From positions 1 to 37,918 of the forward strand of contig NZ_JAGAYD010000044.1 of NCBI RefSeq assembly GCF_017940685.1: a stretch of 37,918 bases of DNA, given 5' to 3'. The DNA is from Butyrivibrio sp. (lineage in GTDB: Bacteria > Bacillota > Clostridia > Lachnospirales > Lachnospiraceae). The notes under the pieces are model-generated. The model was not told where the DNA came from. It was given only the letters and a program-made list of their open reading frames with translations, and searched no databases. The translations under genes and the position numbers were made by a program. Below, piece after piece: positions 1 through 37,918 of the stretch. Each line of letters starts with the position of its first letter. The first letter of the stretch is position 1.

Positions 1-1311
1 CTTAAGTTGTCTTATGAAGCCAAAAAACATGAGATCAACTATCTTAGATCAGAAAACCTTGCATCGGTTTTCGTAACTACAAGGTCTAAGAGCCTTGACG
101 CCATTCTTGCGGACAAAGACTACAAGGAATCAGGCAGGATCACAGTTTTTGACAAGGATGGAAATGTGGATACAAGTCTTGGTCTTGAGTTTATCAAGGG
201 CCGAGGCAATTACTCCTGGAACAACTGGGACAAGAAACCCTTTAAGATCAAGCTTGAAAAGGAAGCATCAGTTCTGGGACTTGGTAATGGCAAGGACTAC
301 GCCTTTATTTCAAACGCATCTGATGCGACTCTTATCAGAAATGCCATAGCAAGAGACCTTGAAAAGGCTGTGGGAGTGCCCTTTGCAGGAGAGGGCAGGT
401 TTGTGGACCTTTATATAAATGGGGACTACATGGGCAATTACTATCTTTGCCCCAGCATCGAGGTCGGAACAGACAGGGTAAATATCACTGATATTGATAT
501 CAGCCAGAACAGAGTCGTTTCTGAATTAAACAGTAAGGCTCTGAGCCCATATGAGACGCCTCTTATAAAGGGATGGAATATTCCGGACGGTACAGCCGAT
601 ATCACTGGCGGATATCTTGTTGAAAGAGAATTTGGCGACAGGTACAATCTGGAGTACCAGTACTTTAAAAATGGTTTTATCACCAGTAACGATGAGCATT
701 TTATTGTTATTTCTCCTCAGTACTGCAGCAAAAATGAGATAAACTATATTTCTCAGTTTTTTGAAGAAGCTGAGAAGGAGATACTTGGACATGAGCCTCT
801 GGGAACTATCGTTGATGTAGACTCTTTTGCCAAGAGATATCTTGTTGAAGAAGTGACCAAGAACTATGACGGCGGAGTAAGCAGCTGTTATTACTACAAG
901 GATTCCGACAGCATAGATGGCAAGCTTTATGCTGGGCCTGGCTGGGACTTTGATATGAGTCTTGGCAATTATCTTGAGTGGATGGAGTATTACAACGAGG
1001 ACGCCACAGGTATAACAAGGCTTTACCTTTCCGATCATTCTAGTATATACTATAGAGAGCTTGCCCAAAACGAAGAGTTTTTAAGCGTAGTCAAAAGGTA
1101 CTACATGGATATGGCCTTGCCATTTATGGAGTATCTTGCAGATGAGGGCATAGATACTTATGAAAAAGAACTTATGGCCTCCGCTAAAATGGATAGTATC
1201 CGCTGGAGAGATATGTATGAGGAAAATGGATATGTATCCGGAGACCACAAGGAGTATGAAGAGCTTAAGACTTTTATCAGAGAAAGGCTTAAGTTTTTAA
1301 GTAAAGAGTAA
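1..1311 (+). CDS. CotH-family protein kinase-like protein (5' partial)
   Basis: The reading frame is open from the first base, so the N-terminus lies outside the window; the TTG at base 7 is probably not the true start. About 436 residues are visible. CotH hallmarks are present in order: a segment GRGNYSWNNWDKKPFKIKL, then DATLIRN (nt ~328-348), then FVDLYINGDYMGNYYL (nt ~400-450), and GPGWDFDMSLGN (nt ~937-972). CotH proteins adopt a Fam20-like atypical kinase fold; Bacillus CotH phosphorylates spore-coat proteins. Many Clostridia encode CotH-domain proteins on the cell surface that are not tied to spores. No membrane segment is seen in the visible part; any signal peptide would be upstream. 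It ends 8 nt before the VTC gene and is very likely co-transcribed with it. The target is unknown. The family call is firm; kinase activity is inferred. Confidence 0.85.
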   Translation, partial: LKLSYEAKKHEINYLRSENLASVFVTTRSKSLDAILADKDYKESGRITVFDKDGNVDTSLGLEFIKGRGNYSWNNWDKKPFKIKLEKEASVLGLGNGKDYAFISNASDATLIRNAIARDLEKAVGVPFAGEGRFVDLYINGDYMGNYYLCPSIEVGTDRVNITDIDISQNRVVSELNSKALSPYETPLIKGWNIPDGTADITGGYLVEREFGDRYNLEYQYFKNGFITSNDEHFIVISPQYCSKNEINYISQFFEEAEKEILGHEPLGTIVDVDSFAKRYLVEEVTKNYDGGVSSCYYYKDSDSIDGKLYAGPGWDFDMSLGNYLEWMEYYNEDATGITRLYLSDHSSIYYRELAQNEEFLSVVKRYYMDMALPFMEYLADEGIDTYEKELMASAKMDSIRWRDMYEENGYVSGDHKEYEELKTFIRERLKFLSKE

Positions 1312-1319
1312 ACGATAGA

Positions 1320-2042
1320 ATGTATTACAGAGTAGAAGATAAGTATTTTATATATGAAGATCAAATTGCATATCTTACAAACCGCTTAAAAGAGATGATG
1401 GACTATGATGAGCACTCAAGCGGCGGAGGGTATCTTATCCGAAGCGTCTATTTTGATGACGCAGATGACAGCGCTCTCTTAGAGAATGAAGCCGGAGTTG
1501 ACGAAAGAGAAAAGTTCAGGATCCGCACCTATGAAAGAGATGACGCTTTTATAAGGCTTGAGGAAAAAAGCAAGAAAAGCGGTCTGACCCACAAGGAATC
1601 TGCTGTAATAGGCAAGAACACAGTAGAGACTCTTTTAAGGGATGGATGTAGTGCAGGAAGAGCTGTTTTAAATTCTGAGTGCCTTCTTAAGGAAGAAGGA
1701 TTTCTTTTTAAGAAGCTCTATGCTAAGATGAATACGTCTTTGCTACACCCTGTGACTATCGTCGAGTACGAGAGGCAGGCTTTTGTTGAGAGAGTCGGCA
1801 ATGTGAGGATCACCTTTGATAAGAACATTGGTGCTTCAGAATATGTGGACAGATTCTTTGAAAAGGATGTCTGCGCAAGACCGGTTCTTCCGTCGGGAGC
1901 TCACATACTGGAAGTTAAATACGATGAATTCCTGCCAGAGTACATCCAGCAGGTTTTAGAGATAGGATCACTTCAGAGAACGGCCTTTTCAAAATACACC
2001 ATGGCCAGAAGAAATTATGAACAGATTGGAGAATTATTATGA
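1320..2042 (+). CDS. VTC-domain polyphosphate polymerase-like protein
   Basis: 240 aa, matching a single VTC catalytic tunnel domain. This family includes the polyphosphate polymerase of the yeast Vtc4 subunit, which makes polyphosphate from ATP in a triphosphate-tunnel fold. Visible motifs are YRVEDKYFI at the N-terminus, SVYFDD, FRIRTYERD (residues ~66-74) followed by the acidic/basic pair of LEEKSKK (~80-86), VEYERQAFV, VRITFDKNI, and ILEVKYDEFLP near the C-terminus, ending with FSKYTMAR. These supply the basic and acidic side chains that line the tunnel. No transmembrane segment or SPX domain is present, so it should be cytosolic or bound to a membrane partner. It starts 8 nt after the CotH-like gene without a good Shine-Dalgarno, suggesting translational coupling, and its stop overlaps the next start (ATGA). 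Polymerase activity is inferred from the family. Confidence 0.85.
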   Translation: MYYRVEDKYFIYEDQIAYLTNRLKEMMDYDEHSSGGGYLIRSVYFDDADDSALLENEAGVDEREKFRIRTYERDDAFIRLEEKSKKSGLTHKESAVIGKNTVETLLRDGCSAGRAVLNSECLLKEEGFLFKKLYAKMNTSLLHPVTIVEYERQAFVERVGNVRITFDKNIGASEYVDRFFEKDVCARPVLPSGAHILEVKYDEFLPEYIQQVLEIGSLQRTAFSKYTMARRNYEQIGELL

Positions 2043-2713
2043 GTTTTCAGGACGCACTTAAAAAATCGATATTTGAGGGATTTACTGCAAATGATATCCC
2101 TGTGAGCCAGATCGTGGCTGTACTTGCTTTTACATTTTGCATAGGACTTTACCTGTTTTTGATCTACAAGCTTATCAATAAGACTTCTCTTTACAACAGA
2201 AGCTTCCATATTGCAATGGCTATGATCTCCGTAGTTACAGCGGGAATTATCCTGGCAATGCAGTCAAGTATCGTCATTTCCCTTGGTATGGTTGGTGCAC
2301 TTTCAATCGTAAGATTTAGAACAGCCATCAAGGACACCATGGATCTGTTATTCCTTTTCTGGTCAATTGGTGAAGGTATCATCTGCGGAGCAGGACTTTT
2401 TGAGCTGGCTGTAGTTGTAGCTCTTTTGGTTACAGCAGGAATTCTTATCCTTGAGCTTATTCCATTAAATAAGAAGCCATATGTGCTTGTTGTAAACAGT
2501 ACAGATGCAGGCTCAGAGGATGAAATAGTAAAGAGAATCGCTGATAACAGCAAGGGCTATAAGATCAAGAGCAGAAACCTTAAAAAGAGCGGCCTTGATA
2601 TGATAGTAGAGGTTGCAACCACCACAGAAAAAGACCTTATCAGAAGCCTTGGTGAACTGGAATCAGTTGTGAATGTATCTCTTCTTACCCACGAGGGTGA
2701 AGTAAGGATCTGA
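2039..2713 (+). CDS. DUF4956 family membrane protein
   Basis: 224 aa. The start ATG overlaps the VTC stop codon by 4 bases (ATGA), so the two are translationally coupled. The N-terminal ~140 residues hold four or five hydrophobic segments (about 22-45, 57-76, 80-94, 100-120, 121-140); the remaining ~80 residues are polar and probably cytosolic. The core signature GALSIVRFRTAIKD followed by MDLLFLFWSIGEG is the conserved DUF4956 motif. The molecular function is not established. The gene order CotH, VTC, DUF4956 is, from general knowledge, recurrent in Firmicutes, and a membrane partner for the VTC polymerase (an export or vacuole-like channel role) is a reasonable guess, not a demonstrated one. 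The operon ends at the hairpin just downstream. Confidence 0.8.
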   Translation: MSFQDALKKSIFEGFTANDIPVSQIVAVLAFTFCIGLYLFLIYKLINKTSLYNRSFHIAMAMISVVTAGIILAMQSSIVISLGMVGALSIVRFRTAIKDTMDLLFLFWSIGEGIICGAGLFELAVVVALLVTAGILILELIPLNKKPYVLVVNSTDAGSEDEIVKRIADNSKGYKIKSRNLKKSGLDMIVEVATTTEKDLIRSLGELESVVNVSLLTHEGEVRI

Positions 2714-2739
2714 TAAATAAACCTGACAGACATAAGAAA

Positions 2740-2769
2740 ACCACCTGCTTTTGCAGGTGGTATTTTTTT
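2740..2769 (+). terminator. Rho-independent terminator of the CotH/VTC/DUF4956 operon
   Basis: A 9-bp perfect stem ACCACCTGC/GCAGGTGGT with a TTTT loop is followed by A and a run of seven T. It lies 27 nt after the DUF4956 stop codon. Confidence 0.93.
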
Positions 2770-3113
2770 GGGAGGAGGGGTTGTCGGGTGGGGAACCAGA
2801 CAACCCGTGTATGAAAAAAAGTATTGTTGGGGGTTCAGAAGTTTTTGTCTTCTGATGAGTATTATATTAAACGGAATATTTTGCCAAATTATGTCAGAAC
2901 TCTAAAAGAAATATAACCTATTCTAAAATAAAAACAAACTTAATAAACAAAAGAAATACAGGGAGATTAAGTTACTGAAGTACGGCTTCTTTATTGAAAT
3001 TCCCTTTCATTTTGACGCAAAAAAGATCGATTTTCTATGGATTATTCTAAAGATTGTTAATACTATAGGCTTAGAAAGATGTAGTGTTTTCTTTTTTGGC
3101 AAGGAGGCAGGCT
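2770..3113. other. Intergenic stretch with G-run cluster and two hairpins
   Basis: No gene is seen here. Bases 2770-2793 contain four G-runs of at least three (2770-2772, 2777-2780, 2786-2788, 2790-2793) with loops of 4, 5 and 1 nt, a canonical G-quadruplex pattern on the plus strand. An 8-bp stem GGGTTGTC/GACAACCC (2778-2785 with 2799-2806) would compete with it. A second hairpin TCAGAAG/CTTCTGA (2835-2841 with 2849-2855) follows. The rest is AT-rich leader for the flagellin-like gene. No sigma-28 type promoter (TAAA / GCCGATAA) and no convincing sigma-A promoter was found. Confidence 0.5.
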
Positions 3114-3881
3114 ATGAGTAGTGTAGGTGCTATTTCTTCAGGCTATAATGATTATTCATCATATTCGACAATAACAGGTGGTGGAAAGATAACTAAGGCA
3201 TCCGAGGATGCAGCAGGACTGGCTATACAGGAAAAGACAGAGTCACAGGTAAGAGGCCTTGACCAGGGAGCAGAGAATCTCAAAGACGGAGAATCACTTC
3301 TTAAGATTGAGGATGGTGCCCTTGATCAGGTTACAGATTACCTTCAGTCCATAAAGGAATTGTCTGTAAAGGCTATGAACGGAACCTTGTCTGATGATGA
3401 CAAGCAATCGATACAGGCTCAGATAGAAGAGTACATGCAGGGCATTGAGGACATTGCTGGGAATACAACCTTCAATGAAAAGCAGCTCCTTAATGGCGAT
3501 GACAAGCTCTCAATTGCCACAGATGGAAATGGCGGTGAAAAGCAGGTATCAACAACAGATTCTACTCTTAAGGCTCTTGGAATTGAGAATTATGATGTCA
3601 CAAAAGACTTTGATATGGCAGACATCGACAAGGCTCTTGAGAAGGTTACTTCTTCCAGAACAGAGGTTGGTGCACAGACCAATGGAGTTGACTATGCTCT
3701 TACTTATAATTCCCATGCAGCTCTTGAGCTTAATGGATATCAGATGGACAAGGAAGAGAGCAACAGTATAGAAGCTTATCAGAAGATGAAGACCCAGCAA
3801 GTGCTGGATACATATCAGAATACTCTCCAGAAAATGCAGATGGAAGATGACGCGCAGAAAAAGCTTTCTGTATTCATGTAA
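3114..3881 (+). CDS. Atypical flagellin-like protein
   Basis: 255 aa from the ATG at 3114, chosen because AAGGAGG (3101-3107) sits 6 nt upstream; a GTG at 3084 would precede this site and is rejected. The N-terminal flagellin domain is recognisable: KASEDAAGLAI matches the usual RAGDDAAGLAI, followed by QVRGLDQGAENLKDGESLL, a long helix, and TTFNEKQLLNG. The C-terminal domain is recognisable from IDKALEKVTSSRTEVGAQ onward. The usual first ~30 residues (MRINxNIxALN with hydrophobic heptads) are replaced by a shorter Ser/Tyr/Gly-rich stretch, and the variable D2/D3 part is minimal. No other flagellar gene lies in the window. It may be a minor filament subunit, a divergent or decayed copy, or a secreted protein with a new role. 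Membership of the flagellin superfamily is firm; assembly into a filament is not. Confidence 0.8.
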   Translation: MSSVGAISSGYNDYSSYSTITGGGKITKASEDAAGLAIQEKTESQVRGLDQGAENLKDGESLLKIEDGALDQVTDYLQSIKELSVKAMNGTLSDDDKQSIQAQIEEYMQGIEDIAGNTTFNEKQLLNGDDKLSIATDGNGGEKQVSTTDSTLKALGIENYDVTKDFDMADIDKALEKVTSSRTEVGAQTNGVDYALTYNSHAALELNGYQMDKEESNSIEAYQKMKTQQVLDTYQNTLQKMQMEDDAQKKLSVFM

Positions 3882-3906
3882 ATAATGGGAGGATTCATAT
3901 AAAAAG

Positions 3907-3946
3907 GGTGCCTGCGTATATCATTTGTACGCGGGCATCTTTTTAT
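3907..3946 (+). terminator. Rho-independent terminator after the flagellin-like gene
   Basis: A 12-bp stem with two wobble pairs, GGTGCCTGCGTA (3907-3918) and TACGCGGGCATC (3928-3939), is followed by TTTTTAT. It lies 25 nt after the stop codon. Confidence 0.9.
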
Positions 3947-4071
3947 ACTTTTTAGCCAAATAATTGTAAAAAACATATTGCTAAAAGTGTCCGCAGCACA
4001 AAGACAAGTGTCTTTTGGTGGTAAATTCTTGATCTATATTAATCAGTTGTAGCGATTTTACTGTCCAATAC

Positions 4072-4100
4072 TTGACATAAAGTAATATAAATTCTACACT
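4072..4100 (+). promoter_or_regulatory. Sigma-A type promoter of the opp operon
   Basis: A perfect -35 TTGACA (4072-4077), a 17-nt spacer and a -10 TACACT (4095-4100). Transcription would start near 4107, giving a leader of about 160 nt before oppB. Confidence 0.75.
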
Positions 4101-4135
4101 AAACAAGGCTTGCATAATAGAAGTTGATCTTCAGG

Positions 4136-4174
4136 TGCAATGACGTACATAGACTGTGCGTAATTGCATTTTTT
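4136..4174 (+). terminator. Terminator-like hairpin inside the opp leader (possible attenuator)
   Basis: TGCAATGACGTAC (4136-4148) pairs with GTGCGTAATTGCA (4156-4168) in a 13-position stem with one G/A mismatch and one wobble, a 7-nt loop, and six T directly after. It lies between the strong promoter at 4072 and oppB, so it could terminate most transcripts early or release a ~70-nt RNA. No recognised riboswitch class or T-box motif was seen in front of it. Confidence 0.65.
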
Positions 4175-4201
4175 ATGTTATAACTTAATAATTTAGCACG
4201 G

Positions 4202-4219
4202 CAAAGCGTTAACGCTTTG
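4202..4219. promoter_or_regulatory. Perfect 18-bp palindrome upstream of oppB (operator-like)
   Basis: CAAAGCG-TTAA-CGCTTTG is a perfect dyad, 50 bp before the oppB start. The half-site AAAGCG resembles LacI/CcpA-family half-sites, but the central spacing is 4 bp longer than a standard cre site. In RNA it could also form a small hairpin. The binding protein is unknown. Confidence 0.55.
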
Positions 4220-4269
4220 TGGGGATGAATATGCAAGACCTAAGATTTTAGAAATGGGTTGGAGACGCT

Positions 4270-5199
4270 ATGAATACTAAGACTTTAATGTACATTGTAA
4301 AGAGAATTCTCCTTGCAATCGTTACAATTTGGGTGGTTATTACAGTCACTTTCTTTGTAATGCACGCTGTTCCAGGCGGACCATTCACTGGTGAGAAGGC
4401 AGTAAGTGAAACTGTCATGCAGGCCATGGAAGCCAAGTATGGATTGGATAAGCCACTTGGAGTTCAGTACATTACATATTTAGGAGATATTGTTACCAAG
4501 TTCGATTTTGGTCCTTCACTTAAGCAGAGAGGTAGAAATGTCAACGACATCATCCTTGATGGAATGAAGACATCTGCCAAGCTTGGACTTATCGCTGCAG
4601 TAATTGCACTTATCTGCGGTGTTATCCTTGGATCTGTTGCTGCGCTTCGCAGAAACAAGCTCATCGACAGGATCATCATGATCATCACAACTGCATTTGT
4701 ATCTATGCCTTCATTTATTATGGGCTCACTTCTTCTTATAGCATTTGCCATTAACCTGAAGTGGTTCCCTGCAAATGGAGCTTCAAAAAATGGACTTGTC
4801 CTTCCCGTAATCACTTTGTCACTTTATCCAATGGCATACATTACAAGACTTACAAGATCTTCAATGCTGGAGGTTCTTGGTCAGGACTATATCAGAACTG
4901 CCAAGGCCAAGGGTGTATCCGGCGTTAAGATCATCTTTGGACATGCTCTTAAGAATTCACTTATACCTGTTATCACTTATTTCGGACCTATGCTTGCGGG
5001 TATCGTTACAGGATCTCTCGTAGTAGAGCAGATCTTTGCGGTTCCAGGAATCGGACGTGCCTTCGTAAACAGCATCACAGGTCGTGATTACCCTCTTGTT
5101 ATGGGAACCACTATTGTTCTTGCAACACTGATCGTTATCATGAACCTTGTGGGCGATATCATGTACAAGGTAGTTGATCCGAGAATCACATTAGAGTAA
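4270..5199 (+). CDS. oppB: Oligopeptide ABC transporter permease OppB
   Basis: 309 aa, the usual size for the OppB/DppB inner-membrane subunit. It has an N-terminal membrane segment (VKRILLAIVTIWVVITVTFF) and about five more helices. The EAA-type coupling loop around YIRTAKAKGVSGVKIIFGHA contacts the ATPase. The segment VEQIFAVPGIGRAFVNSITG followed by RDYPLVMG is a family hallmark. The start at 4270 has GGAG at 4261-4264. It is the first gene of oppB-oppC-oppD-oppF-oppA, all on one strand. The system imports oligopeptides, or possibly dipeptides or nickel in related systems; the substrate cannot be fixed from the permease alone. Confidence 0.93.
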   Translation: MNTKTLMYIVKRILLAIVTIWVVITVTFFVMHAVPGGPFTGEKAVSETVMQAMEAKYGLDKPLGVQYITYLGDIVTKFDFGPSLKQRGRNVNDIILDGMKTSAKLGLIAAVIALICGVILGSVAALRRNKLIDRIIMIITTAFVSMPSFIMGSLLLIAFAINLKWFPANGASKNGLVLPVITLSLYPMAYITRLTRSSMLEVLGQDYIRTAKAKGVSGVKIIFGHALKNSLIPVITYFGPMLAGIVTGSLVVEQIFAVPGIGRAFVNSITGRDYPLVMGTTIVLATLIVIMNLVGDIMYKVVDPRITLE

Positions 5200-5236
5200 T
5201 CAGATAAAACTGAAAATAAAGTATAGGAGAAATAAA

Positions 5237-6295
5237 ATGGACATTTCAAAGCTCAGTGCCCAGGTAAATATGGATGATTTCATTCCTGCTACCGAGGCTG
5301 AAAAAGAATATATGGTACAGATGCGACCATCATCTACTTTCTTTAAGGATTCTGTAAAGAGACTTCTTAAGAACAAGGTTGCTACAGTTTGTTTCTTTAT
5401 TATAGTGATCATCACACTGGCAGCTATCTTTATTCCTATGTTCTGGCCTTATTCATATGACCAGATGCTTGGAATGACACCTGGTAAGCCAGTCGATAAC
5501 AGCTTTAAAGATCTTAGACCTTTTGAATATGGAAGATCTGAGATAAAGAGAATGGAAGCAGGAGAGAGCGTTATTCCTCACGTATTTGGAACTGACTCTC
5601 AGGGAAGAGATTATTTCATCCGTGTGGTTTACGGAACTCGTATTTCTCTTGCAGTTGGTTTCTTTGCCAGCATCATCGTTCTTATCATAGGTATGACAAT
5701 TGGTTCTGTAGCAGGATACGCCGGCGGAGTCGTGGACCTTGTGATAATGCGAATAGTCGATATCATATATTCGCTACCTGATATGCTTATGGTTATCCTT
5801 CTGTCATCAGTTCTTAAGGTTGTTATGGAAGGAGCTTTGGACGGAACGGTATTATCCAAGATTGGATCGAATATTATCAGTTTGTTCATCGTCTTTGGTG
5901 TTCTTTACTGGGTTTCAATGGCAAGACTCATAAGAGGACAGATATTGTCACTTCGTGAGCAGGAATATGTTCTTGCTGCTGAGGCAGCGGGAGCTAAAGG
6001 CAAGTGGATCATCTTAAAGCATCTGATCCCTAACTGCTTCTCAGTTATCATCATTTCAACAGCACTTCAGATTCCAAGTGCTATCTTTACTGAGAGCTAC
6101 CTTTCATTCCTTGGACTTGGTGTAAATGCGCCTATGCCTTCGCTTGGTTCACTGGCATCTGATGCGCTTAATGGTATTTCATCATATCCTTACAGACTGG
6201 TCATTCCGGCAATCGTTATTTCACTTATTGTTCTTTCACTGAACCTTTTCGGTGATGGACTTCGTGATGCGTTTGACCCTAAACTTGACACATAA
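5237..6295 (+). CDS. oppC: Oligopeptide ABC transporter permease OppC
   Basis: 352 aa, start at 5237 supported by AGGAG at 5225-5229. A polar N-terminal extension of ~50 residues precedes the first membrane segment (VATVCFFIIVIITLAAIFI), as is common in Firmicute OppC. The OppC N-terminal region, the motif GTDSQGRDYFIRVVYGTRIS, and the EAA coupling loop AAEAAGAKGKWIILKHLIPN are all present, followed by ESYLSFLGLGVNAPMPSLG near the C-terminus. It pairs with OppB to form the translocation channel. It starts 37 nt after oppB. Confidence 0.93.
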   Translation: MDISKLSAQVNMDDFIPATEAEKEYMVQMRPSSTFFKDSVKRLLKNKVATVCFFIIVIITLAAIFIPMFWPYSYDQMLGMTPGKPVDNSFKDLRPFEYGRSEIKRMEAGESVIPHVFGTDSQGRDYFIRVVYGTRISLAVGFFASIIVLIIGMTIGSVAGYAGGVVDLVIMRIVDIIYSLPDMLMVILLSSVLKVVMEGALDGTVLSKIGSNIISLFIVFGVLYWVSMARLIRGQILSLREQEYVLAAEAAGAKGKWIILKHLIPNCFSVIIISTALQIPSAIFTESYLSFLGLGVNAPMPSLGSLASDALNGISSYPYRLVIPAIVISLIVLSLNLFGDGLRDAFDPKLDT

Positions 6296-6354
6296 GAAAC
6301 TGCGTTTCTTTTGTGCGGATTGCACACTCGCTATACTATTTCGGAGGCTATAAA

Positions 6355-7341
6355 ATGAATTTACTTGAAGTAAGAGATCTGCATACCTCATTCTTCACAG
6401 ATGCAGGTGAGGTCAAGGCAGTTAATGGAATATCCTTCAATCTGGACAGAGGTAAGGTTCTTGGCATTGTTGGAGAGTCAGGTAGTGGTAAGTCAGTTAC
6501 AGCATATTCGATCATGCAGATCCTGGCAGGTGCTGGCAAGATAGTTTCAGGTTCTATTAAGCTTGATGGACAGGAACTGGTTGGCGCAGGCGAGAAGGTA
6601 ATGAAGACAGTCCGTGGAAACAAGGTGTCTATTATCTTCCAGGATCCTATGACAAGTCTTAACCCTACATATACAATTGGACATCAGCTTATGGAGGCAA
6701 TACTCCTTCATACAGATAGAAATAAGGAACAGGCAAAAGAACGTGCCATCGAGATGCTTAAGCTCGTTAACGTCAATGAGCCTGAAAAGAGAATGAATCA
6801 GTATCCTCATGAGTTCTCAGGTGGTATGAGACAGAGAGTTATGATCGCTATGGCCCTTGCATGTGAGCCTGATATTCTTATTGCCGATGAGCCTACAACT
6901 GCACTGGATGTTACTATCCAGGCTCAGATCCTTGATCTTATGAAGTCACTTCAGAAAGAGCTTGGAATGGCTATCATCATGATCACACATGACCTTGGCG
7001 TTGTTGCCCAGATGTGTGACGAAGTTATCGTTATGTACGCAGGTTCAATCTGCGAGCAGGGAACAGCAGATGAGATTTTCTACAATCCCTGCCATGAATA
7101 TACAAAGGGACTTCTTCGTTCAATTCCTACAGAGGGAAGAGAGGGCAAGAAGCTTGAGCCTATCACAGGTACACCTATTGACCTTCTCAATATGCCTAAG
7201 GGATGTCCTTTTGCACCAAGATGTGACAATGCTATGAAGATCTGCCTTCGTGAGAGAGCAGAACGCATGCAGATCAATGATGATCATGCTGCAGGCTGCT
7301 GGATGAATGTCAAGAAGCTGATGGAAGGCGGTGAACAGTAA
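6355..7341 (+). CDS. oppD: Oligopeptide ABC transporter ATPase OppD
   Basis: 328 aa from the ATG at 6355, chosen because GGAGG (6343-6347) is 7 nt upstream; the frame is open 14 codons further but that start has no binding site. Walker A is GESGSGKS, the signature is [10 protein letters not shown], Walker B is [12 protein letters not shown], and the switch histidine lies in MITHDLGVV. The C-terminal oligopeptide-transporter extension with CPFAPRC is present. It drives import together with OppF. Its stop shares one base with the oppF start (TAATG). Confidence 0.93.
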
Positions 7342-8330
7342 TGAGCGAGATTTTAACAGAGAAAAACCTTGTGGATATCAAGCACCTCAAGGAATACTTC
7401 AATGTAAACGTTGGCTTCTTTAAGACCAAGCCACTTAAGGCTGTAGATGATGTGTCTTTTTCTATTAAGAAGGGAGAGACTCTTGGCCTGGTAGGAGAGT
7501 CAGGCTGTGGTAAGACCACAGTAGGACGTACTATCTTAAACCTCTACAAGCCTACAGATGGTGAGATCTGGTACGATGGTAAGCTTATTAAGACTAAGGA
7601 AGATATCAAGGAATTCCGTAAAAAAGCTACTATGGTTTTCCAGGATCCTTATTCATCATTAAACCCAAGAATGACAGTATCAGACATTATTGCTGAGCCT
7701 TTGGACGTACATGGTCTTTATACTACCAAGGAGCAGAGAAGAGACAGAATCCTTGAACTTATGGGATATGTCGGACTTAACTCAGAGCATGCTTCAAGAT
7801 ATGCCCACGAGTTCTCAGGCGGACAGAGACAGCGTATCGGTATTGCAAGAAGCCTTGCAGTTAACCCGGAGTTTATCGTATGTGATGAACCTGTATCAGC
7901 TCTTGATGTTTCAATTCAGGCCCAGGTTATCAATATGTTTGATGAGCTCCAGGAGAGACTTGGACTTACATATCTCTTTATCGCTCACGACCTGTTGGTA
8001 GTAAGACATATCAGTAACAGAATAGCAGTTATGTACCTTGGAAAGATGGTTGAGCTGGCTGATGCAGATGAGATTTACAACAATCCACTTCATCCATACA
8101 GTAAGTCACTTCTTTCTGCAGTTCCTGTTCCTGATCCTAAGATTGCAAGAGCTAATAAGAGAATTGTTTTATCAGGCGATATACCTAGTCCTTTGAACGC
8201 TCCATCTGGATGTCCTTTCAGAACCAGATGTGCATACTGCAAGGGAGACTGCGCAGAGAGTATGCCAGAGTTCAAAGAGGTTTCAAAGGGTCACTTTGTT
8301 GCATGCCATCATGTGGCTGATATCAACTAG
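7341..8330 (+). CDS. oppF: Oligopeptide ABC transporter ATPase OppF
   Basis: 329 aa, start ATG overlapping the oppD stop by one base, indicating coupled translation. Walker A GESGCGKT, signature [16 protein letters not shown], Walker [13 protein letters not shown], switch FIAHDLLVV, and the C-terminal CPFRTRC motif are all present. It forms the second ATP-hydrolysing subunit with OppD. Followed by a 75-nt spacer and oppA. Confidence 0.93.
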
Positions 8331-8405
8331 TTCATACATGTGATATGCAGATAACTGTTTATCATGTTTATGATATAAAAAACATTCATAATAAGGAGGA
8401 AAATT

Positions 8406-10289
8406 ATGAAAAAGAAGTTAGTTTCTTTGGTACTTGCATCATGCATGGTACTCAGCCTTGCTGCTTGCGGTCAGTCCGCTACAAGCACTGAGACAGCTCC
8501 AGCTGATACACAGGCTACAGAGTCTGCACCAGCTGATAGCGCAAACGCAGATGCTCCAGCAGCTGAGCCAGTAGGCGAGCAGGTAATTAACGTTTGCCTT
8601 GCTTCTGAGCCTGCATCACTTGATCCAGCACTTAACTCTGCAGTAGATGGTGCTACAATGATCAACCACCTTTTCTCAGGTCTTGCTAAGTGGGGACTTG
8701 ATGCAAATGGTAACCTTGAGCTTCAGCCAGACTGCGCTCAGGAACTTGTTGAGGGTGTTGAAAACGAGGATGGTACAGTAACTTACACCTACACACTTAA
8801 GGATGGTCTTACATGGTCAGATGGCCAGCCTGTAACTGCAGGTGATTTCGTATTCGCATGGAACCGTGCTGCAAGCCAGGCTCTTGCTGCTGACTATGGT
8901 TACATGTTCGAAGTTGTTGATGGCTATGCAGACATCTGGGCTGATGGCGCTACAGGCGATGAGAAGCTCAATGTAACAGCTGTTGATGACAAGACTCTTG
9001 AAGTAACACTTGTAAACTCTATTGCTTACTGGAATGAGCTTCTTGCATTCCCTACATACATGCCTGTACGTGAGGATGTTGTTTCTAACGAAGCATGGGC
9101 TACAGATCCTTCAACATATGTAAACAATGGTGCTTACACAATGACAGCATGGGATCACAACTCAGTTATCACTCTTACAAAGAATGAGAACTTTGTTGAT
9201 GCTGACAAGGTAACAATGAATCAGATCAACTTCTATCTTTCAGATGATGCTAACAACCAGCTCGCTAACTTCGAGAATGGTGACTGGCAGATGATCGATG
9301 ATGTTCCTACAAACGAGATCGCTTCTCTTAAGGAGACATATCCTGATGAGTTCGTAACAGCTGGTCAGCTTGGTACATACTATGTATGCTGGAACATCAA
9401 CGAAGAGATCCTTCCTGCAGGAAGCACACTTACAGGTGCTGACAAGGCTAACGCAGAGAACGAGATCCGTAACGCACTTGCACTTCTTATCGACAGAAAC
9501 TACATCGTTAACGATATCGCACAGGGCGGACAGGTTCCTGCTTCTTCATTCGTAGCTATGGGTCTTACAGATGCTGACGGATCACAGTTCTATCAGAACG
9601 CTGGCCCAAGCAGCAGCTTCTCTGGATACTATGATGTATCTGAGGCAGCTTACGAGGCTAACTGGAACGCAGCACTTGATACTCTTAAGAAGTACTACAC
9701 ATTTGATGAGGCTACTCAGCAGTTCACAGACTTCCCAAGTCTTGTATACCTCTACAACACATCAGAGGGTCACAAGGCAATTGGTGAGGCTATTCAGTCA
9801 ACATTTGCTGGTATCGGCATCACATTGAACCTTGAGAACCAGGAGTGGGCTACATTCCTTGATACACGTAAGGCTGGTAACTACTCAATCGCTCGTAACG
9901 GTTGGCTTGGTGACTACAACGATCCTATTTCATTCCTTGATATGTGGACAACACAGTCAGGTAACAACGATGTTCAGTTTGGTAAGGGTGACAACGCAAA
10001 CGTTGCTGCATACTCACTTGACATCACAGACCTTGGCTATGACACAAAGGTTGAGAACGGAACATGGTCAGAGACATATGATGTACTTATTGGCGACATC
10101 AAGACCTGCACAGACACTAAGACTCGCTATGAGCTTATGCACAGAGCTGAGGACCTTCTTATGTCAACAGGTTGCATCTGCCCTATCTACTACTACACAG
10201 ACCTTTACATGATCAACAAGAACGTTCAGGGCTTCTTCTCAAGTCCTCTTGGATACAAGTACTTCATGTACTGCACAATTACTGGCTGA
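8406..10289 (+). CDS. oppA: Oligopeptide-binding lipoprotein OppA (SBP family 5)
   Basis: 627 aa, longer than many OppA (~540), with AAGGAGG at 8393-8399. A lipoprotein signal peptide ends at the lipobox LAAC with Cys21. A Thr/Ala/Pro/Glu-rich linker (residues ~22-58) then leads to the binding domain. Family-5 solute-binding motifs follow: EPASLDPALNS, a DGLTWSDGQPVTAGDFVFAW-type segment, and a NEIRNALALLIDRNYI segment. The protein should be tethered to the outer face of the membrane and deliver peptides to OppBC. Being last in the operon with its own strong binding site, it is likely made in excess over the membrane subunits. The gene ends in a strong terminator. Confidence 0.93.
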   Translation: MKKKLVSLVLASCMVLSLAACGQSATSTETAPADTQATESAPADSANADAPAAEPVGEQVINVCLASEPASLDPALNSAVDGATMINHLFSGLAKWGLDANGNLELQPDCAQELVEGVENEDGTVTYTYTLKDGLTWSDGQPVTAGDFVFAWNRAASQALAADYGYMFEVVDGYADIWADGATGDEKLNVTAVDDKTLEVTLVNSIAYWNELLAFPTYMPVREDVVSNEAWATDPSTYVNNGAYTMTAWDHNSVITLTKNENFVDADKVTMNQINFYLSDDANNQLANFENGDWQMIDDVPTNEIASLKETYPDEFVTAGQLGTYYVCWNINEEILPAGSTLTGADKANAENEIRNALALLIDRNYIVNDIAQGGQVPASSFVAMGLTDADGSQFYQNAGPSSSFSGYYDVSEAAYEANWNAALDTLKKYYTFDEATQQFTDFPSLVYLYNTSEGHKAIGEAIQSTFAGIGITLNLENQEWATFLDTRKAGNYSIARNGWLGDYNDPISFLDMWTTQSGNNDVQFGKGDNANVAAYSLDITDLGYDTKVENGTWSETYDVLIGDIKTCTDTKTRYELMHRAEDLLMSTGCICPIYYYTDLYMINKNVQGFFSSPLGYKYFMYCTITG

Positions 10290-10311
10290 TCATAAATTAG
10301 GCTGGACATTC

Positions 10312-10344
10312 AAAGAGCCACGGGATTTCCCGTGGCTCTTTTTT
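10312..10344 (+). terminator. Terminator of the opp operon
   Basis: A strong GC-rich stem AAAGAGCCACGGGA/TCCCGTGGCTCTTT with a short loop is followed by further T residues to 10344. The 3' end of the convergent minus-strand gene is 32 nt away, so it may also stop that transcript, though the T-run on the other strand is short. Confidence 0.93.
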
Positions 10345-10375
10345 AATTTGTATGTGTAGATCATAAAAAGACTTA

Positions 10376-10918
10376 TCAGTTTTTCTTGTTGCCTCCAAGA
10401 TAGTACATCTTGCCATGCATACCTGATCCATTTGGATTGTAAAGACTCTTAAGAAGATCTCTTTTGGCCTCTTCATAAGCATCTTCATTTTTCTTGGTGT
10501 AAGTATTAAGCTCTTCACCAAGAGCATAGATCTGATGCTGCATAATGGCCATGGTCTTGGCCATGTTTTTCATGATCTGGAGAACAGAAGACTGGTTTTC
10601 AGTTATGAAGTTGCCCATGCGCTCTTCAGTTACCCTCATTGCATAAACATCAGAGAAGGCAATTACTGTATAGATGGCAGGCAGCTGCATAAGTAGTCCC
10701 AGCTCACCAATACATGCACCAGGTCCGATGATGCCAAGGAGAACTTCGTTTTCAGTTCCGTAGCCTACATATATTTCAGCTCTGCCCTGTATGATCTTAT
10801 AAAGATCAAGATTGACTTCACCTTCCTTGAGGATAAGACTATCAGCTGGGAAAGTGACAATGGCTTTTCCTTCATAGGTATTATCACCTATGGCGCTATT
10901 TTGCTTATTGTTATCCAT
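10376..10918 (-). CDS. Cyclic-nucleotide-binding-domain protein without HTH
   Basis: 180 aa. Residues ~20-115 form a cNMP-binding beta-roll (Crp/PKA-type): GEVNLDLYKIIQGRAEIYVG and GPGACIGELGLLMQLP. The phosphate-binding cassette normally reads GExALL...PRAATV; here the arginine position reads PAIYTV, so classical cyclic-nucleotide binding may be lost. The last ~65 residues form a helical, charged tail (EELNTYTKKNEDAYEEAKRD) and contain no helix-turn-helix, so it is not a Crp-type DNA-binding regulator. It diverges from the SulP transporter gene with only ~137 bp between starts. Its role is unknown; a sensor or adaptor protein is the most one can say. Confidence 0.75.
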   Translation of the reverse strand: MDNNKQNSAIGDNTYEGKAIVTFPADSLILKEGEVNLDLYKIIQGRAEIYVGYGTENEVLLGIIGPGACIGELGLLMQLPAIYTVIAFSDVYAMRVTEERMGNFITENQSSVLQIMKNMAKTMAIMQHQIYALGEELNTYTKKNEDAYEEAKRDLLKSLYNPNGSGMHGKMYYLGGNKKN

Positions 10919-10950
10919 ACCCGCACCTCTAATAGTTTTTTGTTAATAAT

Positions 10951-10979
10951 ATTATACATGTTTTTTGCATTTTCGTTTG
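10951..10979 (-). promoter_or_regulatory. Promoter of the cNMP-domain gene
   Basis: On the minus strand a -10 TATAAT (10951-10956) lies 17 nt from a weak -35 CAAACG (10974-10979). That -35 overlaps the -35 of the divergent sulP promoter. Confidence 0.5.
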
Positions 10980-11005
10980 ACGCTTTTATGTAATAAGAAT
11001 ATAAT
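10977..11005 (+). promoter_or_regulatory. Promoter of the SulP transporter gene
   Basis: TTGACG (10977-10982), 17-nt spacer, perfect -10 TATAAT (11000-11005). The expected start near 11012 leaves a ~45-nt leader before the ATG at 11056. Confidence 0.8.
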
Positions 11006-11055
11006 TACAAACTGTGTTAAAACGTAGCACTAAGATTGTTTTTGAGGAGAAGATT

Positions 11056-12699
11056 ATGAAAAAGGATAAGCTTAAACCGATGCTGTTTTCCAACTTAAAG
11101 AGCTATACCGGGAAGCAGTTTGTAAGTGATGTTGTGGCTGGAATAATTGTTGCCATCATCGCACTGCCACTGTCTATTGCTCTGGCTCTTGCATCCGGAG
11201 TAGGTCCGGAAGAGGGCCTTTATACTGCAATTGTGGCTGGATTTATCATTTCCTTCCTGGGAGGAAGCAGAGTACAGATAGCTGGCCCTACAGCAGCTTT
11301 TGCCACAATCGTTGCTGGTATTGTTGCTACAAAGGGAATGGAGGGTCTTGCACTTGCAACGATCTTCGCTGGTATCCTTCTGATACTAATGGGACTATTT
11401 AGACTTGGAACGCTCATTAAGTTTATCCCATATACTATTACAACCGGTTTTACGGCAGGAATAGCGGTTACAATTGCTATCGGACAGGTCAAGGATTTCC
11501 TTGGACTTACATATCCGGCTGGAACAGCAACTGTTGAAACTATGGATAAAGCCGCAGCCATCGTAAAAAATATTTCAACCTTCAATCTTCAGGCACTTAT
11601 TGTAGGACTTATCTGCCTGGCAATCCAGATTGTATGGCCCAAGATCAACCAGAAGATTCCTGGATCACTTATTGCAGTAATCGTTGGAATCCTGATGGTC
11701 AAGTTCCTTAACATGAATGTAAATACTATTGGAGACCTCTACGAGATAAAAGGCGCGCTTCCAACCTTAAAGGTTCCAGCCTTCAGCCTTTCAACTATCA
11801 GGTCTGTGGCAGGAGATGGCTTTACAATAGCTATTCTTGCGGCTATAGAATCTCTTTTATCCTGTGTTGTAGCAGACAGTATGATCAACTCACACCACAG
11901 ATCAAACATGGAGCTTATTGCACAGGGTGCTGGTAATATTGGTTCAGCACTTTTTGGAGGAATCCCAGCTACTGGAGCTATTGCCAGAACAGCAGCAAAC
12001 ATCAAAAACGGCGGACGTACACCTGTAGCAGGTATGGTTCATTCACTTTGCCTTGTACTGGTTCTTTTAGTCCTTATGCCTTACGCAGCACTTATCCCTA
12101 TGCCAACAATTGCTGCAATCCTGTTCATGGTGGCTTACAATATGTGCCAGTGGAGAACTTTTGTACATCTTGTTAAGACAGCTCCAAAGAGCGACACCAT
12201 TGTACTTGTCATCACATTTGTACTTACTATCGTATTTGACCTTGTTGTAGCTATTGAGATCGGCATGGTTCTTGCCTGCCTCTTATTCATGAAGAGAATG
12301 AGCGAGGAGTCAGGAATCCGTGGATGGAAGTACTATGATCCGGACGATGATCCTGATGGTCCAGAGCTTAAAGAGATACCTAAGCACGTAAGAGTTTATG
12401 AGATCAGCGGACCAATGTTCTTTGGCGATGCTGACCTTATAGCAGACATCAGTATCAAGGATTTCACAAGAGCGCTTGTTATCCGTATGCGTGGTGTGCC
12501 AGCAATTGATGCAACTGCCATGCACTCCTTTGAACAGCTCTATGAAAAGTGCAAAAACAATGGCGTACAGCTTGTATTCTCACACGTAAACGAGCAGCCA
12601 CTTAGCACAATGGAAAAAGACGGATTTGTAGAACTTGTAGGAAGAGAAAACTTCCTTCCACATATTGATGAAGCTCTTAAGAGAGCAGCAGAGATTTAA
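11056..12699 (+). CDS. SulP family anion transporter with STAS domain
   Basis: 547 aa from the ATG at 11056 (GGAG-type site at 11046-11049); an upstream in-frame start at 11014 would fall at the predicted transcription start and is rejected. The membrane domain (residues ~15-420) carries the SulP signature ALPLSIALALASGVGPEEGL, the segment GSRVQIAGPTAAFATIVAG, and the late motif AAIESLLSCVVAD. The cytosolic C-terminus (~440-545) is a STAS domain: VYEISGPMFFGDADLI, and ALVIRMRGVPAIDATAM with the conserved D-A/S-T region. SulP proteins carry sulfate, bicarbonate or C4-dicarboxylates; the substrate is not decidable here. No sulfate-assimilation genes are adjacent. Confidence 0.92.
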   Translation: MKKDKLKPMLFSNLKSYTGKQFVSDVVAGIIVAIIALPLSIALALASGVGPEEGLYTAIVAGFIISFLGGSRVQIAGPTAAFATIVAGIVATKGMEGLALATIFAGILLILMGLFRLGTLIKFIPYTITTGFTAGIAVTIAIGQVKDFLGLTYPAGTATVETMDKAAAIVKNISTFNLQALIVGLICLAIQIVWPKINQKIPGSLIAVIVGILMVKFLNMNVNTIGDLYEIKGALPTLKVPAFSLSTIRSVAGDGFTIAILAAIESLLSCVVADSMINSHHRSNMELIAQGAGNIGSALFGGIPATGAIARTAANIKNGGRTPVAGMVHSLCLVLVLLVLMPYAALIPMPTIAAILFMVAYNMCQWRTFVHLVKTAPKSDTIVLVITFVLTIVFDLVVAIEIGMVLACLLFMKRMSEESGIRGWKYYDPDDDPDGPELKEIPKHVRVYEISGPMFFGDADLIADISIKDFTRALVIRMRGVPAIDATAMHSFEQLYEKCKNNGVQLVFSHVNEQPLSTMEKDGFVELVGRENFLPHIDEALKRAAEI

Positions 12700-12705
12700 G
12701 CATTG

Positions 12706-12734
12706 CACCGGGGATGGTTCCCCGGTGTTTTTTT
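12706..12734 (+). terminator. Terminator of the SulP gene
   Basis: Perfect 9-bp stem CACCGGGGA/TCCCCGGTG with loop TGGT, followed by seven T. Confidence 0.93.
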
Positions 12735-12849
12735 ATTAAAAAGATAATAAAAATGAATGGAAAAGAAACTAAATATAATGAAATTGTATTAGAATATAAA
12801 TGTGATATTGATACTTATGGGTAGCCACGTTTTTTAAAGAGGTGACTGA

Positions 12850-15744
12850 ATGGAAAAAGCAAATAAAACCGGCTTTGACAGATATCTTTCTCCGTTACAC
12901 GTTTGGGCGCTTTCCTTCGGATGTGCAGTTGGATGGGGAGCTTTTGTAATGCCAGGAACAACGTTCCTGCCCTCAGCAGGACCAGTAGGAACATGCTTTG
13001 GGCTTATCCTTGGAGCCTTTGTCATGTTCATCATTGGTATCAACTATCATTTTCTGATGAACAGATTTGATGACTACGGTGGAACCCTTACTTACACCGT
13101 CAAAACACTTGGGTACGATCATGGATTCATGAGTGCCTGGTATCTGATGCTTGTTTACATAGCAATCATTTGGGCCAATGCATCAGCACTTGCGCTGATC
13201 AGCAAAAATCTCTTTGGCAGCACATTTCAATTTGGCTTTTACTATAAGATCCTTGGGTATGATGTTTATTTTGGGGAGATTTTGCTGTCAATAGTAGCTG
13301 TGCTTATCTGCGGATCACTGTGCATCAATTCAAAGCGCCTTGCTGTTTCAGTTCAGGTTGTTCTTGCAATTGTTCTGGTTCTTGGAATAACAGTGGTGGT
13401 AGTGGCTGCTGGAGCTGATCAGAGTGTTATGCACACAATTCCCGAGCCAATGTTCGCCCGTAATAATGGAACGCCTCTTCGTCAGTTCCTTTTCATAATA
13501 GCTCTTTCTCCCTGGGCCTTCGTGGGCTTTGAATCAATTTCAAACTCCACAGCAGGCTTTAAGTTTTCTGCAAAGCATTCGCTTCTGATCATGACAGCAG
13601 CTATTTTTACCTCTGTCTTTTCCTATGTTGCGCTGTCTCAGCTGGCAGTTAAGGCATTTCCAGATGGTATCACAAGATGGGATGAGTATATGAAAAGGCT
13701 TGGAGAATTTGACGGCGTTAAGGGCCTTCCGACTTTTTACGGCGCATACAGCGCTTTGGGAAATGTGGGCGTATACATTTTGGGAACAGCTGCACTGGCA
13801 GCTATTTTAACAGGCCTTATCGGTAACTTTATAGCCGCATCAAGGCTTCTTTACTCCATGGCTGATTATGGAATGCTACCAAAATGGTTTGGAGAAGTCA
13901 ACAGCGATTTCATTCCCAGAAATGCACTTTTATTCCTTATGGGGATATCAACTTTGATCCCCTTCCTTGGAAGGACTGCCATTGGGTGGATCATAGACGT
14001 CAACACCATTGGTGCTGCAATTGCGTACGCATACACTTCTGTGGATGCTTATCTTATTGCAAAAAAAGAGAAAAACACTGAGATCATGGTCACGGGAATA
14101 GCCGGGGCTGTATTATCTGTTCTTTTTATGGTCTATTTCATGCTTATCTTTGCAGATGGTATGTCCACAGAGAGCTACCTTATCCTGGCTACCTGGAGCA
14201 TCCTGGGATTTCTTTGTTTTAGGATAATCTTTGAGAGAGATGGTAAAAAGCGCTTTGGTAAGTCTACCATTGTGTGGATAGGTCTTTTGTTCCTTATATT
14301 CCTGACGTCCCTGATGTGGGTTAAAAGAGCTACTGATGAGATGACAGCACAGGTGGTCTCTGAGATCAGCTCATATTATGAACAGCACGCCGGAGGCAGG
14401 AGCATAAGCGAGATTGAGGAAACGGAAAACTATATAGCTGGCCTTCTTGCTCAGACTGACCTTAAGATCACCAAAAACATAATCGTTCAGATGAGCCTTA
14501 ATATCATTTCTCTTGTGATCATGTTCAGTATTTACACTATCATGTCAAAGAGACAGCATTCTGCAGAGATTGAGATTGCCAAAGCAAATGAAAGAAGCCG
14601 GGCTAAGACTGTCTTTTTATCCAACATGTCCCACGACATCAGAACTCCCATGAATGCCATAATAGGGTATATCGACCTTGCAGAGAATGAGGCATCGACC
14701 TATGAGGAACTGCAGGAATACCTTTCTAAGATCAAGGCCTCCAGTAAACACCTTCTTGCCCTTATAAATGATGTACTGGAAATGAGCCGCATAGAGAGTG
14801 GCAAGATGGAGCTTGAGCTGGTTCCGGTGAATCTAAAGAGCACAATGGATGATCTTAGGGATCTCTTTTCAACTCTTATGAGAGAAAAGAAGATCGAGTA
14901 CATTGTGGATACAGAAGGAATCAGCAATGAGTACGTGTACTGCGACAAGAACAGGTTAAACAGGGTGCTTCTAAATCTTGTGAGCAATGCCTACAAGTTC
15001 ACTCCTGAAGGTGGCAAGGTCACAGCTTCGGTAAAAGAAGAAAAGCAAAGGATAAAGGAAAAGGCATTATATGAGATAAGCGTAAAGGACAATGGAATTG
15101 GAATGTCCAAGGAGTTTGTAGATAGGGTTTTTGACGCCTTTGAAAGAGAGGATGATACGGCAGTAAGCGGCATACGTGGAACCGGCCTTGGAATGAGCAT
15201 TGTTAAAAGAATTGTAGATATGATGGGCGGAACTATAGATGTTAAGTCCGAAAAGGGAAAGGGCACAGAGTATGTCATAAAGCTTGAACTACAACTTCAG
15301 TCAGAGGAAGATATAAAGAAGGCAAAAGAGTCCCAGGCAAACAGGCCAAGTATCATAGATTTTACTGGCAAAACAGCTCTTTTGGTAGACGACATGCCAA
15401 CAAACAGGAAAATTGCAGTAAAGCTTCTTGAGCGCAATGGCTTTACAGTTGAACAGGCTGAAAATGGCCAGGAAGCAGTGGAGATTGTAAGAAATAGTAC
15501 CCCGGGGCATTTTGACGTTATCCTTATGGATGTCCAGATGCCACTTCTTAACGGCTATGAAGCCACCATGGCCATAAGGAGCCTTCCTGATCCCGTGGCT
15601 TCACAGGTGCCTATCGTGGCAATGACAGCCAATGCCTTCTATGAGGACATCCGAAAAGCTAAAGAAGCAGGAATGGACGGCCATATAGCCAAGCCAATAG
15701 ACGTAAAAAAGATGTTGGAGGAGCTTACAAGGATCCTTGGCTAA
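12850..15744 (+). CDS. Amino-acid permease fused to hybrid histidine kinase (transporter-sensor)
   Basis: 964 aa in one uninterrupted frame, with AGAGGTG just upstream of the ATG. Residues ~1-490 are an APC-superfamily permease: GCAVGWGAFVMPG is the helix-1 substrate motif, and about 12 hydrophobic segments follow. A ~53-residue polar loop (491-543, presumably outside) leads to another membrane helix (544-564). Next come a short coiled linker, a dimerisation box MSHDIRTPMNAIIGY with His595, and a catalytic domain with N-box NAYKF, G1 DNGIGM and G2 GTGLGM. A receiver domain completes it, with acidic pair D847/D848, phospho-acceptor Asp894 (LMDVQMP), Thr926 and Lys948. There is no DNA-binding output domain and no separate response regulator next door, so phosphate probably goes to a distant partner or the receiver acts by interaction. 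The design recalls CbrA (a sodium/solute symporter fused to a kinase) but with a different transporter family. The ligand is unknown. Confidence 0.92.
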   Translation: MEKANKTGFDRYLSPLHVWALSFGCAVGWGAFVMPGTTFLPSAGPVGTCFGLILGAFVMFIIGINYHFLMNRFDDYGGTLTYTVKTLGYDHGFMSAWYLMLVYIAIIWANASALALISKNLFGSTFQFGFYYKILGYDVYFGEILLSIVAVLICGSLCINSKRLAVSVQVVLAIVLVLGITVVVVAAGADQSVMHTIPEPMFARNNGTPLRQFLFIIALSPWAFVGFESISNSTAGFKFSAKHSLLIMTAAIFTSVFSYVALSQLAVKAFPDGITRWDEYMKRLGEFDGVKGLPTFYGAYSALGNVGVYILGTAALAAILTGLIGNFIAASRLLYSMADYGMLPKWFGEVNSDFIPRNALLFLMGISTLIPFLGRTAIGWIIDVNTIGAAIAYAYTSVDAYLIAKKEKNTEIMVTGIAGAVLSVLFMVYFMLIFADGMSTESYLILATWSILGFLCFRIIFERDGKKRFGKSTIVWIGLLFLIFLTSLMWVKRATDEMTAQVVSEISSYYEQHAGGRSISEIEETENYIAGLLAQTDLKITKNIIVQMSLNIISLVIMFSIYTIMSKRQHSAEIEIAKANERSRAKTVFLSNMSHDIRTPMNAIIGYIDLAENEASTYEELQEYLSKIKASSKHLLALINDVLEMSRIESGKMELELVPVNLKSTMDDLRDLFSTLMREKKIEYIVDTEGISNEYVYCDKNRLNRVLLNLVSNAYKFTPEGGKVTASVKEEKQRIKEKALYEISVKDNGIGMSKEFVDRVFDAFEREDDTAVSGIRGTGLGMSIVKRIVDMMGGTIDVKSEKGKGTEYVIKLELQLQSEEDIKKAKESQANRPSIIDFTGKTALLVDDMPTNRKIAVKLLERNGFTVEQAENGQEAVEIVRNSTPGHFDVILMDVQMPLLNGYEATMAIRSLPDPVASQVPIVAMTANAFYEDIRKAKEAGMDGHIAKPIDVKKMLEELTRILG

Positions 15745-15747
15745 ATG

Positions 15748-15777
15748 TTTACTTGAAAACACAATATATGGTATAAT
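15748..15777 (+). promoter_or_regulatory. Promoter of phoH
   Basis: -35 TTTACT (15748-15753), 18-nt spacer, -10 TATAAT (15772-15777). It begins right after the stop codon of the permease-kinase gene. Confidence 0.55.
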
Positions 15778-15814
15778 GTGTTTACAAGTCATACAAATAG
15801 AGGGGGATCTACGC

Positions 15815-17200
15815 ATGAAGAAGATCTACGTACTGGACACCAACGTTTTGATTCAGGCACCTCACGCTCTGAAGTGTTTTGATGATAACGAGGTCGTTCT
15901 TCCGCTGGTAGTCTTGGAGGAGCTTGATACTCACAAGAGAGATGAGGGTGAGAGAGGAGCTAATGTCAGAGAAGCTATCAGGATCTTAGAGCAGCTGCGT
16001 GGCGCAGGAGATCTGGTAGCTGGTGTGGAGCTTGATAATGGAGGGCTTCTCAGGGTTGAGAAGAACTTCAAGGATGTGGAGCTTCCCAAGGATATGGCAG
16101 ACTATAAGTCTGACAACCGCATACTTAAGGTGTGCAAGGGACTTAAAGAGACTAGTAAGGAACAGGTAATTCTTGTTACCAAGGACATTCTGATGCGTAT
16201 AAAGGCTCAGCTCCTTGGCATTAAATCAGAGGATTTCACAACCGAGCAGGTTGCAGGAGAAGGAGATCAGTACAGCGGCAGGATTGATGTGTATGCCCCT
16301 GAAGATGTATTTAAGGATTTCAAGAAAAAAGGCATTCCGGTAGACAAGGTTTACTGCTGTGATGAAGATGGCAATAAATATGCTCCGGAGCTTTATGAGA
16401 ACGAATTTGTAATAGTAAGAGCAGATCAGTCACTTTCCAAGACTCAGATGGGAAGAGTTTCAAAGGGCATGATCAAAAAGCTCGAGTACGAAAAGAGCCA
16501 GCCTTACGGCGTTAAGCCAAGAAATGCCGGTCAGTACTTCCTTCAGGAAGCCCTGATGCAGCCAGCTGACGTGGCTCCCCTTGTAATAGTCAAGGGTATG
16601 GCAGGAACGGCCAAGACCTTCTACTCACTAGCTGTAGGACTTGAGAAGATGATCAACCGCCCAACAGGTGAGTACAGAAGAATCCTTGTGTGCAGACCAA
16701 ATTCCCAGTTTGATGACGACATCGGATTTTTACCTGGTGATGAGCAGGAGAAGATTTCACCACTTATGAGGCCTATCATAGATAACCTTGAGCAGCTTAT
16801 CGACTCCAACGAGGAGGAGAGATACAAGGATGAAAAAGAGCTTCAGGGCAAGACTGATGAAGTCTTTGAAAGAGGTATAGTTCAGTGTGAGGCCCTAAAC
16901 TTCATCAGAGGCCGTTCCATCTTAAAGACCTACCTCATCATTGATGAAGCCCAGAACATGACACCTACTCAGGCAAAGGGTATCATTACAAGAGCAGGTA
17001 AGGACACCAAGATCATCCTTCTTGGAGATCCTAACCAGATCGACAGACCTTTCCTTGATGAGAGGACCAACGGACTTTCTTATGCATCAGAGCATATGAA
17101 GGGGAGCCCCTTTGCATGGCAGATATCTCTTTCTGCATCAGAGTGTGAGCGAAGCCTCCTTGCTATGGATGCTATTGAGAGAATGAGAGATAAGGGCTAA
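15815..17200 (+). CDS. phoH: PhoH family ATPase with N-terminal PIN domain
   Basis: 461 aa from the ATG at 15815, preceded by the purine-rich AGAGGGGGA; a start 26 codons upstream would lie inside the preceding gene and promoter and is rejected. The N-terminus is a PIN-type nuclease domain (YVLDTNVLIQAP with the first acidic residue; further acids in VVLEELD and in the region of DYKSDNRIL). The C-terminal half is a PhoH helicase-like ATPase: Walker A GMAGTAKT, VCRPNSQFDDDIGFLPGD, Walker B LIIDEAQNMTP, and LLGDPNQID. This is the PhoH2/YlaK arrangement, linked in other bacteria to RNA unwinding and cleavage. It stands alone with its own promoter and terminator. Confidence 0.92.
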   Translation: MKKIYVLDTNVLIQAPHALKCFDDNEVVLPLVVLEELDTHKRDEGERGANVREAIRILEQLRGAGDLVAGVELDNGGLLRVEKNFKDVELPKDMADYKSDNRILKVCKGLKETSKEQVILVTKDILMRIKAQLLGIKSEDFTTEQVAGEGDQYSGRIDVYAPEDVFKDFKKKGIPVDKVYCCDEDGNKYAPELYENEFVIVRADQSLSKTQMGRVSKGMIKKLEYEKSQPYGVKPRNAGQYFLQEALMQPADVAPLVIVKGMAGTAKTFYSLAVGLEKMINRPTGEYRRILVCRPNSQFDDDIGFLPGDEQEKISPLMRPIIDNLEQLIDSNEEERYKDEKELQGKTDEVFERGIVQCEALNFIRGRSILKTYLIIDEAQNMTPTQAKGIITRAGKDTKIILLGDPNQIDRPFLDERTNGLSYASEHMKGSPFAWQISLSASECERSLLAMDAIERMRDKG

Positions 17201-17212
17201 ATATAGCTATTT

Positions 17213-17249
17213 ACTGGCACTGCGATGCTTTCGCAGTGCCAGTTTTTTT
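17213..17249 (+). terminator. Terminator of phoH
   Basis: Perfect 13-bp stem ACTGGCACTGCGA/TCGCAGTGCCAGT with a 5-nt loop, then seven T. Confidence 0.95.
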
Positions 17250-17253
17250 GTGC

Positions 17254-17282
17254 TTGACAGCTTGGTCTATTGGGTATAAACT
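17254..17282 (+). promoter_or_regulatory. Promoter of the blaI-like operon
   Basis: Perfect -35 TTGACA (17254-17259) with TAAACT (17277-17282) 17 nt downstream; an alternative TATAAA is only 15 nt away. It is overlapped by the left arm of the dyad at 17262. Confidence 0.7.
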
Positions 17283-17313
17283 AAACTTGTCAAGTCGATA
17301 TCGAATAGACCAA
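17262..17313. promoter_or_regulatory. Dyad operator region in front of the blaI-like gene
   Basis: Ten-bp inverted repeats TTGGTCTATT (17262-17271) and AATAGACCAA (17304-17313) have centres 42 bp apart, about four helical turns. The left arm sits in the promoter spacer and the right arm lies 15 bp before the start codon. Between them is a perfect 10-bp palindrome TCGATATCGA (17295-17304), and CTTGTCAAG (17286-17294). A BlaI-type dimer pair acting here is a reasonable inference; the sequence does not match the TACAnnTGTA consensus of classical BlaI/MecI. Confidence 0.6.
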
Positions 17314-17328
17314 CGGAGATAATTAACT

Positions 17329-17682
17329 ATGGCTGTAGAATTTGGAGAAGTACAGATGAAGTTTGCAGAGCTCATCTGGGAGAAGGAACCTGTTGGATCA
17401 GGTGAACTTGTTAAGCTCTGCGCGGAGAGGTTTGACTGGAAGAAGTCCACAACCTATACGGTCCTTAAAAAACTCTGTGACAAGGGACTGTTCCAGAACG
17501 TGGAGGGAATTGTTACTTCCAGGATTTCCAAGGAAGATTTTTACACAAAAAAGAGCGAGGAATTTGTAGACGAGGCATTTGGGGGCTCACTACCAGCTTT
17601 TTTGGCAGCGTTTACCTCACATCAACAACTATCAAGAAAAGACATTGAGGAAATACGGAGTATCATTGATAAGATTCAGTAA
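17329..17682 (+). CDS. BlaI/MecI/CopY family transcriptional repressor
   Basis: 117 aa, typical size. The N-terminal winged helix is clear: AELIWEKEPVGSGELVKLC, then WKKSTTYTVLKKLCDKGLF (recognition helix region), then a wing with GIVTSRIS. The C-terminal helices (FVDEAFGGSLPAFLAAF onward) match the dimerisation and protease-sensitive region of BlaI. GGAG precedes the ATG. It is followed after 31 nt by an M56 metalloprotease, the standard BlaI-BlaR1 pairing, so it most likely represses its own operon through the dyad in front of it and is inactivated by its partner. No beta-lactamase or penicillin-binding gene is in the window. Confidence 0.9.
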   Translation: MAVEFGEVQMKFAELIWEKEPVGSGELVKLCAERFDWKKSTTYTVLKKLCDKGLFQNVEGIVTSRISKEDFYTKKSEEFVDEAFGGSLPAFLAAFTSHQQLSRKDIEEIRSIIDKIQ

Positions 17683-17713
17683 AGGCATCATGTGAAGGCG
17701 AGAGGGAAAGAGT

Positions 17714-19141
17714 ATGGGGCTAATCTTTAGTAAAGTACTTGAGATGAGTATGGCGGCTGTTCTTTTGATAGTTGCGGTAACACTTCTTAGGATACCGCTG
17801 AAAAAAGCGCCAAAGTGGTTCATGGGGGTATTGTGGACTATTGTGGCACTTAGGCTTCTTGTGCCACTTCAGGTGGAATCAGGTCTTGGCTTTATGCCTG
17901 ATTTTGGACAGGTTACAAGTCTTGTTACAGGCAGGGAAGCTTTAAATGACAGCAGCGTGTATACCTCTGAAGATACTGTTTTACCTTCTTCAGAGCTGAC
18001 CAAAAACGAGGCTTTAGCTGACGGTGGCGGGATTTCTAAGACTACTCTGGATCAGAAAAAGGGAACACTAAGTTACCTTACAATCCTTTGGATTGTGGGT
18101 ATGATCATGGCTTTTGGCTATGCATTATACAGTTACATTTCTATTAGGTTAAAGACAAGAGTGTCCATCAGATACAGATCCAGCGATAAGGTTTACGTAT
18201 GTGATGACATAGATACACCTTTTATATTTGGACTTGTAAAACCCGTGATCTACCTGCCATCAGGCCTTGACCACGACACAATTGTCAATGTAATAGCCCA
18301 TGAGAAGGCACATCTTAAAAGAATGGATCACTTAAGAAAAGGCCTTGGCTTTTTTATCCTGACTATCCACTGGTTTAACCCGTTTGTGTGGCTTTCTTAT
18401 ATCTTGTTTTGCAGAGATATAGAGCTTGCCTGCGATGAGAGAGTTATCAGCACCATGTCTACAGATGAAAAGAAATCCTACGCAGAGTCACTGTTATCCT
18501 GCAGCACTAAAAAAAGAAGGATGATGGTATACCCTGTAGCCTTCGGAGAAGTTGCAGTGGGTACCAGGATCAGGCAGATCTTTAATTACAAAAAACCTAC
18601 ATTCTATCTTGTACTTTTGCTGGTTGCGATAACAGGAACACTTGCCACCTGCTCTTTTACAAGAGCAGCAGATAAGGTTACCATAACCCCCTATAAAATT
18701 GACGTAGTATCTGCCCCTGACAGAATAAGAACAGAGAATGTGGAGGCTATAGCAGAGCCAGTAATGGCCAGGACCAGAATAGAAGAAATAAGGTGGAAAG
18801 AGGAATCAGAGGAAGTAAAAGTTGGGCAACAGGCGAAAGCTGATGAGATAGAAAAAAGCACTTCAAGTGTTCCTTCTGAAGTAAAAATCGAAGACAACGG
18901 TAAAGGAGCTTCTGTAGATGTAAAAGAGGGAAACACCCATGTCAGTGTTTCAGCAGATGACTTAAACAAGCTGACTTCTGTAGAACCTGTAAAAGAAGTT
19001 GTTAATGTTACAGAAGATATCGTAGACGAAGTGACAGATGGCATTTTGATAGATGGAGAAATTGCTGACACTGCAGTAGACACCGCATTTAGTATTACCA
19101 CAGACACATTGGGACTAGTTGACAGCATACTTGGATGGTAA
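17714..19141 (+). CDS. BlaR1-like M56 membrane metalloprotease lacking a PBP sensor domain
   Basis: 475 aa. Hydrophobic segments near the N-terminus (residues ~8-28, 35-52), at ~120-140 and around 215-235 match the M56 membrane core. The zinc site is HEKAH (His196, Glu197, His200), with the downstream ELACDE motif (Glu237). A last membrane segment (YLVLLLVAITGTLATC) ends near residue 310. The remaining ~165 residues should be outside the cell: they are polar, rich in Glu, Asp, Val, Thr and Lys, with no SxxK/KTG penicillin-binding motifs. In BlaR1 and MecR1 this place holds the beta-lactam sensor, so this protein must sense something else or use a partner. Its stop overlaps the ribosome binding site of the next small gene. 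Confidence 0.88.
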   Translation: MGLIFSKVLEMSMAAVLLIVAVTLLRIPLKKAPKWFMGVLWTIVALRLLVPLQVESGLGFMPDFGQVTSLVTGREALNDSSVYTSEDTVLPSSELTKNEALADGGGISKTTLDQKKGTLSYLTILWIVGMIMAFGYALYSYISIRLKTRVSIRYRSSDKVYVCDDIDTPFIFGLVKPVIYLPSGLDHDTIVNVIAHEKAHLKRMDHLRKGLGFFILTIHWFNPFVWLSYILFCRDIELACDERVISTMSTDEKKSYAESLLSCSTKKRRMMVYPVAFGEVAVGTRIRQIFNYKKPTFYLVLLLVAITGTLATCSFTRAADKVTITPYKIDVVSAPDRIRTENVEAIAEPVMARTRIEEIRWKEESEEVKVGQQAKADEIEKSTSSVPSEVKIEDNGKGASVDVKEGNTHVSVSADDLNKLTSVEPVKEVVNVTEDIVDEVTDGILIDGEIADTAVDTAFSITTDTLGLVDSILGW

Positions 19142-19151
19142 GGAGGATATC

Positions 19152-19400
19152 ATGGCAGATAAGAGAAACATGGTTATTTTTGCAGCGGCAAAGGAAGCAG
19201 GTATTTTAGAAAAAGAGATGAAGAACGTACTTGTAGGTCACAAGGACGGATTTTTCGAGATTACTTTTTCTACTGAGTGGATGATGTACGATATGTATGT
19301 GGAGGAGGAGTCAATGATGGTCCTTGGGGTAGATTTTAGACCAATACCAGTAAACTCACTTCTTGAAAGCCTGCCTGAGTCAGTTCAGGATGCATCCTAA
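19152..19400 (+). CDS. Small hypothetical protein (82 aa) in the blaI/M56 operon
   Basis: 82 aa from the ATG at 19152; AAGGAGG (19140-19146) overlaps the stop codon of the M56 gene, so the two are tightly coupled. A start at 19119 would lie within the upstream gene and lacks a binding site. The middle stretch GFFEITFSTEWMMYDMYVE has the alternating pattern of beta strands seen in PepSY-like folds, but I do not recognise the family with confidence. It has no signal peptide or membrane helix. Its position suggests a role linked to the BlaI/M56 system. Function unknown. Confidence 0.7.
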   Translation: MADKRNMVIFAAAKEAGILEKEMKNVLVGHKDGFFEITFSTEWMMYDMYVEEESMMVLGVDFRPIPVNSLLESLPESVQDAS

Positions 19401-19417
19401 GAAAAAACAAAAAAGAT

Positions 19418-19470
19418 AAGGGCCTGTCTCTTGACGCTTGTTCATATAAGCTCAGAGATGGCCCTTTTTT
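19418..19470. terminator. Bidirectional terminator between the 82-aa gene and the polymerase gene
   Basis: Outer stem AAGGGCC (19418-19424) with GGCCCTT (19460-19466), plus an inner partial stem GTCTC/GAGAT, then TTTTTT to 19470 on the plus strand. The minus-strand polymerase stop codon lies inside the hairpin, and an A-rich stretch at 19401-19414 supplies a T-run for the minus strand. Confidence 0.8.
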
Positions 19471-20759
19471 ATTATATCCTTGCCAAATTCTTTTTTCAGT
19501 TTTTCGGTCATGGCATCCAGCTTTTTCTGTTTCTCTCTGTTTGGAGTATTGGAGAATTGAGAATTATTACTGCCTTGAGACATCATATTATTGTCAAAGA
19601 GGCTTAGCTGCTGATAAGAACCATCGTCAAGCTTACTTACTCCGACACCTACAAGGCGGACAGTCTCGCCCTTTATGAAAAGACCTTCATCTCCAAGAAG
19701 AAGCTTGTCACATAGTTCTTTTGAATACTTGTAGATATTCTGTTCGTCGCAGATGGAGCTCTCCAGCTGAAGCTGGGCTGAGTGGCGCTTGAAATTGCCG
19801 GTCTTAACGGAAACAGTAATGGTGCGTCCATAGACATTGTCTCTCTTAAGCCTTCCGGAAACCTTCTCTGACAGGAACTTAAGGATTGGAACGATATCTT
19901 TATCATAGCCATCTGCGTTTAAGTCATTTTTTAAAGTGGTCTCATTGGAATAACTCTTGGCATCCTCGTAAGTATCTGTCACCTCGGCGCTTCCAAAGCC
20001 GTTGGCACTTCTATAGATATAACTTCCGGCGTTAGCTCCAAGGAAGGAAATAAGCATTTCAGGATCTGAGGTAGCAGCATCGCCAATTGTCCTGATTCCT
20101 ATATTCTGTAGTCTTGCAGCAGTCTGCTTGCCACATCCAAAGAGATCTCCGATGGGCAGAGGCCACATCTTATCCTGTATTTCCTCAGGGAAAAGAGTAT
20201 GGATCCTGTCAGGCTTGGTAAAGTCGCTGGCCATCTTGGACAGGAGCTTATTACAGGAAATACCAACGTTAACTGTAAATCCCAGAGAGTCTCTTATTTC
20301 ATCTTTTATCTTTTTGGCAAGGCAGATAGGATAAGGGTATTCCTGTGTCTCAAGGTATCCGTAAACCTCTTTTAGTCCTGAGATATCAACAAAAGCTTCA
20401 TCAATTGACATCTGCTGGACAAGAGGTGAGTACTTGTTTAAAATATCGATAAAGGCATGAGAATATTCCCTGTAGGTATTAAAGTCCGACTGAACTAAAA
20501 CCAGATGGGGACACTTCTCAAGGGCTTTAACGACAGGCTCACCAGTGACAATTCCATACTTTTTGGCTGGAATTGACTTGGCAGTTATGATTCCATGTCG
20601 TTTCTTTACATCACCGCCTACAGCAGATGGAATGGTCCTAAGATCTACGCCATCCGGATCCTCACGCAGCTTCTTAAGGGCAGACCAGGACAGAAAGGCG
20701 GAGTTGACATCAATGTGGAATATGTACTTGTCATAGTCATAAACGTGGTTGTTATCCAT
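19452..20759 (-). CDS. dinB: Y-family DNA polymerase (Pol IV/DinB-like)
   Basis: 435 aa. Catalytic acids are in IFHIDVNSAFLSW (first Asp) and MSIDEAFVDI (Asp-Glu pair), the three metal ligands of Y-family polymerases. A helix-hairpin-helix-like region follows (GCGKQTAARLQNIGIRTIGD), then the little-finger domain. The C-terminal tail has QLSLF, a classic sliding-clamp binding motif. It copies damaged DNA at the cost of accuracy. The start at 20759 has only a weak ribosome binding site. A LexA (DinR) box lies just upstream, so it should be an SOS gene. DinB versus a UmuC-like name cannot be fully settled; the length and clamp motif fit DinB. Confidence 0.9.
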   Translation of the reverse strand: MDNNHVYDYDKYIFHIDVNSAFLSWSALKKLREDPDGVDLRTIPSAVGGDVKKRHGIITAKSIPAKKYGIVTGEPVVKALEKCPHLVLVQSDFNTYREYSHAFIDILNKYSPLVQQMSIDEAFVDISGLKEVYGYLETQEYPYPICLAKKIKDEIRDSLGFTVNVGISCNKLLSKMASDFTKPDRIHTLFPEEIQDKMWPLPIGDLFGCGKQTAARLQNIGIRTIGDAATSDPEMLISFLGANAGSYIYRSANGFGSAEVTDTYEDAKSYSNETTLKNDLNADGYDKDIVPILKFLSEKVSGRLKRDNVYGRTITVSVKTGNFKRHSAQLQLESSICDEQNIYKYSKELCDKLLLGDEGLFIKGETVRLVGVGVSKLDDGSYQQLSLFDNNMMSQGSNNSQFSNTPNREKQKKLDAMTEKLKKEFGKDIIKKGHL

Positions 20760-20774
20760 ACTTATAGGATACCA

Positions 20775-20788
20775 AGAACGCCTGTTCG
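20775..20788 (-). promoter_or_regulatory. LexA/DinR SOS box of the polymerase gene
   Basis: On the minus strand CGAAC-AGGC-GTTCT matches the Gram-positive SOS box CGAAC-N4-GTTCG at nine of ten fixed positions. It lies 15 bp before the start codon and downstream of the predicted -10, a position that would block transcription. Confidence 0.8.
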
Positions 20789-20806
20789 CTTCAAGGCGTA
20801 AATGAG

Positions 20807-20847
20807 ATTATAATAAAATTTCATTAATTTCACTTTTGCGTGAAATT
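20807..20847 (-). promoter_or_regulatory. Promoter region of the polymerase gene with inverted repeat
   Basis: Minus-strand -10 TATAAT at 20807-20812. No good -35 is seen at 17 nt, but a perfect 8-bp inverted repeat AATTTCAC-N6-GTGAAATT (20826-20847) covers that place and may be a second regulator site or a hairpin. Confidence 0.45.
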
Positions 20848-20884
20848 ATTATGTCTTTTTTGTGTATTTTCAATCGAAGAATTG

Positions 20885-20913
20885 TTGAATACATAGGAAA
20901 ATTAAGATAGTAT
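20885..20913 (+). promoter_or_regulatory. Possible promoter of the CAP-domain lipoprotein gene
   Basis: TTGAAT (20885-20890), 17-nt spacer, TAGTAT (20908-20913). Moderate match only. Confidence 0.4.
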
Positions 20914-20969
20914 ATATATAGGAGTATGGGATTTCCATAATTGTGTTTATAAGTATAGGAGCGAATGTT

Positions 20970-21533
20970 ATGAGAAAGGTTCAGTTTAAAAGAATCGTAG
21001 CAGTGGCACTTACAGCTGTTCTTACATTCACACTTGTAGCGTGTGGAGCAACCAAGGAAGCTGTTATTGATGACCAGGCTGCTACCAGAGGATTGGAAGA
21101 GGGCGCAGGTGAGATCTGGATTGATAACCAGGCTATCGCACTTGCAGGATCTGCTTCATCTACACAGGCTGCTGTTGATGCTTGTACAGCAGTATTCAAC
21201 ATGATGAATCAGACAAGAGCTGCTCAGGGACTTGCAACACTTGCATGGAGCGAGCCACTTACAGATGCAGCAAGAGTACGTGCACAGGAGTGCAGATCAT
21301 CATTTTCACACACAAGACCTGATGGATCAGCATTCTGGACAGTTGACAGTAATGTTCAGTACGGCGAAAACCTTGCTAAACTTTACAGTTCTGCTGACAG
21401 CGTATACACAGCATGGATGAATTCACCAACACATAAGGCTAACATTATGGATGGTGGATACAAGACTGTAGGTATCGCAGTATTCCAGGACGACGGCGGC
21501 AGCTGGTATTGGGCTCAAGAGTTCGGATATTAA
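20970..21533 (+). CDS. CAP/SCP-domain lipoprotein (PR-1-like)
   Basis: 187 aa from the ATG at 20970 (AGGAG at 20957-20961); an earlier in-frame GTG at 20943 lacks a binding site. A lipoprotein signal peptide ends at LVAC (Cys25). After a ~45-residue linker comes a CAP domain: VFNMMNQTRAAQGLATL, DAARVRAQECRSSFSHTRPD, YGENLAKL, and AWMNSPTHKANIM, ending with WYWAQEFGY. These are the standard CAP signatures. Bacterial members are secreted; their biochemical role is unclear (lipid binding or peptidase-like roles have been proposed). It is surface anchored here. It may form a unit with the 56-aa ORF 30 nt downstream. Confidence 0.9.
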   Translation: MRKVQFKRIVAVALTAVLTFTLVACGATKEAVIDDQAATRGLEEGAGEIWIDNQAIALAGSASSTQAAVDACTAVFNMMNQTRAAQGLATLAWSEPLTDAARVRAQECRSSFSHTRPDGSAFWTVDSNVQYGENLAKLYSSADSVYTAWMNSPTHKANIMDGGYKTVGIAVFQDDGGSWYWAQEFGY

Positions 21534-21563
21534 AAATTTAATCTCATAAAAGGGGGGATAGAT

Positions 21564-21734
21564 ATGTTTGGAAAATCTTCGAAAGATATCTATATCAACA
21601 ATGAGACGAGGCCACTGTCTGTAGGCGGTTCCAATGACAATCCCTACATGCAGGAAATGCTCCGTGGCGAGGAGAAGCGCCGTGAAAAAAATCGCGACGA
21701 TATCTACAACAGACAAAATGGATACATCAAGTAA
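21564..21734 (+). CDS. Small hypothetical protein (56 aa)
   Basis: An ATG at 21564, with AGGGGGG at 21551-21557 correctly placed, opens a 56-codon frame ending at TAA 21732-21734. The product begins MFGKSSKDIYINNETRP and is highly charged, with a basic/acidic helix MLRGEEKRREKNRDD. No membrane segment or signal peptide. It fits between the CAP-domain gene and a terminator, so it is likely expressed. I do not recognise a family. Confidence 0.6.
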   Translation: MFGKSSKDIYINNETRPLSVGGSNDNPYMQEMLRGEEKRREKNRDDIYNRQNGYIK

Positions 21735-21743
21735 CGTACTATA

Positions 21744-21771
21744 AAAGGCCTGGGCTTTTGCCCAGGCCTTT
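21744..21771. terminator. Bidirectional terminator between the 56-aa ORF and pyrI
   Basis: Perfect 12-bp stem AAAGGCCTGGGC/GCCCAGGCCTTT with loop TTTT; short T-runs on both strands. It lies between convergent genes. Confidence 0.88.
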
Positions 21772-21781
21772 ATGGTTTATA

Positions 21782-22225
21782 TTACAGGTTATTTGCGTCG
21801 CCTTCAGAGTACTTCTCATCGCAGTATCTGCAGCGGTAGATTTCATTTTCTTCATCTGCAAGATAAAAGATCTGAGGAAGTTCTTGCTCGATGGAGGAGA
21901 TACATCTTGGGTTGTGACACTTTATGACTCCGGTTATCTGCTTTGGAAGGACCAGTGATCTCTTTTCGATGATAACGCCGTCCTTGATAACGTTTACAGT
22001 GATGTTGTGATCGATAAATGCCAAAACGTCAAGGTCCAGAGAGTCGATGTCGCACTCAACCTTTAAGATATCTTTTTTGCCCATGGCTTTACTCTTTGCG
22101 TTTTTGATGATAGCTACAGTTGAATCCAGCTTATCAAGACCAAGGTGTCTGTATATCTGCATGCTCTTGCCAGCCTGAATGTGGTCAAGAACAAAGCCTT
22201 CTTCTATTTTTCCAATATTTAACAT
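21782..22225 (-). CDS. pyrI: Aspartate carbamoyltransferase regulatory chain
   Basis: 147 aa from the ATG at 22225, preceded by AGAGAGG; the frame is open 11 codons further upstream but that overlaps the end of pyrB without a binding site. The N-terminal allosteric domain (HIQAGKSMQIYRHLGLD) and the C-terminal zinc domain with four cysteines (CHNPRC and CRYC) are clear. PyrI binds nucleotides and tunes the catalytic PyrB trimers in the first committed step of pyrimidine synthesis. It lies 19 nt after pyrB. Confidence 0.95.
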   Translation of the reverse strand: MLNIGKIEEGFVLDHIQAGKSMQIYRHLGLDKLDSTVAIIKNAKSKAMGKKDILKVECDIDSLDLDVLAFIDHNITVNVIKDGVIIEKRSLVLPKQITGVIKCHNPRCISSIEQELPQIFYLADEENEIYRCRYCDEKYSEGDANNL

Positions 22226-22244
22226 AATTAACCTCTCTTTAATA

Positions 22245-23165
22245 TTATTTGATCCCAAGTAATGTCAGTATCAGAGCCATTCTTACGTACATGCCGTACT
22301 GAACCTGTTTAAAGTAAGCAGCTCTTGGATCGTTGTCTATTTCTACGGAAATCTCGTTGACTCTTGGAAGAGGGTGGAGGATAAACATCTTTTCTTTTGC
22401 CAGAGCCATTTTTTCTTTATCAAGGATATAGAAATTGCGAAGTCTTATGTAGTCTTCTTCATTAAAGAAACGCTCTTTCTGGACTCTTGTCATGTACAAA
22501 AAATCCAGCTGTGGCATTACTTCTTCAAGCTTTATAACTTCTTCGTATGGAATGTTCTTTTGGCGCAGCATCTCAGTGATGTAGTCAGGAACCTTAAGTT
22601 CCTTAGGTGATATGAAGATAAACCTGATGCCCTCGTAGCGGCTCAGGGCATTTATGAGAGAGTGGACTGTTCTGCCAAACTTAAGGTCGCCGCAAAGACC
22701 TATAGTGAAGTTTTTAAGGCTTCCATATAGAGACCTGATTGTTAGAAGGTCAGTCAGTGTCTGGGTTGGATGCTGATGTCCTCCGTCTCCTGCGTTGATC
22801 ACAGGGATAGATGACTTGGAAGCAGCAACCATTGGCGCACCTTCCTTAGGATGTCTCATGGCGCAGATATCTGCAAAGCAGGATATAACTCTTATGGTAT
22901 CTGCAACGCTTTCCCCTTTTGCTGCAGAAGAGGAGTTTGCGTCTGCAAAGCCAATGACCTGTCCTCCCAGGCGGATCATAGCTGTTTCAAAAGAGAGCCT
23001 TGTCCTTGTACTTGGCTCATAGAAGCAGGTGGCCAGGATCTTGCCATCGCACTTGTGCGAAAAGCCTGGCAGGTCTTTTTCAATCTCACCTGCAAGATCA
23101 AAGAGGTCCTCCAGCTCCTCCACTGAAAAATCGAGTGGATTCATCATGTGTCTTAATTTTTCCAT
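22245..23165 (-). CDS. pyrB: Aspartate carbamoyltransferase catalytic chain
   Basis: 306 aa from the ATG at 23165, chosen because GGGAG sits 6 nt upstream; the ATG at 23177 has no binding site. The carbamoyl-phosphate site [13 protein letters not shown], the 80s loop region SSSAAKGES, the [10 protein letters not shown] motif and [10 protein letters not shown] are all intact. It joins carbamoyl phosphate and aspartate to make carbamoyl aspartate. With pyrI it forms a two-gene operon. A hairpin lies upstream, after the preceding DUF5050 gene; no PyrR-type leader was recognised. Confidence 0.96.
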
Positions 23166-23203
23166 ACGTTCTCCCATCTTTATGAATAATAATCTAAATT
23201 TAA

Positions 23204-23228
23204 GCGCGTACCCCGAAAGAATACGCGC
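23204..23228 (-). terminator. Hairpin between the DUF5050 gene and pyrB
   Basis: GCGCGTA (23204-23210) pairs with TACGCGC (23222-23228). On the minus strand it lies 7 nt after the DUF5050 stop and is followed by a weak TTAAATTTA run, so termination would be partial. Confidence 0.45.
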
Positions 23229-23235
23229 CTTTTAA

Positions 23236-24246
23236 CTATTTTGTAGAAACTATAAAAGGAGATGGTGCAGCTGAACCATCAAGCGGCATGTGGTAATAAA
23301 GAGTGTCATCTCCAAATACTTTAAAATACAGATACCTTGAAGTTAAGTTAAGACTGTTGGTAATGCCATTGAAAAGGATGACCTTGTCAGATCCGTCAAG
23401 GTTACATCTTCTAAGAGATGGTGCATCTGCATTTGAAAATGAATAGTAAATATGGTTGTGATCCAGAGTAAAACAGTCAGCTCTGTCTGAAGTAACAAGT
23501 TCAGGAACACCAGTTGAAAGGCTGGCTCTCCAGATACTGTAATTGGAATCGCCATTCATATAGTATATATAACCATCCTGAACTACTGGAAAGAAATAGT
23601 TACCACTAAGGAAAGTGCTCTGGGTATCACCAGTTCTGGTATCAAGGTAGTGAAGATTGTGGTCGCTGTTTACACCGGTAAAGAAAATAAGTCCGTTGTC
23701 GTAGCAGAAGGGAGAAACAAGCTCATCTGTTACCTGGATAGGATCTGATTTACTGACCTTCATCTTGTTGAGGGATCCGCCACCTGTTTTTAACTGGAAA
23801 TAGAGGTACTCACCGCAAAGGGCCAGCTCTCCACAAAAGTCTCTGAGCATACAGGTCTGATCGCTGCCGTTGGCCTTGCATCTGTAGATACCAAACTGAT
23901 TGGTAGCAGCTCCAAGGCCCTTTACCTTGGAAGATTTGGAGGTTGAATCCATATAAAAATAAATGAAACCATCTGCGCCGTTAATATACTTGGCACCCAT
24001 GGTTGTGAGACGCTTGGGCTTTGATTCATCCGCATTCATGGAATAGAGACAGTTATTGTCAGAAGCATTGGCAAAATAGACCTTGCCATCCATTTCAAAA
24101 AATAATCCGTTGTTGTGGAGATTGCCGGCAGAATTGCCAACAGCATCGGGATTTAAGGGAACTGCCTTATCAAGAAAATAGTAGGTGGTAAACCCGGCAA
24201 AAGCAAGAAGTATAAGTATAAATACCACAATAAATTTCTTATTCAT
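23236..24246 (-). CDS. Membrane-anchored DUF5050 domain protein
   Basis: 336 aa from the ATG at 24246, with GGAGGG upstream; 16 further open codons upstream are rejected because they overlap the promoter. An N-terminal membrane anchor (FIVVFILILLAFAGFTTYYF) is followed by an extracytoplasmic domain made of repeated short units such as GKVYFANASDNNCLYSMN, GFIYFYMD, YLYFQL, GYIYYMNGD, HIYYSFSNAD and RYLYFKVFGDD. Such YIYY..(D/N) repeats with paired strands are typical of DUF5050 beta-propeller-like proteins in Clostridia. Function unknown; a surface sensor or scaffold is possible. It diverges from pheA. Confidence 0.82.
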   Translation of the reverse strand: MNKKFIVVFILILLAFAGFTTYYFLDKAVPLNPDAVGNSAGNLHNNGLFFEMDGKVYFANASDNNCLYSMNADESKPKRLTTMGAKYINGADGFIYFYMDSTSKSSKVKGLGAATNQFGIYRCKANGSDQTCMLRDFCGELALCGEYLYFQLKTGGGSLNKMKVSKSDPIQVTDELVSPFCYDNGLIFFTGVNSDHNLHYLDTRTGDTQSTFLSGNYFFPVVQDGYIYYMNGDSNYSIWRASLSTGVPELVTSDRADCFTLDHNHIYYSFSNADAPSLRRCNLDGSDKVILFNGITNSLNLTSRYLYFKVFGDDTLYYHMPLDGSAAPSPFIVSTK

Positions 24247-24265
24247 CCTAGTCCCTCCATTAACC

Positions 24266-24294
24266 ATTATATCCATGGCTGTTCTTGCTATCAA
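24266..24294 (-). promoter_or_regulatory. Promoter of the DUF5050 gene
   Basis: On the minus strand TTGATA (24289-24294), 17-nt spacer, perfect TATAAT (24266-24271). Its -35 overlaps the -35 of the divergent pheA promoter. Confidence 0.65.
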
Positions 24295-24313
24295 GAAATA
24301 TTTCGTTTATCAT
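24285..24313 (+). promoter_or_regulatory. Promoter of the pheA operon
   Basis: TTGCTA (24285-24290), 17-nt spacer, TATCAT (24308-24313). The start would be near 24320, about 33 nt before the pheA ATG. Confidence 0.55.
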
Positions 24314-24352
24314 TAATTGAGTAGATTAAAGCACAAGGAGATTCTGGCAACA

Positions 24353-25480
24353 ATGGATTTATCACAGCTTCGAGGAGAAATAGACCGCATAGATTCGCAG
24401 ATTGTAGAACTGTATGAACAGAGGATGGAGGTATCTTCTGCAATTGCAGATTATAAGATAGCAAATGGAAAAAAGGTATTTGACAAGGAGAGGGAAAAAG
24501 AAAAGATCCAGGCAGTAAAGAGCCTTGCCCATTCTGAGTTTAACAGTATCGGCATAGAGGAGCTCTTTTCCCAGATCATGTCCATGAGCCGTAAGCTCCA
24601 GTATCAGAAGCTATCCCAGGAGGGAGCTTCACTTCGCCTGCCATTTATTCCTGTTAAGAGCCTTGATAAGGAAAGTGCAAGGGTGTGCTATCAGGGAGCA
24701 GAGGGAGCCTATTCAGAAGAGGCTACGGTAAAGTTCTTTGGGGAGAACGTTCACTCTTTTCATGTAGATACGTTCAGAGATGCCTTTGGAGCTTTGGAGG
24801 AGGGAAGCGCAGACTACGCAGTTCTTCCGATTGAGAACTCCACAGCTGGCATTGTAAATGAAGTATATGATCTTCTTACAGAGTACGAGAGCTACATTGT
24901 AGGAGAGCAGATAATAGATATCAGGCACTGCCTCATGGGAGTAAAGGGAGCGACGCTTTCAGACATCAAAACTGTTTATTCCCATCCCCAGTCTCTTATG
25001 CAGTCCCAGAGATTCCTTACAGAGAACAGCCAGATCGAGCAGATCAGCATGAAGAACAATGCCTTTGCTGCAAGAAAGGTTTCAGAAGATGGCGACAAGA
25101 CGCAGGCTGCAATTGCAAGTAAGAGAGCTGCAAAAGTTTACGGACTTGAAATAATAAAAGAGGGCATCAATCAGGCGGAGTCAAATTCCACAAGATTTAT
25201 CGTTGTGACATCAAGAAAGGTATTTTTGGAGGGGGCAAAAAAGATAAGCCTCTGTCTTGAAATATCTCATGAGCCTGGAGCTCTTTATCATATAATGTCA
25301 CACTTTATCTATAACAACCTCAACATGACCGGGATCGAATCAAGGCCAATAGAGGACAGAAACTGGGAGTACAGGTTCTTTATTGATTTTGAGGGCAGTT
25401 TAGAGGACAGCAGCGTTAAAAATGCGTTAAGAGGCCTTAGAGAAGAGGCTAAAATGATGAAAATCCTGGGTAATTACTGA
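24353..25480 (+). CDS. pheA: Bifunctional chorismate mutase/prephenate dehydratase
   Basis: 375 aa from the ATG at 24353. AAGGAG (24335-24340) is 12 nt upstream, a rather long spacing, so a non-ATG start a few codons earlier cannot be excluded. Domains in order: chorismate mutase AroQ type (residues ~1-85, LRGEIDRIDSQIVELYEQR and the catalytic Lys region AIADYKIANGKKVFDKERE); prephenate dehydratase (~105-285, CYQGAEGAYSEEA, VLPIENSTAGIVNEVYDLL, and NSTRFIVV with the catalytic Thr-Arg-Phe); and an ACT domain (~295-375) with GALY and ESRP motifs that bind phenylalanine for feedback control. It turns chorismate into phenylpyruvate. It leads a probable five-gene operon with ppx, ppk1, maf and a small acidic protein. 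Confidence 0.95.
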   Translation: MDLSQLRGEIDRIDSQIVELYEQRMEVSSAIADYKIANGKKVFDKEREKEKIQAVKSLAHSEFNSIGIEELFSQIMSMSRKLQYQKLSQEGASLRLPFIPVKSLDKESARVCYQGAEGAYSEEATVKFFGENVHSFHVDTFRDAFGALEEGSADYAVLPIENSTAGIVNEVYDLLTEYESYIVGEQIIDIRHCLMGVKGATLSDIKTVYSHPQSLMQSQRFLTENSQIEQISMKNNAFAARKVSEDGDKTQAAIASKRAAKVYGLEIIKEGINQAESNSTRFIVVTSRKVFLEGAKKISLCLEISHEPGALYHIMSHFIYNNLNMTGIESRPIEDRNWEYRFFIDFEGSLEDSSVKNALRGLREEAKMMKILGNY

Positions 25481-25500
25481 TAACCCTAAAAGGAGCGGCT

Positions 25501-27048
25501 ATGACTGGAGAAGTATTTGCTGCAATTGATGTAGGTTCATATGAGATGGCTCTTAAGATCTTTGAGCTGTCAGATAAGCGCGGGGTAAAAGAACTTGATC
25601 ATGTAAGGCACAGAATGGATCTGGGCTCTGAAACCTATGCAACTGGTAAGATTGGATCCCGCCATGTCGAAGAGATGATGAGGATCTTAACTGAGTTCCG
25701 TCAGATCATGAAGACCTACGGAGCTACTCATTATAAGGCATATGGAACAAGTGCCATCAGGGAGACCAGGGACATTGTGGTACTTCAGGAGCTTATAAGA
25801 CAGAGAACCCATATACAGATTGATGTTCTTAGTAACTCTGAGCAGAGGTTCCTTGATTACAAATCTATCGCCCTTAAAAATGAGCAGTTCCAGGAAGTCA
25901 TCAAGCGCCCCACAGCCATAATCGATATTGGCGGTGGCAGTATCCAGATCTCTCTATTTGAGAAGGATGCCCTTATAGCCACCCAGAACCTTAAGACCGG
26001 TGTGCTTAGGCTTCACGCTATAATGCAGACAGTACACGCCACAAGAAACAGATATTTTGAGCTCATATCAGAGCTTGTGGGATCACAGCTTGCTGTCTTT
26101 TCCAAGATGTACTTAAAGGACAGGAAGATTGAGAACCTTATAATAATTGATGACTATGTTTCCCCTGTAGTAAGGAAACTCAAGTCCGATACTGAAATGG
26201 AGGGCTTTATAACCAGCACAGAGTATAAGAGTATCCTTGAAAGGGCCAGCGATGCCAATGCAGCTTCCGTTGCTAAAAAGCTTGATATGCCAGAAGAGAA
26301 CATTCCTCTTTTGTACGTTTCAGGAATTCTTATCAAGTGTATCATTGATCTTACCAAGGCAGAGAGTATCTGGGCTCCGGGCGTTACACTCTGCGACGGT
26401 ATAGCTTATGAGTACGCTGAGAAAAAGAACTTCATCAAGGCGCCGCATGACTTTGAACATGATATCATCTCCTGTGCCCAGAACATATCAAAGCGCTATA
26501 TGGGCAGTAAATCAAGGCGTGAGACTCTATGGAAGATTGCATCGGAGATATTTGACAACACCAAAAAGATACATGGACTGTCCAAAAGAGAAAGGCTCCT
26601 TTTACAGGTTGCCACAATGCTCCATGACTGTGGCAAGTATATAAGTATGATAAATCTTGGAGACTGCTCTTTTAACATAATAATGTCCACTGAGATAATT
26701 GGACTGTCCCACAAGGAGAGGGCCATTGTTGCCAATGTTGTAAGGTACAACCACGAGCTCTTTGACCATTACGGAGAGGGCAGTCAGTATCTGGAAGGGT
26801 TGTCCTTTGAGGAGTATCTTGTGGTTGCCAAGCTCACGGCTATCCTTAGGGTTGCTAACAGCCTTGACAGGACTCACAAACAGAAATTCAAAGACGTCAA
26901 GGTCACAGTCAAGGACAGAGAACTTATAATAAACATCGATACAAGAGACGACATTACCCTGGAAAAAGGTCTTTTCACCAACAGGGCACAGTTCTTTGAG
27001 GAAGTATTTGGAATAAAACCTGTCATCAAACAAAAGAAGATGATCTGA
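25501..27048 (+). CDS. ppx: Ppx/GppA phosphatase family protein with C-terminal HD domain
   Basis: 515 aa; AAAAGGAG precedes the ATG. The ASKHA fold is shown by AAIDVGSYEMALKIFEL (phosphate loop 1), GTSAIRETRD, the catalytic Glu114 in SNSEQRF, and AIIDIGGGSIQISLF (phosphate loop 2). The C-terminal part holds an HD module (His375-Asp376 in MLHDCGKYI, with GLSHKERAIVANVVRYNHE). It should remove terminal phosphates from polyphosphate or hydrolyse pppGpp. The first phosphate loop reads DVGSYEMAL rather than the usual DxGSNSxxL, a notable change in a substrate-binding segment. It lies 20 nt after pheA and 17 nt before ppk1, a classic ppx-ppk pairing. Confidence 0.88.
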   Translation: MTGEVFAAIDVGSYEMALKIFELSDKRGVKELDHVRHRMDLGSETYATGKIGSRHVEEMMRILTEFRQIMKTYGATHYKAYGTSAIRETRDIVVLQELIRQRTHIQIDVLSNSEQRFLDYKSIALKNEQFQEVIKRPTAIIDIGGGSIQISLFEKDALIATQNLKTGVLRLHAIMQTVHATRNRYFELISELVGSQLAVFSKMYLKDRKIENLIIIDDYVSPVVRKLKSDTEMEGFITSTEYKSILERASDANAASVAKKLDMPEENIPLLYVSGILIKCIIDLTKAESIWAPGVTLCDGIAYEYAEKKNFIKAPHDFEHDIISCAQNISKRYMGSKSRRETLWKIASEIFDNTKKIHGLSKRERLLLQVATMLHDCGKYISMINLGDCSFNIIMSTEIIGLSHKERAIVANVVRYNHELFDHYGEGSQYLEGLSFEEYLVVAKLTAILRVANSLDRTHKQKFKDVKVTVKDRELIINIDTRDDITLEKGLFTNRAQFFEEVFGIKPVIKQKKMI

Positions 27049-27065
27049 AAATTTGAGGGGTTACT

Positions 27066-29216
27066 ATGGATAAAGGTAAAAAACAAGCTGATTTTGACAG
27101 ACCGGAACTATATATAAACAGAGAGCTCAGCTGGCTGCAGTTCAATGAGAGAGTGCGCTCTGAAGCAGAGGATGAGAGCAATCCTTTGTTTGAGAGGCTT
27201 AAATTCCTTAGTATATCAGCCAGCAACCTGGATGAGTTTTTCATGGTCAGGGTAGCTTCCCTGAAGGATATGATAAACGCAGACTACAAAAAGCCTGATA
27301 TTGCAGGAATGACGCCTTCTGAGCAGCTTGAGGCTGTACTGTCAGAGGTCCATAAGTTTGTGGACAAGCAGTACCAGATCTACAACAAGCAGCTGGTTCC
27401 AGCGCTACTTGAAAATCGTCTTAAGATCACTGATGGAATGGACCTTTCAGACAAGGACCTTGAGTATGTGGACAGGTATTTTGATGAGTACGTGTATCCT
27501 GTTCTTACTCCTATGGCGGTGGATTCCTCAAGGCCATTTCCTCTTATAAGAAACAAGTCATTAAACATCGGTGCTCTTCTTAAAAAGAAGGAGGGCAAGG
27601 ACGATGTCGATTTTGCCACAGTTCAGGTTCCTGATGTTCTGCCAAGGGTATTGGAAATTCCCTGCGAGGACAATGGCATCTGCCCAAGAAAGATAATCTT
27701 CCTTGAGCAGATTATTAAGAGAAACATGCAAAAGCTGTTCCTTAACTACGATATAATCACAAGTGCAGCCTACAGAGTTGGCCGTAATGCCGATCTTTCT
27801 ATAGACGAGGACGAGGCTGAGGATCTTTTAAAAGAGATCGAAAAGCAGATAAAGCGTCGTCAGTGGGGCCAGGCCATAAGGCTTGAGGTTCCAAAGGGTA
27901 TAGATAAAAAGCTCCTTAAGTTCATTGCTGATGAGCTTTCTGTAGAAGATAACGAGATTTATATGGTGGATGGTCCGCTGGATCTGACATTTCTTTTCAA
28001 GATGTATAAGCTGGAGGGCTTTGACCACTTAAAAGAGCACAGCTACCGGGAGCCTCAGCCTGTTCCGGAGTTTGAGAGCGGTGAGAACATTTTTGATGTG
28101 ATCCAGAAGGGGGATGTACTTATGCATCACCCATACCAGACCTTTGAAAATGTAGTTAAGTTTGTAGAGACCGCGGCTGTTGACCCCAATGTCCTTGCTA
28201 TCAAGCAAACTCTTTACAGGGTAAGTGGTAATTCACCCATCATCGCTGCCCTTGCCAAGGCTGCTGACAATGGCAAGCAGGTAACTGTTCTTGTAGAGTT
28301 AAAGGCAAGATTTGATGAGGAAAACAATATCGTATGGGCCAAGATGCTTGAAAAAGCTGGCTGCCACGTTATCTACGGTCTTGTGGGCCTTAAGACCCAC
28401 TGTAAGATAACTCTTGTGGTAAGGCGCCAGGAAGATGGCATCATGCGCTATGTTCACCTTGGTACCGGTAACTACAATGATTCCACAGCCAAGCAGTACA
28501 CTGATGTTGGTCTGTTTACCTGTTCTCCAGCAATTGGTGAGGATGCAACAGCTGTGTTCAACATGCTATCTGGCTATTCAGAGCCCCTTGGCTGGAACAA
28601 GCTTTCTCTGGCACCTTTGTGGCTTAAGGACAGGATAATTTACCTTATAAGGCGCGAAGCTGACCATGCAAGAGCTGGTGAGAGTGCAAGGATAGTTGCG
28701 AAAATGAACGCCATCTGTCACAAAGATGTAATTGCTGAGCTGTATAAGGCCAGCTGCGCAGGAGTTAAGGTAGACCTTATAGTCCGTGGAATATGCTGTC
28801 TTAGAGCAGGAGTTCCGGGAGTTTCTGAGAACATCACAGTAAGGTCCATCGTTGGTAACTTCCTTGAACACAGCAGGATATTCTATTTTGAAAATGGTGG
28901 AAGCCCTGAGTTTTACGCAAGCAGCGCCGACTGGATGCCAAGAAATCTTGAGCGGAGGGTTGAGATTCTTTTCCCAGTGGAAGATAAGGTGCTTTGCGAC
29001 AAACTGTGGAACATTCTGGACACAGAGCTTAAAGACACAGAAAAGGCCCATGTCATGAACAACAAGGGCGTCTATGTAAAGAAAGAAGCCAAGGACGGCG
29101 AGAAGATCAATTCCCAGAAGATCTTTGGCGAAGAGGCTGCTTCTTTGACCAGGAAGTTTGATGCTTCCATAAGCCGCGTGTTCATACCTGAGATGAGCCC
29201 TGAGGCAAAGGAATAA
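27066..29216 (+). CDS. ppk1: Polyphosphate kinase PPK1
   Basis: 716 aa, usual length. The N-terminal motif YINRELSWLQFNERV and SNLDEFFMVRVASLKD are diagnostic. The catalytic histidines are His464 (VHLGTGNYN, the autophosphorylated residue) and His602 (EHSRIFYFENGG). ATP-binding residues lie in the RFDEENNIVWAKML region and in GLKTHCKI. It reversibly makes long-chain polyphosphate from ATP at the membrane. It is 17 nt downstream of ppx and 19 nt before maf. A second, unrelated polymerase candidate (VTC type) lies about 25 kb upstream. Confidence 0.96.
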   Translation: MDKGKKQADFDRPELYINRELSWLQFNERVRSEAEDESNPLFERLKFLSISASNLDEFFMVRVASLKDMINADYKKPDIAGMTPSEQLEAVLSEVHKFVDKQYQIYNKQLVPALLENRLKITDGMDLSDKDLEYVDRYFDEYVYPVLTPMAVDSSRPFPLIRNKSLNIGALLKKKEGKDDVDFATVQVPDVLPRVLEIPCEDNGICPRKIIFLEQIIKRNMQKLFLNYDIITSAAYRVGRNADLSIDEDEAEDLLKEIEKQIKRRQWGQAIRLEVPKGIDKKLLKFIADELSVEDNEIYMVDGPLDLTFLFKMYKLEGFDHLKEHSYREPQPVPEFESGENIFDVIQKGDVLMHHPYQTFENVVKFVETAAVDPNVLAIKQTLYRVSGNSPIIAALAKAADNGKQVTVLVELKARFDEENNIVWAKMLEKAGCHVIYGLVGLKTHCKITLVVRRQEDGIMRYVHLGTGNYNDSTAKQYTDVGLFTCSPAIGEDATAVFNMLSGYSEPLGWNKLSLAPLWLKDRIIYLIRREADHARAGESARIVAKMNAICHKDVIAELYKASCAGVKVDLIVRGICCLRAGVPGVSENITVRSIVGNFLEHSRIFYFENGGSPEFYASSADWMPRNLERRVEILFPVEDKVLCDKLWNILDTELKDTEKAHVMNNKGVYVKKEAKDGEKINSQKIFGEEAASLTRKFDASISRVFIPEMSPEAKE

Positions 29217-29235
29217 ATAGCATTTGGAGACAGAT

Positions 29236-29820
29236 ATGAAATACGTACTTGCATCCGGATCCCCAAGAAGGAAGGAGCTTTTGGGGAAGATAATTCCGGA
29301 ATTTGAGATAATACCTGCAGCTTCAGAGGAGAAGACTGGTAAGGTACTTCCTTATGAAGTAGTTGAAGAACTCTCTTTTCAGAAAGCTTCTGAAATATTT
29401 CATAAAATTTTAACGGATAGGGAGGATCAACTTGTTGTAATCGGTTCGGACACCGTTGTATCATATAATCATAAGATACTTGGTAAGCCTGTGGCCGAGG
29501 CTGATGCTGCAAGGATGGTTTCTCTTTTATCAGGTAATGATCACGATGTATATTCCGGAGTCACTGTTTTTTACTCAGAGGATGGAAAAGAGAGATCATT
29601 TACCTTTAGTGAACAGACCAAGGTCCATGTAGCAGAGCTTTCTGAGGATGAGATAAATGACTACGTGGCAACAGGCGAGCCCCTTGATAAGGCTGGTGCC
29701 TACGGGATACAGGGACTGTTTGCCAGGTATATTACAGGAATTGAGGGCGATTACTACAACGTAATGGGACTTCCTGTAGCAAGACTTTATCAGGAATTAA
29801 AAAACCATTCACTTCTTTGA
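29236..29820 (+). CDS. maf: Maf family nucleotide pyrophosphatase
   Basis: 194 aa from the ATG at 29236 (GGAG at 29226-29229); an in-frame TTG at 29224 is too close to the ppk1 stop and lacks a site. Motifs: LASGSPRRKELLGK at the N-terminus, VIGSDTVVSYN with the catalytic Asp, YSGVTVFY, and DKAGAYGIQG. Maf/YhdE proteins hydrolyse non-canonical or pyrimidine nucleoside triphosphates (dTTP, UTP) and are tied to septum control in Bacillus. Confidence 0.93.
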   Translation: MKYVLASGSPRRKELLGKIIPEFEIIPAASEEKTGKVLPYEVVEELSFQKASEIFHKILTDREDQLVVIGSDTVVSYNHKILGKPVAEADAARMVSLLSGNDHDVYSGVTVFYSEDGKERSFTFSEQTKVHVAELSEDEINDYVATGEPLDKAGAYGIQGLFARYITGIEGDYYNVMGLPVARLYQELKNHSLL

Positions 29821-29838
29821 TGATTTAAGGAGGCTTTT

Positions 29839-30093
29839 ATGCACGAATATGATGAAGCGGTTCTTAAATGTTTTTTAGAAAATCAGGGGCAGCTGTTTCC
29901 TGAGGATGTAGCTGAGAATATGGAGGAAGCTGAGGCTTTCCTTGAGGACTGCATGGCCGTAGTGGTGGATGGTGTTGATGAAGTTGAGGAATACTTTGAG
30001 GAGACAGGCGTTGATACAGAAGGTGACAACGTTCTGGACGCTGACGAAGTTTTTGATATAGGCGATGGCAGATACCTTATAGTTGAGGGATGA
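29839..30093 (+). CDS. Small acidic hypothetical protein (84 aa)
   Basis: 84 aa with AAGGAGG just upstream, 18 nt after maf, closing the pheA-ppx-ppk1-maf operon. It is strongly acidic (ENMEEAEAFLEDCMAVVV, then VDEVEEYFEETGVD) and ends in DGRYLIVEG. I recall close relatives being annotated in Lachnospiraceae, sometimes under the doubtful label glyoxalase; no catalytic metal motif of that family is visible here. No membrane segment. Function unknown. Confidence 0.75.
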   Translation: MHEYDEAVLKCFLENQGQLFPEDVAENMEEAEAFLEDCMAVVVDGVDEVEEYFEETGVDTEGDNVLDADEVFDIGDGRYLIVEG

Positions 30094-30131
30094 CTATTTT
30101 GCCAAGATGCAGATAAATATGGTATGTTAAG

Positions 30132-30165
30132 AGAGCCCGAAGGTGACTTTGGGCTCTATATTTTT
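30132..30165 (+). terminator. Terminator after the small acidic gene
   Basis: Stem AGAGCCCGAA/TTTGGGCTCT (10 positions, one wobble) with a 6-nt loop, then ATATTTTT. It lies 17 nt before the start codon of the HAD gene, just upstream of its ribosome binding site. Confidence 0.8.
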
Positions 30166-30182
30166 GCAAATAAGGAGATGAA

Positions 30183-30995
30183 ATGGGAAGGAAAATCTTT
30201 TTCTTTGATCTTGATGGAACTTTGCTTACTACTGATAAGAAGATTTCTTTAAAAACCCTTGATGCTTTAAAGAAGTTCACTGACGCGGGAAACTATTTTT
30301 GCATAAATACAGGAAGGGCTATAGACAGTGCCAAGGCGGTGTATGACGGCCTTGGTCTTGATTTTAAGGGAAGCTTTTTGTGCGGGTCAAACGGGACTGA
30401 GATCTATAGCGTCGATGAAGACAGGTATGTCTTTAAGATCGGAGTGCCCCTTGAGCTTGTGCCAAGGATACTAGATCTTGCTGAAGAATATGATGTCCAC
30501 TGTCACACCTACAACGAGGATCATATTGTATCAAGACATGACAACGAGTGCATGAAGTACTACAGAAGGGTCATAAAGACTCCGCTTCTTATTACAACAG
30601 ATGTCCTTAAGGACGTAAAAGAGCCTCCTTCAAAGATGATCTGTATTGAGCTTCATGATCATGAAAAGCAGGAGCGGTTTAGATGTGCCCTTCAGGATAT
30701 GGTGGGAGATAAGCTGACACTTCTTTATTCAAATCCATACTACCTTGAGATATTCCCTTCTGAAGCAGGTAAGGGCAGCGCAGTTAAAAGACTTGCTGAA
30801 ATTCTTTCAGTTGATATAAAAGATACTTACGCAGCTGGAGATGAGCAGAATGATATCTCTATGATAAAAGCTGCAGGCTGTGGCATCGCCATGGTAAATG
30901 GTACGGATCTTGTAAAGAAGAGCGCTGATGTGATCACAACCTATGACAATGACCACGATGGCCTTGCAGAATTTATCTTAGGGGCAATAGATTAA
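30183..30995 (+). CDS. HAD hydrolase, Cof subfamily (IIB)
   Basis: 270 aa, typical length, with AAGGAG upstream. Motif I FFDLDGTLL (nucleophile Asp), motif II INTGRA, a type IIB cap domain in the middle, then the Lys of EAGKGSAVKRLAE (motif III) and GDEQNDISMI (motif IV). Cof-type enzymes dephosphorylate sugar phosphates and cofactors such as FMN or PLP; the substrate cannot be told. No dedicated promoter is obvious because the preceding terminator sits close to the start. Confidence 0.92.
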   Translation: MGRKIFFFDLDGTLLTTDKKISLKTLDALKKFTDAGNYFCINTGRAIDSAKAVYDGLGLDFKGSFLCGSNGTEIYSVDEDRYVFKIGVPLELVPRILDLAEEYDVHCHTYNEDHIVSRHDNECMKYYRRVIKTPLLITTDVLKDVKEPPSKMICIELHDHEKQERFRCALQDMVGDKLTLLYSNPYYLEIFPSEAGKGSAVKRLAEILSVDIKDTYAAGDEQNDISMIKAAGCGIAMVNGTDLVKKSADVITTYDNDHDGLAEFILGAID

Positions 30996-31002
30996 AATGA
31001 TA

Positions 31003-31031
31003 TTGTCTATGGCGCTTTAATGTGCTAAACT
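31003..31031 (+). promoter_or_regulatory. Promoter of the thrH-like gene
   Basis: TTGTCT (31003-31008), 17-nt spacer, TAAACT (31026-31031) preceded by TGC, an extended -10. The ATG is ~33 nt beyond the expected start. Confidence 0.6.
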
Positions 31032-31069
31032 AATTCGAACACTTAAATTACGTTACGAGGAGACTTTTT

Positions 31070-31669
31070 ATGAATATAGTATGTTTAGATCTTGAAGGCG
31101 TTCTTGTTCCAGAAATCTGGATCGCATTTTCAGAGGCAAGTGGTATTCCTGAGCTTAAGAGAACCACCAGGGATGAACCTGATTACGACAAGCTCATGAG
31201 ATGGAGGCTTGGAATTTTGAAGGAGCATGGCCTTGGACTTAAGGAGATCCAGGACACTATTGCTAAGATTGATCCCCTTCCAGGTGCAAAAGAGTTTCTG
31301 GATGAGCTAAGGAGCCTTACCCAGGTCATCATCATAAGTGATACCTTTACCCAGTTTGCTACACCTCTTATGGAGAAGCTTGGCTGGCCAACTATTTTCT
31401 GCAATTCTCTTGAGGTGGCAGAAAGCGGAGAGATCACTGGCTTTAAGATGAGGATAGAAAACTCCAAACTCACCACAGTAAAGGCTCTTCAGTCTATCGG
31501 CTATGAGACTATCGCAAGTGGTGACAGCTACAACGACCTTGCCATGATACAGGCTTCCAAGGCGGGATTTCTTTTCAGATCTACTGACAAGATCAAGGCT
31601 GATTATCCAGATATTCCTGCATTTGAAGAATATAGTGACCTTCTTAATGCTATAAAAGAACAATTATAA
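31070..31669 (+). CDS. thrH: ThrH-like phosphoserine phosphatase/homoserine phosphotransferase
   Basis: 199 aa. The N-terminus NIVCLDLEGVLVPEIWIAFS and the segment TTRDEPDYDKLM are strikingly close, as I remember it, to Pseudomonas aeruginosa ThrH, a HAD-type enzyme that removes phosphate from phosphoserine and can pass it to homoserine. HAD motif II is in IIISDTFTQF, motif III near ENSKLTTVKAL, and motif IV is SGDSYNDLAM. It may serve serine or threonine synthesis. It has its own promoter and is not in an amino-acid operon. The family call is strong; the dual activity in this organism is inferred. Confidence 0.88.
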   Translation: MNIVCLDLEGVLVPEIWIAFSEASGIPELKRTTRDEPDYDKLMRWRLGILKEHGLGLKEIQDTIAKIDPLPGAKEFLDELRSLTQVIIISDTFTQFATPLMEKLGWPTIFCNSLEVAESGEITGFKMRIENSKLTTVKALQSIGYETIASGDSYNDLAMIQASKAGFLFRSTDKIKADYPDIPAFEEYSDLLNAIKEQL

Positions 31670-31701
31670 TCGATTAAATGTAAAATTTAATTGCATATGT
31701 A

Positions 31702-31714
31702 CACATAGTATGTG
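31702..31714. promoter_or_regulatory. Small palindrome upstream of the EAL gene
   Basis: CACATA-G-TATGTG is a perfect 13-bp dyad, 48 bp before the EAL start, within an AT-rich leader. Operator function is only a possibility; no clear promoter could be assigned here. Confidence 0.3.
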
Positions 31715-31761
31715 ACAATTAATATAACTAGCGACCTAGCCCAGAAAGCTGAGGACAGTTC

Positions 31762-33654
31762 ATGTGGGATTTTGGCTTTGCGATTCCTAGTTTTATTATT
31801 ATCTTTATAGTACTATGCTTTTATTTTTCCTTACCAAGACTGACTATCAGAAGAAACGTGTACTTCGTTTTGATACTGATAGTTGAAAGCCTTGTTATTT
31901 CACTGGATATCATATCTAGCTGGGCAGATAACCATATCAGCGATCTGCCACTTATTTTGGTGGACTTTTTAAATGCCAGTTACTTTGCGATGTTTTTTGC
32001 AAGGGCACTGGCATTATTCTATTTTACGGCAAGTTATTTCAAGCTTATTTCTGAAAAGAATGATATAAAGACATTAATAATCAATATTCCATTTGTTTTT
32101 TCTTTTCTGATTGCTGTGACAAGCCCCTGGACAGGACTTATCTATTCAGTTAGATCAGGAGAGTATCAAAGCGGTCCATTATACAATCTTGTTTATTTTG
32201 TGTATGCATATTATTTGATACTCTGTTACATCATTGTTATCAGATTTAAGCACAGGATAAAAAGAAGTCGCCATTATCTGGCTATGGTTTCCTTTGTAAT
32301 AGTACTTACTATAGGCATTATACTGCGAAAGATCATGCCCCATGTTCTTTTGATGGACACTTTCTGTCTCATAGCAGTACTTATCATTTACCTTGCTACT
32401 GAAAATCCTGAGTTTTACATAGAACCAAGGGGATCTGTTTTTAATAGTACTGCTTTCAGGGATTATATTGATGAAAATAATGGCAGGCTTCATCACAAGA
32501 TAATTAGCGTTGTTGTAAAGAACTATCAGGATATGCGAGATATCTATGGCGGAAGGCAGATGGATGAAGGTATTGTGCTTATCAGCAGATATCTGACACA
32601 AAGCTTTAAGGACCTTAATACTTTCTATTACAGAAAAGGAAGCTTCATCCTCCTTGGAAATAATGATATGGATTTTGAACAGCATATCACAGACATCAAA
32701 AACAGATTTGAAAAGCCCTGGCTTGGTGATGATCTTGAGCTTTATCTGGAGGTTGGGATCGTTTACGTGGAACTGGGCAACAGAGTGGTGTCTGCGGACT
32801 CTCTTCTAAATTCTCTAATATTTGCATTTGATAAGGTTGATAATCTATCTAGCGATGACGTCCTTGTTTATACTGATGCTGAGCTCAAGAACAAAGAGGA
32901 AGAAAATGTAGTAAAGAGATACCTGGAGAGCGCTGTTGACAATGACAAGGTAGAAGTCTTTTTCCAGCCACTTTTTGATGCAAAAAGAAATAAGCTTGCA
33001 GGGGCAGAAGCTCTCTGCAGGATAAGGGATGAAAAGGATAACCTCATTCCTCCTGGATTGTTTATACCACTTGCAGAGAAAAATGGCAGAATAAACCGAC
33101 TGGGAGAACAGGTCTTTGAAAAGACCTGCCAGTTTATAGAGCAGGGTGACTTGGAAAAGACGCATCTTTCCTGGATAAACGTCAACCTTTCCCCGGTACA
33201 GTTCCTTAAAACGGACCTTGCAGACAGATATGCAGCCATCGCCAAAAAGCATGGAGTGGATCCGGCTCTAATTCATTTGGAGATCACTGAGGAATCTATG
33301 ATCGATGAGGCCTTTTTAAACAGACAGATGAATTCCATGAGGGAAAAGGGCTTTAAGTTCGCGCTTGATGATTACGGAACAGGCTATTCCAAGGCAGTAA
33401 GACTTAAGAAGTGCCCATTTATCAATGTAAAGCTTGATATGAGCCTTGTATGGGACTACTGTAAGGAACCCGATGAAATCCTTCCTAATTTGATAGTTAC
33501 CTTTAAGCGCATGGGCTTTGGCATTACAGCTGAGGGAATTGAAGACGAAAAAATGGCAGATATGATGAAGAGTGTGGGCTGTGACTACCTCCAGGGCTAC
33601 TATTATTCGAAACCTCTTCCAATGAATGAGTTCCTATCCAAATATTCAGTTTGA
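31762..33654 (+). CDS. Membrane c-di-GMP phosphodiesterase (degenerate GGDEF plus EAL)
   Basis: 630 aa. Residues ~1-215 hold about seven or eight membrane segments, a probable sensor module. Residues ~230-370 have the layout of a GGDEF domain, but the GGDEF loop is replaced (YYRKGSFILLGNND), so cyclase activity is unlikely. Residues ~395-630 form an EAL domain with all key residues: Glu416 of EAL, Asn475 (NVNLSPVQF), Asp536-Asp537 (DDYGTGYS), Lys557, Glu591 (AEGIEDE) and Gln611 (LQGYYYSKPLP). It should cleave c-di-GMP, with the degenerate GGDEF perhaps binding GTP as a regulator. A REP-like palindrome begins at the base after the stop codon. No c-di-GMP target is evident nearby. Confidence 0.9.
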   Translation: MWDFGFAIPSFIIIFIVLCFYFSLPRLTIRRNVYFVLILIVESLVISLDIISSWADNHISDLPLILVDFLNASYFAMFFARALALFYFTASYFKLISEKNDIKTLIINIPFVFSFLIAVTSPWTGLIYSVRSGEYQSGPLYNLVYFVYAYYLILCYIIVIRFKHRIKRSRHYLAMVSFVIVLTIGIILRKIMPHVLLMDTFCLIAVLIIYLATENPEFYIEPRGSVFNSTAFRDYIDENNGRLHHKIISVVVKNYQDMRDIYGGRQMDEGIVLISRYLTQSFKDLNTFYYRKGSFILLGNNDMDFEQHITDIKNRFEKPWLGDDLELYLEVGIVYVELGNRVVSADSLLNSLIFAFDKVDNLSSDDVLVYTDAELKNKEEENVVKRYLESAVDNDKVEVFFQPLFDAKRNKLAGAEALCRIRDEKDNLIPPGLFIPLAEKNGRINRLGEQVFEKTCQFIEQGDLEKTHLSWINVNLSPVQFLKTDLADRYAAIAKKHGVDPALIHLEITEESMIDEAFLNRQMNSMREKGFKFALDDYGTGYSKAVRLKKCPFINVKLDMSLVWDYCKEPDEILPNLIVTFKRMGFGITAEGIEDEKMADMMKSVGCDYLQGYYYSKPLPMNEFLSKYSV

Positions 33655-33726
33655 GACAAGACACGGGGACGGTTCTTTTGACTTGTTGTGCACAATAAGT
33701 CAAAAGAACCGTCCCCGTGTCTTGTC
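33655..33726. repeat. 72-bp perfect inverted repeat (REP-like element)
   Basis: Two 30-bp arms (33655-33684 and 33697-33726) are exact reverse complements around a 12-bp centre that itself contains the palindrome TTGTGCACAA. The arms contain ACACGGGGACGGTTCTTTTG, a sequence I know as a dispersed repeat in many Firmicute genomes, often near REP-associated tyrosine transposases. No transposase is present here, so it is probably a non-autonomous copy. It abuts the EAL stop codon and could also act as a transcription barrier. Confidence 0.85.
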
Positions 33727-33744
33727 ATTTTGTGTGTAAAGCCG

Positions 33745-33773
33745 TTGCATTTTATCTGGCTATCCAATATAAT
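33745..33773 (+). promoter_or_regulatory. Promoter of the ABC-F gene
   Basis: TTGCAT (33745-33750), 17-nt spacer, perfect -10 TATAAT (33768-33773). The start would be ~37 nt before the ATG. Confidence 0.75.
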
Positions 33774-33816
33774 ACGAACTGTTGCAAAGAATAGTTTTTT
33801 ATATGAGGTTTTATAA

Positions 33817-35457
33817 ATGATCAGTGCAAATAATGTAACTTTGAGAGTTGGTAAAAAGGCTCTTTTTGAAGATGTTAATATCAAGTTTACACCTGGTAAC
33901 TGCTACGGTATTATTGGTGCCAATGGCGCAGGTAAGTCAACTTTTCTTAAGATCCTGTCAGGACAGATCGAGACCACAAACGGAGATGTTGTTATCTCAG
34001 ATGGCGAGAGACTTTCATTCCTTGAGCAGGACCACTTTAAATATGATGAGGAAGTAGTCCTTGATACAGTTATGGGCGGCAACGCAAGACTCTTTGAAGT
34101 AATGAGAGAAAAGGATGCCATCTATGCAAAAGAGGATTTCACAGACGAAGATGGAATAAGAGTCAGTGACCTTGAGGCAGAATTTGCTGAGATGAACGGA
34201 TGGGAGGCTGAGTCAGATGCTGAGAGCCTTCTTAATGGCCTTGGAATTGAGACAGAGCTTCACCGTAAATATATGAAGGAACTGGATGGTGCACAGAAGG
34301 TCAAGGTCCTTCTTGCCAGAGCTCTTTTCGGTAATCCTGATATCCTTCTTTTGGACGAGCCTACAAACCACTTGGACCTTGATGCTATTGCATGGCTCGA
34401 GGAGTTCCTTATCAACTTTGACAACACAGTCATAGTTGTATCCCACGACCGTTACTTCCTTAATAAGGTATGTACTTATATAGCAGATATTGATTATGGT
34501 AAGATCCAGCTTTATGCAGGTAACTACGACTTCTGGTATGAGTCCAGTCAGCTGATGATCCGTCAGATGAAGGAAGCTAATAAAAAGAAAGAGGAGCAGA
34601 TCAAGGAACTTAAAGAGTTCATTGCAAGGTTCTCCGCTAACGCAAGTAAGAGTAAGCAGGCTACTTCAAGAAAAAGAGCCCTTGAAAAGATCGAGCTTGA
34701 TACAATTAAGCCTTCAAGCAGAAAGTACCCATACATTGACTTTAGACCGGAAAGAGAGATTGGTAACGAAGTTCTTACTGTGGATGGAATTTCCAAGACA
34801 GTTAATGGTGAGAAGGTTTTGGACAACATCTCATTTGTTGTTCAGCATGATGACAAGATTGCCTTTGTTGGAGGCAATGAGCTTGCCAAGACCACTCTTT
34901 TCCAGATCCTTATGGGAGAGCTTGAGCCAGATGAGGGAACCTACAAGTGGGGCGTTACAACATCCCAGGCTTACTTCCCCAAGGATAACACAAGAGAATT
35001 TGACAACGATTACAATATAACAGAGTGGCTTACAGGCTACTCAGAGATCAAGGATGCTACCTATGTAAGAGGCTTCCTTGGACGTATGCTCTTTGCAGGA
35101 GAGGACGGAATCAAGAAGGTCAAGGTTCTTTCCGGAGGAGAAAAAGTACGTTGCATGCTCTCCAAGATGATGATAAGCGGTGCTAACTGCCTCATCTTTG
35201 ACGAGCCTACTAACCATTTGGATATGGAATCAATTTCAGCCCTCAACGATGGAATGATCAAATTCCCAGGAGTAGAGCTGTTCGCATGTCGTGACCACCA
35301 GGTTGTACAGACTACAGCCAACAGGATCATGGAGATACTTCCAGACGGATCACTGGTTGATAAGAGATCTACTTATGATGAGTATCTCGACAGCGATGAG
35401 ATGGCAAGAAAGCGTACAGTATACACTGCTGCAGCTGATGAAGAAGAGGACGATTGA
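33817..35457 (+). CDS. ABC-F family ATPase (YkpA/YbiT-like)
   Basis: 546 aa with two ATP-binding domains on one chain and no membrane part, typical of ABC-F translation factors. First domain: Walker A GANGAGKS, signature LDGAQ (156-160, usual LSGGQ), Walker B ILLLDEPTNHLD, switch SHDRYF. A linker rich in Lys, Glu and Arg (~245-320) joins the domains. Second domain: Walker A GGNELAKTT (352-360, the usual GxNGxGKST altered), signature LSGGE (438-442), Walker B LIFDEPTNHLD, and a switch reading CRDH (491-494) rather than SHDH. The changes fit one weak and one working site, or a subgroup trait; I think NELAKTT is common in this subgroup. It probably acts on the ribosome, in stalling relief or biogenesis. 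It ends 32 nt before purC. Confidence 0.88.
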   Translation: MISANNVTLRVGKKALFEDVNIKFTPGNCYGIIGANGAGKSTFLKILSGQIETTNGDVVISDGERLSFLEQDHFKYDEEVVLDTVMGGNARLFEVMREKDAIYAKEDFTDEDGIRVSDLEAEFAEMNGWEAESDAESLLNGLGIETELHRKYMKELDGAQKVKVLLARALFGNPDILLLDEPTNHLDLDAIAWLEEFLINFDNTVIVVSHDRYFLNKVCTYIADIDYGKIQLYAGNYDFWYESSQLMIRQMKEANKKKEEQIKELKEFIARFSANASKSKQATSRKRALEKIELDTIKPSSRKYPYIDFRPEREIGNEVLTVDGISKTVNGEKVLDNISFVVQHDDKIAFVGGNELAKTTLFQILMGELEPDEGTYKWGVTTSQAYFPKDNTREFDNDYNITEWLTGYSEIKDATYVRGFLGRMLFAGEDGIKKVKVLSGGEKVRCMLSKMMISGANCLIFDEPTNHLDMESISALNDGMIKFPGVELFACRDHQVVQTTANRIMEILPDGSLVDKRSTYDEYLDSDEMARKRTVYTAAADEEEDD

Positions 35458-35489
35458 TAATTTAATTTCATATACAAGGAGGAGTAATT

Positions 35490-36365
35490 ATGCAGGAGTA
35501 CAGACCAGTTAAAGAAGGAAAAGTCAGAGAGATCTACGATGTAGGTGAGAACCTTATTATGGTAGCCACCGACAGGATTTCAGCCTTTGATGTTATCCTC
35601 AAGAACAAGGTAACCAAAAAGGGTTCAGTTTTAACTCAGATGTCAAGATTTTGGTTCGATTATACTAAGGATATTGTGAAAAACCACATGGTAAGCGTTG
35701 ATACCGCTGATATGCCAGAGTTCTTCAGAACCCCTCAGTTTACTGGTAACAGTATGCTCTGCAAAAAGCTCACTATGATCCCCGTTGAATGTATTGTTCG
35801 CGGATATATTACAGGAAGTGGATGGAACAGCTACAAGGAGAACGGAACAGTTTGCGGCATTAAGCTCCCTGAGGGACTTAAGGAGTGCGACAAGCTTCCA
35901 CAGCCCATCTATACACCTAGCACCAAGGCAGAGATCGGTGATCACGATGAGAACATCGATTTTGACAGAAGCGTAGAAGTTCTTGAAAAAGAGTTCCCAG
36001 GTAAGGGAAGAGAGTACGCTGAAAAGATAAGGGACTACACAATAGCTCTTTACAAGAAATGTGCTGACTATGCACTTTCCAAGGGAATCATCATTGCTGA
36101 TACCAAATTTGAGTTTGGTGTTGATGAAAACGGCGAGGTAGTTCTTGGTGATGAAATGCTCACTCCTGACAGCTCACGTTTCTGGCCTGTAGAAGGATAT
36201 GAGCCAGGCCACGGTCAGCCATCCTTTGACAAGCAGTTTGTACGTGATTACCTTAAGGCTAATCCAGACTGCAACTATGATCTTCCTCAGGATGTCATTG
36301 ACAAGACAATTGCCAAGTACCTCGAGGCATATAGGCTCCTTACAGGAAAAGAGCTTGAGGTTTGA
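35490..36365 (+). CDS. purC: Phosphoribosylaminoimidazole-succinocarboxamide synthase
   Basis: 291 aa; AAGGAGG precedes the ATG. The N-terminal KEGKVREIYDVGENLIMVAT, then DRISAFD, the ribose-phosphate region VECIVRGYITGSGW, and GDEMLTPDSSRFWP are standard SAICAR synthase motifs. It ligates aspartate to CAIR in purine synthesis. It is separated from other pur genes, and follows the ABC-F gene after 32 nt, so it may be read from the ABC-F promoter. No purine riboswitch or PurR box was seen in front. Confidence 0.95.
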   Translation: MQEYRPVKEGKVREIYDVGENLIMVATDRISAFDVILKNKVTKKGSVLTQMSRFWFDYTKDIVKNHMVSVDTADMPEFFRTPQFTGNSMLCKKLTMIPVECIVRGYITGSGWNSYKENGTVCGIKLPEGLKECDKLPQPIYTPSTKAEIGDHDENIDFDRSVEVLEKEFPGKGREYAEKIRDYTIALYKKCADYALSKGIIIADTKFEFGVDENGEVVLGDEMLTPDSSRFWPVEGYEPGHGQPSFDKQFVRDYLKANPDCNYDLPQDVIDKTIAKYLEAYRLLTGKELEV

Positions 36366-36385
36366 TAGAAACTATTTGGTGATAA

Positions 36386-36426
36386 ACAAAGCGGTTTACA
36401 TGTTTCTTACATGTAAACCGCTTTGT
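36386..36426. terminator. Bidirectional terminator between purC and the MFS gene
   Basis: Perfect 18-bp arms (36386-36403 and 36409-36426) with loop TTCTT lie between convergent genes. T-runs are short on both sides. The stem sequence ACATGTAAACCGCTTTGT resembles the cre-like site at 37874-37888. Confidence 0.85.
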
Positions 36427-36434
36427 GTTGCTAT

Positions 36435-37763
36435 TTAGTCATCTACATCAAAGTGCTCTAAAAGGTTCTTTTTAGCTTCAGGCCTTGAATCACCGTGCCT
36501 TACCATCAGCATTGTGAAGAATGCAAGGGTGGAGAATACAAAGGCATATGGGAAAAGAGTCCTGTAAGAAATATTCTCAAGAAGAAGTCCTGAAAGTATA
36601 GGAGTAAACACCTGGGCTGCCATTGAAAAGGTGTAGTAGGTTCCTGTGTATTTACCAATGTCTCCAGCCTTACTCATTTCAACTACCATAGGGTAGGAAT
36701 TAACGTTGATGGCAGCCCATCCGATTCCGATGAGTACAAAGAAAAGATTAAGAAGCGGAGAGTAATTGACCATAAGGGCTATACCAAGGTAGCAGGCGCT
36801 CATTAGTACTACTCCCGAGAGGATGACTTTTTTTCTGCCAAGCTTACTTGAAAGAACTCCGATAGGAATGTAGCTAAGGACAGCAGCAACAGTTGCCACC
36901 ATTAAAGCTCCCGCATAGCTTCCTCCGTCAGGTCCCCAGACTTCACTGACATATCTTGTGAAGGCAGTTGTTACAGCGTTGTAAGCCATGAACCAGAATG
37001 CTACTGAAATAAGAAGGAAAGTAAGACTCTTCATGACATCAGGTGGAAGGCGTTTTTCTCTGTTTGCAATAACCTGCTTTGTTTCCTCTTTTGCTTCTTC
37101 GTATTCAATCTTATCGCCAAGGGATTTAAGCCCCCCTTCTTTTTCAATCTGCTTTTTGATCTTCTTTTCGTTTACGGTAAAGACCATGATCACGATTGAA
37201 ACAGCCATGCAGAGTACAAGACTAAGTACAAGCTTTGTGTAGTCTGTGTCTGCAGGATCTTCTGGTCTGTTGAGGACCAGCATTGTCATAACCAGGATAA
37301 AGACTCCTCCAAGAGCGCCCATGAGGTTGATGACAGCGTTAGCTGAGCTTCGAAGAGGTGCGGGAGTTAAGTCTGGCATAAGAGAGACTGCAGGAGACCT
37401 GTAGGTTCCCATGGCAACAAGAAGAAGCAGTAGTACCAGGAAGAAAAACATGATATTTCCACTTGGCTTGGCAACAAACATGAGAACAAGAAACAGTATT
37501 ATAGAAAGAATGGTTCCAAGGACGATAAAGGGCATTCTTTTTCCAAAAGGCCCATCGTGCTTGTCGGACAGGATTCCAAACATGGGAAGAAGTATCAGAG
37601 CAAACACATTGTCCATTGCCATTACGGCGCCGGTTGCAGTTTCGCCCAGGTTAAAGGTGTATTTTAAAATTCTGGGAATCTCATTGTCGTAGAATTGCCA
37701 AAAGGCAGTGATAGAAAGAAATGCAAGTCCAATAAGGATAGTACGTCTGTAATTCAGTTTCAT
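36435..37763 (-). CDS. MFS transporter (SLC45/sugar-type)
   Basis: 442 aa from the ATG at 37763, with a GGGG-rich purine stretch upstream; 20 further open codons upstream are rejected as leader. About 12 membrane helices in two halves, split by a charged cytosolic loop (residues ~205-250, ENEKKIKKQIEKEGG-like). The N-terminal FWQFYDNEIPRILKY, the loop SDKHDGPFGKRMPFI (MFS motif A-like) and its repeat SSKLGRKKVI in the second half are typical. It resembles the SLC45/GPH-like sugar transporters of Clostridia; a disaccharide substrate is likely but not shown. A -10 box and a CcpA-like site lie upstream. Confidence 0.82.
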   Translation of the reverse strand: MKLNYRRTILIGLAFLSITAFWQFYDNEIPRILKYTFNLGETATGAVMAMDNVFALILLPMFGILSDKHDGPFGKRMPFIVLGTILSIILFLVLMFVAKPSGNIMFFFLVLLLLLVAMGTYRSPAVSLMPDLTPAPLRSSANAVINLMGALGGVFILVMTMLVLNRPEDPADTDYTKLVLSLVLCMAVSIVIMVFTVNEKKIKKQIEKEGGLKSLGDKIEYEEAKEETKQVIANREKRLPPDVMKSLTFLLISVAFWFMAYNAVTTAFTRYVSEVWGPDGGSYAGALMVATVAAVLSYIPIGVLSSKLGRKKVILSGVVLMSACYLGIALMVNYSPLLNLFFVLIGIGWAAINVNSYPMVVEMSKAGDIGKYTGTYYTFSMAAQVFTPILSGLLLENISYRTLFPYAFVFSTLAFFTMLMVRHGDSRPEAKKNLLEHFDVDD

Positions 37764-37814
37764 AACCCCAAGCCCCTTTTTTTCATACGTTTTATAGTTT
37801 AATACTATGTGAAT

Positions 37815-37843
37815 ATTATACATTTTTCGCTACATTTAATAAA
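37815..37843 (-). promoter_or_regulatory. Promoter of the MFS gene
   Basis: Minus-strand perfect -10 TATAAT (37815-37820) with a weak -35 TTTATT (37838-37843) at 17 nt. Confidence 0.55.
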
Positions 37844-37873
37844 GATTAGCTTCGATTTAATACTTTTTTATAA

Positions 37874-37888
37874 CATGTAAGCGCTTTA
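37874..37888. promoter_or_regulatory. CcpA/LacI-type operator-like site (cre-like)
   Basis: TGTAAGCGCTTTA (37876-37888) matches the cre consensus TGWAANCGNTNWCA at its first 12 positions; the last two (CA) do not match. It sits ~33 bp upstream of the -35 of the MFS gene, a place consistent with catabolite control or a local LacI-type regulator. Confidence 0.45.
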
Positions 37889-37918
37889 TTAGTTGCGTTA
37901 AAATAAAAACCAATGTAA

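Follow-up and report, generated by a model that had tools for sequence, protein, structure and literature searches.

A Butyrivibrio protein joining an amino-acid permease to a hybrid histidine kinase, and the putative sensor-module clade to which it belongs

The window analysed here is a stretch of 37,918 nucleotides from the genome of a Butyrivibrio sp. One of its genes, a single open frame with an ATG start, encodes a protein of 964 amino acids in which an amino-acid permease of the APC type precedes a complete hybrid histidine kinase (Table 1). Pfam places AA_permease_2 (PF13520) at residues 13-434 (6e-17; 62 bits against a cut-off of 27), AA_permease at 17-434, HisKA at 586-651 (7e-21), HATPase_c at 699-815 (4e-28) and Response_reg at 844-959 (6e-26), each above its gathering score. 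The PF13520 match is significant across the 12-helix core and assigns the N-terminal half to that permease family, and the HisKA histidine, the G boxes of the ATPase domain and the receiver aspartate of a hybrid histidine kinase all sit on one chain. A residue check found the histidine within SHDIRTP, G1 as DNGIG, G2 as GTGLGM and the receiver aspartate in place; the N box, NAYKF with N713, was read by eye from the sequence. The first-pass annotation of this DNA had described such a protein with its catalytic residues intact, and both the open frame with its Pfam domains and the residue check bear this out; the permease fold on whose presence in residues 1-490 it had made its reading depend is there. 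Pfam matched neither an SSF (SLC5 transporter) domain nor an ammonium transporter domain in the 964-residue protein.

Table 1. Features of the fusion gene, in window coordinates.
Feature	Position	Strand	Size or basis
Whole gene: APC permease, TM13, outside loop, TM14, HisKA, HATPase_c, REC	12850..15744	+	964 aa
Likely ribosome-binding site, aaagaggtg	12836..12844	+	read from sequence
APC permease core, residues 1-465	12850..14244	+	Pfam; profile match to GkApcT; alignment
GWGAF, residues 28-32 (TM1); PWAFVGFE, residues 221-228 (TM6)	in permease core 12850..14244	+	alignment
Two extra helices and outside loop, residues 466-575, loop about 492-543	14245..14574	+	hydropathy scan
HisKA, phospho-acceptor His595 (codon 14632-14634)	14605..14802	+	Pfam, residue check
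HATPase_c with G1 (747-751) and G2 (777-782)	14944..15294	+	Pfam, residue check
Receiver domain, Asp894 (codon 15529-15531)	15379..15726	+	Pfam, residue check

Upstream of the fusion lies a gene for a SulP-family transporter with a STAS domain (11014-12699), and a SulP-type gene stands at most three genes upstream of the fusion in seven loci, the window included. Elsewhere in the window, proteins of 117 and 475 amino acids encoded at 17329-19141 resemble, by reading, a pair of BlaI/MecI-type repressor and BlaR1-type peptidase.

The fusion is real and under selection. A single scan of genome contigs with the N-terminal part returned three loci. The same join is found in an uncultured Butyrivibrio MAG (L041; 96% identity, kinase end cut by its contig) and on a 605-kb contig of Butyrivibrio sp. 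CB08 (L042; 73% identity across the N-terminal part), and so is not an assembly error. An artefact of assembly or annotation joining two genes, which the first-pass annotation had named as a way in which it could be wrong, is already refuted by these independent genomes and by many further ones with the same join, and we give it practically no weight. For the whole gene, dN/dS is 0.08 against CB08, where dS is saturated, and 0.16 against the MAG; for residues 1-465 the values are 0.10 and 0.16. The gene is the only copy in its genome: 45 of 46 protein matches begin at residue 526 or later, in the kinase and receiver part, and the permease of an unfused relative, used as a query on this genome, matches this gene only.

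Relatives of the fusion are widespread. Matches occur in 27 of 61 genomes of the genus, and in 24 of these 27 the frame exceeds 750 aa. Minimal counts for the wider ranks, where at most three or four candidates per genome were scored and unfused or differently fused members may therefore be missing, are at least 67 of 397 genomes of the family (N-terminal part, E<=1e-20), at least 21 of 391 of the class (profile, E<=1e-40; at least 7 with fused frames longer than 700 aa, the window's genome included) and at least 21 of 398 of the phylum (profile; at least 4 with such frames, again counting the window's genome). From 27 of the 67 family genomes, 33 signalling members were fetched and typed, the window's among them. 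The search for further proteins combining an APC permease with HisKA, HATPase and REC, which the first-pass annotation had proposed, thus found many. The clade is limited neither to kinases nor to one bacterial family: its permeases also carry GGDEF, EAL and HD-GYP domains, and members turn up in further families, both within the class and across the phylum.

Outputs found on this permease are HK-REC, HK-REC-REC (L056, L059), HK lacking REC (L118 and L119, the HATPase_c of the latter falling just below the Pfam cut-off), GGDEF (L058, L094, L095, L098, L117), GGDEF-REC-GGDEF-EAL (L060, L061), PAS-GGDEF (L062, L063) and HD-GYP (L099, L115). Pfam typing covered 22 signalling members; for L159, L136 and L137 the type comes from the tree or from a kinase match, for L080 and L081 from similarity to L079, while the last 20 fetched places were typed by seed searches, and some HK-REC rows by their match to the window's kinase. 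An apparent length of 1780 aa for the L050 member proved false, the extra part being a run of N. Two loci (L140 393-6601, L141 6504-12519) hold tandem pairs of APC-kinase fusions lacking a receiver, and these adjoin a CheB methylesterase-type protein (by Pfam in L140 only), a possible link to chemotaxis.

In a first tree of 88 permease cores, a branch with 100/100 support separates the 58 signalling members, without exception, from the 30 others; the nearest unfused permeases are those of L076, L077 and L078. This tree left out some close unfused matches, so 20 places were fetched and 18 rows added. The resulting tree of 106 rows has on one side (100/100) 62 rows: 60 members with HK-REC, HK-REC-REC, HK, GGDEF, GGDEF-EAL, PAS-GGDEF or HD-GYP in frame, together with L191 and L192. 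On the other side stand 44 rows, comprising 32 unfused permeases, 11 fusions to iron-containing alcohol dehydrogenase (Fe-ADH) and one to a cytidylate-kinase-like domain. L192 is cut by its contig end and has no output in frame. In L191, on the minus strand, the permease frame closes within the outside loop, and TM14-like, GGDEF and EAL sequence follows directly in another frame, so that L191 counts as a split member of the family and not as a simple transporter; the split may be either real or a sequencing error. Among the 62 rows there is no intact, closed unfused member.

Rows dropped from the trees were near-duplicates (L091, L093, L157) and those whose best stretch covered fewer than 380 profile positions in the first set or fewer than 300 among the added rows (L184 and L203, both unfused). 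Three frames of 883-888 aa at about 26% identity (G346, G243, G353), some signalling-length rows of the genus and additional unfused matches whose identity did not exceed 28% were left out; enzyme-fused permeases at about 25% identity were kept as outgroup. Among these, L079 (6490-9153) and L083 (7695-10415) encode APC permeases fused to a whole iron-containing alcohol dehydrogenase, and L082 (7151-9280) one fused to the cytidylate-kinase-like domain. Seed searches found seven further permease fusions of the Fe-ADH type.

Within the signalling side, the cyclic di-GMP outputs form one cluster of 13 rows (100/100; first tree, 58 members), inside which lies an HK-REC member, L064. In a kinase tree with a small control set of 22 kinases, 36 of 47 APC kinases fall in one group (99/94) along with a non-APC kinase of the window's own genome (L002). 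Under a permease of the same clade, L056 and L143 carry kinases of a different group (a trio at 99/97 within a group of nine at 94/96, the deepest split being weak at 70/69), which indicates that outputs have been exchanged. A single origin of the permease with exchange of its outputs fits these trees best.

Between permease and kinase, a hydropathy scan shows two extra helices, at about 473-491 and 544-562, separated by an outside loop of about 52 residues. The loop agrees with the one first described at 491-543, which had been paired with one extra helix rather than two. The scan missed TM10, one of the 12 core helices, so that the count of 14 helices rests on alignment to the transporter GkApcT. 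The TM13-loop-TM14 pair recurs in all 59 signalling members examined, whatever their output, with a loop of either 46-60 or 12-33 residues. Compared with the near-identical MAG protein, no stretch is better conserved than the loop (98%, dN 0.008); compared with CB08 it is the least conserved, at 55% identity versus 74% for the permease core. HisKA begins at residue 586, about 20 residues past the last helix, which leaves no room between transporter and kinase for a STAC domain (72 aa in CbrA), and none is present there.

By sequence, SLC7-type transporters of the GkApcT and CAT kinds are among the closest solved structures to the permease half. A single-sequence search against solved structures matched CAT1 at 2e-7, and a family-profile search matched GkApcT (5oqt) at 3.5e-18 over nearly its whole length. 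The comparison with known transporters suggested at the outset was made through sequence matches; the structure predicted for the full protein from a four-row alignment has a mean pLDDT of 42, too low to draw on. The ligand of GkApcT is reported to sit between the unwound stretches of its helices TM1 and TM6, and transport to depend on Asp237 in TM6B, the alanine mutant of which lost all function (PMC5803215). The TM6B aspartate is described as highly conserved in SLC7. Of the GkApcT residues named in that account, Thr43, Glu115, Lys191 and Asp237 map through the profile alignment to W29, V102, V175 and E228 here. The backbone of the TM1 GxG and TM6 G-F motifs is kept, with G28 in 88/88 rows, G30 in 87/88 and G226 in 88/88.

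At the Asp237 position, all 58 signalling rows of the first set have Glu and 27 of the 30 others Asp; in the 106-row set the counts are Glu in 62/62 clade rows and Asp in 41/44 outside. The window's protein, with Glu228, departs from the SLC7 aspartate and belongs to the APC sensor-module clade, as defined in this analysis, by its side of the tree, its gate Glu, its TM13-loop-TM14 pair and its signalling output. The binding scaffold is thus kept, with one gate position marking the change. The transport function of the clade is probably reduced or changed. Outright loss of transport is made less compelling by the conservative nature of an Asp to Glu change and by the ligand-site glycines of TM1 and TM6 kept in nearly all 88 rows. 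Loss of a TM6 'PQ' motif was rejected as a sign of lost transport: GkApcT and CAT1 also lack it, so it marks the nearest relatives only. The positions of GkApcT Glu115 and Lys191 were likewise rejected as markers, non-acidic and non-Lys residues occurring there in unfused relatives too.

The genes beside unfused relatives disagree on the ligand. L076 holds a sulfopropanediol cluster, with dehydratase and activase above the cut-offs of their equivalog models; in L180 the neighbours are a sulfoacetaldehyde acetyltransferase (above cut-off) and an aminotransferase, in L177 the lysine 5,6-aminomutase beta subunit (above cut-off), and in L077 a choline-kinase-like protein and a BCCT transporter (above cut-off in Pfam, below it in NCBIfam). 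The nitrogen-source signal proposed in the first-pass annotation finds no support in these sulfonate, taurine-type, lysine and choline-type contexts. In L076 (1008-7967) one of the nearest unfused permeases is accompanied by Fe-ADH and a TauE exporter and is possibly the transporter of the sulfopropanediol cluster. The two tandem unfused relatives of L180 (2756-9709), lying between its two named genes, suggest a taurine importer.

The window's own gene neighbours, a SulP transporter and a PhoH-PIN protein by Pfam, include no regulator, as had first been noted; for part of the kinase-type relatives this does not apply, as genes for HPt proteins or for receiver-GGDEF or EAL regulators stand beside them. 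Around 40 HK-REC-type loci, HPt genes make up 8/148 of the genes at distance 1-2 and 0/184 at distance 3-5 (Fisher p 0.0014), and genes combining a receiver with GGDEF, EAL or HD-GYP 11/148 and 0/184 (p 1e-4). Both p-values are optimistic, since these very neighbourhoods supplied the seeds of the HPt profile and several of the loci are closely related. A gene for a cyclic di-GMP enzyme lies at most two genes away in 16 of the 40 loci and an HPt gene in 8; 24 loci, the window's among them, have neither within three genes. Domains of 10 sampled neighbours were assigned by Pfam. In five loci (L048, L070, L156, L157 and L158; Pfam on that of L157) a chemotaxis-receptor (MCP) gene directly adjoins the APC-kinase fusion.

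Candidate partners occur elsewhere in the window's genome. Contig C156 ends with genes for a 123-aa REC protein and a 437-aa REC-GGDEF protein and with the start of an HPt gene (L172 7978-8246), the rest of which is at the end of contig C1 (L174 4028-4289); because both end inside the same HPt gene, the two contigs probably adjoin. The REC, REC-GGDEF and HPt products are 96%, 97% and 94-98% identical to those of genes beside the fusion in L158, and 82%, 90% and 87-93% identical to those in L157. At the place of the fusion, C1 has an EAL-like protein. These orthologues, of the kind that the first-pass annotation had proposed to look for, make a relay plausible in the window's strain. The genome has 12 HPt matches in all, and the HPt protein could serve other hybrid kinases.

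Taken together, we think it fairly likely that the protein is a receptor kinase which arose from a transporter and controls cyclic di-GMP by way of a phosphorelay. A small extracellular solute would bind the permease core between TM1 and TM6, and the movement would pass through the observed TM13-loop-TM14 pair into the dimerisation helix of the kinase. His595 would be phosphorylated and pass the phosphoryl group to Asp894 of the same protein; both residues are present, and the chemistry of His to Asp transfer is established for hybrid kinases. From there a separate HPt protein would carry it to a receiver-GGDEF or receiver-GGDEF-EAL regulator and so alter cyclic di-GMP, a step suggested by gene neighbourhood in part of the relatives and, for the window's strain, by the orthologues found outside the window. 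Sister proteins have the permease fused directly to GGDEF, EAL or HD-GYP, and there it would act without a relay. The kinase-relay and directly fused outputs together point to a sensor module that can be exchanged between outputs and is frequently connected to cyclic di-GMP. A broader version, which we consider somewhat less likely than not, is that one Bacillota APC lineage lost transport and became a universal input module shuffled onto HK, GGDEF, EAL and HD-GYP outputs, an extracellular solute setting cyclic di-GMP directly or via HPt; from the context of some unfused sisters, the solute would possibly be a sulfonate or an omega-amino compound, taurine for example.

The permease may instead still import its substrate while the kinase reads occupancy or flux, as in a CbrA-type transceptor. 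Purifying selection on the full-length permease (residues 1-465) and the kept glycines of TM1 and TM6 agree with this, and the CbrA of P. putida is reported to transport histidine as well as signal (PMC7096432; preprint PMC13022988). Nevertheless, the 62 clade rows hold no intact, closed unfused permease, the gate has changed from Asp to Glu in every one of them, albeit conservatively, and a comparable fusion, Ks-Amt5, is reported to have lost transport (PMC5764959), so that we regard continued import as rather unlikely. We find it improbable that the permease is a mere membrane anchor, with TM13-loop-TM14 or the cytoplasmic part reading the signal as in ordinary two-helix kinases. The constant presence of a helix pair with a short outside loop, like a usual small sensor, and the strong conservation of that loop relative to the MAG would suit an anchor, as would the report that CbrA could still be activated without its SLC5 part (PMC7096432); on the other hand, some family members have a loop of no more than 12-33 residues, and relative to CB08 it is the least conserved stretch.

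If a receptor kinase acting on cyclic di-GMP is the right reading, the requirements for turning a transporter into a receptor become directly testable, with unfused sisters, fused members and output exchange all at hand. Some sixty members of the lineage were sampled; their permeases apparently share a single origin, their outputs are of five or more kinds, and within the sample one gate residue tells both sides apart. Butyrivibrio-like clostridia and others would also have an extracellular signal feeding into cyclic di-GMP. On present sequence evidence, the clade suggests that a nutrient transporter became a general-purpose sensor in bacteria.

Transporter-derived receptors as such are already known and are described as rare (PMC11109136, PMC13022988). 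In the open literature, which covers subscription journals little, we found no report of a protein that joins an APC permease with a kinase or GGDEF domain, and no earlier report of a modular APC sensor clade. In the SLC5-STAC proteins CbrA and CrbS a complete transporter is N-terminal to the kinase, as here, and CrbS also has a REC. The same module is reported with either HK or GGDEF output (PMC5715377, PMC7096432), the latter being a close parallel to the modularity of the APC clade. The CbrA-like plan put forward in the first-pass annotation stands, on a different transporter family (AA_permease_2, with no SSF), without support for its nitrogen-source signal. SLC5-STAC proteins have a 13-helix SLC5 part and a cytoplasmic STAC, whereas in the present protein an APC/SLC7-type core is followed by a helix pair that encloses an outside loop. 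The APC clade further includes EAL, HD-GYP and HPt-linked versions. RpuS is reportedly also counted among the SLC5-STAC sensor kinases. Ks-Amt5 is likewise an uptake transporter turned sensor, fused directly to its kinase without PAS, HAMP or STAC; it has the Amt trimer fold and, in the account available, no receiver is described (PMC5764959), whereas the fusion studied here combines an APC fold with a hybrid kinase and belongs to a family with several outputs. GkApcT and CAT-type SLC7 proteins (PF13520) are transporters lacking an output domain, and the related permease half is here fused to kinase and receiver. The yeast transceptor Gap1 is an amino-acid permease with a signalling role, reportedly towards protein kinase A, and we know of no output domain fused to it. 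With Gap1 the Butyrivibrio protein shares a permease linked to signalling, and it differs in carrying its output on the same chain.
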